In this document: positions 1 to 64,000 of the stretch, piece by piece | Layout of the letters: every line of letters begins with the position of its first letter | How positions within the stretch are numbered: the stretch's first letter is position 1 | Assembly: GCA_947625495.1 (NCBI GenBank) | Contig: CANQOQ010000004.1 | Span: forward strand, 1-64,000 | DNA: 64,000 bases | Source: Candidatus Gastranaerophilales bacterium | GTDB taxonomy: Bacteria; Cyanobacteriota; Vampirovibrionia; Gastranaerophilales; Gastranaerophilaceae | Reading direction: 5' to 3' | Made by a program: the position numbers and the translations under genes | Notes under the pieces: model-generated | What the model was told of the DNA's origin: nothing | What the model saw: only the letters and a program-made list of their open reading frames with translations | The model's database searches: none

Positions 1-179
1 CCATCTTCAAGAACCTTATCCTGACTTACAAGACCTGAAAATACGACTACTGCCGCACCTAAAAGCGCAATAGTAACTTTTGGTATTTTTTCAAGTGCTA
101 TAAATATATAAGCCAGAATCAAGATGGACGCTGAAATAGCAATATTATGGTTTTGCACCAATTCGTAAAAATGTTCCAT
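1..179 (-). CDS. NhaD/ArsB-type ion permease, N-terminal fragment
   Basis: This is the first 59 codons of a minus-strand gene that runs off the left edge. The ATG is at 177-179 and is preceded by GAGAGG about 5 bases upstream. The fragment has an N-terminal hydrophobic helix followed by 'ALEKIPKVTIALLGAA' and a second hydrophobic stretch. This matches my memory of the start of the ArsB/NhaD (SLC13-like ion transporter) superfamily, whose members exchange Na+/H+ or export anions across the inner membrane. The gene lies 59 bp downstream of prfB on the same strand, so it may be the last gene of a metG-prfB transcript. Substrate cannot be judged from this fragment. Confidence 0.6.
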   Translation of the reverse strand, partial: MEHFYELVQNHNIAISASILILAYIFIALEKIPKVTIALLGAAVVVFSGLVSQDKVLED

Positions 180-238
180 GCTTTACCTCTCTTAAGTGTA
201 TATACATCTTGATTTTAACAAAAACATAGAATCAATTG

Positions 239-1348
239 TTATTCTATTTTCATATCAAGTTTCAAAAAAGCTTCAATAAACCCGTCAATATTCCCGTCCA
301 TAACAGAATCTACATTTCCGACTTCATAATTCGTTCTATGATCTTTTACCATTTTATAAGGATGAAAGACATAAGAACGAATTTGAGAGCCAAAATTAAT
401 ATCAACATTTTGACCTTTTAATTTTAGCAGTTTTTCTTCGTGTTCGGCTTGTTTAATTTCTAAAAGCTTAGATGCAAGAATCTGCATTGCGGTTTCTTTG
501 TTTTGAAGTTGAGAGCGCTGCTGCTGGCATCTTACAACAATACCAGTAGGTTTATGTAAAATTCTTACTGCTGTTTCAACTTTATTAACATTTTGACCGC
601 CTGCACCGCCTGAGCGCATAGTATCAACAACAATATCTTCAGGCGGTATTTCAATTTTTTTACTAAAATCTTCAATAACAGGGCTGACTTCTAAGCTTGC
701 AAAGCTTGTCTGCCTTTTCCCGTTTGCATTAAATGGAGAAATTCTTACTAACCTATGAACGCCTTTTTCCGCTTTGGCAAGCCCGTATGCGTACTTACCC
801 GATACTTTTATGGTCGCTGATTTAATTCCAGCTTCTTCACCGTCAGAGTGTTCTATTAAATCGACTTTCCAATGCTTTGACTCCGCCCACCTCATATACA
901 TTCTTAAAAGCATCTGTGCCCAATCTTGAGCATCAGTTCCGCCGGCTCCTGCATTTACCGTTATAATAGCGTCTGATTTATCATATTCACCGCTTAAAGT
1001 TGATTCGATTTCCCATATTTCAAGTTCTGATTTAAGCTTTCTTATGGTCTTTTCAACCTCAACCAATACGGAATCTTCTTTTGTTTCTTCATAAAGTTCA
1101 AAAAGCGTCTCAATATCACTTATAAGATTAGTCCAATTTGAAATTTTTTCTATATTGTCTTTATCTTCTTTAACTTCCTGAGCTATTTTTGATGAAATTT
1201 CAGGGTTTGACCAAACTTCACTTTGCTGAAGTTTTGCTTCATTCTCTTTAACCGAATTTTTTAAAGAGTCTACATCAAATACCTTCAATGCCTTTTCATA
1301 CATTGTTTTTACGGGATTATAAAATTGTTTTATTTCATCAAATAACAA
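239..1348 (-). CDS. prfB: Peptide chain release factor 2 (RF2)
   Basis: RF2 terminates translation at UGA and UAA codons and releases the peptide through its GGQ loop. The protein shows '[11 protein letters not shown]' (GGQ) and the RF2 stop-recognition tripeptide SPF in '[11 protein letters not shown]'. The frame stays open upstream to a TTG at 1378 inside metG, but the likely start is the TTG at 1346-1348. It follows an AAAGGA ribosome site by about 8 bases, comes 1 base after the metG stop, and gives 369 aa, close to the usual 365. It leaves 24 residues before the conserved Asp, as I recall for Bacillus RF2. The position where many bacteria carry the autoregulatory CUU-UGA frameshift reads GTA-TTT-GAT here, so this gene has no programmed frameshift. 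Confidence 0.95.
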
Positions 1349-1349
1349 T

Positions 1350-2921
1350 CTAATTATCCTTTTTTTTGTCTTTGGCAAATTCAGAATCTAATCTTAAAAA
1401 TACTGGTTTAATTTTATCCTTATCGGTAATTTTACCCGCTTTTAATCCGCCCCAGTACAGGTTTTCATATTTAAAATCAATTTTTTCGTTTAACTGTTTT
1501 AATATGTCTTCACTTATATTCGGGCAATAAGGATAAAGCATAATTGCTATATGTCTCATAGCTTCAAGAACGGTATAAAGGACTTTTCCGCATTCCGTCA
1601 TTTTTTCTTCTTTTGCCAATGTCCAAGGAGCTGTTTCAGTTACATATTTATTAACGCTGTCAGAGAATACCACAAGCATATTAGCCGCTTCCGCCAATTC
1701 ATAGTTATTGAATGCTTCAATGATTTGATTTTTTGTATTTTCCGCCTGAATGGCAATTTTAGAATTCTTATCGGTTATAAATTCTTCTTTTAGTTCTCCG
1801 TCAAAGTATTTAACAAGCATATTCAAGGTTCTGTTTAAAAGATTACCGATATTATTAGCTAAATCAGCGTTAACTTTTTCTTTAAAATCTTCATCGGAGT
1901 AGTTGCCGTCACGACCCAAGGGTGCAGCCGACGCCATATAATATCTGAAAGCATCGGGTTTTTCCAAATGAAATGCTTCAATTACATCTTTTGGAGCAAT
2001 AACATTACCGATTGATTTACTCATTTTAGACTGGTCAATTGTTATCCAGCCGTGAGCAAAAATTGTTTTGGGCAAGGGAAGTCCTAATGACATTAATATT
2101 GCAATCCAATATATAGAGTGGAACTTAATAATATCTTTACCTATAACGTGGACATCCGCCGGCCATAACTTTTTAAACTGTTCCGAAGGATTTTCTATAT
2201 CGTATCCGATTGCAGTTATATAATTTGAAAGAGCATCAATCCACACATAAATTGTTTGAGTATCATCTCCTTCTACACCTATTCCCCATTGTACAGACTC
2301 TTTTGTTCTTGAAACAGATATATCTTCTATGTTTTCAAGCTGGTTTAACAATTCATTAACTCGCATTGAAGGTAAAATAAAATCAGGGTGAGCTTTAATA
2401 TAATCAGCTATTTTATCTTTATATTTTGTTAATTTAAAAAAGTAGTTTTCTTCTGTTATTTCTTCAGGTTTTTTCATGTGGTCAGGACATAAACCATCTT
2501 CAGTCAAATCTTTCGGATTTAAGAAAGATTCACACCCGGAACAATAAAGCCCTGTATATGTATGTTTATAAATATCCCCGTTTTCAAGAAGTTTTTTAAA
2601 TATCTGCTTAACTACCTTTTTATGCTGTTCATCAGTTGTTCTTATTATTTTATCGTAACTTATTTCAAGTTCTTTCCAAGCATTTTCGAACATAGAAAAA
2701 TTTTCATCACATAATTCTTTTGGGGTAATACCTCTTGATTGTGCGGTTTTTTGAATTTTTATTCCGTGTTCATCCGTACCTGTAAGCATAAAAGCATTGT
2801 CTATAAGCTGTCTTTTATGTCTTATAATAACATCAGATAATATTTTTTCGTAAGCGTGACCGATATGAGGCGCACCGTTAACATAATCTATTGCCGTTGT
2901 CAGATAAAATTTTTCCTGCAT
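1350..2921 (-). CDS. metG: Methionyl-tRNA synthetase
   Basis: This class I enzyme charges tRNA-Met with methionine. The HIGH motif is at residues 19-22 ('GAPHIGHAY') and the KMSKS loop is near residue 300 ('SKMSKSIGN'). A zinc knuckle of the type CxxC...C is seen in 'YCSGCESF' and the following 'LCPDHM'. At 523 aa it is the short form, without the C-terminal EMAP/Trbp111 tRNA-binding domain found in longer MetRS. It starts at an ATG and its stop is 1 base upstream of the prfB start, so the two genes are translationally close and probably co-transcribed. Confidence 0.97.
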
Positions 2922-3078
2922 AATTTATACACCCTCAAAATATGATAAGACTAATTTAACACAAATGATATATTTAAGATAGTAATATCGTATATAATTG
3001 TAAAAATTTCTATGATAAATAACAAAAAATTTTATGTCGTGATATTAGAATTGAACGTAAGGTAATGGAGGTTTAATT

Positions 3079-3573
3079 ATGGCAAAAATTAATTCAATCA
3101 AAATCTGTTCCAGTGAACTAAGTGCTCCGTATGAAAAAGTTGCAAGAGAAAAGCTTAAAGCAAAACCAGGAGAAGAGCATCTAAAAATTCAATATCAGAA
3201 TCAGGACGATGTTTTAAATGCTATTGATTCATTACCTAAAGCTCCAAAATCTGTTTTGTTTACTCATAATGTTTTTAGATCAGGTTTTTCTGATTCTATA
3301 GTTACTCAAAGAATTGATGTAAAAAATAGAAATAATTTTAGTTTTAAAACTACAGAATCTTATTTTCTGGATGGTTGTAAAAAATTTTTTGTAACACGTA
3401 ACTCTAAAAAAAATACCTATTTACAAAATTTAAAACCAAAAAGTAATAAAGATGAATCTGCTAAAGAAGTAATAAAAGAAATCATAAAGTCCGGTGTTCA
3501 GCTTAATGATATACCAAATTGCGGCAGAACAAATTTTGGAAATGAAATTAAAACATTTGATGTTATAATATAA
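3079..3573 (+). CDS. Hypothetical protein, 164 aa
   Basis: I do not recognise a family. The protein is soluble and basic, with no signal peptide or membrane segment. It starts 'MAKINSIKICSSEL' and ends with a possibly ordered tail that includes 'GRTNFGNEIK'. A strong GGAGG site lies about 7 bases before the ATG, and a TATAAT -10 box sits at 2993-2998. The gene is a single transcription unit: it is divergent from metG and ends at a strong hairpin terminator at 3596. It may belong to the lineage-specific proteins that carry the SFKG-type motif (it has 'FSFKT'), but that match is weak. Confidence 0.75.
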   Translation: MAKINSIKICSSELSAPYEKVAREKLKAKPGEEHLKIQYQNQDDVLNAIDSLPKAPKSVLFTHNVFRSGFSDSIVTQRIDVKNRNNFSFKTTESYFLDGCKKFFVTRNSKKNTYLQNLKPKSNKDESAKEVIKEIIKSGVQLNDIPNCGRTNFGNEIKTFDVII

Positions 3574-3595
3574 CCCAGACTGTTAAACTTTTATA

Positions 3596-3628
3596 CAAAT
3601 ACCGATAATTATATCGGTATTTGTTTTT
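3596..3628 (+). terminator. Rho-independent terminator after the 164-aa gene
   Basis: A perfect 12-bp stem (3596-3607 with 3612-3623), a 4-base loop and then TTTTT. It closes the unit of the preceding hypothetical gene and separates it from rph. Confidence 0.9.
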
Positions 3629-3660
3629 GCATGGTAAACTTTATATAAGAGGATATAATT

Positions 3661-4362
3661 ATGACCGATAGACTAAATAACAGAAAAAATAATGAACTGA
3701 GAGTAATAAAAATAAATAAAAATTATACAAACCATGCTTTAGGCTCTGTTTTAATTGAGTTTGGAGATACAAAAGTTATAGTAACCGCTTCAGTTGAAGA
3801 AGGAAAACCCAGATGGATGGAAAAGGATGATGAAAGGGGCTGGGTGACTGCAGAGTATTCTCTTTTGCCTGCTTCTACACACACAAGATGTCAGAGAGAA
3901 AGAACAAAAATTTCCGGCAGAACTCAGGAGATTCAAAGATTGATTGGAAGGAGCCTTCGTTCTTGCGTCGATTTAGTTAAACTCGGTGACAGAACAGTTA
4001 CAATAGACGCTGATGTTATACAGGCTGACGGCGGCACAAGGTGTGCTTCAATCTGTGGCGGTTTCATTGCAATGAGTATTGCTTTTAATAAACTTATAGA
4101 GCAGGGGATACTTGCTGAAAACCCGATTATTGAACCTATTGCAGCAGTGTCTGTCGGTATTATAGACAGCGAAATTAAACTTGATTTAGATTATCAAGAG
4201 GACTCTCACGCTCAGGTTGACTCAAATATAGTTATGACTAAATCCGGCAAAATTATTGAGTTTCAAACAACAGCAGAAGGCGCTCCTTTTGAAAAATCAC
4301 AGCTTGATGAAATTTATAATCTTGCTAATGATGCAATTCAAGAAATAATCAATTTATACTAA
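3661..4362 (+). CDS. rph: Ribonuclease PH
   Basis: RNase PH is a phosphate-dependent 3'-5' exoribonuclease that trims tRNA 3' ends. The 233-aa protein covers the full family length (about 240). It contains the conserved 'GWVTAEYSLLPAST', 'GRTQEIQRLIGRSLR' and 'ADGGTR' segments. It starts at an ATG after an AGAGGA site. Its 3' end overlaps the convergent membrane protein gene by 9 bases, so the two transcripts must overlap. Confidence 0.95.
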   Translation: MTDRLNNRKNNELRVIKINKNYTNHALGSVLIEFGDTKVIVTASVEEGKPRWMEKDDERGWVTAEYSLLPASTHTRCQRERTKISGRTQEIQRLIGRSLRSCVDLVKLGDRTVTIDADVIQADGGTRCASICGGFIAMSIAFNKLIEQGILAENPIIEPIAAVSVGIIDSEIKLDLDYQEDSHAQVDSNIVMTKSGKIIEFQTTAEGAPFEKSQLDEIYNLANDAIQEIINLY

Positions 4363-5712
4363 ATTCTCAAACTCTTTATATATTTCAGGCAGTTCTTGTT
4401 TAAAACTGACAGAATCCGAGTCTGTATTGAGTGTTTTGTCTTTTAATTGATGATTATATCTGTATTGAGTCCAAAGTCTTGTTATGGCGGACAGAGTAAA
4501 GCCCATAAAGATTAAACTGAATGCATAAGGAACAAGTGAAATAAATGCTTTTTCTTTAGTTAATCTTGAAAGTTCTTTTGCAGGCAGAGTATTTCTTTCT
4601 TTTGCAATTTTTTGAGCAATTTCTCCGAGCTGTGACCTTGAAGGTGTTGTAAATTTGCCGTCTGCCGTTTTCTTTAATAAATCAGGGAATGCGTTTTTCT
4701 TTTCAAGAATCTTGGTAAATCCTTTTTCAAATAATTCGCTTCCAAAAATTGTATAAAAAACAACAAGAGGAACTCTTGTCCAGACTTCAGCAACGTCAAG
4801 TTTTCCTCGGTCTTGTGCGGCTTTTGAATATCCGAATAATCCTGCAATTGCGGTTAAAGCCAACTGTCCTTTGCTTAATGCCAGTTTTCCGTTACTGTTT
4901 GCGAAATCAAGACTGAATTTTGAGAGTGTATTTTTAATTTTATCGGATTTTAATCCTGCCTTTGTTAAACCGCCTGCTAATGCTTTACCGGGGTTAAGTA
5001 TAGCTTTTGAAATATTTTGAAGTTTATCTGATTTATGACCGAACAAGGCAAGCAAAGACCCTAAGGCAACTCCCGTTAAAGAAAGCAGTGCAGCTTTTTT
5101 CAGCTGTTGTTTTGAATGTTTCTCAACCCTTTCCTGCTGCAATTTATCTTCTTTTTCATTATGTGTTTTATCTAAATTCGCAATGTTATTAAAATTACTT
5201 TTTTTAAAAGCTTTTAGAGTGAAAAGATTTTTTGCAAAGCTAAGCGTATATTCGGCAACAGGAATAGCTAAGCACGCAAGCACAATCCCCGCTTTTGTTG
5301 ATATGGCTCTTTTCTTAATTTCATCATTTAAAACAGGATTATTTGTTATATTTTCAACAGTTTTCGGTATTTGTTCGTTAATTTTTGCTCTTAAAATTTC
5401 CGGTTGAAATTTATTAAATATTTTATTCCGGAAAAGTTTTTCCCCGAGTATGGGTGATGCAAAATAAAAAATACCGGATTCTATAAATTCCAAAAAGCTC
5501 ATTTCTGCAAAATCAGCTTTACTTCTTGCAAATACAGCCTTTGGCATCCAATTTGTTGCGGTATCTTGTATAAATCGTGTTGAAGATAAATTCTCCTGTG
5601 ATTTAATAAATAAATCAGCAGCCTTTGTTAATGCTCCAGTTAATGCAATACCATTACCTTTAAAGCTTTTTTTGTAATTATTATTAATATTTCGTTCATC
5701 TAATTTAATCAT
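4354..5712 (-). CDS. SFKG-motif integral membrane protein, 452 aa
   Basis: Unrecognised family. The frame opens further upstream at a GTG (5739), but the ATG at 5712 has a GAGG site at the right distance and is the likely start. Residues 16-19 read SFKG, the short motif that recurs in several unknown proteins of this window. Several hydrophobic segments follow (for example 'AGIVLACLAIPVAEYTL', 'LLSLTGVALGSLLALFG' and 'FISLVPYAFSLIFMGF') with lysine-rich connectors. General character resembles the proteins at 48992 and 50011. It lies just downstream of a terminator hairpin at 5741. Probably a lineage-specific membrane protein; function unknown. Confidence 0.8.
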   Translation of the reverse strand: MIKLDERNINNNYKKSFKGNGIALTGALTKAADLFIKSQENLSSTRFIQDTATNWMPKAVFARSKADFAEMSFLEFIESGIFYFASPILGEKLFRNKIFNKFQPEILRAKINEQIPKTVENITNNPVLNDEIKKRAISTKAGIVLACLAIPVAEYTLSFAKNLFTLKAFKKSNFNNIANLDKTHNEKEDKLQQERVEKHSKQQLKKAALLSLTGVALGSLLALFGHKSDKLQNISKAILNPGKALAGGLTKAGLKSDKIKNTLSKFSLDFANSNGKLALSKGQLALTAIAGLFGYSKAAQDRGKLDVAEVWTRVPLVVFYTIFGSELFEKGFTKILEKKNAFPDLLKKTADGKFTTPSRSQLGEIAQKIAKERNTLPAKELSRLTKEKAFISLVPYAFSLIFMGFTLSAITRLWTQYRYNHQLKDKTLNTDSDSVSFKQELPEIYKEFENLV

Positions 5713-5740
5713 TTTATACCTCGAATTAAAAATACACACT

Positions 5741-5768
5741 AAAAAAGGCTGCCATTTAGGCAGCCTTT
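5741..5768 (-). terminator. Terminator after the methionine-rich micro-ORF
   Basis: A 10-bp G+C-rich stem (5744-5753 with 5759-5768) with a 5-base loop. On the minus strand it is followed by TTTTTT. It lies 20 bases after the stop of the 29-aa ORF, and before the start of the SFKG membrane protein gene on the same strand. Confidence 0.85.
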
Positions 5769-5788
5769 AAATTATTTTTAAACGAGTA

Positions 5789-5878
5789 TCACATTCGCAC
5801 AAAATAATGACTGCCGGAATCTGAGCCCTGCATTTGCATCATCATATTCATCATCATAATTTGTGCGTTTATATTCAT
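5789..5878 (-). CDS. Methionine-rich micro-ORF, 29 aa
   Basis: A complete ORF too short for usual gene finders. It has an ATG at 5876-5878, an AGAAGG ribosome site 6 bases upstream and a TGA stop at 5789. Nine of 29 residues are Met, clustered in 'AQIMMMNMMMQMQ', followed by a polar Gly/Ser/Asp stretch and a 'HYFVRM' end. It has its own promoter-like sequence (TTGACA at 5917-5922) and a strong terminator 20 bases after the stop, so it looks like an independent short unit. It lies 66 bp downstream of two radical SAM genes on the same strand. Roles as a small protein, a RiPP precursor or a metal-binding peptide are all speculative. The same segment could be a small RNA. Confidence 0.5.
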   Translation of the reverse strand: MNINAQIMMMNMMMQMQGSDSGSHYFVRM

Positions 5879-5895
5879 AATTACCTTCTAATATT

Positions 5896-5922
5896 CTTAT
5901 ACAAAAACTATTATTTTGTCAA
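5896..5922 (-). promoter_or_regulatory. Promoter of the micro-ORF
   Basis: Consensus -35 TTGACA (5917-5922). A -10-like TATAAG (5896-5901) follows after 15 bases; a TAAGAA two bases further gives a 17-base spacer. It sits in the 66-bp gap between the radical SAM stop and the micro-ORF start. Confidence 0.5.
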
Positions 5923-5944
5923 TATAAATATATATTTAGAAAAT

Positions 5945-7198
5945 TTATTTACGTTTAAATTTAATTTTAAAACCGAGGATTCTTACTACTTTACGATTAT
6001 ATTCATTTCTTATTGAAAAAATCTTCTGTAAAAAAGTAGGCGGTTTAATAGGATATAGTGTTGGTTCAGGAGGTGTAACCGATTCAACATGTTGTTCACA
6101 AGGTTCTCTCCAAGAATCCAATATTGTTGAATCATCAATAGGATCTTTTACATTAAGCTCATTTAATTTTAATGCCAATGATTCACGGTATTTAACAAAT
6201 TTAGGGTCGCCATAATCAACTGTATAATCTTTAATTTTTTGACTACCGGTATATTTTTCGAGGTTATGCCATAATTTTGCAATAAAATCAATTGTTTCTT
6301 CAGGTATTTCTCTATCGCCATAAGGGAAATCAGGACAAAATTTTACCATACCGGGTTTTATTGCAAGCATAGCCATAATAAACGCCCACATATCATCATC
6401 TGTTCTGTTGTCATCAGTAACAACATATTTCAGAACCAAATTTTTTGTACCCGAATTAGCGTATTTAATTAAGTTTGTAAATACATTTGGCATAGTATCA
6501 GTTCCTCTTACTTTTTTGTATGTGGAACATATACCCGAATCAATAGAAGTAACCATACAAATTTTATTTTCTTTAAGTAAATCATAAATTTTCTGACTAA
6601 ATATAGTTGCATTTGAATAAACAACTATAAGACCAAAATTATTATCAATAAGATATGAAATTATTTTGTCAAAATCTTTTAGTGTTGTAGGCTCACCGCC
6701 TGAAAAATCCACCCAATTACCGCCTCTTAACTTGCCTTTTTCTCTAAAAAGTTCAAAAATATCCAAAATGTCGTATTGCGGAGGAACAAGGTTTCCCTCT
6801 TTTGCATAATAACAAAACGTACACCTTTGATTGCAGGCTGTATAATGTTGAATGTTGAAAGAAGCACCAAGACCTTGACCGCCCATATATTCAAAATTTA
6901 CATCCTTATAAGGAACTTCTTTTAACCATATACAATTTTTGCAATTACCCGTAGGGCCATCTGCCAAATCATTTATAGCTGCAAAAAGCTGTTTTCTCCT
7001 TTCAACAATTAAATCATAAGTAACAACTTTATTTTTGATTTCTTCTGCGGTGACTAATGCAGGAGGGAAAAATGTACCTAAACAACAACTGTGTAATCCG
7101 TCTAATTGAAAGCAACATCCGATTTGTATATGTTGACATACTTTTACCATATCATTCGGCTTTAAATCATCTATAGTTCTGGCTTTTTCTAATTGCAT
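5945..7198 (-). CDS. Radical SAM protein, copy A (phase-variable promoter)
   Basis: Radical SAM enzyme of 417 aa; the substrate is unknown. The [4Fe-4S] motif CxxxCxxC is at C122, C126 and C129 ('CNQRCTFC'), followed by the 'SGGEPT' SAM-binding motif. An unusual N-terminal region carries paired cysteines (C21, C28/C29, C38/C39) and C86xxC89, which could hold an auxiliary cluster. The C-terminal tail 'IFSIRNEYNRKVVRILG' ending in basic residues resembles tails I know from capsule and lipooligosaccharide enzymes. I chose the ATG at 7198 because GGAG lies 5 bases before it; the earlier in-frame ATG at 7219 has no such site. It is a near-duplicate of the gene at 7505. A G9 tract lies in its promoter. 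Confidence 0.85.
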   Translation of the reverse strand: MQLEKARTIDDLKPNDMVKVCQHIQIGCCFQLDGLHSCCLGTFFPPALVTAEEIKNKVVTYDLIVERRKQLFAAINDLADGPTGNCKNCIWLKEVPYKDVNFEYMGGQGLGASFNIQHYTACNQRCTFCYYAKEGNLVPPQYDILDIFELFREKGKLRGGNWVDFSGGEPTTLKDFDKIISYLIDNNFGLIVVYSNATIFSQKIYDLLKENKICMVTSIDSGICSTYKKVRGTDTMPNVFTNLIKYANSGTKNLVLKYVVTDDNRTDDDMWAFIMAMLAIKPGMVKFCPDFPYGDREIPEETIDFIAKLWHNLEKYTGSQKIKDYTVDYGDPKFVKYRESLALKLNELNVKDPIDDSTILDSWREPCEQHVESVTPPEPTLYPIKPPTFLQKIFSIRNEYNRKVVRILGFKIKFKRK

Positions 7199-7225
7199 AA
7201 TATCTCCTTCATCTTGCATAAAAAA

Positions 7226-7252
7226 ATGTTATCACCCCCCCCCGAATGTCAA
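7226..7252 (-). promoter_or_regulatory. Poly-G promoter of radical SAM copy A
   Basis: On the minus strand: TTGACA (7247-7252), then TTC, nine G (7235-7243), TGA and TAACAT (7226-7231). This reads as a consensus -35 and an extended -10 (TGn before a 4/6 match) with a 15-base spacer that is mostly the G tract. Gain of two G would give the optimal 17. The arrangement matches phase-variable promoters such as Neisseria porA. The -35, tract and TG are identical in the promoter at 8783. Confidence 0.65.
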
Positions 7253-7424
7253 GTAAGTCTGTAATATAGACAATTACTGGATTTTGGTTTTTATTAATTT
7301 ATGTCCGAACAAAATTTTACGATAAGCTGCGAAGTGGTGTTACAAAGTGAAGCACCGTAACATAGTGAGGAAGACAGAACAGAATGAGGTTTCGGCTGAA
7401 ATAGTGTTTAATGCCGGCACAACT
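7253..7424. other. Unassigned gap between the radical SAM copies
   Basis: No convincing gene. Part of it (about 7310-7420) is richer in G+C than the neighbouring gaps, with several GTGA/GAGG-like repeats and a possible GTTAC/GTAAC hairpin. A 19-codon frame exists on the plus strand but lacks a ribosome site. It may be a relic of the event that duplicated the radical SAM genes. Confidence 0.3.
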
Positions 7425-7469
7425 AAGAAAATAAAAACTCGTACACCGACAAGAAGGCGGTGTACGAGT
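7425..7469 (-). terminator. Terminator after radical SAM copy B
   Basis: A perfect 12-bp stem (7437-7448 with 7458-7469) with a 9-base loop. On the minus strand it is followed by TTTTTATTTTC. It lies 36 bases after the copy B stop and separates that gene from copy A, so each copy is its own transcription unit. Confidence 0.9.
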
Positions 7470-7504
7470 GCGAAACCAGATTAAATTATCGAACTTAATT
7501 ATCT

Positions 7505-8755
7505 TTATTTACGTTTAAATTTAATTTTAAAACCGAGGATTCTTACTACTTTACGATTATATTCATTTCTTATTGAAAAAATCTTCTGTAAAAAAGTAGG
7601 CGGTTTAATAGGATATAGTGTAGGTTCAGGAGGTGTAACCGATTCTACATGTTGTTCACAAGGTTCTCTCCAAGAATCCAATACTGTTGAATCATCAATA
7701 GGATCCTTTGCATTAAGTTCATTTAATTTTGTTGCTAAACTTTCACGATATCTTACAAATTTAGGATCACCAAATTCCAAAGTATAATCTCTTGGCATTT
7801 TACCTGTATATTTAATCAAGTTGTGTACCAATTTTGCAATAAAGTCAATGGACTCTTCGGGAATTTCTTTATCTCCATAGGGGAATTGAGGACAGAATTT
7901 GACTATATTAGGTCTAAGAGCAAGCATTGTCATTATAAACGCCCACATATCATCATCTGTTCTGTTATCATCGGTTACAACGTATTTTAACCACAGATTC
8001 TTTGTACCGGAATTACGGTATTTTATCAGGTTATTTAAAACTACGGGAAGTGCATTTATACCTCTTACCTTTTTATATGTACTGCATAAACCTGTATCTA
8101 TTGAGGTCATTAAATAAACTTTATTTTCTTTTAATAAATCATAAAACTTTTGGCTGAAAACAGTACCGTTAGTATAAACACCTATTTGTCCGAAATTATT
8201 ATCGGTAAGGTATGTCAGGATTTTTTCAAAATCTTTTAATAAAGCAGGTTCACCGCCTGAAAAATCAACGAAGTTACCGCCTCTTAACTTGCCTCTTTCT
8301 CTAAAGAGCTCAAAAACTTCCAAAATATCATATTGAGGAGGTATGAGATTCCCTTCTTGAGCATAACAGCAGTATGTACATTTTTCATTACAAGATGTGT
8401 AATGTTGAATATTGAAAGAAGCACCGAGAACTTGTCCGCCCATATATTCAAAATTTACATCCTTATAAGGAACTTCTTTTAACCATATACAATTTTTGCA
8501 ATTACCCGTAGGGCCGTCTGCCAAATCATTTATAGCTGCAAAAAGCTGCTTTCTTCTTTCTACAATTAAATCATAAGTAACAACTTTGTTTCTGATTTCT
8601 TCTGCCGTAACCAATACAGGTGCCATTACAGTTCCTAAACAGCAACTGTGCAGCCCATCCAACTGGAAGCAACAAGCCATTTGAAGATATGGACAAACCT
8701 TCACAATATCATCAGGCTTTAAGTCATTTATTGTCTTTCTTTGTTCTGCTTGCAT
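7505..8755 (-). CDS. Radical SAM protein, copy B (phase-variable promoter)
   Basis: Paralogue of the gene at 5945: 416 aa, with the same N-terminal paired cysteines, 'CNEKCTYC' radical SAM motif, 'SGGEPA', and C-terminal tail. The last 240 bases or so and a central N-terminal block are nearly identical to copy A in DNA, while the middle differs more. This points to a recent tandem duplication with patches of gene conversion. It starts at an ATG with AAGGAG 6 bases upstream. It has its own poly-G promoter (8783-8809) and its own terminator. Substrate unknown; a role in modifying a surface polymer is inferred from the tail and the switch. Confidence 0.85.
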   Translation of the reverse strand: MQAEQRKTINDLKPDDIVKVCPYLQMACCFQLDGLHSCCLGTVMAPVLVTAEEIRNKVVTYDLIVERRKQLFAAINDLADGPTGNCKNCIWLKEVPYKDVNFEYMGGQVLGASFNIQHYTSCNEKCTYCCYAQEGNLIPPQYDILEVFELFRERGKLRGGNFVDFSGGEPALLKDFEKILTYLTDNNFGQIGVYTNGTVFSQKFYDLLKENKVYLMTSIDTGLCSTYKKVRGINALPVVLNNLIKYRNSGTKNLWLKYVVTDDNRTDDDMWAFIMTMLALRPNIVKFCPQFPYGDKEIPEESIDFIAKLVHNLIKYTGKMPRDYTLEFGDPKFVRYRESLATKLNELNAKDPIDDSTVLDSWREPCEQHVESVTPPEPTLYPIKPPTFLQKIFSIRNEYNRKVVRILGFKIKFKRK

Positions 8756-8782
8756 AACTACTCCTTTTCAATTCATTTTAAT

Positions 8783-8809
8783 AATATAACACCCCCCCCC
8801 GAATGTCAA
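8783..8809 (-). promoter_or_regulatory. Poly-G promoter of radical SAM copy B
   Basis: On the minus strand: TTGACA (8804-8809), TTC, nine G (8792-8800), TGT and TATATT (8783-8788). This is a consensus -35 and an extended -10 (5/6) with a 15-base spacer. An alternative -10, TATTAT, lies two bases further at spacing 17. Slippage in the G run would change the spacer length and so promoter strength. Confidence 0.7.
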
Positions 8810-8983
8810 ATGAGCTTTGAATACTTTATTTGAGCGGTTTTTATATATCTAAAATTAAAATTTTAGTTTTTATTTTAACTAAAATTATTAATAAAAATAT
8901 TTTTATACAGAAATTGGCATGCCTGATTGTTATTAAATTTAAAACAGTACTTTTTAATATAATAGCTAATAGGGAAATAGAAT

Positions 8984-9055
8984 CGGCGGTAACGGGATTT
9001 GAACCCGTGTCAACAGAATGAGAATCTGCTATCCTGACCCCTAGACGATACCGCT
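8984..9055 (-). tRNA. tRNA-Glu (anticodon CTC)
   Basis: A full cloverleaf can be folded. The anticodon stem is GCAGA/TCTGT with loop TTCTCAT, giving CTC, which reads the Glu codon GAG. The D arm starts GTCTAG as in other tRNA-Glu, the T loop is TTCAAAT, and the discriminator is G73. CCA is not encoded. The acceptor stem pairs at positions 2-7, but 1-72 is A-C, which is odd for an elongator tRNA. It stands alone, between radical SAM copy B and the hydrogenase terminator. Confidence 0.9.
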
Positions 9056-9100
9056 TTAGAGTATAATTATATTTTAAACCCGTAAAAAAAATTTGCAAGT

Positions 9101-9129
9101 AAAAAGGAGAGTTAAAAACTCTCCTTTTT
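9101..9129 (-). terminator. Terminator of the hydABC operon
   Basis: A 13-bp stem (9101-9113 with 9117-9129) rich in A/T at its base with a GGAGAG core and T runs on both strands. It lies 4 bases after the hydA stop and may work in both directions. Confidence 0.85.
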
Positions 9130-9132
9130 TGT

Positions 9133-10887
9133 TTATTTAATATCTTTATATGACCCTGAGAATCTGTCCATATATGTTGTATGTAATAAGTGGTGTGCGA
9201 TTTCGCTTCCCGGTTTTCCGCCTAAGCACTCTGCATACAACTTTTTAATATCGGGGTTTGTATGTGATTTTCTGTATTCAAGATTCTTATCTTCGGAGTA
9301 CAATCCTTGCGCTCTCTTTTCTTTAATTGTTGAATCAAGACAGCTTGTCGGCTGGCCTCCGCCATTTACGCAGCCGCCCGGGCATGCCATTACTTCCATT
9401 ATGTGAAAATCAGCTTTTCCTTCTTTAAGTTCTTTTATTGACTTTTCAGCTTCTTTTAAAGTGGAAACAACTCTTACTTTAACCTGTTTGCCTTTAATAT
9501 CAATAATTGTATCTTTTGTTCTTGAAGAAGCATCAACACCTCTTAAAGGGGTTATATCAATATTAGAAAGTTCTTCACCCGTTACATAGTAGTATGCTGT
9601 TCTTACGGCAGCTTCAGCTACACCGCCTGATGCACCGAAGATTGTACCTGCACCTGAATACTGACCGAATGGAGAATCTGCTTTTTCTTCTTTTAATTTC
9701 TTAAAGTCTATACCTGCTGATTTAATCATTTTTGCAAGTTCTTGGGTCGTAAGTACAATATCCGTTTCGCCGTACAGTTGTTCTCTTATTGCTTCATATT
9801 TTTTAGCAGTGCAGGGCATAACAGATACTACGGTTATATTTTCTTTAGTGTAGCCTTCATAGTATTTGGGTACAAACTCTTTTACAACGGGTGAAAGCAT
9901 ACCTTGAGGCGATTTACAGCTTGATAAATGCTTTAATAAATCGGGATGCTGTGTTTCCATATATCTTACCCAAGCAGGACAGCACGATGTAAACATCGGA
10001 AGAACTCCGCCTTTTGTTAATCTTTCGGCAAACTCGTTTGCTTCTTCCGTTATGGTTAAATCAGCCGAGAAGTTTGTATCAAATATAAGGTCAAAACCGA
10101 GTCTTCTTAATGCTGCATATATTCTGCCTATAGTATTTTCACCTGATTCAAGATTAAATTCTTCACCTAATGCAACCCTTACGGAAGGAGCTACCTGAAC
10201 AACAACTTTTTTGGTTTTATCATTAATCTTTTCCCAGACTCTATCTATATCAGATTTTATTGAAATAGCACCCGTCGGGCATACAGCCTGACACTGACCG
10301 CAGAATACACAGTCAACTTGTGATAAACATCTTCCGTTCATAGGTTCAACTCTTGTATTAGAGCCTCTATTTACAAATCCTAAAACGCTGTGGCCCTGAA
10401 ACTCACTGCAAGCTCTTACACAAGCTCCGCAAAGTATACATTTTGAAGGGTCACGAACCAATGAAGGATTCATTGTATCAACGGGAAGATAGTCTTTTTC
10501 TTCCAATTTCGGGAATCTTATTTCGTCTATACCGTATTCTGCCGCATATTTTTGAAGTTCGCAGTTTCCTGATTTATTGCAGGTTAAGCATTCTCTTTTG
10601 TGGTTTGCAAGCAGTAATTCAAGTATTGTTTTTCTTATTTTACGTACTTTTTCGGAATTTGTTTCGATTCTGATTCCTTCTCTCGGTGGCATTGTGCAGG
10701 ATGCTTGTATATATTTGCCGTCCTGCTCGATTATACACATTCTGCAAGCACCGAATTGAGTTAAATCGGGGCGGTGGCAGAATGTCGGAACATCAAATCC
10801 GTTATTTCTTATTACTTCCAATACCGTCTTTTCATCTGTATATTCAACTTCAACGTTGTTTATAAATAATGTTTTCTTATCGCTCAT
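9133..10887 (-). CDS. hydA: [FeFe] hydrogenase catalytic subunit HydA
   Basis: Makes or consumes H2 in the cytoplasm as part of a HydABC complex that, in characterised members, couples NADH and ferredoxin oxidation (electron bifurcation). Domains in order: [2Fe-2S] ferredoxin (C37, C48, C51, C64), the His-Cys3 cluster (H96, C100, C103, C109), two [4Fe-4S] clusters (C150-C160 and C193-C203), then the H-cluster domain. All three H-cluster signatures are intact: TSCCPAW (300-306), MPCTAKKYE (357-365) and the 'MACPGGCVNGGGQP' segment near 500-513. At 584 aa it is of normal length. It is the last gene of hydC-hydB-hydA. The HydEFG maturases are not in this window. Confidence 0.96.
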   Translation of the reverse strand: MSDKKTLFINNVEVEYTDEKTVLEVIRNNGFDVPTFCHRPDLTQFGACRMCIIEQDGKYIQASCTMPPREGIRIETNSEKVRKIRKTILELLLANHKRECLTCNKSGNCELQKYAAEYGIDEIRFPKLEEKDYLPVDTMNPSLVRDPSKCILCGACVRACSEFQGHSVLGFVNRGSNTRVEPMNGRCLSQVDCVFCGQCQAVCPTGAISIKSDIDRVWEKINDKTKKVVVQVAPSVRVALGEEFNLESGENTIGRIYAALRRLGFDLIFDTNFSADLTITEEANEFAERLTKGGVLPMFTSCCPAWVRYMETQHPDLLKHLSSCKSPQGMLSPVVKEFVPKYYEGYTKENITVVSVMPCTAKKYEAIREQLYGETDIVLTTQELAKMIKSAGIDFKKLKEEKADSPFGQYSGAGTIFGASGGVAEAAVRTAYYYVTGEELSNIDITPLRGVDASSRTKDTIIDIKGKQVKVRVVSTLKEAEKSIKELKEGKADFHIMEVMACPGGCVNGGGQPTSCLDSTIKEKRAQGLYSEDKNLEYRKSHTNPDIKKLYAECLGGKPGSEIAHHLLHTTYMDRFSGSYKDIK

Positions 10888-10898
10888 TTTAACCTCAC

Positions 10899-12758
10899 CT
10901 ATTTTGTCACTATTGCTTTAAACGGACAATTTTCCTTGCAAGCTCCGCATTTAATACATTTATCCTGATTAATTTTATGCGGTTCTTTAATTGTGCCTTC
11001 TATAGCACCAACAGGACAATTTCTTGCACATTTTGTACAGCCTTTACACTTATCAGCTTCTATTTCATAACGTTTAAGAGCCGTGCAAACACCTGCAGGA
11101 CATTTTTTGTCTTTTATATGAGCAATATATTCATCTCTAAAATATTTTAATGTTGATAAAACAGGATTAGGCGCCGATTTACCGAGTCCGCATAATGAAC
11201 CTGCTTTAATTACCTGCCCTAATTCTTCAAGCATATCAAGGTCTTCCATTTTTCCCTGACCTTTAACAATTCTTTCCAAAATGGCAAGCATTTGTTTTGT
11301 ACCTTCACGGCAAGGTGTACATTTACCGCAGCTTTCATGCTGTGTAAAGTTCATAAAGAATCTTGCAACTTCAACTATGCAGGTATCTTCATTCATTACA
11401 ACAAGACCGCCTGAACCGACCATTGCACCTACTTTTGTTAATTGGTCATAATCCATAGGCATATCTAAATGCTGTTCGGTCAAACATCCGCCGGAGGGTC
11501 CTCCTATTTGAACGGCTTTAAACTTCTTGCCGTTTCTGATTCCGCCGCCCAAGTCAAATACAATTTGTCTTAAAGTTGTATTCATCGGAACTTCAATTAA
11601 TCCCGTGTTATTTACTTCACCTGTCAGGGCAAATGTTTTTGTACCCTTTGAGGTCTCGGTACCCATAGAAGCAAACCATTTTGCACCGTTTAATATAATT
11701 AACGGAACATTTGCAAATGTTTCTACGTTGTTTAACAGTGTCGGGCGTTTAAATAGACCGCATTCAGCCATGTGAATGTTCTTGGGTCTGGGCATTCCTC
11801 TTTCGCCTTCAATTGAAGCTATTAGTGCAGAGGACTCACCGCAAACAAATGCGCCTGCTCCTTCTTTAATATGTATATGGAAGCTAAAGTTACTTCCCAT
11901 TATATTTGAGCCTAAAAGATTTCTTTCTTCAGCTGCTTTTATTGCCATTTTTAAACGTTTAACAGCCAAGGGATATTCTGCTCTTACATAGATATAACCT
12001 TCATCGGCGCCAACTGCAAATGCAGCTATTGCCATACCTTCTAACAGTTTATTCGGGTCATCTTCCATAACGCTTCTGTCCATAAAAGCACCGGGGTCAC
12101 CCTCATCACCGTTACATATTACGTATGATTTTCCGCCTTGGTGTTTATATACGCTTCTCCATTTCTTTCCTGTGGCAAAACCGCCGCCGCCTCTGCCTCT
12201 AAGTCCCGAATCTTCTATTTCTTTTATTACATACTCTTGGTCATTAATCTCAAGAACTTTTGATAATGCGCTGTATGCACCTGCCGCTATCGCTTCATCT
12301 ATGCTTTCTGGGTTTATGATACCGCAATTTTTCATTGCAGTTCTTGTCTGTTTAGCATAGAAATTCATCTCTTCGTTGTTTACGATTTTTTTGTTTAAAG
12401 CAGGATCAACATATAATAATCTTTCAACAACCGTGTCATTTTTTAGTGATTCATAAATTTCAGAAACATCTTCTTTTTTTACGTGAACGTAAGTCAGTTT
12501 TCTATCGGGAACTACAACTAAACATCCCTGTTCGCAAAATCCTATACAGCCTGTAGGGATAACGCTCATTTTAACATCATTTGTTAAAACATCAGCATCT
12601 GCGCCGAGTCTTTTAAATTCTGCTATTAAATCCAATGCTCCGTTAGCAAGACACCCCGTTGAAGCACATACTAAAATTCTTCTTCCCTGTTTTTTTATCA
12701 TTTCCTGAGCTTTTTGCTGCTCTTGTTTTATATCAATCGTTAATTTTACTTTTTCCAT
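10899..12758 (-). CDS. hydB: Hydrogenase NADH-binding subunit HydB (NuoF-like)
   Basis: Flavoprotein subunit that accepts or donates electrons at NAD(H). The N-terminal thioredoxin-like [2Fe-2S] domain has C31, C36, C71 and C75. The NuoF core has the FMN/NADH glycine-rich stretch 'GLRGRGGGGFATGKKW' and the [4Fe-4S] motif 'ESCGKCTPCREGT'. The last 60 residues or so carry two [4Fe-4S] ferredoxin motifs ('CKGCTKCARNCP' and 'CIKCGACKENCP'). The 619-aa length and domain order match HydB of bifurcating hydrogenases. It is 11 bp from hydA and 1 bp from hydC. Confidence 0.95.
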   Translation of the reverse strand: MEKVKLTIDIKQEQQKAQEMIKKQGRRILVCASTGCLANGALDLIAEFKRLGADADVLTNDVKMSVIPTGCIGFCEQGCLVVVPDRKLTYVHVKKEDVSEIYESLKNDTVVERLLYVDPALNKKIVNNEEMNFYAKQTRTAMKNCGIINPESIDEAIAAGAYSALSKVLEINDQEYVIKEIEDSGLRGRGGGGFATGKKWRSVYKHQGGKSYVICNGDEGDPGAFMDRSVMEDDPNKLLEGMAIAAFAVGADEGYIYVRAEYPLAVKRLKMAIKAAEERNLLGSNIMGSNFSFHIHIKEGAGAFVCGESSALIASIEGERGMPRPKNIHMAECGLFKRPTLLNNVETFANVPLIILNGAKWFASMGTETSKGTKTFALTGEVNNTGLIEVPMNTTLRQIVFDLGGGIRNGKKFKAVQIGGPSGGCLTEQHLDMPMDYDQLTKVGAMVGSGGLVVMNEDTCIVEVARFFMNFTQHESCGKCTPCREGTKQMLAILERIVKGQGKMEDLDMLEELGQVIKAGSLCGLGKSAPNPVLSTLKYFRDEYIAHIKDKKCPAGVCTALKRYEIEADKCKGCTKCARNCPVGAIEGTIKEPHKINQDKCIKCGACKENCPFKAIVTK

Positions 12759-12759
12759 A

Positions 12760-13251
12760 TTACACGTTCTCTTTCAATATTGTGTCTATAACAATTTCTA
12801 CCGCATCAGGTGTCATTTTCGGGTATATTTTCCCGTTTATTACCATTGCGGGAGCTAAAGAACAAGCTCCTAAGCAGCTTACGGTTTCCAACGAAAACAT
12901 TCCGTTTTCGGTTGTCATTTTCCCGTTTTTAAGGTCAATTTTCTTTTTTACCGCTTCTAAAACAGGCATTGAACCTCTAACGTGGCATGCCGTTCCGTCA
13001 CATACCTTTATTTCATATTTACCTTTCGGTTCTAAAGAAAACTGTGCATAAAATGTCGCAACACCGAAAACAGTTGCAGGCGACAATCCTTCTACCTTTG
13101 AACCTATATATGTCATTGCTTCTTCAGGCAGATATTTATATATTTCCTGTACTTTTTGAAGCATTGCGATTAAATATGACTTTTCACCGCCATAACTTTG
13201 AATAATTTCATCGAGTTTTTTTGTATCTACACTCGAAACGTCAACTTTCAT
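12760..13251 (-). CDS. hydC: Hydrogenase subunit HydC (NuoE-like)
   Basis: Small thioredoxin-like [2Fe-2S] subunit of the HydABC complex. The four cluster ligands are visible as 'CDGTAC' and 'CLGAC' in the C-terminal half, after a helical N-terminal region. The 163-aa length is typical of NuoE/HydC. It is the first gene of the operon. Its ATG follows a GGAG site by about 6 bases, and a TATAAT box lies 36 bases upstream. Confidence 0.95.
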   Translation of the reverse strand: MKVDVSSVDTKKLDEIIQSYGGEKSYLIAMLQKVQEIYKYLPEEAMTYIGSKVEGLSPATVFGVATFYAQFSLEPKGKYEIKVCDGTACHVRGSMPVLEAVKKKIDLKNGKMTTENGMFSLETVSCLGACSLAPAMVINGKIYPKMTPDAVEIVIDTILKENV

Positions 13252-13286
13252 CTCTTTCTCCTATTGCCTAAAAATCATTATTAAGG

Positions 13287-13292
13287 ATTATA
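13287..13292 (-). promoter_or_regulatory. Putative -10 box of hydCBA
   Basis: Perfect TATAAT on the minus strand in the 60-bp gap upstream of hydC. No good -35 is visible at 17 bases, so activation or a different -35 contact is possible. Confidence 0.5.
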
Positions 13293-13311
13293 ACATGAAG
13301 ATATTTTATTT

Positions 13312-14790
13312 TTAATTTTTAATATTAATGTTATCTTCACTGTCTGTTTCTTCTGATTCATCAGTGATATAAGACGATATATTATATTTTTTACTTAAAT
13401 CACAGGCTTTTTCTCTATAGTCAAGTTTATTATATATTGTCCATAAGTTATAAATATCTTCCAGGTTCTTATTGCCTTTTTTTAGTGATAATTCATAATA
13501 CTTTAAAGCATTTTTATAACTCTCCATAGTATCATACAAATTCATATACATCTTAGCTATATTTGTACAGATTGTATCAGAATAAGGAGTTTTTTCCATG
13601 TATGTATTAAAATACCTTTGAGCATTCCATAACTTACCCAAATAAAAATTTACCAAGCCTGAAAAGTAATATTTTTCAGGATTATTTCCTGATTTTTTCA
13701 GATAAATTTTTAAATAATCATTACTTCTTTGCAAATATGCAAGTTCTTTCTTTTCAATATCAAAGGAATAATATGACATAGCATAAGCAATTGATGTATA
13801 TAAATACGCATAAGCACTTTTCCCGTATGTATTTATTAATTTATCTATATTGTTCTGTGCTTCTTTCTCATCACCCTCCATTAAATTATAATATATTACA
13901 GCCGTTAATATTGATATATCATAAGGATACTCTTTTATAAGACGCTTAACTTCTTTCTTTGTTTCAGCTTCATTTAATTTTAAAATATTTTGATAAACTT
14001 GATTATTTTCATTCAATTTTATCGGTGAATCATAATATAATTTCGCCTGATTATAATACTCTTGTGCCTTACTTTTATTTTTATGAGCTGCATAGTTTTC
14101 ATAATAATCGCCTAAATTTTCACTTATATTTCCTGCCAGAAGTGAATTTTTGTAAACAAGAGCTTTATCAAGCTCTTTTAATGCTGTTTCAAAATATTCT
14201 CCGGCTTTTTCATAATTTTTATTATCTTTTTCCATTAAACCGAAATAATTATATGCCATTGAAGATATTACTCTATATTTTGGCAAGTCTTTTTCGTTAA
14301 CTATATTTATTGATTTATCCAAAAATTCTTTGGCTAAATAATATTCCCCCATTCCTCTATAGGAATTGCCCATATTTAAATATAATTTAGCAAGTTCATA
14401 CCTGTCTGTTTCGGGATTGCTTTCCTTTTTCTCTTTTGCCTGATTATAATAATCAAATGTTATATCGGTATTATGGTAAACATTTGAATAAATATCTCCA
14501 AGCATACTAAGTATATCAGACTCTAACTCTTTATCATGATTTTTTTCTTTATTTAGAGTATCTATAGCTCTGTTGCAATAATATTTTGCCGTCTTACTGT
14601 CATTCAAAGCAAAAGTAATTCTGCACATATTTAAATAATTTAATGCTGTTTTGTCCTTTTCAAGCGCCTGATTAAAATTTATATAAGCATCCTTAAAATC
14701 ACCTCTTAAAAGATATTCTTGCGACGCATTTACATTTAATCCGCTGTATACCAGCAATAACACCAGAAATAATTTAAATAATAATTTCAT
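13312..14790 (-). CDS. Secreted TPR-repeat protein, 492 aa
   Basis: A signal peptide is clear ('LLFKLFLVLLLVYSG', cleavage probably after VNA). The mature part is a chain of helical tetratricopeptide-like repeats, recognisable by paired 'A..Y...A' helices such as 'YYLAKEFLDKSINI' and 'GEYFETALKELDKA'. TPR arrays usually hold protein partners together; here it would be in the periplasm. It is divergent from the second TPR gene at 14878 and lies upstream of hydC on the same strand. No specific partner can be named. Confidence 0.85.
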   Translation of the reverse strand: MKLLFKLFLVLLLVYSGLNVNASQEYLLRGDFKDAYINFNQALEKDKTALNYLNMCRITFALNDSKTAKYYCNRAIDTLNKEKNHDKELESDILSMLGDIYSNVYHNTDITFDYYNQAKEKKESNPETDRYELAKLYLNMGNSYRGMGEYYLAKEFLDKSINIVNEKDLPKYRVISSMAYNYFGLMEKDNKNYEKAGEYFETALKELDKALVYKNSLLAGNISENLGDYYENYAAHKNKSKAQEYYNQAKLYYDSPIKLNENNQVYQNILKLNEAETKKEVKRLIKEYPYDISILTAVIYYNLMEGDEKEAQNNIDKLINTYGKSAYAYLYTSIAYAMSYYSFDIEKKELAYLQRSNDYLKIYLKKSGNNPEKYYFSGLVNFYLGKLWNAQRYFNTYMEKTPYSDTICTNIAKMYMNLYDTMESYKNALKYYELSLKKGNKNLEDIYNLWTIYNKLDYREKACDLSKKYNISSYITDESEETDSEDNINIKN

Positions 14791-14877
14791 TATTTAACTC
14801 CATTAATAGAAAATTTTACTATATGAATATTCTTATTATTGATATAAAATAAAATTTAAACAAGGAGATAATTCGGA

Positions 14878-17004
14878 ATGAAAAAAATATTGTTAATAAT
14901 ATTATGTATTTTACTTTGTAAAAATACCCTCTATGCTGAAACTGTATATGATGATAACTATAAAGAAAACCCGAATTATCTGATGGGAAATAAATTCCTT
15001 CAAAATTCACAATATTCAAGCGCTATAAGTGAGTTTAAAAAAGCAATAAGAACAAATCCCAATGATACTTCATCATTAATAGGTTTATCAAATTCCTACA
15101 GTATGAGAGCAGCCTACTATAACAATACCGCAAAATCAACGGAAAACGCCATTTCAGATTTAAAATCGGCATTATTTTTCTTAAAATATTTTCCCGATAA
15201 TAACTCTAGTTTTGCTTCCGCTCAAACAATACTCGGTATGGAAAAAAATTTAAAAGCACTGGAAGGAATACAAAATAAACCTATCAGTGCTGATGACAGA
15301 GATAACAGTGCTAAAAATGAGAGAATAAAAGGTGAATTTGCAGCCGCTGCTTATGACTATCATCAAATTAATTCAACTCCAAAATATTCTTTTACCGCTA
15401 ATTCGGCACTGGGTGATATTTATAAAATTTTTAACCGTCCCGAAAAAGCTTTAATATTTTATAAAAAATCGCTTGCCGTTAATCCTGACAGCACCGATAC
15501 TCACTTAAAACTTGCCAGAACTTATGAACAAATGAACGATTTTGACTCCTCTCTCAAAGAATATGATTATGCCTTAAAAACATCATCCGAAAGAGAAGAT
15601 ATATTAAATTCATTAGAAAGAATCTGGCAGAAAAAAGTTGATGAATTTCCAAATGATGCTGAAGCTCACGCAAATCTGGGAGTCGTTTTCCAAAAAGAAA
15701 AAAGATATGTTGAAGCCCTTTCTCAATATCAAAAAGCTGAAGCACTTAACCCTTCCAATCTGAATACTAAAATCAATATAGGAACTTTATATCAGGAACA
15801 AAACAAATTTGATCAGGCTATAAACACTTATGATTCAATACTTAAAGTTCAACCTTATAATTCAAAAGTACTAACTTTTAAAGCAGAATGCCTGCAAAAA
15901 TTAAACAGAAACGATGAAGCAATAGGACTATATAAAACTGCGCTTAATTTAGACCCTCAAAATGCGCAGATTAAAGCACAACTTTTTGAACTCTTAAAAA
16001 ATACAATGCCGACGGAACAAGTCCTTGATTTCTTATATAAAAATGTACAAAACAGCCCTATGAATGCAGATTCATATTATGAATTCGCTTATGAACTCCA
16101 TAAGGCTAATAAAATTGATGACGCTATTGTTTACTATCTTGAAACAATTAAATTGAATAAAAATAAAATTGATGCTTATATTAACCTTTCACAAGCCTAC
16201 AGACAAAAGAAAAATTATGAACAGGCTTTCCAAATTATATCAAAAGCTAAAAACATTGCACCTGAAAATAAACAGGTTATTGAACAATATAATTTAATAT
16301 CCAATGAATATTCATCAAACAGATATTCAGCAGCCTCTAATGCTTTTGAAAGCGGAAATTACAATCAGGCTATTGAACAATATAAGCTTATAAATCCGCC
16401 TACGGCTGATTCATTGCTGGGTATTGCCGCCGCTTATCAGGCTCTTGAAAACTACAATGAAGCTATTAACTTCTATAAAAAAGCTTTAAATCTCTCTCCT
16501 CAAAATCCTGATATTCCTTACTATATAGCTTCTTTATACATTAACCTTAATGATACTGTTAGTGCTAAACCTTATATAGAACAAGCTCTTAATAAAAATC
16601 CTAACAATAAACAAGCTAAAGAAATTTTAAACTATATAAATGAAAAAAATACGGAAGAACAACTTAATAACGCTGTTGAATTATATGACAACAAAAAATA
16701 CAATGAAGCTATAACTCTTTTATCCCAAGTAATTACCGCAAATAACAAGAATGCAACGGCATATTATTACAGAGCTTTATGCTATGATGCTTTAAACAAT
16801 TATAAAAAAGCAATTTCAGATTATAAATTAACACTAAAATATGCGCCTGAAATGGTTATAGCATATTATTCGCTTGCCGTTGACTATGATTCCGTCAGTG
16901 ACTTTAATTCCGCTAAAGAAAACTACAACAAATTTATTGAATTAAATTCAGAAGACAGTGAATACTTAGAATATGCGAAACAAAGAGTTAATGAGTTAAA
17001 ATAA
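14878..17004 (+). CDS. Secreted TPR-repeat protein, 708 aa
   Basis: An N-terminal signal peptide ('KKILLIILCILLCKN', cleavage near YAE) is followed by about 15 TPR units with canonical features such as 'AEAHANLGVVFQKEKRYVEA' and 'ATAYYYRALCYDALNNYKKA'. A strong AAGGAG site precedes the ATG. It is probably a periplasmic scaffold. Its stop overlaps the dus start (TAATG), so the two are co-translated, though the link is likely only operonic. Divergent from the 492-aa TPR gene. Confidence 0.88.
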   Translation: MKKILLIILCILLCKNTLYAETVYDDNYKENPNYLMGNKFLQNSQYSSAISEFKKAIRTNPNDTSSLIGLSNSYSMRAAYYNNTAKSTENAISDLKSALFFLKYFPDNNSSFASAQTILGMEKNLKALEGIQNKPISADDRDNSAKNERIKGEFAAAAYDYHQINSTPKYSFTANSALGDIYKIFNRPEKALIFYKKSLAVNPDSTDTHLKLARTYEQMNDFDSSLKEYDYALKTSSEREDILNSLERIWQKKVDEFPNDAEAHANLGVVFQKEKRYVEALSQYQKAEALNPSNLNTKINIGTLYQEQNKFDQAINTYDSILKVQPYNSKVLTFKAECLQKLNRNDEAIGLYKTALNLDPQNAQIKAQLFELLKNTMPTEQVLDFLYKNVQNSPMNADSYYEFAYELHKANKIDDAIVYYLETIKLNKNKIDAYINLSQAYRQKKNYEQAFQIISKAKNIAPENKQVIEQYNLISNEYSSNRYSAASNAFESGNYNQAIEQYKLINPPTADSLLGIAAAYQALENYNEAINFYKKALNLSPQNPDIPYYIASLYINLNDTVSAKPYIEQALNKNPNNKQAKEILNYINEKNTEEQLNNAVELYDNKKYNEAITLLSQVITANNKNATAYYYRALCYDALNNYKKAISDYKLTLKYAPEMVIAYYSLAVDYDSVSDFNSAKENYNKFIELNSEDSEYLEYAKQRVNELK

Positions 17005-17993
17005 TGTCTACAAAACAAGAAATCTGCGAAATTAAAATCGGGAACTTTTCTGTTAACAGCAAAGTTTCTTTGTCGCCGTTAGCAGGTATTACCGATTATG
17101 TAATGAGAAAACTTTTAAGAGAATATTCTAAAACCTGTTTATTAACAACGGAAATGATTAGCTCTGAAGCATTAGTCCAGAAACAGGATACAAACATTTC
17201 ATTTTCTGACAATAAAGAAAGTCCCGTAAGCTTTCAAATAGAGGGACATAAACCCGAGTTAATGGCTAAATCCGCTAAAATTCTTGAAAAAAAAGCTGAT
17301 ATTATTGATATAAATATGGGATGCCCCATTAATAAAATAGTAAAGGGCAATGACGGATGTGCTTTAATGAAAAATCCCGAACTTGCAAAAGATATTGTCA
17401 TTGCGGTTAAAGAAACTGTTAATATACCTGTAACTTGTAAATTTAGGCTTGGCTGGGGATTAGATACAAAAAACTTTATAGAATTTGCCCAAATAATGCA
17501 AAGTGCAGGGGCAAGCGCTGTTACCGTTCATGCAAGAACCCGTTCACAAATGTATTCGGGAAGCGCTGACTGGAAAGAATTATCTAACCTAAAAGGTGAA
17601 ATTGATATACCTTATTTTGCCAACGGTGATATAGACAGTCCTAAAAGTGCTATGAAGTGTATTGAAATATCGGGCGCCGACGGTATTGCCGTTGGAAGAG
17701 CTTCTATGGGTGATTTATCTTTAATATACAGAATTGAAGAATATATAAATACAGGAAAACTTCTTAAGGAACCTGACTTACCTGAAAAAATATCTATGCT
17801 GAAAAAACATCTTGATTCTGAAATAGCTTTCAGGGGCGAAGAAACGGGAATTAAATTCTTCCGCAAATTTTATCCCTGCTACATTAAAAACATAAGAGGC
17901 GGAGCGGAATACAGACACCGTTTGGTTACAGAATTAAATTATAACAATATAATTTCAATCTTAGATGAGATTTTATTAAATGAAAAAAACTGA
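17004..17993 (+). CDS. dus: tRNA-dihydrouridine synthase
   Basis: FMN enzyme that reduces uridines in the tRNA D loop. Conserved segments: 'LSPLAGITDYVMRKL' at the N-terminus, 'DINMGCPINKIVKGNDGCAL' with the catalytic Cys region, 'CKFRLGW', 'VHARTR' and 'GADGIAVGRASMG'. At 329 aa it is full length and closest to the DusB type. It overlaps the next gene by 14 bases. Confidence 0.93.
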   Translation: MSTKQEICEIKIGNFSVNSKVSLSPLAGITDYVMRKLLREYSKTCLLTTEMISSEALVQKQDTNISFSDNKESPVSFQIEGHKPELMAKSAKILEKKADIIDINMGCPINKIVKGNDGCALMKNPELAKDIVIAVKETVNIPVTCKFRLGWGLDTKNFIEFAQIMQSAGASAVTVHARTRSQMYSGSADWKELSNLKGEIDIPYFANGDIDSPKSAMKCIEISGADGIAVGRASMGDLSLIYRIEEYINTGKLLKEPDLPEKISMLKKHLDSEIAFRGEETGIKFFRKFYPCYIKNIRGGAEYRHRLVTELNYNNIISILDEILLNEKN

Positions 17994-18246
17994 TAAAAAA
18001 TATTTTGTTTATATCATCCTAACCGTAAATAATACTCTATACTGCGGGTATACCGATAACGTTGAAAAACGATATAAACAACATCTTGAAGGTAAAGGCG
18101 CAAAATACACAAAAGCAAATAAGCCTTTAAAACTGGTATATTCCAAAGAATTTGGTTCAAAACGGGAAGCTCAAAAAGAAGAATACAGAATAAAACAGCT
18201 TTCAAGAATACAAAAGGAAAAACTTATCGGAATAGTTTCATGTTAA
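17980..18246 (+). CDS. GIY-YIG domain protein (UPF0213/YhbQ-like)
   Basis: An 88-aa single-domain GIY-YIG nuclease-fold protein. The signature appears as 'FVYIILTVNNTLYCGYTDN', followed by 'EKRYKQHLEGKGAKYT' with the catalytic Arg and His. Members such as E. coli YhbQ are small and have been linked to DNA repair or nicking. It overlaps the dus 3' end and is the last gene of that operon. Confidence 0.9.
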   Translation: MKKTDKKYFVYIILTVNNTLYCGYTDNVEKRYKQHLEGKGAKYTKANKPLKLVYSKEFGSKREAQKEEYRIKQLSRIQKEKLIGIVSC

Positions 18247-18286
18247 ATATAGCAATTTTATGCTAATATGTATTTGGAGTGAAGTA

Positions 18287-19282
18287 ATGAAAAAGTATGT
18301 AAAATATGACAATGTTGAATATTTTATGCCATTTTTATACTGTAATGATATATTCATCCCAGTTTTAAAAGAATTACTGAAAGATGAAATAAATCCAATT
18401 AAATATGTATATGGTTGTATTGACTGTGCTTGGCAAGGCGGTAGAGAAAGCTGGTTAAAAATTACCAGCTTAAGTCAAATTGATTATTATTTAAAATGTC
18501 TAAAATCACAAAATCTTATTCCGACTTTTACATTTACAAATATAAATAAAATTGAAGAAAAATTAAATGATGAAACATCAAATAATCTGTTAGATATAGC
18601 ATATAAAAATGATGCTCATTTTATTGTTGCATCAGATGCACTCTATAATCATATTAAGTCAAGATATCCTGAAGCTAAAATGCATTGCAGCGTAATAAAT
18701 CCCATTTGTAAACAAATTGATGATAAAAATTTTGATGAAACAAGATTCTATAATGAAATGCTTGATAAATATGAAATTGTTGTTTTACGACCTGAATATA
18801 CAATAGAAAATATCGACAGGCTTGATAAAATAATCTCTGATATTTCAAGAGTCGAAGTTTTGATTAATCAATATTGCAGATATAACTGCCAATATCACAA
18901 ATTACATTATATTGTCGTAAATGAAGTTAATTATCTCAAATTTAATCCAACTGAAAAGGAAAAATTGGGATATGAAATAGAAAAAATGTCAAATTTATCT
19001 GAAGATATAGATAAGTACTGTCCGCTACGTTTAGATATAGATTATAAAAGTGTTTATATGACCGATGAGCAAGTTGAAAAGCTCGTAAATATCGGTGTCA
19101 AAAAACTAAAACTGCAAGGTCGCCAATATAATTTTGATATGATTTTTTATGAATTATATCAACATTTTTTTAATAAAGAAATTTCAAAAGAAGAAATTCG
19201 TAATAAAGTAGATTTAATATGCGCAAAAATGATTCAGGCAGATAGAAAAAAATCTATAATATTTGCAATGAAAGGAAATTAG
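18287..19282 (+). CDS. Peptidase U32-like protein, 331 aa
   Basis: Looks like a TIM-barrel protein related to the peptidase U32 / collagenase-like group, on weak evidence: alternating beta/alpha pattern, and a cysteine-rich 'NQYCRYNCQYHKLH' motif in the position of the U32 cysteine cluster. It also has 'GCIDCAWQGGRESW' near the N-terminus and 'IGVKKLKLQGRQYN' near the end, which resembles a late barrel strand. The ATG at 18287 has TTGGAG 7 bases upstream and is preferred to the earlier in-frame start at 18260. It abuts queH tail to tail. Function unknown. Confidence 0.55.
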   Translation: MKKYVKYDNVEYFMPFLYCNDIFIPVLKELLKDEINPIKYVYGCIDCAWQGGRESWLKITSLSQIDYYLKCLKSQNLIPTFTFTNINKIEEKLNDETSNNLLDIAYKNDAHFIVASDALYNHIKSRYPEAKMHCSVINPICKQIDDKNFDETRFYNEMLDKYEIVVLRPEYTIENIDRLDKIISDISRVEVLINQYCRYNCQYHKLHYIVVNEVNYLKFNPTEKEKLGYEIEKMSNLSEDIDKYCPLRLDIDYKSVYMTDEQVEKLVNIGVKKLKLQGRQYNFDMIFYELYQHFFNKEISKEEIRNKVDLICAKMIQADRKKSIIFAMKGN

Positions 19283-19819
19283 TTAATCAAACATGCTAAA
19301 TTCACAGCCGCAATAGTTTTGGCGGTAAAAATTTTCTTCTTTTGCTATTTTCATGGTTTTTAAAAATCCGTCCTGCTTTTTAAAATCAATATCAAGAAAT
19401 GTAAGTTCATATTTTTTAGCAAGTTCTTTTGCTATTTCAAAAATAGCTTTTGAGTTTTTATGCGGGCTTACGGTAAGTGTTGTTGTAAAATACTTAAACT
19501 CAAGTTTAAATGCTTTTAATACCGTATATAAAAGTCTGTACTCAAAACATCTTAAACATCTTTTCCCTCCCTCTGGTTCATTCTCGAGTCCTGCTACTGC
19601 ATTATACCAATCAGCTGCATCTTGTTTCTCTACAATTAGTTCAACCTGTTTCTTTTTTGCATATTTTATAAGTTCATTTAATCTTCTGTCAAATTCATCG
19701 GGCGGAAATATATTAGGATTAAAAAAATATAAAACAGGCTCATACCCCATTTCTCGCAGTTTTTCTATGGGATACGCACTGCAAACCGCACAGCAGGCAT
19801 GTAAAAGAACTTTATTCAT
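19283..19819 (-). CDS. queH: Epoxyqueuosine reductase QueH
   Basis: Catalyses the last step of queuosine synthesis in tRNA, reducing epoxyqueuosine; it is the unrelated replacement for QueG. The DUF208 cysteine pattern is complete: 'HACCAVCS' (C9, C10, C13), 'RCLRCFEYRL' and 'YCGCEF'. At 178 aa it has normal length. It overlaps the VKOR fusion gene by 8 bases on the same strand. Confidence 0.93.
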   Translation of the reverse strand: MNKVLLHACCAVCSAYPIEKLREMGYEPVLYFFNPNIFPPDEFDRRLNELIKYAKKKQVELIVEKQDAADWYNAVAGLENEPEGGKRCLRCFEYRLLYTVLKAFKLEFKYFTTTLTVSPHKNSKAIFEIAKELAKKYELTFLDIDFKKQDGFLKTMKIAKEENFYRQNYCGCEFSMFD

Positions 19820-21005
19820 ATTCTTTTTTTAACTTTCCGCCTTGAGATTGTATTATATTTCTAAATTCAAAATAAGAACCAATACCGAGTATTTTTTTCA
19901 TCCCCACGAAAAATGTAGGAGTACCTTCAACACCGTCAGAATCAGCTTTTTGTACAATTTCTTCAATTTCTTTTTTTACTTCATCGCCTCTTGCATCCGA
20001 AGTTAATTTTTTAATATCAAAATCGGCAAGTCTGGCTTTATCAATTATATCCTGTTCAGAGTTTGTATCATCTTCAAACAGAATTATTGCCATTTCCCAA
20101 TATTTGTTTTGTTTGAGTGCAGCATAAGCATATTTTGATTTTAAGCAGGAATTTTTATGACCTTCTCCCGGTAGTGACGGATGACAAGATTTTTCAAACG
20201 GAACATTCAACTGTACAACCTTTACATTCTCCATTTCGGAAACCAATCTGTGCAAATATAAATTAGCCATAAAACATGCCTGACAATTAAAGTCCATATA
20301 TTCTTTGATAACAACAGGAGCGTTTCTGTCGCCTATTTCATTTTTATATACCTGATTATTAAACTCTTTAAAAGAGTTTATAATTTGCATTTTCTTAGCT
20401 ACTTGAGGCATAAGAACATAAGAAACGGAAGTATATGTTAATATGGAGGCTGCAAGCAAAAGCAACAATACAAACCAAAATGCATAGCGTCTGACCTTTA
20501 TTGCTTCAATAAAATCAACAACAGAATTTTTTAATTCAAAAAATACACCATTTCCCCAATTTTTAGCGACCAGAGCTATTACTAAATCTATAAAATACGT
20601 CATAAAACAGAATATACATATTGAATTTATCTTTATAACTGAAATAGCAGCTAATATCATTGAAATTATAAATGAGAACAAAGATAAACAGAATATATAT
20701 GAAGTCTGATTTTTAAAGACTTTTAGAAATCCAAGAAATTTTATATTTTGAAGTTTATCAACAAAATTAAGGAACAATACAAATAAATAAAAACATAGCC
20801 CCCACAGTGCCAAAGGTACACCAAAGAATTGAGAATATGCGGTTTTTGCGACACTGTCACAGTTCATGGTTTCACTTATTGCACAAATACTCGGCGCTGC
20901 CTGCGGATTAAAATTAGCATTATAATAAACTATACACAGCTCAATCGAAAGTGCGATACCTATTAAAGCTAATAATGTTATTGAAATTCGTTTAATTTTA
21001 TTCAT
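19812..21005 (-). CDS. VKOR family protein fused to a thioredoxin-fold domain
   Basis: Disulfide-bond formation enzyme of the cell envelope. The N-terminal 230 residues or so form a vitamin K epoxide reductase domain with several TM helices, the loop cysteines in 'SICAISETMNCDSVAKTA' and the membrane pair 'CIFC'. After a linker comes a DsbA/thioredoxin-like domain with active site 'CQAC' and the cis-Pro context 'GTPTFFVG'. Fusions of VKOR with a thioredoxin fold are typical of Cyanobacteria. Together they would oxidise secreted proteins and pass electrons to a quinone. It lies next to korB (8 bp) without an evident metabolic link. Confidence 0.92.
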   Translation of the reverse strand: MNKIKRISITLLALIGIALSIELCIVYYNANFNPQAAPSICAISETMNCDSVAKTAYSQFFGVPLALWGLCFYLFVLFLNFVDKLQNIKFLGFLKVFKNQTSYIFCLSLFSFIISMILAAISVIKINSICIFCFMTYFIDLVIALVAKNWGNGVFFELKNSVVDFIEAIKVRRYAFWFVLLLLLAASILTYTSVSYVLMPQVAKKMQIINSFKEFNNQVYKNEIGDRNAPVVIKEYMDFNCQACFMANLYLHRLVSEMENVKVVQLNVPFEKSCHPSLPGEGHKNSCLKSKYAYAALKQNKYWEMAIILFEDDTNSEQDIIDKARLADFDIKKLTSDARGDEVKKEIEEIVQKADSDGVEGTPTFFVGMKKILGIGSYFEFRNIIQSQGGKLKKEYE

Positions 21006-21013
21006 ATTAACAC

Positions 21014-21868
21014 CTATTGAAATTGTTTAATTACATCTTTAATTGTTATATTATTACCTGCGATTTCTTTTGCCTTGGAAATTACATCTTCATATCTTTG
21101 TTCATAAGCAGGTCTTTGAACCTTATAAAAAACTCCCGTATAAACTCCGTCAGAAGAAAATGCATATTTCATAGCGTTAACTCTGTCTTGGACATCGTGT
21201 CCGTCGGGAAGATTTCTTACTATTTCTTTTATTTTTTCAAAAGAAGAAACTTTATTGTATTGAACACAAGGTGAAATTATATGGATAAAAGCGAAACCTT
21301 TATGTTCAAGTCCGCCTTTAATAAGCTGTTCAAGCTGTTTTACGTCGCCTGAATAACCTCTTGCGACATAAGATGCATTAAAAGATAGTGCCATTAATAC
21401 AGGATTTAATCTGTCGGCCGTCCAGGCATACGGGTTGCATTTTGTTATTGTACCAATTCTTGAAGTCGGAGAACACTGACCTTTTGTAAGTGCATATATT
21501 TCATTATCAAGCATAATATATGTTATATTAGGATTTTTTCTTCCGGCATGAATAAAATGATTACCTCCGATACTTAATCCGTCGCCGTCACCACCAAGTG
21601 CAATAACATTAATATCAGGTCTAGCTTGCTTTAATCCTATGGCAACAGGGAGCGCACGTCCGTGGATTGAATGAAAACCATACGTTGCCATAAAAAACGG
21701 GAAACGGCTGGAACATCCTATACCTGAAACTATTGCCGTTTCATGTGTTTGATAATTAAGCGATGTCATTGCCTTTCTTAATGCCATAATTACGGCATGA
21801 TTTCCGCACCCGGGACACCACGACGGTTTTACTCTTCCTTTATAATCATTTTCCTGCATTTGTTTCAT
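21014..21868 (-). CDS. korB: 2-oxoacid:ferredoxin oxidoreductase, beta subunit
   Basis: TPP-binding subunit that decarboxylates a 2-oxoacid and reduces ferredoxin. It has the 'WCPGCGNHA' cluster-ligand start and the TPP motif 'GGDGDGLSIGGNH' with 'MLDNEIYALTKGQ'. It is 284 aa, without an extra ferredoxin domain. It follows korA by 11 bp. Substrate (2-oxoglutarate, pyruvate or branched-chain) cannot be fixed from sequence; the alpha/beta architecture with a fused gamma domain is common for KorAB. Confidence 0.93.
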   Translation of the reverse strand: MKQMQENDYKGRVKPSWCPGCGNHAVIMALRKAMTSLNYQTHETAIVSGIGCSSRFPFFMATYGFHSIHGRALPVAIGLKQARPDINVIALGGDGDGLSIGGNHFIHAGRKNPNITYIMLDNEIYALTKGQCSPTSRIGTITKCNPYAWTADRLNPVLMALSFNASYVARGYSGDVKQLEQLIKGGLEHKGFAFIHIISPCVQYNKVSSFEKIKEIVRNLPDGHDVQDRVNAMKYAFSSDGVYTGVFYKVQRPAYEQRYEDVISKAKEIAGNNITIKDVIKQFQ

Positions 21869-21879
21869 TATTTTTTCCT

Positions 21880-23670
21880 TTAAAAATGAGTATGTTTATT
21901 AGTTATAACTTCATTTTTTGATTGTTGTACATTGTATACTTTTTGAATTTCTTCATATATTTCTTCGGGAGTAAAAGGAGTACCGTCATATTTTAAGAAC
22001 TCTAATACTTCCGTACCTCGGTTAATATGTGTACATCTCTCAACGATTGTTGATTTGAATTGCGCATTATAATTAGCTTCAATTACAATAATAACTTCTT
22101 TATTTCTGACAAAATTCTTAATCCAATCCGTAGGAAGAGGATAAAGAGTTCTGGGATAAAGAGCCTGAACGCTTATACCGTTTTCTTTAGCAGTATCAAT
22201 AGCTTCAAAAACTGCTCCTGAAGTTGAGCCCCAGCTTATTATACCAATTGAGGCATTTTCATCACCATAGGTTTTAGCTTTAGAAAATTGACCTGCCGCT
22301 GTTTCAAGTTTTTTAAAACGTTTTTCAGTCATTTTTTTATGAACATCGGGAGCCGGAGTCGGAGCATTTTCTTCAGTATGTTCCAGTCCCGTAACTACAT
22401 GCTCACCATACATATCACCGGGAGAAGTAATAGGTGATATACCGGTTTCGGTATCCTCGTACCTGTTATATATATCCCCTTCTTTTAAATTCGGTTTTAA
22501 TCTGTTTACTATTTTTAAATTATCAAAATCAATCATATCAACGCATTCACGTCTTGGTCCGAGTGAAGCATCAGATAAAATTATAACCGGAACCTGATAT
22601 TGTTCGGCAAAATTAAATGCGTTAATAGTCTGATAAAAGCAATCAGAAACATTCATAGGTGCAAGTACAATTTTGGGGCAATCGCCATGAGTACCGTACA
22701 TCGCCGCAAAAAGGTCGCTTTGCTCTGTCTTTGTTGGAACTCCAGTTGAAGGTCCGCACCTTTGAACATCAGCTATTACTACAGGTATTTCAGCCATTGA
22801 AGCAAGCCCTATTGCTTCCTGCATTAAAGAAAACCCCGGGCCGGATGTTGCAGTCATAGACTTAACTCCGCCGTATGACGCTCCGAGTGCATAATTTATT
22901 GCCGCAATTTCATCTTCACATTGAAGCATTTTTCCGCCGAATTTAGGAAGTTCTTTTGCAAGCCATTCCATAATTTCAGTTGCGGGAGTAATCGGATAGC
23001 CCGAAAAGAATCGGCAGCCCGCTGCTATTGCAGCAAGACCTATTGCTTCATTCCCTGACATTATAAGTTTTGCACCCGTCGACTTTATATTTACTTTATC
23101 GTAATCATCTTTTCTTATCATCTCATTTTGAGCATATTTTATACCCGCATTGAGTGCATTTTTATTTGAATCTATTACTTCTTGTGTCTTTAATTTATAT
23201 CTTAATTCAATGTCTTTTAAAATTTGTTCTTCTAGATGAAGATTTTTTAATATTTCTACAACAACACCGAGTGCGGACATATTTCTTGAGCGCTCCGTTG
23301 CCACATTTTTTGCTATTGTTTTCAAAGGAACGGGATAAGCAACAATATCATTTCTGGTTTCTTTTAGTTCTGAAACCATATCGCTGTCATATATTAATAT
23401 TCCGCCTTTATTAATTTTGCCGATTTCTTCATAAATGGTATCTTCATCAAGACAAACAAGAATATCAGTATTCCCCGTTGCTGTCAATGCCTGATGTTCG
23501 CTTATTCTAAGAGTATAATAGCACTTACCGTCACCTCTTATTTCTGACGGGAATGCCCTATATGTAGTTACATAATAACCTTTTCTGGCTGTAGCATAGC
23601 ATAATATATCGCCTGAACTTATTATTCCCTGCCCTGATGTACCTGTTATTTTTATTATCAAGTCTTTCAT
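21880..23670 (-). CDS. korA: 2-oxoacid:ferredoxin oxidoreductase, fused gamma-alpha subunit
   Basis: Residues 1-190 or so form the gamma domain ('ITGTSGQGIISSGDILCYA', 'AFPSEIRGDGKCYYTLR'); the rest is the alpha subunit with the 'GYPITPATEIMEW' and 'TATSGPGFSLMQEAIGLA' signatures and a C-terminal domain. The 596-aa fused form pairs with the 284-aa KorB to make a heterodimer. In a fermentative cell this gives acyl-CoA plus reduced ferredoxin, which could feed the hydrogenase complex encoded at 9-13 kb. The ATG is at 23668-23670, with AGGAGA upstream. Confidence 0.94.
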   Translation of the reverse strand: MKDLIIKITGTSGQGIISSGDILCYATARKGYYVTTYRAFPSEIRGDGKCYYTLRISEHQALTATGNTDILVCLDEDTIYEEIGKINKGGILIYDSDMVSELKETRNDIVAYPVPLKTIAKNVATERSRNMSALGVVVEILKNLHLEEQILKDIELRYKLKTQEVIDSNKNALNAGIKYAQNEMIRKDDYDKVNIKSTGAKLIMSGNEAIGLAAIAAGCRFFSGYPITPATEIMEWLAKELPKFGGKMLQCEDEIAAINYALGASYGGVKSMTATSGPGFSLMQEAIGLASMAEIPVVIADVQRCGPSTGVPTKTEQSDLFAAMYGTHGDCPKIVLAPMNVSDCFYQTINAFNFAEQYQVPVIILSDASLGPRRECVDMIDFDNLKIVNRLKPNLKEGDIYNRYEDTETGISPITSPGDMYGEHVVTGLEHTEENAPTPAPDVHKKMTEKRFKKLETAAGQFSKAKTYGDENASIGIISWGSTSGAVFEAIDTAKENGISVQALYPRTLYPLPTDWIKNFVRNKEVIIVIEANYNAQFKSTIVERCTHINRGTEVLEFLKYDGTPFTPEEIYEEIQKVYNVQQSKNEVITNKHTHF

Positions 23671-23737
23671 GAATAATTATCTCTCCTGTATTTAATTTTA
23701 TAACTAAAATATCATTTAAGATAATTATTAATTTTTT

Positions 23738-24391
23738 TTAATTTGAACTCCAATTGATATTTCTTTTGCAAATTTTAGCAGGGTTGCCTGCTATAAGAAC
23801 ATTTTTTTCATCAAAACTTTTGGTAACAACAGAAGCTGCACCCACAACAGAGTTATCAGAAATATAAGCACGCTTCATAATATATACATTTTCACCTATC
23901 CATACATGATTGCCTATATTTATTCCCGAGGAATTATCAAAACTGGCATTTGTATTATTATCAAATATTTTATGAGGTAATTCGCCGCTTCTTAATTTCA
24001 CTCCAGCTGATATTAAACAATCATTTCCGATTTTTATTTCAGAATTGCTTTGATATGCATAAATAGTCATTTCGGAACATTCCATATTTTTGCCGATTGT
24101 TACGTTTGTATTTTCAACTTTTGCTAATCCGCCTATATCAACTATTAAATTTTTATATAATTTGAATGTATCAATAAATAAAGAATTATTGTTACCTCTG
24201 ATTTTTATTGAAATTTTATTTTTGTCAAACAGTCTGCTAAAAAACCCTTCTATATGTGTGCGGGGGGGGGATTTTTTCAATCTTTGTACGCCTAAAACAC
24301 GAACAGTATTATTATCACCATAAATTTTAACCGTTACGTTTATATTTTTATCGATATTAACTGAATTATTTCTACCCCTGTTTTTAATCAT
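23738..24391 (-). CDS. Hexapeptide-repeat acyltransferase with a C9 tract
   Basis: A 217-aa left-handed beta-helix protein of the serine/sugar O-acetyltransferase type. It shows hexapeptide turns such as 'VTIGKNMECSEMTIYA' and 'INIGNHVWIGENVYI' and the C-terminal 'VVGAASVVTKSF' and 'IAGNPAKICKR' signatures of such transferases, many of which decorate capsule or LPS sugars. The ATG directly follows the aminotransferase stop and shares its GGGAG site, so it is translationally coupled. Codons 41-44 are TCC CCC CCC CGC. Adding one C ends the frame 12 codons after Lys40, and losing one ends it 7 codons after, so the present C9 is the ON state of a likely phase switch. Confidence 0.88.
   Translation of the reverse strand: MIKNRGRNNSVNIDKNINVTVKIYGDNNTVRVLGVQRLKKSPPRTHIEGFFSRLFDKNKISIKIRGNNNSLFIDTFKLYKNLIVDIGGLAKVENTNVTIGKNMECSEMTIYAYQSNSEIKIGNDCLISAGVKLRSGELPHKIFDNNTNASFDNSSGINIGNHVWIGENVYIMKRAYISDNSVVGAASVVTKSFDEKNVLIAGNPAKICKRNINWSSN
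24262..24270 (-). repeat. C9/G9 homopolymer inside the acyltransferase gene
   Basis: Nine G on the plus strand (nine C in the coding strand), 120 bases into a gene in an AT-rich genome that uses other proline codons elsewhere. It is the same length as the two promoter tracts at 7235 and 8792. Confidence 0.95.
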
Positions 24392-25570
24392 TTATTCTCC
24401 CAGAGCCTGAGCTAATCGTTTAATACCTTCTTTTATGGTGTTTTCATCGGCATTTGTATAATTTAATCTCAATGTATTTACATTTGCAGGATTTACATAA
24501 AAAGGATGTCCCGGTACAAATGCTACCTTTTTAGCTATTGCTTTATCAAACAGTTTTAGAACATCTGTTCCTTCTTCAAGTGTAACCCATGTAAACATAC
24601 CGCCTTTAGGACGAGTAAATTTAACGGATTTTGGAAAATATTCTTCCATAGCACAAACCATTGCATTTGCCTGAGATTTATATAACTTTTTAATTTTTTC
24701 TATGTGCTTATCAAGGTCATTATTATATAAATAATCAGAAATCAGATACTGCCCGAAAATATTAGAGTGAAGATCTGAAGCTTGTTTTGCGGTTTCTATC
24801 ATTTTTATTATTTCTTTATTTGCAATAATATAACCTAATCTCATGCCGGGAGTTACAATTTTAGAAAACGACCCCAAATATATATTTTTCTCACTTTTAT
24901 TCAAACCTATATAAGGTATTCTTTCCCCTTCTTCAAATCTCAACTCGCCATAAGGATCATCCTGTACAAGAATCATATCTTCATCTTTTATTGCTTCAAA
25001 AACCTTTTCTCTGTTCTCCTTAGTATAAGTCAAGCCCGTAGGGTTTTGAAAATTAGGTATTAAATATGCAGCTTTAGGCTTATATTGTTTCAAGGTATTT
25101 TTTAAATCCTCAATATCAAGCCCGTCATCAGTAAGCTTTGTTGTAACAAAATTTGCTCTGTACATGCAAAAAGACTGTAATAATCCTAAATATGAAGGTT
25201 TTTCTACCATTACATTATCACCTTCATTAATAAATACTTTTCCAATTAAATCTAAAGCTTGCTGTGAGCCTGTTGTTATTATTACATTTTCGATTGTTAT
25301 ATTCATATTCCATATTTTTTTATATCTGTCAACGATATATTGCCTTAAACTGTCTAGCCCTGCCGTTGTAGAATATTGATATATTTTAGCCCCGAATTTA
25401 TCGGCTATTCTGTTCATTGATATTTTTAATTCTTCCTGAGGAAAAGAAATCGGGTTTGGAAGTCCGCCTGCAAATGATATAATTTCAGGATTTTGTGTTA
25501 CTTTTAATATCTCTCTTATAAATGATGACGGTGTATTTTTTATCCTTTGCGAATAATATTTTTCAAACAT
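24392..25570 (-). CDS. PLP-dependent aminotransferase (class I, LysN/2-aminoadipate type)
   Basis: Fold-type I aminotransferase, 392 aa. It has 'SFAGGLPNPISFP' near the N-terminus, 'VIITTGSQQALDLIG', 'YLIPNFQNPTGLTY', the PLP-lysine region 'YLGSFSKIVTPGMRLGYI' and a final 'TLRLNYTN' arginine region. The family includes 2-aminoadipate, aromatic and branched-chain aminotransferases, often with broad specificity. It is the first gene of the pair with the acyltransferase. Exact substrate not known. Confidence 0.9.
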   Translation of the reverse strand: MFEKYYSQRIKNTPSSFIREILKVTQNPEIISFAGGLPNPISFPQEELKISMNRIADKFGAKIYQYSTTAGLDSLRQYIVDRYKKIWNMNITIENVIITTGSQQALDLIGKVFINEGDNVMVEKPSYLGLLQSFCMYRANFVTTKLTDDGLDIEDLKNTLKQYKPKAAYLIPNFQNPTGLTYTKENREKVFEAIKDEDMILVQDDPYGELRFEEGERIPYIGLNKSEKNIYLGSFSKIVTPGMRLGYIIANKEIIKMIETAKQASDLHSNIFGQYLISDYLYNNDLDKHIEKIKKLYKSQANAMVCAMEEYFPKSVKFTRPKGGMFTWVTLEEGTDVLKLFDKAIAKKVAFVPGHPFYVNPANVNTLRLNYTNADENTIKEGIKRLAQALGE

Positions 25571-25617
25571 AATTTATTCCTCATTCAACTTCCTAATGTA
25601 TAATATAACAAAAACAG

Positions 25618-25740
25618 TTATTTTTTATTCTTTATAACAATTAATAACACACCTGATAATATAAGTACAACTCCCGATATAATTCTTAAAGTTAAACAAA
25701 GATACCGTAAACGAAAATTGTATACTCCCTCTTTTACTAT
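25618..25740 (-). pseudogene. Possible remnant of a DMT-family transporter C-terminus
   Basis: A minus-strand open frame with no ATG, GTG or TTG start reads '..LRIISGVVLILSGVLLIV' followed by 'IKNKK' and a stop. This looks like the last membrane helix and basic tail of an EamA-type transporter. It lies between nth and the aminotransferase, in what is also their promoter region. A coincidence in AT-rich sequence is quite possible. Confidence 0.25.
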
Positions 25741-25757
25741 GATATAATTAAATCGCT

Positions 25758-26402
25758 ATGATAAAAAATTTTAAAAACATTATAAAGAACATCAAGGACT
25801 TGAATCTTAATCAAACGGAATTTGTTAAATTTATGGAAGATATTCATGATCCTTTTATAGTTCTTATAGCTTGTATTTTATCTTTAAGAACAAATGATAA
25901 AACTACCTACCCTGCAACAATGAGAATGCTAAAGCTTGGCAGAACTCCCGAGGATTTTATTAAAGTTAAATTGGAAGATTTAGAAAAAGCAATATATCCT
26001 GTCGGATTTTATAAAAATAAAGCAAAACAAATTCTTGATATTGCTTACGAATTATATTACAACCATAGAAGTATTGTTCCTAAAGAGATTGATGAATTGA
26101 TAAAATTTAAAGGAGTCGGAAGAAAAACTGCTAATTTAGTACAATCCAAAGGATACGGACTTGACAGTATTTGTGTTGACGTACACGTACACCGTATATC
26201 TAACAGATTGGGACTCGTATCTACTAAAGAACCTGAAGAAACAGAGTTTGCTCTAAAAAATAATTTGCCAAAATCTTGCTGGAGCGAAATTAATACACTA
26301 TTTGTTACGCTCGGGCAAAACATCTGTAAACCGACAAAACCTGATTGCAGTCTTTGCAATCTGCATAAATTTTGTAAATATTATATTGATAATTACAAAT
26401 AA
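25758..26402 (+). CDS. nth: Endonuclease III (DNA glycosylase/AP lyase)
   Basis: Removes oxidised pyrimidines from DNA and cuts the abasic site. The helix-hairpin-helix is 'FKGVGRKTANLV' with the catalytic Lys, followed by the catalytic Asp in 'VDVHVHRISNRLG'. The [4Fe-4S] loop is complete (C-x6-C-x2-C-x5-C, 'CKPTKPDCSLCNLHKFC'). At 214 aa it is full length. It is convergent with cstA; their stops are 1 base apart. A TATAAT box lies just upstream of the ATG. Confidence 0.94.
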   Translation: MIKNFKNIIKNIKDLNLNQTEFVKFMEDIHDPFIVLIACILSLRTNDKTTYPATMRMLKLGRTPEDFIKVKLEDLEKAIYPVGFYKNKAKQILDIAYELYYNHRSIVPKEIDELIKFKGVGRKTANLVQSKGYGLDSICVDVHVHRISNRLGLVSTKEPEETEFALKNNLPKSCWSEINTLFVTLGQNICKPTKPDCSLCNLHKFCKYYIDNYK

Positions 26403-26403
26403 A

Positions 26404-27834
26404 TTATTTTTTAAGATATTTTTTATAAATTACAAACAGGCTTATAATCATTACTACTATTGCACTTATTTTTGATATTGAATAATCAAGATTAAATCCT
26501 ATTTTAGAATTTAAGATAAAGAAAACGGTAATAAATATATAAAATAATCCGGGGATTAATGTTATAAAATAATTACGTTTATTTTGAAATAAATAAACCG
26601 TAGCATAAATAAATGTAGGAATCGCAATAAGTTGATTAACGAAATTAAAATATCTCCAAATACGTGTAAAACTGCCCGAATCCGATTTAGCCCAAAGTAT
26701 AACGGAAATTATTATAAAAGCAATGGGAATAATAATAATTAATCTGTTTTTGATTTTGGTTTGATTGAGATGCAGAGCTTCACCTAAAATCATTCTGAGT
26801 CCTCTTAATGCCGTATCACCAGATGTAATCGGGAGAACCACAACTGCAATTGTTACAACAAAAGCCAGAACAGGGACAACAAAAACATCTGCAATTGTAT
26901 TTATAACATTAACAGAACCGATTAAGTTATCTTTTACCAAATGAAGAGAATAAACATGCATGGCAGCTGCTGCCCATACCATTGCTATTAATGATTCTAC
27001 GCACATCATTCCGTAAAATACCTGTCTGCCGTCTTTTTGGCATTTCAATGTTCTTGAAATTATTGTTGCCTGTGTAGAATGGAAACCCGATAACAAACCG
27101 CAGCTTACCGTCATGAAAAACATTGGCAGAACATGTAATTTTTCAGGATGTGTGTTTAAATTTGAAAAATTTATGTTTTCCAGATTAATACCGTGAATAA
27201 AAAATCCGACAACTACAAGTCCCGTTCCAAATAACAATAAAAGTCCCAATATGGGATAAAATCTTCCTATTATTTTATCTATGGGAAATAGTGTTGCCAA
27301 TATATAATACGCTGCTATTACAGCATAAATAGTTATTATAACGGGATTTTTGAGAGAAAAATCAGATTGATTAAAAAATCTCTCCGCCATTAAATCACCT
27401 GCCGTATAAACAAAAACAGATGCCAATAATAACAGCATTACAGATACTACAATAATAAAAAATCCGTAAGAAGATTTATCCAGATACTTTTTTATAAGCT
27501 CTGTTATTTGAGCTCCGTTATTTTTAACCGATAACATTCCGCTGAAATAATCATGAACCCCGCCCATAAGAATACATCCTAAAGGAATCATAATAAATGC
27601 GGCAGGCCCGAACAATATTCCTTGTATCGCACCCAAAATAGGCCCTAATCCCGCTATATTCAATAAATGAATTAACATATTTTTTTTCAAACTTAAAGGA
27701 ACGAAATCAACTCCGTCAGCACAGTACTCTGCAGGTGTAGGTTCATCCGTAATTCCGAACTGCTTTTGTGTATATCTTGAATAAAAAATATATCCGACAG
27801 CTAATATAAATATCCCAATCAAAAAAGTTATCAT
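26404..27834 (-). CDS. cstA: CstA family transporter (carbon starvation protein)
   Basis: Inner-membrane transporter with about 12 predicted helices, 476 aa. It carries the CstA signatures 'TPAEYCADGVDFVPLS', 'HLLNIAGLGPILGAIQG', 'GCILMGGVHDYFSG' and 'PITSGDTALRGLRMILGEA'. Family members take up peptides or pyruvate during starvation. This is the shorter form common in anaerobes, as opposed to the roughly 700-aa E. coli form. It is the last gene of the seven-gene operon starting at 32604. Confidence 0.9.
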   Translation of the reverse strand: MITFLIGIFILAVGYIFYSRYTQKQFGITDEPTPAEYCADGVDFVPLSLKKNMLIHLLNIAGLGPILGAIQGILFGPAAFIMIPLGCILMGGVHDYFSGMLSVKNNGAQITELIKKYLDKSSYGFFIIVVSVMLLLLASVFVYTAGDLMAERFFNQSDFSLKNPVIITIYAVIAAYYILATLFPIDKIIGRFYPILGLLLLFGTGLVVVGFFIHGINLENINFSNLNTHPEKLHVLPMFFMTVSCGLLSGFHSTQATIISRTLKCQKDGRQVFYGMMCVESLIAMVWAAAAMHVYSLHLVKDNLIGSVNVINTIADVFVVPVLAFVVTIAVVVLPITSGDTALRGLRMILGEALHLNQTKIKNRLIIIIPIAFIIISVILWAKSDSGSFTRIWRYFNFVNQLIAIPTFIYATVYLFQNKRNYFITLIPGLFYIFITVFFILNSKIGFNLDYSISKISAIVVMIISLFVIYKKYLKK

Positions 27835-27851
27835 AAAAGGATTATATCATA

Positions 27852-29162
27852 TTATAACTGTTTGGGCATACAGCAGTTTTTATATTTTTTTCCGCTTCCG
27901 CAGGGACATTTATCGTTTCTTCCCACATGTGAATAATCTATATTACTTTTTTCTTTTTTATTCTCTTTTTCAGAAACCATATTCATCATCTGCTCAAATA
28001 TTTTTGATGCATACAATACACTTGCGGATGAAAATATTTTCTTTTCAACGGAATCTGCTTTATAGTATTTTAATAATTTATTAATGGTATAAGAGGTTCC
28101 GAGAATTTCATTTGTTCTTTCAATAAAATTAGAATATTTTTTTGCCATTTTCTTAATAATATTAGCAGGCACTTTATCATTTTCAAGAAAACTTTTAATG
28201 CAATCTTTATACCCTTGAATCGTTTTATAGTCTTCAACCTCATATATTTTGCAGAAGGTTTGATAAAACGGGAGTACAAATAAACCGAGTTGTTCATCAT
28301 AAATTATACCTATATCATAAGTTGAGGAGTGAGAAGAAAATCCTTCCAATGATTTTTCCATAAAATCCGAATACGAATTTTTAAAATCAGAAACTGTAAA
28401 ATATCTGTTATTTTCAACCTGTTTAATATTATCATCCAGTTCTTCTTTTTTTGGCAAAACGCCCTCATCACAATATGTATTAAACATATTGATTAAATTA
28501 TCGGCATAAGTGTTTGTTGTAATGACTTCATCGGTATTGAAACATTCAATAAATTTTTTACCGAAATCTTTTACGAGTTCTTCAATCTGTTTTAGTTTCT
28601 TAGGATTTTCAAAGTATGCATCCTCAGGTTTTTCAATGATTTTAGCAACAGTATATTTATATACTTCATCTTTATTTATACTTGAAAGCACATTTGATAC
28701 TTCAAGAAGATAATACTCCTCTTTCAAAGGGAAAATACGGCAAAGAGCAAATTGTCCCGGAGTAATTCCTCTAAAATTATTCATTTTTACAAGGGATAAA
28801 ACTCTGTAATTCTTTTCATTAACAAGATTATAAAGCTCAAAGCCGTTACTGAACACCCTGCCGACTTCAAATACAGAAGAAAAAGATTTACTTAAAGCTT
28901 CCAATATTTCAATCTCAACATCAGATATTTCAGTTTTAGATTCTTTATATAATTCTATAATTGATTTTCTGTCATTTCCCAGTCTTCTTTCAAAAATATA
29001 AGGAATAATTACGGCCTGAATATTTGTTCTGTTCTCATTTTTAGCGGAAATTGCAGTTAAATATTCATTAAAATCAGGTTTTACAAAGTCATCGTTCAAA
29101 ACAAAATTCATTAACTTTGTTATTGTTTCAGATATTGCAGACAATTTTTCAATTACAGACAT
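27852..29162 (-). CDS. SEC-C motif protein, 436 aa
   Basis: The C-terminal 20 residues or so are a SEC-C zinc-binding motif ('GRNDKCPCGSGKKYKNCC'), as found at the end of SecA. The remaining 410 residues are a helical, charged domain that I do not recognise. There is no signal peptide. The SEC-C element often marks proteins that touch ribosomes or nucleic acids, but function here is open. It lies between pgeF (2 bp) and cstA (17 bp) in the same operon. Confidence 0.8.
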   Translation of the reverse strand: MSVIEKLSAISETITKLMNFVLNDDFVKPDFNEYLTAISAKNENRTNIQAVIIPYIFERRLGNDRKSIIELYKESKTEISDVEIEILEALSKSFSSVFEVGRVFSNGFELYNLVNEKNYRVLSLVKMNNFRGITPGQFALCRIFPLKEEYYLLEVSNVLSSINKDEVYKYTVAKIIEKPEDAYFENPKKLKQIEELVKDFGKKFIECFNTDEVITTNTYADNLINMFNTYCDEGVLPKKEELDDNIKQVENNRYFTVSDFKNSYSDFMEKSLEGFSSHSSTYDIGIIYDEQLGLFVLPFYQTFCKIYEVEDYKTIQGYKDCIKSFLENDKVPANIIKKMAKKYSNFIERTNEILGTSYTINKLLKYYKADSVEKKIFSSASVLYASKIFEQMMNMVSEKENKKEKSNIDYSHVGRNDKCPCGSGKKYKNCCMPKQL

Positions 29163-29164
29163 AT

Positions 29165-29896
29165 TTATCCCCTTTTTATTTTTACAACGGCAGAATGCCT
29201 TGCTGTTTTTCCTTTTTCTTTTCTATATGAAAAAAATATATCAGACATACAGCATGTGCAATAGCTTGATATATCAATATTTATTATACCTGTTTCTAAC
29301 AATTGATTTTTATTTAATAATTTTAAATCAATATAATATTTATTATTTTTATAGTCATATAATTCAGTGTTTTTTACATCTTTAACCAATTTAAGAAAAA
29401 CATCTTCATCGGTTTCAAAGCAGCATTTTCCTATACAAGGACCTATTAATGCCGTAATATCACAAGGATTTATGTTAAATTCTTTAATCATTTTCATTGC
29501 TGTTTTCGTAGTAATTTCAGCCTCCGTTCCCCTCCAGCCGGCATGTATAACTGCTCCTATATTATTTTTTTTGCTGTACAAAATAATCGGTGTACAATCA
29601 GCATAATTTAAAATAATAAGAGAACCTTCAATATCTGATATTAAAGCATCCGTATTATCATAAAATGTTTTGTCTTTGGATATAACCTGAATATTTGCGC
29701 TGTGAATCTGTTTAGCTGTATATATATCAATGCATTCAGTTTTTTCTTTGAGAAGTTTACGGTTTTCTTCCGCTTCTTTTGTTAAATCAACTCTGTCTGC
29801 AGGCGTTAAAACAAATTCTCTTGTCGTAAAAAAGCAATCATCAAGTAAAGACGATTTTAATATTTTTTTACCGTAGAAATTATCAAAGTAGAACAT
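29165..29896 (-). CDS. pgeF: Peptidoglycan editing factor / purine nucleoside phosphorylase (YfiH, laccase domain)
   Basis: DUF152 protein, 243 aa. The zinc-site residues are visible: His in 'KQIHSANIQ', Cys in 'NYADCTPII' and His in 'VIHAGWRGT', with 'IGPCIGKCCFE' further on. Members cleave purine nucleosides with phosphate, and in E. coli correct wrong residues in peptidoglycan precursors. It is next to upp (1-base overlap), which supports a nucleotide-salvage role here. Confidence 0.9.
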   Translation of the reverse strand: MFYFDNFYGKKILKSSLLDDCFFTTREFVLTPADRVDLTKEAEENRKLLKEKTECIDIYTAKQIHSANIQVISKDKTFYDNTDALISDIEGSLIILNYADCTPIILYSKKNNIGAVIHAGWRGTEAEITTKTAMKMIKEFNINPCDITALIGPCIGKCCFETDEDVFLKLVKDVKNTELYDYKNNKYYIDLKLLNKNQLLETGIINIDISSYCTCCMSDIFFSYRKEKGKTARHSAVVKIKRG

Positions 29897-30558
29897 TATT
29901 TTTCAACCGTATTAAAAATCCTGTCACCCGCATCACCGAGTCCGGGGCGGATATAGCCATATTCATTCAGACAATTGTCTATGCTTGCAGTTATTATTTT
30001 AACATCAGGATATAGTGCTTGAACCTTTTTTAATCCTTCGGGAGCCGATATCAAACTTACAAATTTAATATTTTTTTGTGCTACATTCTTTGATGCAAAC
30101 AATTTTATTGCATCAATTGCAGAATTACCTGTTGCAAGCATCGGGTCAAGTATAAGTACAATCTTATTTTCAGGATTATCAAATTCAACGGGGATTTTAT
30201 TATAATACCAAATCGGAGTAAGTGTTTCTTCATCTCTATACATACCGATATGCCTTACTGTTGCAAAAGGCATAATTTCATTTGCTATATCGGAAAATAT
30301 TAAACCTGCTCTTAGAATCGGTGCTATTATAATTTCTTTATCATTTTTCAATTGTTTCACTTCACATTTTTCAAGCGGAGTTTCTATATTAACCGTTTCC
30401 AGTTCTAAATCCTCCGTTGCTTTGTAAAAAAGCAAATATGTTATTCTCTTAATTGCGCTTCTGAATACTTCTGCATTCGTATTTTTATCTCTGATAATTC
30501 TTAAATTATGAGAGCATAAAGGATGATTTATAACAAAAACATTTTTATATTCACTCAT
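29896..30558 (-). CDS. upp: Uracil phosphoribosyltransferase
   Basis: Salvages uracil to UMP using PRPP. It shows 'PILRAGLIF', the PRPP-binding 'LILDPMLATGNSA' and the uracil-binding 'GYIRPGLGDAGDRIFN' near the end. At 220 aa it is slightly longer than usual (about 209). It overlaps mlaD by 8 bases and pgeF by 1. Confidence 0.95.
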   Translation of the reverse strand: MSEYKNVFVINHPLCSHNLRIIRDKNTNAEVFRSAIKRITYLLFYKATEDLELETVNIETPLEKCEVKQLKNDKEIIIAPILRAGLIFSDIANEIMPFATVRHIGMYRDEETLTPIWYYNKIPVEFDNPENKIVLILDPMLATGNSAIDAIKLFASKNVAQKNIKFVSLISAPEGLKKVQALYPDVKIITASIDNCLNEYGYIRPGLGDAGDRIFNTVEK

Positions 30559-31213
30559 TTATTTTTTCCTCTTCATTAATATCAGCCGGCGGATTTTTTT
30601 TATCAATATAATCCAGTGTAGATTCGGTTAATTTATAAATAACAACAGACTGTGCGGAATTAACAAGACCTGCCTTTTCTGATAACTGTTCAACAAGAGC
30701 GCTTTGCTTAAACCAATTTTTATGATTAATTAAATCAGCAGCTTTAATGGTTCTTCCTATACCGCCATATATATCAATCATAACATTAGCAACCTCTTCC
30801 TGCCCATCCCAAAAATCCTGTACTCTATATGATTTAGACGGAATAATTTCTTCAGTATCCAATGAGTTATCAGAAGTTTTAGGATTTAATTCAAGAGAAG
30901 TCGAACCTCCGAGTCCGTAAAATTCTATTGTGGCAGTTGCGCTCGAGGGAATTTTTACGCCGTCTTTTGTCACTAAAAATGATATAAATACTTTATTATC
31001 AAATATTTTAACTTTTCTAACGTAACCTATATTAATTCCCATTAATCTGACTGGAGAACCTTTTACCAGTCCTTTTGCATCATCAAAGAACAGATAATAC
31101 GTATTTCCTGCATTCTCTTTATATGTTGTATTAAAAATGAAAAAATAAAAACACCCTGATAAAACTATCAGCCAAAATAATATTTCAAACAGCCATATAT
31201 ATTTTTTTTTCAT
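30551..31213 (-). CDS. MlaD/MCE family lipid-transport protein
   Basis: Single N-terminal membrane helix ('IWLFEILFWLIVLSGCFYFF') and one MCE domain with 'DDAKGLVKGSPVRLMGINIG' and 'SATATIEFYGLGGSTSLELN'. In MlaFEDB systems this subunit forms the periplasmic ring that carries phospholipids between inner and outer membrane. The frame opens at a TTG (31231) overlapping the lgt stop, but the ATG at 31213 places the helix correctly and is preferred; neither has a strong ribosome site. The ATPase and permease partners are not in the window. Confidence 0.85.
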   Translation of the reverse strand: MKKKYIWLFEILFWLIVLSGCFYFFIFNTTYKENAGNTYYLFFDDAKGLVKGSPVRLMGINIGYVRKVKIFDNKVFISFLVTKDGVKIPSSATATIEFYGLGGSTSLELNPKTSDNSLDTEEIIPSKSYRVQDFWDGQEEVANVMIDIYGGIGRTIKAADLINHKNWFKQSALVEQLSEKAGLVNSAQSVVIYKLTESTLDYIDKKNPPADINEEEKINE

Positions 31214-31227
31214 TACATTATTATAAA

Positions 31228-32031
31228 TCAATCAGAATTTTTATCAAAATCTTTTCTTTTTAAAATAATAACCAATAACAAAACAGCAAATAATATAAAT
31301 ACAAAAGAAGCAATATGAGCGGCATGAAGTTTTGAAACATTTAAAACACTGTCAAGCCTTATAGTTTCAACAATTAATCTTGCTATTGAATATAAAATTA
31401 AATAAGAAATAAAAATAATACCCGATTTCTTCGGCTTAATTTTTACTAAAATATAAAATAAAATACAAAAAATAATAAAATTCAAAATTGATTCATATAA
31501 GAATGCAGGATGAAAATATTCAAAAGTTTTATACTCTAAAGGACGCATAGAATAAGGAATATATAATTTCCACGGCAAATCCGTAGGAAGTCCGAAAGCT
31601 TCCGAATTAAAGAAATTACCCCATCTGCCTATAACTTGACCTATTATACCTCCAAACGAAAACAAATCAGCATATCTCAAAAAATCCAGATGATTTTTTT
31701 TCGCATAAAATAAAAAACCTATTATTGCACCTATAATTGCACCTTGAATTGATATTCCGCCATTCCAGATACAAATTATTTCCGAAGGATGTTTTATAAA
31801 ATAGTTAAAATCAAGCAATACATAATATAATCTTGCAAAAATAATACCTGAAATTATTATAACAAGTGAACTGTCTAAAACAGAATCTTGAGGAATATCT
31901 TTAAAATATTTCTTATTAATAAACAAAACAGCAATAAGCCCTGCCAAAATTGATAAAGCCATAATTATACCGTAAAAATGTATATCTGTTGAAAATATAC
32001 TAAATGCTATATCACCGGGAGATTTAAACAT
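31228..32031 (-). CDS. lgt: Prolipoprotein diacylglyceryl transferase
   Basis: Transfers a diacylglyceryl group to the lipobox cysteine of lipoproteins. It has seven predicted membrane helices. The signature 'GRWGNFFNSEAFG' is present, as is 'NGGISIQGAIIGAI', which carries the conserved His/Arg region neighbours. At 267 aa it is full length. It follows the TPR lipoprotein gene by 3 bp, so enzyme and a likely substrate are co-expressed. Confidence 0.95.
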   Translation of the reverse strand: MFKSPGDIAFSIFSTDIHFYGIIMALSILAGLIAVLFINKKYFKDIPQDSVLDSSLVIIISGIIFARLYYVLLDFNYFIKHPSEIICIWNGGISIQGAIIGAIIGFLFYAKKNHLDFLRYADLFSFGGIIGQVIGRWGNFFNSEAFGLPTDLPWKLYIPYSMRPLEYKTFEYFHPAFLYESILNFIIFCILFYILVKIKPKKSGIIFISYLILYSIARLIVETIRLDSVLNVSKLHAAHIASFVFILFAVLLLVIILKRKDFDKNSD

Positions 32032-32034
32032 ACA

Positions 32035-32604
32035 TTATTCAACTGTATCTTTCTTTTGTTCTGCCTGCTCAAGTTTAAGAGAAAATTCTTTCATCTGCAT
32101 ATTTAACTCTTTAATTTTTTCATTGATTTGTTTTTCTTCATCGGCATTAACTTTTTTAACAAGATACTGATTATATAAATCAATGACTTCAGAAATTTTA
32201 TTATTATATTCTTGCATTTCAGCTGAAGTCGGCTGCAGAATTTTATCACCTTGAGAATCGGTTTTATCAATTATTTGAGCAGCAATAGCCTCTTTAGCAA
32301 CAGCCATTGTATAAACGGCATCATGAAAATCAGGTTTTAACTCAAGAACTTTTTTTAATTCTTTAACAGCTTCTTCATAATTACCGGTATTATTATATGC
32401 AATCGCAAGATTATAATGAGTTTGATACATTTCATCATCTAAATCAAGACTTGATTTCAAACGGCAAATTGCAGTTTCACTGTCACCGTTGTCCATATAT
32501 TGAACAGCCTTGTTATTAAGCTCTTGAATTGCAAAATTATTTATACAAGCTGTTGTTAAAACAGATACCGACAGTATTGTAAATAATAGTATAATTTTTT
32601 TCAT
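32035..32604 (-). CDS. TPR lipoprotein, 189 aa
   Basis: Signal peptide with a lipobox ending in Cys20 ('VLTTAC'), then three or so TPR units ('YQTHYNLAIAYNNTGNYEEA') and a charged C-terminal coil. Residue +2 after the Cys is Ile, so it is not an inner-membrane retention signal by the E. coli rule. It is the first gene of the operon with lgt, mlaD, upp, pgeF, the SEC-C protein and cstA. It is preceded by an 85-base leader and a good promoter. Confidence 0.88.
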   Translation of the reverse strand: MKKIILLFTILSVSVLTTACINNFAIQELNNKAVQYMDNGDSETAICRLKSSLDLDDEMYQTHYNLAIAYNNTGNYEEAVKELKKVLELKPDFHDAVYTMAVAKEAIAAQIIDKTDSQGDKILQPTSAEMQEYNNKISEVIDLYNQYLVKKVNADEEKQINEKIKELNMQMKEFSLKLEQAEQKKDTVE

Positions 32605-32690
32605 TAAGTAATCCCCGCTTAAATTCAGAGCCAGCGTTTACTGTTTTTTGACTCTTATAGCCAACATCAGGCTGCTTCCTCACCTCATTT
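32605..32690 (-). promoter_or_regulatory. Leader of the TPR-lipoprotein/lgt operon
   Basis: About 85 transcribed bases before the ATG. They can form an AGCC/GGCT hairpin and a second GAG..CAG/CUG..CUC hairpin, and the ribosome site GGGGA near the end lies next to an AAGC/ACTT weak pair. The first part, GAGGTGAGGAAGCAGCC, looks constrained. It could be a cis-regulatory RNA; I could not match it to a known class. Confidence 0.3.
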
Positions 32691-32695
32691 TTAAT

Positions 32696-32724
32696 ACTAT
32701 ATACATAAATTCAAAATTTTGCAA
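32696..32724 (-). promoter_or_regulatory. Promoter of the TPR-lipoprotein/lgt operon
   Basis: TTGCAA (32719-32724), 17-base spacer, TATAGT (32696-32701). A good sigma-70 match, in the gap that also serves the divergent ClpX-type zinc finger gene. Confidence 0.6.
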
Positions 32725-32777
32725 TATTTTTAAAATAGTATACAATATTTGGAGTAGATAATAAAAGAGATAAATAA

Positions 32778-33047
32778 ATGAGTGATTCAAAAAAAATAGT
32801 TTCGTTAAAAAATGCACGTCAAAAAACAAAAGAGACAAAAAAGGAAACAACGACTCCGGCTGAACCTGTTTATTGCAGTTTTTGCGGAAGACCAAATACT
32901 CAGGTTGTTAAAATGGTTCAGGGCCCCGGGGTTAATATTTGCTCCGAATGTACTATGATCGCCGTTCAATATCTGATTCTTGAAGATAAACTTCCTTCAA
33001 GTGAAGCTCAAAAAATCCTTGATATTTTCTGGAGTAAAATTAAATAA
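32778..33047 (+). CDS. ClpX-type C4 zinc-finger protein, 89 aa
   Basis: The small protein is basic at the N-terminus, then carries a ClpX-like C4 zinc finger ('YCSFCGRPNTQVVKMVQGP' and 'CSEC'). In ClpX this domain dimerises and binds adaptors and substrates; here it stands alone without an AAA+ domain. Perhaps an adaptor or a stand-alone competitor for ClpX partners. Its stop overlaps the start of the HEAT-like gene (TAATG). Confidence 0.8.
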   Translation: MSDSKKIVSLKNARQKTKETKKETTTPAEPVYCSFCGRPNTQVVKMVQGPGVNICSECTMIAVQYLILEDKLPSSEAQKILDIFWSKIK

Positions 33048-34687
33048 TGCATGACCTAACAAAACTACAAATCAGAGCAAAAGTTTTGTCTGTTATTTCT
33101 GAAATAAAATTGGTTAACGAATTTAGCGAAACTCTTTTGAATAAGTTTTGTTCCGAATTAATATCCATAGATGACAAAAATACCGTATTTGATATTCTAA
33201 TAAAAGAATATATAAAAACAAACGAAAATGAAGGTATTTTTATATCTTTTATCATTAAGAAACTGATTAATCCTGATTATATTGAACAGCAAGTATTTAA
33301 GTTACTTGAATCTGCTAATTATTCTGATGAAACAAAATATAAGCTGATTGAACTTTTAAAAACAGCGGGAATTCAATATGATTTTAATACACTGCCGCAG
33401 TATTTTGAGAAACCGTCTGAAATTCTTGATTCTGAGACAAAAAAATTGCTTGAAACAGCAGCTTATAATCCTGAGTCAATGTTAGATTTTCTTGACTTTG
33501 TTTCCGCAGTTAATGATAAAGATAAAAATCTGCTTTTGGATTCTTTAAAATCTGATTATTCAGGTGACATACTGGCAAATATAATTTATCCTGTTTTGCT
33601 CTCTGATTTTGATGATAATATCAAGATAAAAACAGCTGAGATACTGGGAGATTCTAAATCATCTCTTGCCATAGAACCTCTTCAATACATAATTAAAACT
33701 TCAGATAACAGTAATCTTGTTAAAATTTGCAACACCGGATTGAAAAAATTAAAATTATCAGGTGCATCTGAAGAAAAAGCAGATATATATTTTAAAAATA
33801 TAATAAAAAATTCATCACCTGCTGATTTCTTTACAACCATTCCTGATGGCGGAGCTAATCAGGCTCTTTTAATTTCAAGAATTACTAAAGAAAAAAAATA
33901 TTTACTTTCGGCTGTTGTAATTAACGATATAAACGGAATAACAGATTGTTTCGGATTTTATAATATTTCTCAAGCTGAAATGGTTAAAATTTTAGCTAAA
34001 TTTTATAAAACCGAAGGCAAATATAAAGTTCCGTCATCTTATGTAAAAACAAGAATAAATCACGCCGTTGATATTACTATAAAAAATAAACACCCGTTTC
34101 CTTATGAGTTTATTTGCTGGAATGTTCTTACTAAAGATATTGAACCATTAAATAATTCGCTTGAAGAAATCGTTAAAACACAATTACCATTAGCTGACAT
34201 TGATAAAAATACAATTATCGACACGCTTACAAAAGATTATTCTTTCAGATGGTATATTAAACCTAATGAAAACAATACTTTAAAAGAAATAACAGATAAA
34301 ATATACAGTAACGATAATATTGATATTAAAGAAATCAATAAACTTATAAAAGAAAATAAAAACATAATTTTTTCCGAAGAAATAAATAAAATATGGAAGG
34401 ATAAAATTCTTAATTGCATTTATTTACTTTATACTAATTACAAAAAACAAGATGCACAAGTTTTTCTTGCCATATTAAATAATGAGGAATATTTTGATTT
34501 ATTTAAAATTATAATAATTCAAAGGAGTATATTTAATCATTTTGCAGCATTAAAAGAAGCCTCAAAGGACACATTTTTTACCGCAAATATTTTTAGAAAA
34601 AAACAAAAAGAATCAGATAAAATAAACGTAAAAAAAGTAGAAACAATTATAGAAACATTAACAAAGAATTGGCTGAATGATGAATAG
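33047..34687 (+). CDS. HEAT-repeat-like protein, 546 aa
   Basis: Helical protein without signal or membrane segments. A HEAT-like unit is visible around residues 185-240 ('IKIKTAEILGDSKSSLAIEP'), so the protein probably folds as an alpha solenoid. The rest is unrecognised. It overlaps both its upstream neighbour (1 base) and ruvX (11 bases), indicating tight co-expression. Partner unknown. Confidence 0.7.
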   Translation: MHDLTKLQIRAKVLSVISEIKLVNEFSETLLNKFCSELISIDDKNTVFDILIKEYIKTNENEGIFISFIIKKLINPDYIEQQVFKLLESANYSDETKYKLIELLKTAGIQYDFNTLPQYFEKPSEILDSETKKLLETAAYNPESMLDFLDFVSAVNDKDKNLLLDSLKSDYSGDILANIIYPVLLSDFDDNIKIKTAEILGDSKSSLAIEPLQYIIKTSDNSNLVKICNTGLKKLKLSGASEEKADIYFKNIIKNSSPADFFTTIPDGGANQALLISRITKEKKYLLSAVVINDINGITDCFGFYNISQAEMVKILAKFYKTEGKYKVPSSYVKTRINHAVDITIKNKHPFPYEFICWNVLTKDIEPLNNSLEEIVKTQLPLADIDKNTIIDTLTKDYSFRWYIKPNENNTLKEITDKIYSNDNIDIKEINKLIKENKNIIFSEEINKIWKDKILNCIYLLYTNYKKQDAQVFLAILNNEEYFDLFKIIIIQRSIFNHFAALKEASKDTFFTANIFRKKQKESDKINVKKVETIIETLTKNWLNDE

Positions 34688-35084
34688 AATAATAGGATTA
34701 GATATAGGAACAAAAAGAATAGGGATAGCAATGAGCGATGCAACGGGTATTATAGCTCAGCCAGTTGAAACTATACCCAGAGAGCCCGAAAGTAATGCAA
34801 TTGAAAAAATTAAAACAATTTGTAAAAATAACGGTGTAAAAATAATAGTAGCAGGTCTTCCTAAAAATATGAATAATACTATAGGGGAACAAGCTAAAGA
34901 TTGTATTGAATTTGCAAATAATTTCAAATCAGAATATGAAATAATATTTGAAGATGAAAGACTTACCAGCAGACAAGCCGAATATATACTTAATCAAACA
35001 GGAAGAAAATACACTAAAAACAAACAGCTTGTTGACTTAAAAAGTGCCTGTATAATTTTACAACAGTATTTAGACAGAAAGTGA
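34677..35084 (+). CDS. ruvX: Putative pre-16S rRNA nuclease / Holliday resolvase-like RuvX (YqgF)
   Basis: RNase H-fold protein that in E. coli trims the 5' end of pre-16S rRNA. N-terminal 'IIGLDIGTKRIGIAMSDATG' holds the first catalytic Asp; 'IIVAGLPKNM' and 'FEDERLTSRQAE' complete the family pattern. At 135 aa it is full length. Two adjacent ATGs (34677 and 34680) are possible starts. Followed by a DUF1292 gene, the pairing also found in Firmicutes (yrrK-yrzB). Confidence 0.92.
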   Translation: MMNRIIGLDIGTKRIGIAMSDATGIIAQPVETIPREPESNAIEKIKTICKNNGVKIIVAGLPKNMNNTIGEQAKDCIEFANNFKSEYEIIFEDERLTSRQAEYILNQTGRKYTKNKQLVDLKSACIILQQYLDRK

Positions 35085-35091
35085 GAAAAAA

Positions 35092-35361
35092 ATGGCTGAT
35101 ACAAATGAACAAATTATTGAAACATTTGATGAAGAAGGAAACAAAATTTCTTTTGAATTATTAGATATTGTTAGTGTTGATGACATAGAATATGCGCTTC
35201 TTCTTCCTGTTGATGAAAGAAATAAAGAAGACGGTGAGATTCTTGTAATGCGATTAAAGAAAGACGGCGAAGAATTTTCTTTTGAAGTAATAGAAAATGA
35301 CGATGAATTCAACAAAGTTGCTCAATATATTGAAGAAATTGAAGATGAAATAGATGAATAA
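35092..35361 (+). CDS. DUF1292 family protein (YrzB-like)
   Basis: An acidic 89-aa protein with 'DEEGNKISFELLDIV' and 'YALLLPVDE' followed by a beta hairpin and 'NDDEFNKVAQYIEE', the DUF1292 pattern. No biochemical role is known to me. It is the last gene of the operon that starts at 32778, and is convergent with gdhA. Confidence 0.85.
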   Translation: MADTNEQIIETFDEEGNKISFELLDIVSVDDIEYALLLPVDERNKEDGEILVMRLKKDGEEFSFEVIENDDEFNKVAQYIEEIEDEIDE

Positions 35362-35367
35362 TCTAAA

Positions 35368-36744
35368 TTAAATAATACCTTGAGCAATCATTGCCTCTGA
35401 TACTTTTTCAAATGCAGCAATATTGGCACCTGCCACATAATTTGTACCCAAATTATATTCTTCATCAGCATTTTTACATTGCTTGAAAATGCTAATCATA
35501 ATATTTTCAAGTTTTTTATCAACATCCTCAAAAGACCAGTATTCACGCATTGAATTTTGGCTCATTTCAAGAGCAGATGTAGCAACACCGCCTGCATTAG
35601 CAGCCTTTCCCGGAGCGAGAAGGACGTTATTTTTTAGGAAATACTCAACAGCTTCATTTGTACAAGGCATATTAGCACCTTCACCAACGGCTATAATTCC
35701 GTTTTCAACCAAGAGTTCGGCTGTTTTTAAGTTTATGTCATTTTGAGTTGCACAAGGCAGAACTATATCTGCCTTAATTTTATAAACAGAAGGGATATCA
35801 GAATTATTCTCGTTGTATTGAGCATCGGGTATATAATTTAAATAATCCTTAATTCTTCCTCTTTTAACTTCTTTTATATCTTTAATAACATCAATATTTA
35901 TACCGTTTTTATCATATATAGAGCCGTTTGAATCACTCATGGCAACAACATTTGCTCCGAGTTTTTGAGCCTTCTCACAAGCGTAAATAGCAACATTTCC
36001 GCTGCCTGAAATTATAACTGTTTTTCCGTCAAGAGAAATATTATTAGCATTAAGCATTTCTCTCATAAAATACAATAGACCATAACCCGTAGCTTCTTTT
36101 CTCACAAGAGAACCGCCATACTCAAGCCCCTTACCGGTTAATACACCTGCTTCATAAGCATTTCTGATTTTTCTGAACTGTCCGAATAAGAACCCGATTT
36201 CTCTTGCACCTACACCTATATCACCCGCAGGAATATCAACGTCCTGACCTATATATTTTTGAAGTTCAGTCATAAAACTTTGGCAAAACCGCATAATTTC
36301 CATATCGGATTTACCCTTCGGGTCAAAGTCGCTTCCGCCCTTGCCTCCGCCTATAGGACGGGTTGTAAGTGCATTTTTAAATATTTGTTCAAATGCCAAA
36401 AATTTCATTATACTTTGATTTACAGTCGGATGAAATCTAAGCCCGCCTTTATATGGCCCGATTGAAGCATTAAATTGAACTCTATATCCTCTGTTTACTC
36501 TAACCTGTCCTTTATCATCAACCCATGGAACTCTAAAGGATATAATTCTTTCAGGTTCAATCAGTCTTTCTAACAGAGCTGCTTCTTTATATTTTTTTTC
36601 ATTTTTTATAATTACCGGTTCAAGCGACATTAAAACTTCTTTTACTGCCTGTATAAATTCTATTTCATTTGAGTTTTTTTCTTCTATTTGTTTTAAAACG
36701 TTATTTATATATTCCGACTTAATTTTTTCTTCACTGCCAACCAT
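35368..36744 (-). CDS. gdhA: Glutamate dehydrogenase (NADP type)
   Basis: Assimilates ammonia into glutamate. Hexameric GDH of about 458 aa with 'RGYRVQFNASIGPYKGGLRF', the catalytic-Lys region 'RPIGGGKGGSDFDPKGKSD' and the Rossmann fingerprint 'VIISGSGNVAIYA'. The frame extends to an ATG at 36756, but that ATG itself supplies the GGAG ribosome site for the ATG at 36744, 6 bases downstream, which I take as the start. Its promoter lies in the 18-bp gap plus the amidase gene's end, so it may be read with the amidase. Confidence 0.95.
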   Translation of the reverse strand: MVGSEEKIKSEYINNVLKQIEEKNSNEIEFIQAVKEVLMSLEPVIIKNEKKYKEAALLERLIEPERIISFRVPWVDDKGQVRVNRGYRVQFNASIGPYKGGLRFHPTVNQSIMKFLAFEQIFKNALTTRPIGGGKGGSDFDPKGKSDMEIMRFCQSFMTELQKYIGQDVDIPAGDIGVGAREIGFLFGQFRKIRNAYEAGVLTGKGLEYGGSLVRKEATGYGLLYFMREMLNANNISLDGKTVIISGSGNVAIYACEKAQKLGANVVAMSDSNGSIYDKNGINIDVIKDIKEVKRGRIKDYLNYIPDAQYNENNSDIPSVYKIKADIVLPCATQNDINLKTAELLVENGIIAVGEGANMPCTNEAVEYFLKNNVLLAPGKAANAGGVATSALEMSQNSMREYWSFEDVDKKLENIMISIFKQCKNADEEYNLGTNYVAGANIAAFEKVSEAMIAQGII

Positions 36745-36762
36745 AAAATTCTCCATATAGAT

Positions 36763-38175
36763 TTATTGTGTTATTATATCATAATTTTTTTTATTCAAAG
36801 ATAATATAAATTCTTCAAGACTTTTCTTTATAGACTCGGCGGTTTTTTGTTGAAATTCCTTTGTCTGCATTAATATATATTCATCGGGATTTATCATATA
36901 TGCAGCTTCTATTAAAACAGAGATGGGATTTGAAGCTCGGGTCAATACCAGACTTGATTTATGTATGCCGTTATCTTTCAGATTCAAATCTTTTGATAAA
37001 TTATTTTTAATAATTGAAGCAAGTTTTAATGCGTTATTATTATAATAATAAACTTCGGTTCCGTGAGTAATATATGGATTAGCCCCCTGAGGAAGTGAAT
37101 TGTTATGAATACTTACCGATATAAATGCATTATTTGCCTTAGCCTTATCAACTCTTTCATACAAACCTAAAAAATGGTCATGATATCTTGTATAAGAAAC
37201 AATAGCTCCCGATTCTCTAAGCAAATTAATAAGGTTTTTAGCTATAGCTAAATTAATTTCTTTTTCACCAACCCTTGTAGGTCCGACAGCACCTTTATCA
37301 TGCCCGCCATGACCTGCATCAATGTAAATTCTTACACCATATAAGGGGGATTTATTTTTTTTAATTTCGGGAGTTTTTGCTATTTTAAGAACTAAATCTC
37401 CGTCTATATATGAAGCATCATAACCTAATACAGGTTTTTTAATGTTAATATCATATTCAAAATTATTATTTTTTCCTTCCGTAGAATACATTACAAGCTT
37501 TAATTTGTCTTCATATTGACTCAAGATAAAAGGAACGGGATATGTAGTTTGAATCCTTATATAATTGTATAATTCATCACTGTCTTTTTTTATTTTGCCG
37601 ATTTTAGCAAGTTGTTTTTTTTCGACAATAATAGGTTTAGACAAATTAGATTTATGTATCCAAAAATCATTTCCGCTGTTTTTATCAATTTTATAAAAAT
37701 CGCCTTGCCTTCCTGATAGGTATAAAACAACTCCTTTAGGAAGCTCTGCAATTCTTGTTGAAGCGGTTGTTGCTCTTTTTCTGATTACGGCATAATCTTT
37801 TACTGTCTTTGCATATAATAATCTTCCGTTTTCATTGGGAATAAAAGCAGGTAAATGAGAATTCGTCTTTGATATTAAATAATTTATTTTATAATTTTCA
37901 ACATGCTTTTTTCCGCTTTTAGATATTTCTTCAATAACAATTTTATTTTCATTTTTTTTTAAAGGAATAACATGAACAAAAAAATTATCATTCCAAATTT
38001 TAACGGGTTCTTTATTAATATATAAAGCAGCTCCAGACTTTACACTGCCAAATACATAAGAAGAAGAAGCACTTGTATTTGATATTTTTGAACTCGGATA
38101 CACTATGTCCAATGCGTTTGCTGATTGTTGAAAAATAAATAATAAACTTAAAATTAAAACTAATAACCTATTCAT
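36763..38175 (-). CDS. Secreted N-acetylmuramoyl-L-alanine amidase (Amidase_3)
   Basis: Cleaves the bond between MurNAc and the stem peptide in peptidoglycan. The start is the ATG at 38175, which gives a signal peptide ('LLVLILSLLFIFQQSANA'); a longer frame upstream is spurious. Order: signal peptide, AMIN-like and bacterial SH3-like regions ('YAVIRKRATTASTRIAELP'), then the C-terminal catalytic domain with zinc ligands in 'IDAGHGGHDKGAVG', Glu in 'VGEKEINLAIAK' and His in 'VSIHNN', plus the catalytic Glu in 'SVLIEAAYM'. At 470 aa it resembles AmiC-type septum-splitting enzymes. Confidence 0.92.
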   Translation of the reverse strand: MNRLLVLILSLLFIFQQSANALDIVYPSSKISNTSASSSYVFGSVKSGAALYINKEPVKIWNDNFFVHVIPLKKNENKIVIEEISKSGKKHVENYKINYLISKTNSHLPAFIPNENGRLLYAKTVKDYAVIRKRATTASTRIAELPKGVVLYLSGRQGDFYKIDKNSGNDFWIHKSNLSKPIIVEKKQLAKIGKIKKDSDELYNYIRIQTTYPVPFILSQYEDKLKLVMYSTEGKNNNFEYDINIKKPVLGYDASYIDGDLVLKIAKTPEIKKNKSPLYGVRIYIDAGHGGHDKGAVGPTRVGEKEINLAIAKNLINLLRESGAIVSYTRYHDHFLGLYERVDKAKANNAFISVSIHNNSLPQGANPYITHGTEVYYYNNNALKLASIIKNNLSKDLNLKDNGIHKSSLVLTRASNPISVLIEAAYMINPDEYILMQTKEFQQKTAESIKKSLEEFILSLNKKNYDIITQ

Positions 38176-38301
38176 ACTATTAAATATAGAATATATTAAA
38201 CTAATAATCAATAAAATATTAATATAAACAACCTTGCTACGATGATGTAAAAAATAGTATAATGAACTAAAATAAAATTTGTAAATGAAAAAATATGAAA
38301 A

Positions 38302-39597
38302 ATGGAAAACAATAAAGTAGAAGTAATTATTGTAGGGGCAGGACCCGCAGGAGCAAGTGCGGCAATTACACTGGCAAGGGCGGGGAAAAAAGTTTTGCTG
38401 GCGGATAGAGCCGATAATGCAGGAGATAAGAATGTATTCGGCGGAACAATATATGCTAAACAAACAGCGGAAATATACCCTAATTTTTGGGAAACAGCAC
38501 CGGTTGAAAGAGCTGTAACCGAACAAAAGATTTTTATGCTGACCGATTGTGATTCAGTACAGTTCGGCTATAAATATGCTTCTAAAGCTTCATATAAAGC
38601 TTTTACCGTTAAACGTTCAAATTGGGACAGATGGTGTGTTGAACAAGCTCAAAAAGAAGGTGCTTATTTTGCACCTAAAACTCTCGTTAAAGAACTTTTA
38701 ATTGAAAACGGAAAAGTTGTCGGGGTTCAAACAGAATTTGAAAAATTTTATTCCGATATAGTAATTATTGCAGACGGTGTTAATTCGCTTTTAGCTAAAC
38801 AAATCGGGTTAAGAAATGAAATTAAAGATAAAGACGTTTCTTTAAGTGTTAAAGAAGTTATAGAAATACCAAAAGAAAATTTGCAGGATCGTTTTAATAT
38901 TGATGATGAAGACGGATGTGCGTGTAAGATTTTAGGCGGCCCGTTAAAAGATATTATGGCTCTGGGCTTTATGTGCACCAATAAAAATTCAATAGCCCTC
39001 GGGTATTCTGTCAGTATTGACGAATTAAAAAAACACAACATTAAACCTTATGAATTATTGGAAGAATTAAAAGAACATCCGACCATTGCAAGTTACATTA
39101 AGGGCGGAAAAACAATAGAATATTCTTCTCATTTAATTCCGGAAGGCGGATATAATTGTATACCAAAGGTCTATGATAACAGAGTATTGGTTGCAGGTGA
39201 TGCGGCAATGTTTGTAAATAATATACATTTTGAAGGAACAAATCTTGCCATGCTAAGCGGTAAGCTTGCAGCAGAAACAGCAATAGAAGCACTTAATTTG
39301 AGCGATTGTTCCGCTTCCGTCTTATGCAGATACTACAAAAAACTTGAAAATAGTATCCTTATAAAGGATTTAAGAACTCACAGAAATACAATTGACGTCA
39401 TAAGAAAAAATATACATACTCTGACTTCATTGTATCCCGAACTGGCTTGTGATTTCTTTGATTTGCTGACCTCTGCGGATGAAATACCCAAAAGAGCTAA
39501 ATATAGAAAATTCCTCTCTAAATTTATTAAATCGCGAGGAATAACAGCTTCTATTCCTTTTGTATTTTTAGCAATGGAGAAATGTTTCAAAAAATGA
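38302..39597 (+). CDS. fixC: FixC-like FAD oxidoreductase (ETF:quinone oxidoreductase family)
   Basis: Accepts electrons from an electron-transfer flavoprotein and passes them on. FAD fingerprint 'VIIVGAGPAGASAAITLA', mid-protein 'VVGVQTEFEKF', and the 'VLVAGDAAMFVN' motif near residue 300. It is 431 aa, the FixC length without the fused ferredoxin domain, which is separate as FixX downstream (16-base overlap). The ETF subunits FixA and FixB are not nearby. Confidence 0.9.
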   Translation: MENNKVEVIIVGAGPAGASAAITLARAGKKVLLADRADNAGDKNVFGGTIYAKQTAEIYPNFWETAPVERAVTEQKIFMLTDCDSVQFGYKYASKASYKAFTVKRSNWDRWCVEQAQKEGAYFAPKTLVKELLIENGKVVGVQTEFEKFYSDIVIIADGVNSLLAKQIGLRNEIKDKDVSLSVKEVIEIPKENLQDRFNIDDEDGCACKILGGPLKDIMALGFMCTNKNSIALGYSVSIDELKKHNIKPYELLEELKEHPTIASYIKGGKTIEYSSHLIPEGGYNCIPKVYDNRVLVAGDAAMFVNNIHFEGTNLAMLSGKLAAETAIEALNLSDCSASVLCRYYKKLENSILIKDLRTHRNTIDVIRKNIHTLTSLYPELACDFFDLLTSADEIPKRAKYRKFLSKFIKSRGITASIPFVFLAMEKCFKK

Positions 39598-39869
39598 ATC
39601 TTGATGAAAAATTAGCAACATTAAAATATAATAAGGATAATGAAAGTCATTTATCCGTTGATGAAGATGTATGTATCAGATGTAAAGAAAAACCATGCAC
39701 TTTTATTTGCCCCGCTAATGTATATGAATGGAATGAAGAAAAGTGTATAATGACTATAAGATACGAAAATTGTCTGGAATGCGGAGCTTGTAAAATAGCT
39801 TGCGAAAAAAATAATATAACTTGGCGTTACCCAAACGGCGGATATGGTGTAAAATATAAAAACGGTTAG
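39582..39869 (+). CDS. fixX: FixX-like ferredoxin
   Basis: A 95-aa ferredoxin-like partner of FixC. Cysteines in 'CIRCKEKPCTFICPANVY' and 'CLECGACKIACE' can hold the cluster, and the C-terminal 'WRYPNGGYGVKYKNG' is the FixX signature. The start at 39582 overlaps fixC; an ATG at 39594 is an alternative. Confidence 0.9.
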   Translation: MFQKMNLDEKLATLKYNKDNESHLSVDEDVCIRCKEKPCTFICPANVYEWNEEKCIMTIRYENCLECGACKIACEKNNITWRYPNGGYGVKYKNG

Positions 39870-39885
39870 TAAAGTGAGGTATCCT

Positions 39886-40323
39886 ATGAAAGAAGAATAC
39901 AGCAATCAAAACAGAAGATGGTATGATAAAGATCCTATATTATCACGTTCAATGAAAACATTGGAAGCCTCTGATGATGAAACACAGATTAAAGTTGCTC
40001 TTAATCTTATAAAAATTATTGTTGAACACAATCTTGCTTTCAGCGAATATACTGATGTTAATGAAATAATAGAAGCCGTTGAAGAAGGCATGGATACAAG
40101 AGCTAATTCCAGATGGTATGACATAGACAGAACCGTCAGAGCTGCTATTAATATGCTTCAAAATTCACCTGCCGAAACACAAAAAATTATTGCAAAAGAA
40201 ATGGCTAAAATAGTTATTGATAAAATTAAAGAAGATAAAGACATTGAAGAATTGAAAAAGGAATTGGAACAGGAAAATTTATTTGATGATTCTTCCGATG
40301 ATTTTTACAACAATAAAGAATAA
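39886..40323 (+). CDS. Two-repeat acidic protein, 145 aa
   Basis: Unknown family. It is made of two related helical units: 'RRWYDKDPILSRSMKTLE' with 'TQIKVALNLIKIIVEHN', and 'SRWYDIDRTVRAAINML' with 'TQKIIAKEMAKIVIDKI'. Each begins with the same RWYD motif, so an internal duplication is clear. An acidic tail follows. The ATG at 39886 has GAGG 6 bases upstream; the frame continues to a GTG at 39874. It lies between fixX and recJ; no function can be inferred. Confidence 0.8.
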   Translation: MKEEYSNQNRRWYDKDPILSRSMKTLEASDDETQIKVALNLIKIIVEHNLAFSEYTDVNEIIEAVEEGMDTRANSRWYDIDRTVRAAINMLQNSPAETQKIIAKEMAKIVIDKIKEDKDIEELKKELEQENLFDDSSDDFYNNKE

Positions 40324-40338
40324 AGTCCGGAATTAATA

Positions 40339-42735
40339 ATGTCTATCCGAAAAATATGGAAAACAAAAGAATCAAATGATATTACTCAAGAACAAATACA
40401 AGCCTGCGGAAATAACAGGCTGATTGCTGTTTTACTTAATAACAGAGGTATAAAGACACCTGTAGAAATAAAAAGATTTTTAAATCCGTTAAAATCAGGA
40501 TTATTAAGTCCCGATGTATTTGACGATATGCAAAAGGTTTTAACAAGAATAAAATCTGCAATATCAGCTAATGAACATATTACAATATACGGTGACTTTG
40601 ATGCGGACGGAATTACTTCAACGGCACTACTGTTTTTAACTTTAAAAGAAATAGGCGCTGATGTTGATTATTATATCCCCGATAGAAGCAGTGAAAGTCA
40701 CGGTTTAAACTCAAAAGCACTTGTAAAAATTATATCAAAAAGTAAGTCTAAACTCATTATAACGGTTGACTGCGGTATTTCTAATATCAATGAAATAAAT
40801 TTTGCCAAAAGTTTTAAAACCGATATAATAATTACCGATCACCACGAAGCACCCGATATACTTCCTGAAGCATTTGCAATTATTAATCCGAAAGCATCTG
40901 AATCCGTTAATTCCGATTTATCCGTTGAAGAGCTTCAAAGTTTAAACAATTTAGCAGGTGCCGGAGTCGCTTTTAAACTTGCTTGTAAATTGCTTGAAGA
41001 ATATAAAAAAGAAGATTTTGTTAATGAAATATTACCTCTTTGCGCTATAGGAACGATTGGTGATGTCGTAAATCTCACGGGAGAGAACAGAAGTATTGTT
41101 GCAATGGGACTTGAACTTATTAAACACGGAAGACATAACGGTATTCAAAAACTTATTTCCTCCGCAGGTATTTCGGATATCACAAAAATATCAGCAGAGA
41201 CCATTGCCTTTTCAATAGTTCCGAGACTAAATGCCGCAGGAAGATTGGAATCTCCGCTTACCGCACTTAAAATTCTTATCTCGGTTTATGATGAAAATAT
41301 TGAAACTAATATCAAACTGCTTAATGACTTAAATATTTTAAGGCAAAATTTATGCGATGAAACCTTTTTTCAAGCAAAACAAATGTATGAAAATAATAAA
41401 CTTTCCAATAAAAAAAGCATTATTTTATTTAATGAAAATTGGCATATCGGTATAATAGGAATTGTATCTTCAAGACTTGTCGAAGAGTACAATAAACCTG
41501 TATTACTAATGACAAGAGATACAAATTCCCCTGAAATAATAAGATGTTCATCAAGAAGTATAAAAGATATAAATCTGTTTGAAGTATTGTCGGAACATAA
41601 AGAATATTTTGAGGGTTTTGGCGGCCACAAAATGGCAGCGGGTTTTTCTTTTAATGAGAAAAAAATTTCTCTTGAATCTCTTAAAAAATTAATTAATAAT
41701 ACCATTGAAGAAGCATCTATAGGCGTTGATTTTTCAAAAACCGTTGTAGAAGCCGATATGATTGTAGTTCCAAACGATTTAACAATTAATACTGTTGAGA
41801 ATATTAATAAGCTTGAGCCTTTTGGCAGCGGTAATCCTTCTCCCTTATTTATTATGAATGATTTAATTTTTAAAACCTCAAAACTGATGGGACAAAATGA
41901 AAATCATTTAAAAATCTTTGCCTCTGATGAATCAGGACAAAATTTAGAATGTATTAAATGGAACTCTTCAAATATTAATTTATCCGAAAACTCAAAGTTT
42001 AATATATTATTTTCTCCCAGAATAAACTCTTTTAACGGGAATACCTCCGTTCAGTATATTTTAGAAGATTTACAATACGAAAATCAAGAAAATGAACCTG
42101 AAATAACTGATGTAAAAATACTCGATCACAGAAATAAAAAAGATATTCTGCTTCAAGTGCTTGATTTTATTAATTCAACAAAAAAACAAACGGGCATTTT
42201 CCTTTCCACACCTAAATTATTAAAACAAATTGAAAATTCAAAAGCTCTAAATTTAATAATAAATACTGAAAATATCCAATCTCAAACCGAACAGTTAATG
42301 TTTTTTGAATGTCCTGCAGATAAAGATGATTTCTTTTCAATTATAAAAAATTCAAATGCAAAAATAGTACATCTTATGAATTTTAATATACAAAAGATTA
42401 TAACCGACAACTTTATTTCAACATTGTCTGGAATGCTAAAATATGCACTGGCAAACCTCAATGGAAATATTGAAATAAAAAAACTTGCAAATGCGCTTAC
42501 GGTTAATGAAAAAACTCTCGATTGCGCACTTGATTTACTTTCTGATACAAAAATGATTAATTATGAACAAATTTCAGAAACGGAATATAATATTAAAACT
42601 CTTAATCCTGTTGAACTATCAAAAATAAAACAATCTGATTTATATAATGAACTTAATGAAAATATTAATGAAATAAATGATTTCAGACAATTTTATTTAA
42701 ATGCTACACCTGATGAAATCAAACAATACTTATAA
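40339..42735 (+). CDS. recJ: Single-stranded-DNA exonuclease RecJ
   Basis: 5'-3' exonuclease of the DHH family, used in recombination repair. Catalytic motifs: 'YGDFDADGITSTALL' (motif I), 'TVDCGISN', 'IITDHHEAP' (DHH) and the DHHA1 motif 'FGGHKMAAGFS'. At 798 aa it is longer than the usual 570 or so, because of a C-terminal extension of about 200 residues; such extensions are common in Firmicutes-type RecJ. It is co-directional with fixCX and the radical SAM gene downstream (9 bp). Confidence 0.93.
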   Translation: MSIRKIWKTKESNDITQEQIQACGNNRLIAVLLNNRGIKTPVEIKRFLNPLKSGLLSPDVFDDMQKVLTRIKSAISANEHITIYGDFDADGITSTALLFLTLKEIGADVDYYIPDRSSESHGLNSKALVKIISKSKSKLIITVDCGISNINEINFAKSFKTDIIITDHHEAPDILPEAFAIINPKASESVNSDLSVEELQSLNNLAGAGVAFKLACKLLEEYKKEDFVNEILPLCAIGTIGDVVNLTGENRSIVAMGLELIKHGRHNGIQKLISSAGISDITKISAETIAFSIVPRLNAAGRLESPLTALKILISVYDENIETNIKLLNDLNILRQNLCDETFFQAKQMYENNKLSNKKSIILFNENWHIGIIGIVSSRLVEEYNKPVLLMTRDTNSPEIIRCSSRSIKDINLFEVLSEHKEYFEGFGGHKMAAGFSFNEKKISLESLKKLINNTIEEASIGVDFSKTVVEADMIVVPNDLTINTVENINKLEPFGSGNPSPLFIMNDLIFKTSKLMGQNENHLKIFASDESGQNLECIKWNSSNINLSENSKFNILFSPRINSFNGNTSVQYILEDLQYENQENEPEITDVKILDHRNKKDILLQVLDFINSTKKQTGIFLSTPKLLKQIENSKALNLIINTENIQSQTEQLMFFECPADKDDFFSIIKNSNAKIVHLMNFNIQKIITDNFISTLSGMLKYALANLNGNIEIKKLANALTVNEKTLDCALDLLSDTKMINYEQISETEYNIKTLNPVELSKIKQSDLYNELNENINEINDFRQFYLNATPDEIKQYL

Positions 42736-42744
42736 GAGGAATTT

Positions 42745-43716
42745 ATGCTGTTTTTCAAAAACAAAAAAAAATATATAAGCTGCGATTTAATTGAACACGG
42801 ACTGGATTTTTTTTCTAACAGTATCAATTTTTGCTGCAGGATTCCGCCTACCGATAAAGGTTATAAAAAATTAATTGATAACTATAACGGTGAAATAATC
42901 AACTGGAAAGAATTTTTTAAAATAAAAAATAAATACAGAAATGAAATGAAAAAAGGCAATATCGTTCCTGAATGCAAGGGTTGTATTTATCTTCAGGAAA
43001 AGGAATGGGACAAAGATAATTACATTTCATTTATCAACTTTAACAATTGGACAACCTGTAATGAGCATTGTATATATTGCCATTTAAACGATGAAAATTT
43101 ACCAAAAATAAAACAATACAATGTTTATCCGGCTATAAAAGATATGGCAGAAAAAGGATATTTAAAGAGTGGAGGACATATTACAATAGCAGGCGGTGAA
43201 CCTTGCGTTGCTCCCGAATTTGATGATTTAATTAAACTTTTTCTTGATTATAAAATGAACAATATCCGTGTTCTTACAAATGCGACTAAATTCAGCAGTA
43301 TTATTCAAAAAGGAATTGAAGAAGAAAGAGTTAATATTGTCGTTTCCGTTGACTCGGGAACTAAAGATACATTTATAAAAGTTAAGAGATATGATTTTTA
43401 TGATAAAGTATGGGATAACATAAAAAAATATGCCGCAGTACAAAAAAGAACAGACAGTGTAAAAACTAAATTCATACTTATTCCAAATATAAATGACTCT
43501 AAAGAAGAAATAAATGCCTGGATTGAAAAATCTGTTGAAGCGGGTGTTAAACATCTTGCGTTTGATATTGAAATGATGTGGTATAGTGAAAATAAAGATA
43601 ATCTGCCCAACAGTCTTTTTGAAACAGTTAAATATACTTTAGATAAAATCAAAGAAAAAAATTTAGGTTTAGAACTCATTGACAGGGGCTCTATCATAGC
43701 AAAAATGATTAAATAA
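42745..43716 (+). CDS. Radical SAM protein, third paralogue
   Basis: A 323-aa relative of the two radical SAM proteins at 5945 and 7505. It shares the N-terminal cysteine pattern (CC at 30-31, C77xxC80 before 'IYLQEKEW'), the CxxxCxxC motif at C105, C109 and C112 ('CNEHCIYC'), and 'AGGEPC'. It lacks their extended C-terminal tail. Its ATG follows AGAGGA. It has no poly-G tract. It follows recJ by 9 bp, so it is probably read from the recJ operon. Substrate unknown. Confidence 0.85.
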   Translation: MLFFKNKKKYISCDLIEHGLDFFSNSINFCCRIPPTDKGYKKLIDNYNGEIINWKEFFKIKNKYRNEMKKGNIVPECKGCIYLQEKEWDKDNYISFINFNNWTTCNEHCIYCHLNDENLPKIKQYNVYPAIKDMAEKGYLKSGGHITIAGGEPCVAPEFDDLIKLFLDYKMNNIRVLTNATKFSSIIQKGIEEERVNIVVSVDSGTKDTFIKVKRYDFYDKVWDNIKKYAAVQKRTDSVKTKFILIPNINDSKEEINAWIEKSVEAGVKHLAFDIEMMWYSENKDNLPNSLFETVKYTLDKIKEKNLGLELIDRGSIIAKMIK

Positions 43717-43818
43717 TTATATTCTTTCATTGTTTATAATAGCCTTAATTTATAAATATCTATATATAACATTCTTTTTTAAAATAAATCATATTAAAAA
43801 TAAAGAAAGGATGTATAT

Positions 43819-44163
43819 ATGATAAATACATTAGTAAGATGGATATTATCGGCACTGCTTGTTATACTAATTGCTTGGATAGTACCCGGAATTACGGTAA
43901 CAAACTTTTTAACGGCAATGTTAGTTGTTGTAATAATAGCATTGATTAATACATTTATTAAGCCGCTGGTCGAATTTATCTCGCTGCCGATAAATTTTTT
44001 AACATTAGGGCTGTTTGGATTAGTAATTAATGCCCTGTTATTTATGCTTGCAGGTAAACTTGCTCCCGGCTTTGAAGTTGAAGGATTTTGGAGTGCGCTT
44101 TTAGGGTCATTACTGCTTTCTGTCTTAACTCCGTTAATAAATAAATTATCAGTAAAAAAATAA
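43819..44163 (+). CDS. Small four-helix membrane protein (phage holin superfamily IV, YvlD-like)
   Basis: A 114-aa protein that is almost entirely four hydrophobic helices. It has 'VVIIALINTFIKPLVEFI' and 'LPINFLTLGLFGLVINAL', the conserved family blocks. Despite the family name most chromosomal members are not lytic holins. AAAGGA ribosome site before the ATG. Stands alone between the radical SAM gene and the aquaporin. Confidence 0.85.
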   Translation: MINTLVRWILSALLVILIAWIVPGITVTNFLTAMLVVVIIALINTFIKPLVEFISLPINFLTLGLFGLVINALLFMLAGKLAPGFEVEGFWSALLGSLLLSVLTPLINKLSVKK

Positions 44164-44231
44164 CCGTAAATTTACAATTTTAACAAAAAATGTTAAACTT
44201 AACACGGTGTTCAAATTGTAAAGGAGATTTT

Positions 44232-44882
44232 ATGAAAGAAAACCTGAAAAAGTATTTAACAGAAATGATAGGAACATTTTTCCTTGTATTAACAATAGCT
44301 TGTACCGGTTTGTTGGGAGCAAACGGAGTTATTGCACCGCTTGCGATAGGCGCTGCTTTAATGGTAATGGTATATGCGGGAGGCCACATATCAGGCGGAC
44401 ATTATAACCCTGCTGTTTCTTTAGCTGCCTGCATCAGAGGTGCTTTAAGCTTTAAACAGTTTATTCCTTATGCTTTAGTACAAATAATCGGTGCTGTTCT
44501 TGCTGTTATAATATTCGGTATTATGGCAAAAGGTACTATTATTGTTATTGAACCTGCTAACTTCGGATTAAAAGGTATGTTAATAGCGGAATTTTTGTTT
44601 ACTTTTGCACTTTGTTATACAGTTCTGCAAACTGCAACAACAAAAAATACAGCAGGTAATTCATACTATGGTTTAGCTATCGGCTTTATAGTTCTTGTAG
44701 GTGCTTTCTCTGTAGGCGGAACACTTTGTGCTGGTGCTTTTAACCCTGCAGTCGCTGTTGCTGCCGGCATGTTAAAGCTTGCACCTTGGGCTTTAATATT
44801 ATTTACTATTTTAGCTAACCTTGTTGCCGGTATTTGTGCAGCTATTGCATTTAAAATGACTTATACGGAACCTAATGAATAA
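44232..44882 (+). CDS. Aquaporin-family channel (MIP)
   Basis: Six membrane helices with both NPA loops: 'GGHYNPAVSLAAC' and 'GAFNPAVAVAAGM'. It lets water, and possibly glycerol or other small solutes, cross the inner membrane. The ATG at 44232 follows AAGGAG and is preferred over the upstream frame start at 44190. The 216-aa length fits. It ends at a bidirectional terminator shared with leuS. Confidence 0.9.
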   Translation: MKENLKKYLTEMIGTFFLVLTIACTGLLGANGVIAPLAIGAALMVMVYAGGHISGGHYNPAVSLAACIRGALSFKQFIPYALVQIIGAVLAVIIFGIMAKGTIIVIEPANFGLKGMLIAEFLFTFALCYTVLQTATTKNTAGNSYYGLAIGFIVLVGAFSVGGTLCAGAFNPAVAVAAGMLKLAPWALILFTILANLVAGICAAIAFKMTYTEPNE

Positions 44883-44896
44883 TTAGTTCCTAATAT

Positions 44897-44926
44897 AAAA
44901 AGACCGCTTAGTTAAGCGGTCTTTTT
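44897..44926. terminator. Bidirectional terminator between the aquaporin and leuS
   Basis: A 14-bp inverted repeat (44897-44910 with 44913-44926) with A/T runs on both sides and a GACCGC core. The position, 15 bases after the aquaporin stop and touching the leuS stop, fits use by both genes. Confidence 0.9.
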
Positions 44927-44928
44927 GT

Positions 44929-47415
44929 TTATTTAACTACTATATTAACCAGTTTTCCGGGGACTACAATCACTTTTACTATATCTTTGCCTTTTGTAAG
45001 TTCTTTTATCTTTTCACTGTTAAGGGCAGTCTTTTCAAGTTCTTCTTTTGTAGATTCCGCATCAACTTCTATTCTGTCTTTAACTTTTCCGTTTATCTGT
45101 GCAACAAGAGTTATTTTACTTGTTTTTGCCAAAGCTTCATCATATTTAGGCCATTCAAGTTTATGAACGGAACCTGTTCCGCCAAGACCTTCATAGATTT
45201 CTTCCGTCATATGAGGAAGTACGGGCGCCAATAACTTCAAGAAAGTTATTACTGCATAGCTGAATACGTTTTTATCCTCAGCCGTAAACTCTTTTTTGCT
45301 GTTCAGATAGTCATAAATAACATTTGTAAATTCACGGTACTTTGATATTACGGTATTAAACTGGAATTCGTTAGCGATATCTTGTGATATCTTCTTAATT
45401 GTCATATGAACTTCTCTTACAAGGTCATTATTTTCTCTTGTAAGTGAATTTACATCACCGAGTTTATAGTCAAGAATAATATCTTTTTGGTATTCGCTGT
45501 ATATTTTCCAGAGTCTGTTTAAGAACTTATAACAGCCTTCAACACCGGCATCTGACCAGTCAAAATCTCTGTTTGGAGGTGAATCCGAGAGTATAAACAA
45601 TCTTGCTGTATCAGCCCCATAGTTAGCGAATATTTCATCAGGGTCTACGGTATTACCTTTTGATTTTGACATTTTTGAACCGTCTTTTAAAACCATACCT
45701 TGTGTTAAAAGGTTTTTAAACGGTTCATCTATATTTATAATACCTAAATCTCTAAGTGCTTTGGTAAAGAACCTTGAATAGAGAAGGTGTAAAATAGCGT
45801 GTTCTATACCGCCAACATACTGGTCAATAGGCGCCCAGTAGTGTAAGAGGTCTTTATCAAACGGAGCATCGTTGTTTCTTGCATCTATGTATCTGTAAAA
45901 ATACCAGTTAGAACACATAAACGTATCCATTGTATCTGTTTCTCTTTCAGCTTTGCCGCCGCATATAGGACAAGTTGTATACTTAAATGATTCTGATGTT
46001 TTAACGGGAGACATACCTTTTACGCTAAAATCGACGTCTTCCGGGAGAAGTACGGGAAGGTCTTTTTCATCAACGGGAACGGTTCCGCATTTTGGACAAT
46101 ATACAATAGGAATAGGCGTTCCCCAGTATCTTTGTCTTGAAATCAACCAGTCACGAAGTCTGAATTGAACTTTGGCTTCTCCGAATCCGCCTTTTACGGC
46201 TTTATCTATTATAACCTGTTTTGCTTTTTCATTTTCAAGTCCGTTGCAATCCGATGAATTAATAAGTACACCTTTATCGGTATATGCTTCTTTTAATTCA
46301 GCAGTAGGATTTTCAGGATTTTGAATAACGATTTTAATCGGTAGATTATATTTTTTAGCAAAATCGAAGTCACGCTCATCGTGTGCAGGTACTGCCATAA
46401 CAGCGCCTGTTCCGTATTCGGCAAGTGCATAATCAGCTGTCCAAATCGGGAATTCTTCACCGTTTAGAGGGTTTATTAAGTGAGTACCCAAAGGAACTCC
46501 GGTTTTAATTCTTTCGGTTGAAAGTCTTTCTATCTCAGACATTCTTCTTGCATTTTGTCTGTATGCTTCAACCGCTTCTTTATTTTCGGGGGTCGTTAAT
46601 TTTTCAATATCTTTGTATTCAGGTGCAACAACCAAATATGTAATACCGTAAGCCGTATCGGGTCTTGTAGTGTAAACGGGAACTTCAAGCCCTTCGATTT
46701 CTTTTACCTTAAATCTTAAAATAGCACCGGTTGAGCGGTCAATCCAGTTTTTCTGCATTGTTTTTACGCTGTCAGGCCAGCCTTTTAATTTTTCTATATC
46801 GTCTAAAAGCTCTTGAGCGTAGTCGGTAATTTTTAAAAACCATTGAGAAAGATATTTCTTTTCTACTTCCCCGTCACATCTCCAGCATTTTCCGTCTATT
46901 ACCTGCTCGTTAGCAAGAACGGTAGCGCAGTTTTTGCACCAGTTAACGGCAGCCTCTTTTTTATAAGCTAAGCCTTTTTTAAACATTTGAATAAAGAAAT
47001 ATTGAGTCCATTTGTAGTATTCGGGAAGGCAGGTGGTAACTTCTCTGTCCCAGTCTATCATCAGCCCCAGTTCTTTTAATTGCTTTTTCATATAAGCAAT
47101 ATTTTCAAGAGTCCATTTTTTAGGATTTGCGCCATGTTGAATGGCAGCATTTTCTGCAGGCAGACCAAAACTGTCCCAGCCCATCGGATGAAGTACATTA
47201 TACCCATTCATTCTCTTATAACGTGCTATTACATCTGATATGGTGTAATTTCTGACGTGTCCCATGTGAAGTTTGCCTGACGGGTATGGAAGCATAGAAA
47301 GAACATAATATTTTTCTTTGCTTTTGTCATTATATACTTTATTTATCTTTGTTTCATCCCAGCGGCTCTGCCATTTTTTCTCAATTTCCTGCGGAAAATA
47401 TCTGTCTTTAATCAC
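44929..47415 (-). CDS. leuS: Leucyl-tRNA synthetase
   Basis: Charges tRNA-Leu. Class I motifs 'LHMGHVRNYTISDV' and 'KMSKSKGNTVDP' are present. An editing (CP1) domain lies between, with 'TTRPDTAYGITYLVVAPE'. Zinc-binding cysteines are seen in 'WCKNCATVLANEQV' and 'CPICGGKAERETDTMDTF'. The 828-aa length matches the bacterial type. Preceded by GGAG 8 bases before the ATG. Confidence 0.97.
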   Translation of the reverse strand: MIKDRYFPQEIEKKWQSRWDETKINKVYNDKSKEKYYVLSMLPYPSGKLHMGHVRNYTISDVIARYKRMNGYNVLHPMGWDSFGLPAENAAIQHGANPKKWTLENIAYMKKQLKELGLMIDWDREVTTCLPEYYKWTQYFFIQMFKKGLAYKKEAAVNWCKNCATVLANEQVIDGKCWRCDGEVEKKYLSQWFLKITDYAQELLDDIEKLKGWPDSVKTMQKNWIDRSTGAILRFKVKEIEGLEVPVYTTRPDTAYGITYLVVAPEYKDIEKLTTPENKEAVEAYRQNARRMSEIERLSTERIKTGVPLGTHLINPLNGEEFPIWTADYALAEYGTGAVMAVPAHDERDFDFAKKYNLPIKIVIQNPENPTAELKEAYTDKGVLINSSDCNGLENEKAKQVIIDKAVKGGFGEAKVQFRLRDWLISRQRYWGTPIPIVYCPKCGTVPVDEKDLPVLLPEDVDFSVKGMSPVKTSESFKYTTCPICGGKAERETDTMDTFMCSNWYFYRYIDARNNDAPFDKDLLHYWAPIDQYVGGIEHAILHLLYSRFFTKALRDLGIINIDEPFKNLLTQGMVLKDGSKMSKSKGNTVDPDEIFANYGADTARLFILSDSPPNRDFDWSDAGVEGCYKFLNRLWKIYSEYQKDIILDYKLGDVNSLTRENNDLVREVHMTIKKISQDIANEFQFNTVISKYREFTNVIYDYLNSKKEFTAEDKNVFSYAVITFLKLLAPVLPHMTEEIYEGLGGTGSVHKLEWPKYDEALAKTSKITLVAQINGKVKDRIEVDAESTKEELEKTALNSEKIKELTKGKDIVKVIVVPGKLVNIVVK

Positions 47416-47478
47416 CGTTTTTCTCCTAATACCTACGTTAAAAATTATAATCTAAACATAAAAAAGAGAAAAATGTAA

Positions 47479-48468
47479 TTAAATATTCTCAAGAATCTTA
47501 TTTAAATCAATGTTTAAACATTTAAGATTTGAGCAGGTAGTCCGGCGTTTTTCCCATAAACATGGGCGGCAATCGGAATTATTTGTTATTGCAATAAATT
47601 TTTCGGATTCGGGCAGTAGTTTATTTTCATCCGTGGGTCCAAAGATTGCAATTGTTTTTGTATCAGTTGCAACACCTATGTGCATCGGAGCAGAATCAGA
47701 ACATATAAGGACTTCGGATTTTTTTATCAGTTTTGCCAAGTCGTAAATATTTTTTGTTTTCCCGTACATATCAACAAAATTTGTTAAATCGGAATTTTTT
47801 AATTCTTCTCTTATTTTTAAAATACATTCTTCATCATCAGGCCCGCCTGCCAATATAACCTTTTTGTTCTTTTCCAAAAGTTTTTTTATTAAATCAGCCC
47901 AAACTTCAGCCGGAAATATTTTAATAATATTTTTTTGAACACTTATCCTGCTAACTCCCGGGTGAACTATAACGGTATTTTGCTCTCTTTTATTTTCTTC
48001 GACATTTATTTGAGGAAGTTCAAACACACAGTTAACAACAGGTAAAACCAAATCAAAATACATATTTGCCGCATACTGATTTTTATTTAAATTAACTGCA
48101 TTAGTTAGCAATATTTTACTTAAATTTGATGTTTTATAACCGATTCTTGTTCTAATCCCCGTAAAAAAAAGTAAAACGGATATTAAAGGATTAGCCCCCG
48201 ATGATATAACCAAATCATAACCGCCTGATAGTGCCTTAAAATATAATTTCAGCATTTCAAGATATTTATTTTTTGTTTTAATGTCAATACAAAAAAAGTT
48301 ATCGATTAAAGTTGTCAAAGAAACAAAACTCTTGCTTCTGCCCTCTAAACACAGAGTTATTTTACTTTCGGGGTATGTTTTTTTTAAACATTGAATAACA
48401 GGCATAAAAAGGATTTCATCACCTATACCGCCAAAATTTATAAGAAGAATATTTTTAAAAGAATTCAT
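47479..48468 (-). CDS. Glycosyltransferase family 9 (heptosyltransferase-like)
   Basis: Likely adds heptose or a related sugar to the LPS core. 'LLINFGGIGDEILFMPVIQC' is the N-terminal GT9 pattern; 'VHPGVSR' and 'CSDSAPMHIGVATDTKTIAI' with 'FGPTDENKLLPE' are the C-terminal donor-site pattern. 329 aa. It overlaps no gene and follows the 115-aa protein by 2 bp, in the same direction. Confidence 0.88.
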   Translation of the reverse strand: MNSFKNILLINFGGIGDEILFMPVIQCLKKTYPESKITLCLEGRSKSFVSLTTLIDNFFCIDIKTKNKYLEMLKLYFKALSGGYDLVISSGANPLISVLLFFTGIRTRIGYKTSNLSKILLTNAVNLNKNQYAANMYFDLVLPVVNCVFELPQINVEENKREQNTVIVHPGVSRISVQKNIIKIFPAEVWADLIKKLLEKNKKVILAGGPDDEECILKIREELKNSDLTNFVDMYGKTKNIYDLAKLIKKSEVLICSDSAPMHIGVATDTKTIAIFGPTDENKLLPESEKFIAITNNSDCRPCLWEKRRTTCSNLKCLNIDLNKILENI

Positions 48469-48470
48469 AA

Positions 48471-48818
48471 TTAAAACGGCTTTGTCTGATTTAATTTATT
48501 TCTTAATTCTCTAAAGCGTGCAATATCTTCCTGAGCTTTACTTGTTTCTCTAAATACAACCTGACTTGAAGGATGAACCATCATAATGCAGTCTATATGA
48601 ATTTCAAGGAAATTGTATCTTCTTGGCGGCTGATTGGAATTTCTTGCGGTAATTTCCGCATTAGTAACGGCAAGAAATCGTTTTTCTTTATCATTTAAAA
48701 GGTCAGTTAGTTCTCTGTTTGTTTTTGTATACTTAGAAACATGTACCGTGCCTTTTATTTCATGGTCTGCCGTTAATATAATAACCTCTATAGGAACTGT
48801 ATCTATTTCTTTTGCCAT
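48471..48818 (-). CDS. Hypothetical protein, 115 aa
   Basis: Soluble, mostly beta in the first 90 residues, with 'IEVIILTADHEIKGTVHVSK' and 'YNFLEIHIDCIMMVHP'; a charged helix ends it. It may be a member of a small family of unknown function found with cyanobacterial-lineage genes, but I cannot name it with confidence. It sits 2 bp upstream of the GT9 gene. A ribosome site AAAGGTGG lies before the ATG. Confidence 0.7.
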   Translation of the reverse strand: MAKEIDTVPIEVIILTADHEIKGTVHVSKYTKTNRELTDLLNDKEKRFLAVTNAEITARNSNQPPRRYNFLEIHIDCIMMVHPSSQVVFRETSKAQEDIARFRELRNKLNQTKPF

Positions 48819-48890
48819 TTTCCACCTTTTTTAAAGCTCAACATATAGTTTGATTATAGTATAAATTTTTAATTATTACCAGTATTAAAA

Positions 48891-48964
48891 TGTGCCCGAT
48901 GGGAGTTGAACCCACATCTAAAGACTTCGGAGATCTTTGCTCTATCCTGTTAAGCTACGGACAC
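48891..48964 (-). tRNA. tRNA-Arg (anticodon CCG)
   Basis: Cloverleaf with a 7-bp acceptor stem (GTGTCCG/CGGGCAC, one G-T pair), anticodon loop CTCCGAA giving CCG (codon CGG), T loop TTCAACT and discriminator A73. CCA is not encoded. Confidence 0.92.
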
Positions 48965-48991
48965 TTTTTCTTATTATACTATAAAGTCTTA

Positions 48992-50014
48992 TTATATTTT
49001 AAGCGCAGATGTTCCGTATTTTGGATTTATATTATTTATTTTTCCGTAATCCGTATTATTAGCAGAACTTAATATATTATTCATATCCGAGAATACAGGA
49101 CTATTGACAAGCGAATACAAATCAATAGTATTTTTATCAGATTTCGTCTCTTTATCTTTTAACGAGAGAATTTTATTTAATACATTTAATCTTGGCTTTT
49201 TATTTTTTTTAATTTGTTTATCATAAGTTTTGTTTGCCAGTTTATTTTTAAGCATAGGAGTAATAACAGAGCTTGCAAGAATAGTATAAGCGAGAGTAGC
49301 AATAATTGTCATACCCTCAAGCTGTCCTATAATTTCATCATAAGCACTTCCGTTATAAAAACCTTTAAATTTATTCTGTCTTATATTATCAAAATCAACT
49401 GCAATTTGTTTCATTGTAGCCATCGGAATTGCCTGATTTTTATCGGGAAGTCTGACGTTCGGATTTTTTTCGACAAAGTTAATCAACTTTTTAACAGACA
49501 TCGGCAAATCCTGAATCTTTTTCAAACGATTTGTCAATTGCGCCGTCCAAGTACCTATTGTTTGTTTTAATGGCTTAATGTGACTTGTGTTATATAATTC
49601 TTCTTTGGCTGCACCAACAGTAGGAGTTATTGTATAAAGAAGATGTTCTCTTGCAGACTTTGTTGTCCATTGACCAGAGTAGAATTTCTTCTCAAGAAAA
49701 TTTTTAAGCAAAAACGGAGGAACAACCGTAAATAATAAATCCAAGCCAAATTCTTTATATTCTTGGGTTATTAAATAATCTTTATTTTCTCTGTTACTTT
49801 TTTTCAGTCCTCTTATTTGCGATAAATGGCTGGAAATTATTGATACGGAATTAAAAAGCAATAAAATAAAAGGCATATCATCGCTTTTTTTGAAAATAAG
49901 GTTTGCAACTTTATTACATGTTTTAAATAAGGCTGAACGGCTTAAATACTTATTCTGGAAATTATAAAGAGGTATTAATAATTTATCTTGAAGTATACTT
50001 TTAGGAGTCTTCAT
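48992..50014 (-). CDS. SFKG-type membrane protein, 340 aa
   Basis: Unrecognised. It has hydrophobic segments ('FILLLFNSVSIISS', 'LLFTVVPPFLLKNFL', 'MTIIATLAYTILASSVITPM') and lysine-rich loops, with an internal 'NKFKG' near residue 214. The gene overlaps the upstream 240-aa gene by 4 bases (ATGA), so the two are translationally coupled and may act together. Similar in style to the 452-aa protein at 4354. Confidence 0.75.
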   Translation of the reverse strand: MKTPKSILQDKLLIPLYNFQNKYLSRSALFKTCNKVANLIFKKSDDMPFILLLFNSVSIISSHLSQIRGLKKSNRENKDYLITQEYKEFGLDLLFTVVPPFLLKNFLEKKFYSGQWTTKSAREHLLYTITPTVGAAKEELYNTSHIKPLKQTIGTWTAQLTNRLKKIQDLPMSVKKLINFVEKNPNVRLPDKNQAIPMATMKQIAVDFDNIRQNKFKGFYNGSAYDEIIGQLEGMTIIATLAYTILASSVITPMLKNKLANKTYDKQIKKNKKPRLNVLNKILSLKDKETKSDKNTIDLYSLVNSPVFSDMNNILSSANNTDYGKINNINPKYGTSALKI

Positions 50015-50733
50015 TGTTTAGACTCCTTATTCTCTGTTTTATCCGAGTTCTCTATAATTATATTAATTATATTTTTCAGTTTGCCGCCAATATGTTTAAC
50101 AATTTTTGATTTTCGATTTATCCAGTCTGAGATTTTATTTTTTCTTGCCATTACAACATCGGATAAAGATATTATCCAAGATTTATTTTCTTTAACAACA
50201 CCTGAAATTAAGTCCTGAAAATCACTTGTCAGCGGAACATCAACTTTTGAATTAGAAAATAAAATCATAAATAAGACTGCAAATAACGTACCTAAAGTTT
50301 GACTGTATTGTTTTATTCTCAATTGCGCCATATCAGGATCGTATAATTTAATATTAACGATATCATCAGGTTTAAATAATCTGTTTAATAAATTATGTTT
50401 TTCTAAACCAATATAATGATTAGTCAATTTTAAAAAGAAAGCTCTTATGGTTACACCTGTAATTCCGCCAGCCATCGCTTTCGATGCCGATTTTATGGCT
50501 GAATCTACTTTTTTATCCTCTTTTGCATACTTTAAATCTATTAACGGCTGAAACATCAATGCAGAAACAGCCAGAAACAATTTTTGCTCCGGCGTATTAA
50601 TATATTCTCCTGCCACTTTTCCAATTTTGCCGAATATTTCAGGTATATATTTGGGATTTGCAGGAACACCTTTAAATGTCGGACTTGACTTTGATTGTCC
50701 GTCCTTATTTATGAAAGATGAACTTATTTTCAT
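50011..50733 (-). CDS. SFKG-type membrane protein, 240 aa
   Basis: Unrecognised. The N-terminus reads 'MKISSSF' and residues 18-22 read PTFKG. At least two hydrophobic segments follow ('KLFLAVSALMFQPLIDL' and 'LGTLFAVLFMILFSN'), then a charged C-terminal tail ending in Lys/Glu-rich sequence. First gene of a two-gene unit with the 340-aa protein, and divergent from the third SFKG protein at 50889, which starts with the same MKISS. Confidence 0.75.
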   Translation of the reverse strand: MKISSSFINKDGQSKSSPTFKGVPANPKYIPEIFGKIGKVAGEYINTPEQKLFLAVSALMFQPLIDLKYAKEDKKVDSAIKSASKAMAGGITGVTIRAFFLKLTNHYIGLEKHNLLNRLFKPDDIVNIKLYDPDMAQLRIKQYSQTLGTLFAVLFMILFSNSKVDVPLTSDFQDLISGVVKENKSWIISLSDVVMARKNKISDWINRKSKIVKHIGGKLKNIINIIIENSDKTENKESKQ

Positions 50734-50888
50734 TGTATTGTTGCAGCCTTATTTTACAGGTTTATAAAAGTCATACATAAATTTTATTGACAAATTATTA
50801 TAAATTGTTAATTTTTTTTTACATCTTTACAACTTAAAAGCAAATTTTAAAATGTTCTTTTTTGAAGATAATATCTAAAGGAGTAAAT

Positions 50889-51749
50889 ATGAAAATTTCT
50901 TCTGTCTCAAATGTAGTGAATAATCTTTCCCGAAATATAAAAAAACAATCTTTGCCTTCTTTTAAAGGAATATATGTTGAAGATATAGTAGATTTAGGCG
51001 ATGTTGCAGAACATTGTTCTCCTGCAAAATTTTTAAAAAAAGACGCTCTGTTATTAAATGAAATAGCACAATATTATCCGAATCAGGATTGTTTTATAAG
51101 AAGAGGCTACGGTGGTATGCCAAGACTTGAATATAGAGAGAGACCGCCGGTTGTCCAAAACTTTCAAGCCAATGTGTTCGGACAATATAATATTGATGTT
51201 AATCCAAAAGATAAAGACTATCCTTGTGTACCGCTATTATTATACGGAGAATCCACACTTAACCGTATGATAGGTATGACATCATACAGAAGTTTGAATC
51301 CTTCATTGGCATATACGGTAAAAGCAGGTTATGAACTCCATAAAAAACTTATAGAAAAGAAAAATCAAATTATGGGTGTTATAGGTCGTGGCGATGATGT
51401 TGACCTAGGTGAAGAAACATTAACCGAAAAAGCACACAAAGCTATAGCCGATGTTGAAGAAGCCGTAAAAAGATATCTGCTGGAATCAGCCTATGTTGCT
51501 CTCTCTGATCCGGCTACTGCCAGCCAAATTTATGCTTCTAATTATCCTAAAGTACAAACAAGACTTGATGCGAAAAGAACTCTGGACTTAACTACAAGCA
51601 CGGCAAAACAGCCTCAAAGTCAACCTTCTGTTGACAATATTGATATATGTGAGCTTGCAATGAAAATGTATCCTGATTATCAGCAAAACAAAGAAGTAAA
51701 CGAAAAACTTCATAAATATATGGAATATCACGGATTAATAATTAAATAA
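50889..51749 (+). CDS. SFKG-type soluble protein, 286 aa
   Basis: Unrecognised. It begins 'MKISSVSNVVNNLSR' and residues 23-27 read PSFKG. No membrane helix. The rest has mixed secondary structure, with 'FIRRGYGGMPRLEYRERPP' and a Gln/Ser/Thr-rich linker near residue 240. The ATG at 50889 has AAAGGAG 6 bases upstream; the earlier in-frame start at 50862 lacks one. Convergent with rnpB, which ends 2 bases downstream. Confidence 0.78.
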   Translation: MKISSVSNVVNNLSRNIKKQSLPSFKGIYVEDIVDLGDVAEHCSPAKFLKKDALLLNEIAQYYPNQDCFIRRGYGGMPRLEYRERPPVVQNFQANVFGQYNIDVNPKDKDYPCVPLLLYGESTLNRMIGMTSYRSLNPSLAYTVKAGYELHKKLIEKKNQIMGVIGRGDDVDLGEETLTEKAHKAIADVEEAVKRYLLESAYVALSDPATASQIYASNYPKVQTRLDAKRTLDLTTSTAKQPQSQPSVDNIDICELAMKMYPDYQQNKEVNEKLHKYMEYHGLIIK

Positions 51750-51751
51750 AA

Positions 51752-52084
51752 GAGAGCAGGTCATAAGCCGGATTCTGTTTCTAAACAATCATCTGTCTTG
51801 GATGCAGGTTACCCTGCACCTCCAGCGATTTTCAAAAGACGGCGGGTCACCTTAACCTTTTTTATCTTGCACCCGAACGGAGTTTACCCGGCGGATATTT
51901 CTCAATACCCCCTGTAGTCTTTTACACTACCGTTGCACCTGAACCTTATATTATAAGGTTGTTTACTTTTCTGTGGCACTGGTCCTAAAGTCGCCTTCGG
52001 CGGATGTTATCCGTCGTTCTGCCCTTGGGTGTCCGGACTTTCCTCATTTAAGTTTTCTTAAACGCGATTGTTCGTCTGCTCTCT
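51752..52084 (-). ncRNA. rnpB: RNase P RNA (class A)
   Basis: The catalytic RNA that trims tRNA 5' ends. On the minus strand the conserved core starts with 'GAGGAAAGTCCGGAC' and 'AGGGCAG', includes 'GGGTAAACTCCG' and 'GGTGACCCGCC' regions, and ends with 'AGAATCCGGCTTATG'. The terminal P1 helix pairs GAGAGCAG with CTGCTCTC. About 333 bases. It begins 20 bases after the metalloprotease stop. T-rich sequence follows P1. Confidence 0.97.
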
Positions 52085-52103
52085 TTTTTATTATTACATA
52101 AAA

Positions 52104-52883
52104 TTACATTTCTTTAAATTTATCAGTTATTTCTTTCGGAAGTTTTATATTTTGAATTGACATCTGAAACTTTTTAATTTCCGCTAATTTTGCTTGTTCC
52201 TCTTCTAAATTACGCTTCGGACGTTTTATTTGTTTAAGCGTTCTTTCGAACTGCGACTCTGTTCTTCCTGTTACTATTTCCATTATAATATCATCAATAT
52301 TATTCAAATTCAGTGAATATAACTCATTTAAGCTGTTTACCGATGTGCCGTACGGCAGTGAATATAACCATTCCACGGACATTTTATCTCGGTCGGATAA
52401 TTTTACCTGTCCGTATTGGTGAGGAGTATACATAATATCATTTGTATTTGTAGAATGCCCTAATCCCAAAGCATGCCCGATTTCATGCAGTATTGTATGA
52501 TATACTTCATTTTCATCCATATATTTTCTGTGAATAATCCCATCAGATATTCCTATTGACACTTCGGCGGAATATAATCTTGACTGTTCATCATAGTTAA
52601 AAGAACAATTCCCTAATGATTTACGATCTACTCTTCTCCACTCAACATTCATATTTGAGTCATAAAGATTATTTGTAATATTAAATGAGAATTTACCGCC
52701 TCCCGCCTTTTCCCATTCATTTAATGCATCCATTACCATACGGGCATAATAGTATTTATCAGTATCATTCATTGAATAGAAACTGCAAGGAGCTATATAT
52801 ACATTAATCGGTATAAACTGTTCGGGCCATCTTATTAATCGCCCGTTTTTTAAATGCTGCTGTAAATATGTTAATCTGTGCAT
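52104..52883 (-). CDS. Matrixin-like zinc metalloprotease
   Basis: The zinc site is complete: 'HEIGHALGLGH' (HExxHxxGxxH) followed by the Met-turn 'NDIMYTPH'. This is the metzincin/matrixin arrangement. At 259 aa it is a bare catalytic domain with a helical C-terminal part. The N-terminus shows no signal peptide ('MHRLTYLQQHLKNGRLIRWP'), unusual for this clan, so it may act in the cytoplasm or leave by another route. Preceded without a gap by the 106-aa zinc-ribbon gene. Confidence 0.85.
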   Translation of the reverse strand: MHRLTYLQQHLKNGRLIRWPEQFIPINVYIAPCSFYSMNDTDKYYYARMVMDALNEWEKAGGGKFSFNITNNLYDSNMNVEWRRVDRKSLGNCSFNYDEQSRLYSAEVSIGISDGIIHRKYMDENEVYHTILHEIGHALGLGHSTNTNDIMYTPHQYGQVKLSDRDKMSVEWLYSLPYGTSVNSLNELYSLNLNNIDDIIMEIVTGRTESQFERTLKQIKRPKRNLEEEQAKLAEIKKFQMSIQNIKLPKEITDKFKEM

Positions 52884-53204
52884 TTAGTTGTTTACTCTTT
52901 TTTCTTCCTGTTTAATAAATTCACACATTTCTTCAAGTCTTGTGTCTTCCATTGCCTTGATAAGTTCATCTGCGTTTTTAAATTTTCCTATTGCAAAACC
53001 AGTTTCAGCAAGTAATACACAATCATTACAAAGTCTATATTTGCCGTATTGAATAGAACCTGCAAGAGGTTTCGTTTTTCCGCAGCAAGAGCATTCAAAG
53101 GTTTCATCCGCTAATGAAGCATCCTCTTCTATATCATCCAGCCTCATTTGCTCAACTACCTGCTGCATTTCTTCTATTATTTTTAATTGTTCCTCTTTAT
53201 TCAT
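52884..53204 (-). CDS. Zinc-ribbon protein, 106 aa
   Basis: A small acidic, helical protein with one zinc ribbon of four cysteines ('FECSCCGKTKPLAG' and 'CNDC'). The helix-ribbon-helix layout suggests protein binding. It overlaps the membrane glycosyltransferase upstream by 4 bases and abuts the metalloprotease. An adaptor role for the protease is a guess. Confidence 0.7.
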   Translation of the reverse strand: MNKEEQLKIIEEMQQVVEQMRLDDIEEDASLADETFECSCCGKTKPLAGSIQYGKYRLCNDCVLLAETGFAIGKFKNADELIKAMEDTRLEEMCEFIKQEEKRVNN

Positions 53205-54727
53205 ATATTCCCGTTTTTTCTATATACCCTATCATAATCCGATGATACTTCTTCTTCAATTTTATAATATTTATTTATAAAATTAAATATTTCACTTCCC
53301 CAGCCGTTTGAAAATGATGTTGTATTATACCATGGGTATTTATTATTAAATATTATAATTATTTCGGGTGCATTGTTTTTTATTCTGTTTATTATTTTTT
53401 CATTTCCGAATATTTCGGTATTGGGAGGAATTAAGTAGTAAAGCATATTATCCGATTTCCTTTTAGTCAGGTAATTCAGCATTACTCCTTCAGGAAGAAC
53501 CAAAACAGTATCATTCTTATCCGTATTATTTATTATATAGTCAATTAAATAATTATATCTTTTTGCAAAATACTCATTATCCGTATATATTTTTTCTTTT
53601 GAATGTGTATTTATTACATTTTGCCTGATTGATTTAATTTTATTTATATCATTATTAAAATAAAAACCCGTAAAAATACAAAGAAAACATAATAATATGA
53701 TATACAATTTTTTAAACGGATAAACTAGAGCGCATATATTTATTAAAATAAGCGGAAGAAAGAATGTTCCGTACAATTCAAGAGATATTGCCCCTATACA
53801 TTTTAATGAACATAATACGGTTGTAATGCTTAAAATAATAACGGCAATTTCTCTTTTTCTTATTATAAAAAGTAATATAACGGATAAATATCCCGTAAAC
53901 AGAAATTTTATTGAAGAAGGTGAGTTAAATATATTTATAATACTCAATAAAGAGTTCTTAACTGAACCAACGGAAGGAATAAATCCCGTGTATGTATAAA
54001 AATATTTTACACTTTCACTATGCGAAAGATTTAATATATATTTTACAGATTGATTTAAATCATTTAAGCCTAAACCCTGAATTAATAATATAAATAATGA
54101 TAATAACGGCATTGAAATTATTGATATTATTGAATATACAAAATTTTTAATTCCTATTTTTTTATACAGGGCAATAAAAATAAGTACAAACAGAAATAGA
54201 ATATATTCGTATTTAAAAGAAATACTCAGTGAAAATAAGAAACAGGATAAAAAATAATATCTGATTTTTTCATTTTTTAAATATAAAACCAGCATAAGAA
54301 ATGCCCATAAAAATGCACTCATTGCATATAAAAGAGAATATGAATAAGGCGTTATATAATTAGATATACCTGGATAAAATATACAACCGAATATTATAAG
54401 TGTACATAATAAAAGGGCGCAAATTCTCTCCGTATATATTTTTGTAATTACATAAACTGCAATAAGAATAATGTATGAAGCAATAAATCCAATAATATTT
54501 AAATTATTAAATAACTTAAGAAAAAAAGCATTAACAATATACCCTAAAGGCGGATAGACATTAAAAATATCTTTATATAATATCTCACCCTGATTCATCT
54601 GCCACGGTATATATAATTCACGCCCGATATCGGAATTTATACCGTATGTACTGCCTTGAGAAAAACAATACATTAAAAGAAAAAGGATAAATAATATCGA
54701 TAAAAATATAAAATCTTTTTTTTCCAT
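53201..54727 (-). CDS. Membrane glycosyltransferase-like protein, 508 aa
   Basis: About 11-12 hydrophobic helices and a C-terminal soluble tail. The layout (an acidic loop after helix 1, 'GRELYIPWQMNQGEILYKDI', then 'NVYPPLGYIVNAF') resembles GT39/GT83-like polyprenyl-sugar transferases (ArnT/Wzy-like GT-C fold). Start taken at the ATG at 54727, right after the preceding gene's stop. It is a tandem duplicate of the gene at 54730. Sugar and acceptor unknown. Confidence 0.8.
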   Translation of the reverse strand: MEKKDFIFLSILFILFLLMYCFSQGSTYGINSDIGRELYIPWQMNQGEILYKDIFNVYPPLGYIVNAFFLKLFNNLNIIGFIASYIILIAVYVITKIYTERICALLLCTLIIFGCIFYPGISNYITPYSYSLLYAMSAFLWAFLMLVLYLKNEKIRYYFLSCFLFSLSISFKYEYILFLFVLIFIALYKKIGIKNFVYSIISIISMPLLSLFILLIQGLGLNDLNQSVKYILNLSHSESVKYFYTYTGFIPSVGSVKNSLLSIINIFNSPSSIKFLFTGYLSVILLFIIRKREIAVIILSITTVLCSLKCIGAISLELYGTFFLPLILINICALVYPFKKLYIILLCFLCIFTGFYFNNDINKIKSIRQNVINTHSKEKIYTDNEYFAKRYNYLIDYIINNTDKNDTVLVLPEGVMLNYLTKRKSDNMLYYLIPPNTEIFGNEKIINRIKNNAPEIIIIFNNKYPWYNTTSFSNGWGSEIFNFINKYYKIEEEVSSDYDRVYRKNGNI

Positions 54728-54729
54728 AT

Positions 54730-56442
54730 TTAATCTTTCTTTTTGTAAACGGCGAGCCAAAAATCATTTCCGAAAACTTTAGGTATATTATAGTATTCTC
54801 CTAACAGAGAACATATTTTCATCCCAAAACTTTCGCAAAAATATGTTTGTCCGAAATTATTATATGACATTGGTTGAAGAATAATATAATCAGGCAGATT
54901 ATTTTTTAAATCATTGTATATTTTTTCTTCCGTGAAAATTTCTATATTAGGAGGTATCAAATAATAATATTTGTTATTTGATTTTCTGTCCGTCAAAAAG
55001 TTTATCATGGCACCTTCGGGCAGAACAAGAATTGTATCATTTTTACTTGTATTTTCATTTATATAATTTAGCGTTTCAGTTATTGATTTTTCAAATACTT
55101 TTTCCGTATATATTGTTCCCTTGTTTGTTTGAAGTAAATAAGGGTGGGATATACCTGCTCTTGTTATATTTGATAGGCAATAAAGGAGTGCTGCAATCGT
55201 AACAAATAACGAAAGCAGATTTCTGTATAGTTTTAATTCTTTTTTATTAATTTGTTTAATAAATCTCGGGAAATAATTAATGAAAAATATAAACAACGTT
55301 GAAAAAAGAATCGGGAAATAATATGTACCGTATGAATTAAAGCTTATGGAAAAAATACATTTAAAACTTGCTAAAATTGCACAAATGAATAACAGCAGCA
55401 TTAATTTGTCTTTTGACGTTTTATTTTGTTTCTTTCTTAAAAATATTATATATGCAATTAGTAAAATAACAGTGAATATCCCTATTGAATTAAATATATA
55501 AGCATTACTTTCTACCATACAAGGGTATATATAAGTATAAGAGAGAATAATAAATACAAATGAACAAAGCAGTATAAGTTTTTTCAGAGAATATTTAATC
55601 AGGTAAAACAAAATTATGGTAAATAAACAAAAACAGGATAAATTTTTTGAAAGCATTTTTATTGATGAAATATCAGGTATGAATCCTAAATAGCTGTACA
55701 GATAATGTACACTTTGAGATTTTGAAAGTTTTATCATATATATAAATGCCTGATATAAATCATTAAATGACACTCCCTGAAAAAGAAGAGTGCTTAACGA
55801 AATGATACCAACCGATATAAACGCTAAAATTGAATATAATATACATTTTAGAGAACATTTTTTTATTCTCATCTCACAAATTACAACAAGTAAAAACATT
55901 ATAAATTCGTACTTAAAAGCTAAACTTAGTCCGATAAAAAAGCAGGATAATATAATATACTTATCTTTATCTTTTTTATGATATAGAAGCAGAAAATATA
56001 ATGACCATAAAAAGGCATTTAAAGCATATACCATTGAATATGAATAAGGGAATATATAATTATCCAAAGAAACCGCAAATATACAGGAGGTTATTATAAT
56101 AAACAGCGCCGAATAAATGTAATATTGCTTTTTAATAAACAAATTCATTATATAATACAGTGCAGTTAAAATGATTAAAGAATTTATAAACCCTATCCAA
56201 TAATACACATTGAGGTTTTCACCAAAAATTTTTGTTAAAAGAGCATTAATTTGATATCCCAAAGGTGCATAAACATTAAAAATATCTTTATATAATAAAG
56301 CTCCTTTATTCATTGCCATCGGAATGTATACTTCTCTTGAAGTGTCAACAAAAAACATTGACAGTCTGCCATAAAAAACCGCAAAAATCACAATCAAAAA
56401 TATAAATGATATAAAAAACAAAAAATATTTATTTATTTTCAT
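54730..56442 (-). CDS. Membrane glycosyltransferase-like protein, 570 aa
   Basis: Paralogue of the 508-aa protein: same acidic loop ('SREVYIPMAMNKGALLYKDI') and 'NVYAPLGYQINAL', same helix order, and the same C-terminal 'DTILVLPEGAMINFLTDRKS' block. GT-C fold is inferred. The two genes touch without a gap, pointing to tandem duplication and co-expression. It is divergent from alr across a 44-bp gap. Confidence 0.8.
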   Translation of the reverse strand: MKINKYFLFFISFIFLIVIFAVFYGRLSMFFVDTSREVYIPMAMNKGALLYKDIFNVYAPLGYQINALLTKIFGENLNVYYWIGFINSLIILTALYYIMNLFIKKQYYIYSALFIIITSCIFAVSLDNYIFPYSYSMVYALNAFLWSLYFLLLYHKKDKDKYIILSCFFIGLSLAFKYEFIMFLLVVICEMRIKKCSLKCILYSILAFISVGIISLSTLLFQGVSFNDLYQAFIYMIKLSKSQSVHYLYSYLGFIPDISSIKMLSKNLSCFCLFTIILFYLIKYSLKKLILLCSFVFIILSYTYIYPCMVESNAYIFNSIGIFTVILLIAYIIFLRKKQNKTSKDKLMLLLFICAILASFKCIFSISFNSYGTYYFPILFSTLFIFFINYFPRFIKQINKKELKLYRNLLSLFVTIAALLYCLSNITRAGISHPYLLQTNKGTIYTEKVFEKSITETLNYINENTSKNDTILVLPEGAMINFLTDRKSNNKYYYLIPPNIEIFTEEKIYNDLKNNLPDYIILQPMSYNNFGQTYFCESFGMKICSLLGEYYNIPKVFGNDFWLAVYKKKD

Positions 56443-56486
56443 ATAAAGATTATAACAAATATGAAATTTTGAGCTAATATATAATT

Positions 56487-57623
56487 ATGAAATTTCAAAG
56501 ATTATCAAATATAAATACAAAACGAGATGCATGGGTAGAAATAAATCTTGATGCAATCGAGAAAAATATTTTAGAATTAAAAACGCTTGTAAAAAATGGT
56601 TCTAAAATACTTGCAGTTGTTAAAGCGGACGCATACGGACACGGAAGTTCAATGATAACACCTACACTTTTGGCTTCGGGAGTTGATTATCTCGGTGTAG
56701 CTTCAATAGATGAAGGAACAGAATTAAGAAATAATAAATTTACTTGTCCTATATTGGTTTTGGGCGCTTCTCCCGTTTGGGCATTTGATTATGCGGCTCA
56801 AAATAACATATCAATTTCAATGTTTCTTGATAACCATATTGATGCGGCTAAATTAACTTATCAAAAAACAGGACTTAAAACAAAGGCTCATATTAAACTT
56901 GATACAGGCATGAACAGAATCGGAGTAAGACAGGAAAATGCCGTTGAATTTATAAAAAAAGTACAGAATACTCCTGAAATTGAACTGCAAGGTATATTTA
57001 CACATTTTGCCTGCGCTGAATCCGAAGAAAAGACAAAAGAACAATTAAAGATATGGGACAATGTTCTCTCGCAAGTAGATACAAAAGGTTTAATACTTCA
57101 CTGTTTTAATACGGCAGCTACTATATCAGGATATAAAGAAGATAAATACAATATGGTAAGACTGGGACTCAGTATATACGGATTAATTCCCGATTTGCCC
57201 GAATTTTGCCATAAAGTTCCCGTTCTTACGCCCGCAATGAGTTTAAAAGGCAGAATCATAAATATACATAAAGCGCCTGAAAATTCCGGAGTAAGTTACT
57301 CTCACACATATATAACAAATAAAAATACAACCATTGCAACAATTCCCATAGGATACGCAGACGGAGTCGACAGAAGACTTTCCAACAAAATCTACGGTAT
57401 TTTAAACGGGAAGAAAATAAAACAAATCGGCAATATCACAATGGATCAAATGATGTTTGATATAACGGGCATAGAAGCCAAAGAAGGCGATATTATTACC
57501 CTTATCGGTTCAGACGGTAACGAAAACATATCAATCAATGAATGGGCTGATATATTGGGAACGATAAATTATGAACTTATCTGCCGTCTAAAGGTAAGAT
57601 TATCAAGAGTATATACCCGCTAA
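56487..57623 (+). CDS. alr: Alanine racemase
   Basis: Makes D-alanine for peptidoglycan. The PLP lysine is in 'AVVKADAYGHGS'; the catalytic Tyr region is 'GVSYSHTYIT'. 'DTGMNRIGVR' and 'MVRLGLSIYGL' are also typical. At 378 aa it is full length. Its stop overlaps the convergent TolC-family gene by 4 bases. Confidence 0.95.
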   Translation: MKFQRLSNINTKRDAWVEINLDAIEKNILELKTLVKNGSKILAVVKADAYGHGSSMITPTLLASGVDYLGVASIDEGTELRNNKFTCPILVLGASPVWAFDYAAQNNISISMFLDNHIDAAKLTYQKTGLKTKAHIKLDTGMNRIGVRQENAVEFIKKVQNTPEIELQGIFTHFACAESEEKTKEQLKIWDNVLSQVDTKGLILHCFNTAATISGYKEDKYNMVRLGLSIYGLIPDLPEFCHKVPVLTPAMSLKGRIINIHKAPENSGVSYSHTYITNKNTTIATIPIGYADGVDRRLSNKIYGILNGKKIKQIGNITMDQMMFDITGIEAKEGDIITLIGSDGNENISINEWADILGTINYELICRLKVRLSRVYTR

Positions 57624-58912
57624 ACATCTTCATCTATTCTGAAGTCATCATCATTAACTTCTCTAATAAAAGAGTTCCAAGCATTATAATAGTCAGCCAG
57701 TGCATAAGTGTATGCAACGGAAATCATACGATAAGATTCTTCCATCGTTATTAATGTAGTAAGGTCAATTTTACCTTCTTTGTAGCTTTTTCTTGAAGCT
57801 TTTATTAATTCTTCTGAGCTTGAAAGAAGCTGTTCATTATAGCTTTTTAAATTTAGTTGCGCCGTTAAAAATTTTTCATAAGCTTTTTTGACGTCATTTA
57901 AAGCTTTATTTTCAGTAGATTTGAAGTTTAATTGCGCCTGCTCAAACTCTAATTTTGCATTTTCTATTTCAGGTGAATAATTATAGAGAATCGGAATATT
58001 TACAATATTAGCGGCAACAAATGCACCGTTTTTAAACTCGCCGTCACCCGACTGACCGGGATTCTGATAACTGTAGCCTCCGGTGATTTCCAAATCAGGT
58101 ACTTTCTGCCTTAATACGTATGAAAGATTTTTTTTAGCAACCTCAATACCTTGAAGCGCAATTTTTATATCGGTTCTGTTATTCATTGCCTGTTTTGATA
58201 TTTTTTCAAAATCGGGCATTTTCGCATCAGGATTCGGTATAAACAAAGGATTATAATCTTTTGTAAAACTGTCCTCTTTTGTATCATAAAATCCTTCAGG
58301 TGAATTTATTACTTTATTAAATTGATACAATGACGTTTTTACATTATATTTTGCGGATGTAACTTCTGTTATAATCTGATTTAATAAAAGTTGTGCCTGA
58401 AGTACATCAATCTCGGAAACCTCTTTTGTTTTATATTTAGATTTTGCAGTTTCTAGCATATTTTTAAGAAGCTCTTCTTGTTTTTGCATAGTAGTTAAAA
58501 TAGACTTTGTAGCCAGTAAATTTGTATAAGCCTCCCTGACATCCATTTTTAAATCGGCTTCTAAATATTCAATATTTCTGTTCATTAATTCATAATTGGC
58601 TTCCTGAAGATTTTTTCTCAGCCCTCTTTTTGCAATTTCTACGGTTTGAGAAATACCAAGCTGCTGAGGATTCCCTTTTCCCGCATTTCCTATGTTATAA
58701 AAAGTTCCAAAAGAAGGATTTTGTAATCTGTTTGCCGTCTTTATTTTATTTAACTCAATATCAGAACCTAAACGGGAGGATTTTATATCAAGATTGTTTT
58801 CTTCTGCTATTTTAACAGCTTCTGACATTGAAACCTTTTCTGCATTCTCTGCTGCTTGAGAATAAGGTACAAATACAGCCAATATAGTTAATAATAATAA
58901 AATCTTTTTCAA
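57620..58912 (-). CDS. TolC-family outer-membrane efflux protein
   Basis: Outer-membrane channel of efflux or type I secretion systems. The signal peptide 'LKKILLLLTILAVFVPYSQA' is followed by two outer-membrane-efflux repeats with long coiled coils ('EAVKIAEENNLDIKSSRL' and 'LNDVKKAYEKFLTAQLNL'). The start is the TTG at 58912: GGAG lies 7 bases upstream, and the frame upstream of it runs through a TATAAT box. 430 aa. No adaptor or pump gene is adjacent. Confidence 0.88.
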   Translation of the reverse strand: MKKILLLLTILAVFVPYSQAAENAEKVSMSEAVKIAEENNLDIKSSRLGSDIELNKIKTANRLQNPSFGTFYNIGNAGKGNPQQLGISQTVEIAKRGLRKNLQEANYELMNRNIEYLEADLKMDVREAYTNLLATKSILTTMQKQEELLKNMLETAKSKYKTKEVSEIDVLQAQLLLNQIITEVTSAKYNVKTSLYQFNKVINSPEGFYDTKEDSFTKDYNPLFIPNPDAKMPDFEKISKQAMNNRTDIKIALQGIEVAKKNLSYVLRQKVPDLEITGGYSYQNPGQSGDGEFKNGAFVAANIVNIPILYNYSPEIENAKLEFEQAQLNFKSTENKALNDVKKAYEKFLTAQLNLKSYNEQLLSSSEELIKASRKSYKEGKIDLTTLITMEESYRMISVAYTYALADYYNAWNSFIREVNDDDFRIDEDV

Positions 58913-58934
58913 ATTAATGCTCCAAACCGAATTT

Positions 58935-58940
58935 ATTATA
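58935..58940 (-). promoter_or_regulatory. -10 box of the TolC-family gene
   Basis: TATAAT on the minus strand, 22 bases before the TTG start. It supports that start over any further upstream. Confidence 0.55.
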
Positions 58941-58975
58941 ACCTGAAAATAAAATTGTATAAAAAAAATATGCAT

Positions 58976-59160
58976 ATTTTAATTTTTTGGAGTAAATTTT
59001 GATAAAAAATCAAAGAAATTTAAAAAAATGACCATGTTTTTAACAAAATTGCAAATTTTTTATTCATTTTTTAAAAAATAACGATTAAAATTTTTAATTT
59101 TTGAAAAATTTACAATCATTTTTTTAATTTTTTCAATTTTTTTGTAGACAAAAGCATAAA
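58976..59160. other. Extremely A+T-rich intergenic stretch
   Basis: About 185 bases that are nearly 90% A/T, with repeated A4-T8 and T5-A7 tracts at roughly helical spacing. No gene is seen. Such DNA bends and may bind nucleoid proteins or act as an UP element for the gene at 59198. Confidence 0.5.
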
Positions 59161-59173
59161 AATGATGTAAAAT
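59145..59173 (+). promoter_or_regulatory. Promoter of the 137-aa SFKG protein
   Basis: TAGACA (59145-59150), a 17-base spacer, TAAAAT (59168-59173), both 5/6 matches. GTGAGG lies before the ATG at 59198. Confidence 0.55.
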
Positions 59174-59197
59174 AAAAAATATGGAAAGTGAGGTGTT

Positions 59198-59611
59198 ATG
59201 AAGGTTTCTGCTGTGGGCTTTTTATTTCAGGATAAAATAAAAGGCAAAAGACCGATTCGAGGTAAAAATTATACCTGCACCATTCACAAAGTAAATATTG
59301 ACGGGAATTATAACCGTAACTTAATAAGTTCTCCCATTGTAAAAACAGAAAAACAAGATATTGTTTCACCTCAAACCGCAAAAGCTGACATTCTTGCATC
59401 CTTATTAAAAATAGATTCAAAAGAGACCACATCAAAGTTTAAAGGCGCTACCATAAAAGACGGTATTAAAGAAACCGAAATTCATTCACTATTTTCCGAT
59501 AAATTATTTGCCGTAAGAACCAGAGATGAATTCGGTAAAAACCATTTTGCAGTTAAAGGTAAAAAAAGCACAAAAAATCTGTTAGCTCACAATCTTTATA
59601 TTAATGTTTAA
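59198..59611 (+). CDS. SFKG-type protein, 137 aa
   Basis: Unrecognised small basic protein. It begins 'MKVSAVGFLFQ', like the MKISS starts of the other SFKG proteins, and has 'TSKFKG' near residue 80. No membrane helix. Expressed from its own promoter beyond an unusual AT-rich stretch. It overlaps the 3' end of ccdA by 11 bases in convergent orientation. Confidence 0.7.
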   Translation: MKVSAVGFLFQDKIKGKRPIRGKNYTCTIHKVNIDGNYNRNLISSPIVKTEKQDIVSPQTAKADILASLLKIDSKETTSKFKGATIKDGIKETEIHSLFSDKLFAVRTRDEFGKNHFAVKGKKSTKNLLAHNLYINV

Positions 59612-60308
59612 AAATTAAATAATCTATAAAGATTCCGGCAAGTATTAATATAATACCGCTTAATTTCATTAATACGGAAGAATATTTAGCAAATGAACTT
59701 AAGTGCTTAAGTGTTGAAGTAAATAAAGCAGCTGCAATTATTATTACGCACTGCCCCAAAGCAAAAGAAAAGAAAAGAGCAACAGAAAAAAGAATATTTT
59801 TGGAAACTGTTGAAACAGCCATAATACTTGCTAATAAAGGGGAAGAACAAGGGCTGGCTGCAAGTGCAAAAAATACGCCGACAATAAACGGAAAAACAAA
59901 AAGTCCGCCTGTTCTATTTTGCGGCATTTGCTTTATTACAGCAGGAAAATGTATATCCAATAATCCGATTAAATTTAGTCCCAAGATTATTAATACGGAA
60001 GCAAAGACTATCATTACAACAGGAGATGCAACGGAAGTAAAAGCCCTGCCCGTTAACGCACATAAAACCCCTATAATACTGAGAACAAAAGACAGACCTA
60101 TAGAAAATGATATCATTTGTACAAATAATTTTTTATTTCCTTCTTTAGAATATCCGCCCACATACCCGATTATTAAGGGTAATATTCCCAAACTGCAAGG
60201 AGATAATGAAGCTATTACCCCTGCAATAAATGAAGCAATGAGCATTAACGGGAAAAAAAATCCGTTTGTTTGCGAATAAACGGAAAGTGTTTGGAGAATA
60301 TTATCCAT
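59601..60308 (-). CDS. ccdA: CcdA-like transmembrane thiol transporter
   Basis: Moves reducing power across the inner membrane. Six helices; Cys in 'SPCSLGILPLIIGY' (helix 1) and 'ASPCSSPLLASI' (helix 4) form the redox pair. At 235 aa it is the CcdA length, without the DsbD end domains. It overlaps the thioredoxin gene by 8 bases. The pair is probably a reducing pathway for envelope thioredoxin-fold proteins, in contrast to the oxidising VKOR fusion at 19812. Confidence 0.9.
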   Translation of the reverse strand: MDNILQTLSVYSQTNGFFFPLMLIASFIAGVIASLSPCSLGILPLIIGYVGGYSKEGNKKLFVQMISFSIGLSFVLSIIGVLCALTGRAFTSVASPVVMIVFASVLIILGLNLIGLLDIHFPAVIKQMPQNRTGGLFVFPFIVGVFFALAASPCSSPLLASIMAVSTVSKNILFSVALFFSFALGQCVIIIAAALFTSTLKHLSSFAKYSSVLMKLSGIILILAGIFIDYLIFKH

Positions 60309-60690
60309 TTATAACTTCCTCAATATCAGAAATTAATTCTTCTTTGGAAATTGCACCCTCAACCCTTTTTACTTCCTTGTTATCTTTAAGATATATAAGA
60401 GTGGGAACAAGAACTACATTATATCTTTTAACAAGTTCTTTTACTTTTCTGTTATTATCAGTAGCATTAACTGATATAAAATTCATTTTATCAGAATATG
60501 AAGGCTCAACTTCTTTTATTACTGCTTTCATTTTCTGGCAATCCATACACATAGTGGAAGTAAATGTCATTAAAGACGGTTTCCCGTTTTCATCAGCCAT
60601 TGCGCTAAAATCATTTGAATCTTTGTTCATAAGAATATAAACAAGTGCGGGAATTATTAAAATTGCCGATATAATAAGAAAATTTTTCAT
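60301..60690 (-). CDS. Membrane-anchored thioredoxin-like protein
   Basis: N-terminal membrane helix, then a thioredoxin fold with active site 'CMDC' and the cis-Pro region 'VVLVPTLIYL'. 129 aa. It overlaps ccdA and would be its periplasmic electron acceptor. Like TlpA/ResA-type proteins it could keep Cys of envelope proteins reduced. Confidence 0.88.
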   Translation of the reverse strand: MKNFLIISAILIIPALVYILMNKDSNDFSAMADENGKPSLMTFTSTMCMDCQKMKAVIKEVEPSYSDKMNFISVNATDNNRKVKELVKRYNVVLVPTLIYLKDNKEVKRVEGAISKEELISDIEEVING

Positions 60691-60760
60691 TGGTGTGTTC
60701 TCCTTTCAGAAAAACATTACACCATTTAAGTATAAACTAAATTATCTATTTAGGTATATT

Positions 60761-60934
60761 TTAAAATAAATCTTCAGGGAGATAAAGTTCAACCTTATCA
60801 AGTTTCCCTCTGATAATACTATATGAATAAGCACCGGATATAATATTTTGGTATTCCCTGACTATATTTATAATATCATCCGTATTTAATCTAATACATC
60901 TTCTCCCTTTATTATTTTCTATAATTTTTGCCAT
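60761..60934 (-). CDS. Small conserved-looking protein, 57 aa
   Basis: Too short for the usual gene cut-off, but has a perfect GGAGG site 5 bases before the ATG and no overlap with another gene. It contains 'KGRRCIRLNTDD', then an amphipathic helix and a short acidic C-terminus ('LYLPEDLF'). Its ATG is 161 bp from the ATG of the divergent radical SAM gene at 61096. A small protein next to a radical SAM enzyme may be its partner or substrate, but no leader/core architecture can be defined. The 405 bp between the thioredoxin and radical SAM genes hold nothing else. Confidence 0.65.
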   Translation of the reverse strand: MAKIIENNKGRRCIRLNTDDIINIVREYQNIISGAYSYSIIRGKLDKVELYLPEDLF

Positions 60935-61095
60935 AATTACCTCCTAAGCAATTGGTCGGAAAACTAAATTAAAACTTTAATAATATAGTCCTGTCAGTCT
61001 ATTTTTAAAAATTCATATTATAAACAACTGTCTAATTCACCCAAAATAACATAGGTGCTAAAAAATATTCATAATTGCAAAGAAGAGGAAATAAA

Positions 61096-61950
61096 ATGAA
61101 TAATACAATAATTAAAGCACCATGCGTAAATCTTTCTAAAATAGAATCGGTTTTTATAGAAATGACAGCCCAAAATTGCAACTTAAAATGCCCTCACTGC
61201 TATATCAATTTTACGGATAAAAAAGTTAAGGACTTTATTCCCATTGATAAAGTAAAACAAAATTTATCTTTATTAAAAAAAGAAGATATACAATATATCC
61301 ATTTAACAGGAGCTGAGCCTATGCTTCATCCTGATTTTAATCATATTCTCAGACTTTGTCTTAAATATTCATCAGTTGTAATACATACTAATGCTCTTAA
61401 TATTAATGATAAGAAAGCAAGATTTTTAAGAAAAGTAGAAGAAGAAAACTCTCTCGGAAATGAAATTATTTTTATGATAAGTATTGATCACTACATAGAA
61501 AAGGAAAATGATTTATTAAGAGGCAGAGGTTCTTTCAGAAAAGCAATACACGCTATTCAAAGTTTAAGTAAATATGAATTTAACCCAATTTTGGCAATAG
61601 TAAATCATAAAAATATTGATGAAAAAGAACTGAAATCAAAATTTAAAGAATTATGCGACTCTATTAGTTTTGAAACAGGTGATATAAATTTTAAAATAGT
61701 ACCTTTGTTAAAAAAAGAAGAAAATTGGGAAATTCCTGATAATATTAATTATGATAAACTTAATGTTGAATGTGCAAACAGCAGAACACTGACTATTAAC
61801 GGCATATTTACATGCCCCTTGTTATCAACCGATAACAGAGGCAAATGCGGTTCGGATTTCAATGATTTTTCGACTAAAAGTTATTTGGAAACATCATTCT
61901 GTTCACAATGTATCAAGCATAACAACTATTTATTTTCGCTTTCATTATAG
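61096..61950 (+). CDS. Radical SAM protein with SPASM-like tail, 284 aa
   Basis: Radical SAM enzyme, different family from the three paralogues. CxxxCxxC is at C28, C32 and C35 ('CNLKCPHC'); 'HLTGAEPMLHPDFNHIL' is the SAM motif. The C-terminal 60 residues hold further cysteines ('FTCPLL', 'GKCG', 'FCSQC') that could ligate a second cluster, as in SPASM/twitch peptide-modifying enzymes. The ATG at 61096 has AGAGGAA upstream. Divergent from the 57-aa gene. Substrate unknown. Confidence 0.82.
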   Translation: MNNTIIKAPCVNLSKIESVFIEMTAQNCNLKCPHCYINFTDKKVKDFIPIDKVKQNLSLLKKEDIQYIHLTGAEPMLHPDFNHILRLCLKYSSVVIHTNALNINDKKARFLRKVEEENSLGNEIIFMISIDHYIEKENDLLRGRGSFRKAIHAIQSLSKYEFNPILAIVNHKNIDEKELKSKFKELCDSISFETGDINFKIVPLLKKEENWEIPDNINYDKLNVECANSRTLTINGIFTCPLLSTDNRGKCGSDFNDFSTKSYLETSFCSQCIKHNNYLFSLSL

Positions 61951-62046
61951 ATTGTAAACAATTGTTAACAAAATTCATCAAAAAAGGCATGAAATGAAAA
62001 TAAAAAGTTTTCATGTATATACGAGGAATAATCGAGGGAAAAAGAG

Positions 62047-62490
62047 ATGGGCTACGCATTATTTGCTCAAAGGAAAATAGTTTTAGACGGACAATTAAAT
62101 AATGCTCAACTGCAACAGACTCAAAGGTCAAATGAACAGTACGCTTTAGCTACTCAAACCTTAAGTCTTCAACAGCAGTTAACTTCTATGAACGCTTCTC
62201 AATCCGGAGAACTTGCTAAATTATATGCTAAACTCGCAGATGCGACAAGCGAAACTACCAGAAATTCTCTTAATGCCCAGATAAACGAAAAAGAAAAAGA
62301 ATTTGAACAAGAAATTGATGATATAAACAGACAAATTTATCAGGTATCCGTTAAAGAAAATGCTATCGAAATGGAAGTTAAAAGACTTGATACTCAGGTC
62401 ACGGCTCTGCAAAAACAATTAGAAGCCGTAGAAGAAGCCGAAGGTCAAGCTATAGACAGGGCAACTCCAAAATTTAACGGCGTTGGCTAG
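62047..62490 (+). CDS. Coiled-coil protein, 147 aa
   Basis: No family recognised. After 'MGYALFAQRKIVL' it is almost all coiled coil (Gln/Leu heptads, 'KLADATSETTRNSLNAQIN', 'EIDDINRQIYQVSVKE'). The last residues read PKFNGVG, a variant of the SFKG motif. No signal peptide. Single gene ending at a terminator. It may be a cytoplasmic structural or filament-type protein; function unknown. Confidence 0.7.
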   Translation: MGYALFAQRKIVLDGQLNNAQLQQTQRSNEQYALATQTLSLQQQLTSMNASQSGELAKLYAKLADATSETTRNSLNAQINEKEKEFEQEIDDINRQIYQVSVKENAIEMEVKRLDTQVTALQKQLEAVEEAEGQAIDRATPKFNGVG

Positions 62491-62508
62491 GATTAGTTTT
62501 ATAAAATA

Positions 62509-62541
62509 AAAAGAGAAAACAAAATTGTTTTCTCTTTTTTT
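62509..62541 (+). terminator. Terminator after the coiled-coil gene
   Basis: A 12-bp stem (62509-62520 with 62527-62538), 6-base loop and trailing T run, placed before the bamA start. Confidence 0.85.
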
Positions 62542-62595
62542 GTTTATACACTATATGTATGTTATAATTTTTACTGATAAATCTTGGTAGTGGAA

Positions 62596-64000
62596 ATGAG
62601 AAGTATATATAAACAGTTATTATCTATAATTACAGTGAGTTCTTTTTTATTAATATCTTCCAATATGATATGTTTTGGAGCTGAAGAAGATTTAACATTA
62701 AAAGATATTTCAGACAGTTCCAAAATTACAAAGATAGAATTTGAAGGAAATCATTTAATAAATGACTCAGATATAGTAAAAGTAATGAATATGCAAATAG
62801 GTGATGTATACAGTAAAGAAATGGTACAGCAAAACCTAAAAGCAATATATAAAACAGGATACTTCTCAGAGAAAATGAAGGCAATACCGATTCCAACCTC
62901 ACCGGAATCACTTACGTTAAAAATATATCTTGAAGAAAATATACCAATAACAGGATTTGCAGTATCAGGTAATACCGTAATATCAACAGGAGAAATTCTA
63001 AATATATTAAATGAACTTGAAGGTCAGCCGCAGAATCTGACAACTTTATCGGAAGCGGCAGCTAAAATAGAAGATTTGTATGCTTCAAAAGGATATGTAC
63101 TGGCAAGAGTTTCTAACGCACAAGATGATCCTGACGGCTGCGTTAATATTGAAATATCCGAAGGTACAATTAATTCAATATCTTTTGAAGGTAATACAAA
63201 AACAAAAGACTTTGTTATTGAACGTAATATATTATCAGAACCGGGAAGCGTATACAATGAAAATACTCTTAAAGATGATTTAATGAGATTATTTTCAACA
63301 CAAGCATTTAAAGATGTTAACCGAAAAATAGAAAAAAATCCCGAAAAAGAGGATTCATACGATATAACTATAGTACTTGAAGAACAAAGGACGGGTACAA
63401 TATCATTAGGGGGCGGTCTGGATACTGCAACAGGTCTATTTGGTCAAGCAGGATTTGTTGAAAACAACTTTTTAGGAAACGGTCAAAGAGTCGGTATTAA
63501 TTTTATGGCAGGTACCGGCGTTATCATGTCAGACAGTTCTACTCTTGATCACGCTAATTTGCAGGCAGAAGTAAGTTTCTTTGAACCAAGATTGAAAGGC
63601 TCTGATAATGCATTATTAGTTAAAGCCTTCGGACGTGATTTTGGCAGTTATCAGGTTCCATTGGCTGTTGAAAGAAGATATGGCGGTGAAGTTGTTTTAT
63701 CAAGACCGTTTAAGACATATAAAAATCTTTTAGGTTCTATTAAATTTGGCGGAGAATATGTAAAAGTTAAAGAAGGCGATTTTAACAAAATTGCAGGATT
63801 ATATAAACAGCATAATATCCCTATATCTGAACGTTCTAAACAATTACAGGGCGGTACATATTTTACTATTGGGCCAAGCCTTGTTTATGATACAAGAGAT
63901 AATATTTTAAATCCGAGAAAAGGAATTCTTGCAACATTAAGATTTAATGAAAATGTTAATGTAACTGATTTTGACTATACACACGCTACATTAACGGCAG
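62596..64000 (+). CDS. bamA: BamA/Omp85 outer-membrane assembly protein, truncated at the window end
   Basis: Core of the machine that inserts beta-barrel proteins into the outer membrane. A signal peptide ('QLLSIITVSSFLLIS', ending near CFGA) is followed by three POTRA domains (starting at 'KITKIEFEGNHLIN', 'PITGFAVSGNTVIS' and 'INSISFEGNTKTK') and the start of the barrel ('TISLGGGLDTATGLFG', 'NNFLGNGQRVGINF', 'SLVYDTRDNILNPRKG'). Three POTRA domains is the cyanobacterial Omp85 number; proteobacterial BamA has five. The frame is open to the window edge (468 codons). The start has only a weak ribosome site. Confidence 0.93.
   Translation, partial: MRSIYKQLLSIITVSSFLLISSNMICFGAEEDLTLKDISDSSKITKIEFEGNHLINDSDIVKVMNMQIGDVYSKEMVQQNLKAIYKTGYFSEKMKAIPIPTSPESLTLKIYLEENIPITGFAVSGNTVISTGEILNILNELEGQPQNLTTLSEAAAKIEDLYASKGYVLARVSNAQDDPDGCVNIEISEGTINSISFEGNTKTKDFVIERNILSEPGSVYNENTLKDDLMRLFSTQAFKDVNRKIEKNPEKEDSYDITIVLEEQRTGTISLGGGLDTATGLFGQAGFVENNFLGNGQRVGINFMAGTGVIMSDSSTLDHANLQAEVSFFEPRLKGSDNALLVKAFGRDFGSYQVPLAVERRYGGEVVLSRPFKTYKNLLGSIKFGGEYVKVKEGDFNKIAGLYKQHNIPISERSKQLQGGTYFTIGPSLVYDTRDNILNPRKGILATLRFNENVNVTDFDYTHATLTA

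Follow-up and report, generated by a model that had tools for sequence, protein, structure and literature searches.

Does a run of nine G residues that separates the two halves of a promoter act as a switch for the gene behind it? The question is raised by a radical SAM gene on contig CANQOQ010000004.1 of a Gastranaerophilales genome (GCA_947625495.1), which lies in the 64,000-nucleotide stretch analyzed here (the window). In Neisseria porA and fetA (frpB), the length of a homopolymer between the -35 and -10 elements alters transcription, according to a passage in PMC5320596 that cites van der Ende 1995 and Carson 2000. We describe the promoter and its tract, a twin of the promoter upstream of a neighboring gene, and the related tracts that occur in the genome and in the genus.

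Anatomy of the radical SAM promoter

The gene (7505-8755, minus strand) encodes a protein of 416 amino acids with a CxxxCxxC core, a cysteine-rich amino terminus and a carboxy-terminal ILGFKIKFK tail. Its assignment as a radical SAM protein is based on a match to PF04055 (2.1e-17) and on the motif CNEKCTYC; none of the NCBIfam subfamilies among those listed passes its cut-off. Upstream of the gene, the string TTGACA-TTC-G9-TGT-TATATT at 8809-8783 of the minus strand, with 15 bases between TTGACA and TATATT, was found on re-reading the sequence exactly as the initial annotation had reported it. The string comprises the -35 element TTGACA (8804-8809), the trinucleotide TTC (8801-8803), the G9 tract GGGGGGGGG (8792-8800) and TGT-TATATT, a candidate extended -10 (8783-8791; TGT at 8791-8789, TATATT at 8788-8783). 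The Shine-Dalgarno sequence AAAAGGAG (8761-8768) and the start codon (ATG, 8753-8755), which begins 28 bases past the string, were, like the -35 element and TTC, read directly from the minus strand. The whole string is present once in the genome and its core, TTGACATTC-G9, twice.

The second hexamer of this promoter is ambiguous. TATTAT (8781-8786, minus strand) overlaps TATATT with a shift of two bases and gives a spacer of 17; both hexamers match the consensus at five of six positions, and a consensus scan picks TATTAT (11 of 12 matches for the promoter). TGT-TATATT as an extended -10 is favored over TATTAT, although not proven, because the pattern TGn-TAnnnT is common to three radical SAM promoters of the genome, directly after the tract in each: TGT-TATATT here, TGA-TAACAT in a paralogue and TGT-TATCAT in a third gene. 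The G9 tract falls within the spacer whichever -10 is chosen. The choice does affect the direction of the proposed switch. It had been suggested that gain of a G would move expression toward its maximum, but this is true only with TATATT as the -10, since TATTAT already gives a spacer of 17; and spacing may matter little if the promoter works through an extended -10, TGT-TATATT.

Poly-G tracts in the window and the genome

The genome (1.88 Mb in 51 contigs) has a GC content of 31%, and the window one of 31.5%. Within the 64 kb of the window, runs of G or C drop steeply in number up to length 5, are absent at lengths 6, 7 and 8, and reappear as three runs of exactly 9 (7235-7243, 8792-8800 and 24262-24270). 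The genome contains 40 G runs of at least 7, with lengths of 8 (2 runs), 9 (24) and 10 (14) and none of 7. Under a first-order Markov model fitted to the window, runs of at least 9 are expected 0.03 times per 64 kb and 0.8 times per genome; the genome contains 38, which bears out the view that a G9 is unlikely by chance. The tract of the radical SAM promoter is thus longer than chance allows, and its retention in a diverged twin promoter (see below) marks it as maintained.

Tracts in the genome were listed by pattern search, and only the stretches around them were taken for analysis. By a mechanical rule, 20 tracts were placed upstream of or near gene starts, 18 within reading frames and the other 2 at opposite-strand starts. 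The tract-linked genes, as classified by Pfam, include glycosyltransferases of families 1, 2 and 9, acyltransferases, LicD, polysaccharide pyruvyl transferase, TupA-like ATP-grasp, hexapeptide transferase, kelch-type, N6 DNA methylase and radical SAM proteins. The combination of many tracts of at least 8, an AT-rich genome and the placement of many tracts at surface-related genes is that of a poly-G phasome.

Three genes (L092, L096 and L100) encode large repeat-rich surface-type proteins that have the same leader, with a G9 just before or at the putative coding start. A near-identical upstream block is found at an N6 DNA methylase gene (L086) and at the gene for a protein without a Pfam match (L095), and carries a G10 after TATTAT. 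In this block the G10 possibly lies at the transcript start rather than in a spacer, and the methylase could constitute a phase-variable methylation system.

The abundance of tracts differs widely within the order. Among 146 genomes, G runs of at least 9 number 0 to 6 in the 22 from sister families and 0 to 176 in the family to which the window belongs; within one genus, species range from 0 to 119. Loss of mutS was considered as a cause of tract richness and rejected: MutS_I is present in 39 of the 41 genomes of the genus, this one included, so that no general mismatch-repair defect of the mutS kind explains the tracts.

Frame breaks at coding tracts

For tracts within genes, the frames before and after the run were compared without altering any base. 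In this genome the two frames are out of register at 8 of 18 coding tracts, where open frames of at least 40 codons follow the run, and in a second species at 6 of 21; out-of-frame loci of the kind expected in a poly-G phasome are therefore found in both, the differences in frame and length being between loci and not between cells. In acyltransferase, glycosyltransferase and other surface-type genes, coding tracts of G9 are in register and those of G10 are often broken. Three tandem acyltransferase genes (L076/L077, contig C8, at about 13600-15860), for instance, share a tract position occupied by G10, G9 and G10 in turn, and the frame continues through the run in the G9 copy alone. Two paralogous loci are identical over the 32 bases preceding the run, yet one has G9 and the other G10. 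As read from the assembled loci, these frame breaks indicate that the tracts of this genome do change in length, as would be expected from slippage.

The window itself contains one coding tract, a C9 on the plus strand (24262-24270) within a hexapeptide acyltransferase gene (23738-24391, minus strand). Its frame is in register, and it is probably a separate on/off switch of that gene. In the second species (G042, L179-L196), similar genes have an ATG followed, after about 20 bases, by a tract of G9-11 and then by a frame some 240 codons long, and this amino-terminal coding tract is present in many copies.

A twin promoter upstream of the tandem paralogue

The next gene downstream (5945-7198, minus strand) is a tandem radical SAM paralogue, 81% identical to that at 7505-8755; alignment and the ribosome-binding site favor a start at 7198 over one at 7219. 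It is preceded by a twin promoter, TTGACA-TTC-G9-TGA-TAACAT (7226-7252, minus strand, with the G9 at 7235-7243), whose block TTGACATTC-G9-TG at 7252-7233 was absent from the initial annotation. The upstream regions of the two genes are identical over a stretch of 20 bases (TTGACATTCGGGGGGGGGTG, that is, TTGACATTCG9TG), on either side of which they match at approximately chance level. The TTGACA, tract and TG block is the sole strongly conserved part of the two otherwise diverged promoters.

Between the two genes lies a 12-bp perfect inverted repeat with a loop of 9 followed by a T-rich stretch (7437-7469, minus strand), which was read from the sequence and is skipped by the terminator scanner, whose loop limit is 8. 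The repeat is probably a terminator that ends the first transcript, in which case each radical SAM gene would have its own switch.

Related promoters are found elsewhere. The third radical SAM gene of the genome has the promoter TTGACA-GCAC-G9-TGT-TATCAT, and in another species TTGACA-A-G10-AATGC-TATAAT lies upstream of a gene with the same tail (ILGIKFKFK). A short segment like ILGIKIKFK is common to radical SAM, LicD-type and pyruvyl-transferase proteins, which suggests, but does not show, that these proteins have a common work site at the membrane. No orthologue of the 7505-8755 gene was found in the genus at E<=1e-60, the remaining matches being about 30% identical. Most genomes of the genus contain 14 to 44 matches to the protein, mostly at this level of identity, and thus a strongly expanded set of enzymes.

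The composition of these promoters bears on whether a change in tract length would be felt at all. The tract may slip while expression barely responds, if an extended -10 (TGT-TATATT) or TATTAT at 17 tolerates several lengths. In each of the three radical SAM promoters of the genome, and in most copies of the cassette described below, a TGn stands immediately before the -10, and two overlapping -10 hexamers would themselves confer tolerance. However, the perfect TTGACA has been kept between the twins, suggesting that the -35 element matters, and we regard such an insensitive promoter as unlikely.

Spacer tracts across the genus

A second form of tract-bearing spacer, the kelch-type cassette TTGCnn-n-G8-11-TAAAAGTGGTATAAT, was detected in 13 of 41 species of the genus, the reversed control giving 0. 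The sequence to either side of its tract is strongly conserved, and TGG usually stands before TATAAT. Copies of the cassette, compared using one genome per species, have tracts of 8, 9, 10 or 11 in constant surroundings. The spacer of the cassette at G9 is 19, as against 15 (or 17) in the radical SAM promoter, and the effect of an added G is therefore expected to differ between the two.

More generally, 10 of 49 upstream tracts in three species fit a promoter pattern (TTG at most 14 bases before the tract, and an extended -10 or TATAAT at most 24 bases after it), whereas random positions fit it in 1.3% of cases and coding tracts in 2 of 45. The pattern was picked after the sequences of this genome had been viewed, a choice that in itself favors it. 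The nominal probability of 1e-9 for 10 of 49 is too small, since several of the ten are related copies, although at least three forms contribute. Tract-free upstream regions of this lineage gave no clear -35, no preference for 17 bases and no usable consensus above the AT-rich background, and spacer rules could therefore not be calibrated on them.

The kelch-type cassette was not found in viral contigs; two viral matches to TTGACATTCG7, in DNA of 66% and 45% GC, were judged unrelated. The cassette also turns up on a contig of the same sample series (L161) that had been assigned to Bacilli, probably through a binning error.

The cassette is informative as to whether the G run is instead a fixed regulatory element, such as part of an operator or of a promoter for an unusual sigma factor, with a length held by selection. 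Such an element would fit the conservation on either side of the cassette tract, and also the twins, whose tracts are both exactly nine long, with TTC before and TG after. It is improbable, however, in that the tract of the cassette varies while its flanks stay the same, and in that tracts of the same kind, some of them with frame breaks, are found within coding genes.

A probable switch like that of porA and fetA

The explanation that we consider best, and quite probable, is that the locus phase-varies through its promoter spacer, as porA and fetA do, and belongs to a large poly-G phasome. The initial annotation had proposed a porA-like switch, and this part of its reading is supported by a maintained class of about 40 poly-G loci, by the block conserved between the twins and by the recurrence of spacer tracts in the genus; the part that assigned a direction to the gain of a G is not. 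That the tract is a relic copied with the duplication, or an artefact of unreliable tract lengths in metagenome assemblies, is very improbable: the relatives that bear the cassette are indeed metagenome-assembled genomes in which each length is a population consensus, but the twin block is unchanged while its flanks diverged, and tract abundance tracks phylogeny, from at most 6 in sister families to as many as 176 in this one.

Under promoter-spacer phase variation, the G9 would be a contingency tract that forms part of the spacer of a sigma-70-type promoter. At replication, single Gs would be gained or lost by slipped-strand mispairing, so that TTGACA and the -10 would change in distance and in helical phase, and the radical SAM gene would consequently be transcribed to an extent that varies randomly from cell to cell. 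The tandem paralogue, with its own copy of the switch, would allow the two genes to vary independently. The approximately 40 poly-G loci would work either by way of promoter spacers or by way of reading frames, often at genes for surface glycans and surface proteins, and most likely form a set of random on/off switches with which the population can vary its surface. We infer from the sequences that the G9 tract slips in the population, that this affects expression and that the radical SAM enzyme has a role at the surface.

The locus has the same anatomy as porA and fetA, a homopolymer between -35 and -10, but it differs in belonging to another phylum, in controlling a radical SAM enzyme instead of an outer-membrane protein, in its possible extended -10 and in that its length variation and effect on expression are predicted. 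The poly-G phasome of Campylobacter jejuni is similar in its AT-rich genome and its tens of G tracts, many in surface-modification genes; here, in contrast, half of the tracts are upstream of genes, a spacer cassette recurs across species and mutS is present. In Treponema pallidum, poly-G tracts upstream of tpr genes have reportedly been proposed as a transcriptional switch. The tracts described here are likewise upstream of genes, but that of the radical SAM promoter sits inside the -35/-10 spacer.

The open-access literature, with most matches judged by title and abstract, yielded no paper on phase variation in Gastranaerophilales or Melainabacteria; the sole joint match is, by its title and abstract, a flagellin survey, and homopolymer in PMC4040986 refers to sequencing errors. 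As far as this literature goes, a poly-G phasome has not previously been described in the lineage.

Implications for the Gastranaerophilales

It is fairly likely that gut Gastranaerophilales, uncultured non-photosynthetic relatives of cyanobacteria, possess a large poly-G phase-variation system with a dispersed slippery-spacer promoter cassette, which controls families of surface proteins and glycan enzymes, radical SAM enzymes among them. The spacer cassette would make a simple reporter test of the way in which promoter strength depends on spacing, and what maintains the tracts could be studied by comparing species of one genus that are rich and poor in them. Phase variation through homopolymers is known chiefly in pathogens and commensals that belong to a small number of phyla. 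Its use by a tract-rich family of gut commensals from the cyanobacterial phylum would mean that the strategy arose in, or spread to, lineages far removed from these, and the poly-G system could account for strain-level surface variation in this uncultured gut lineage.
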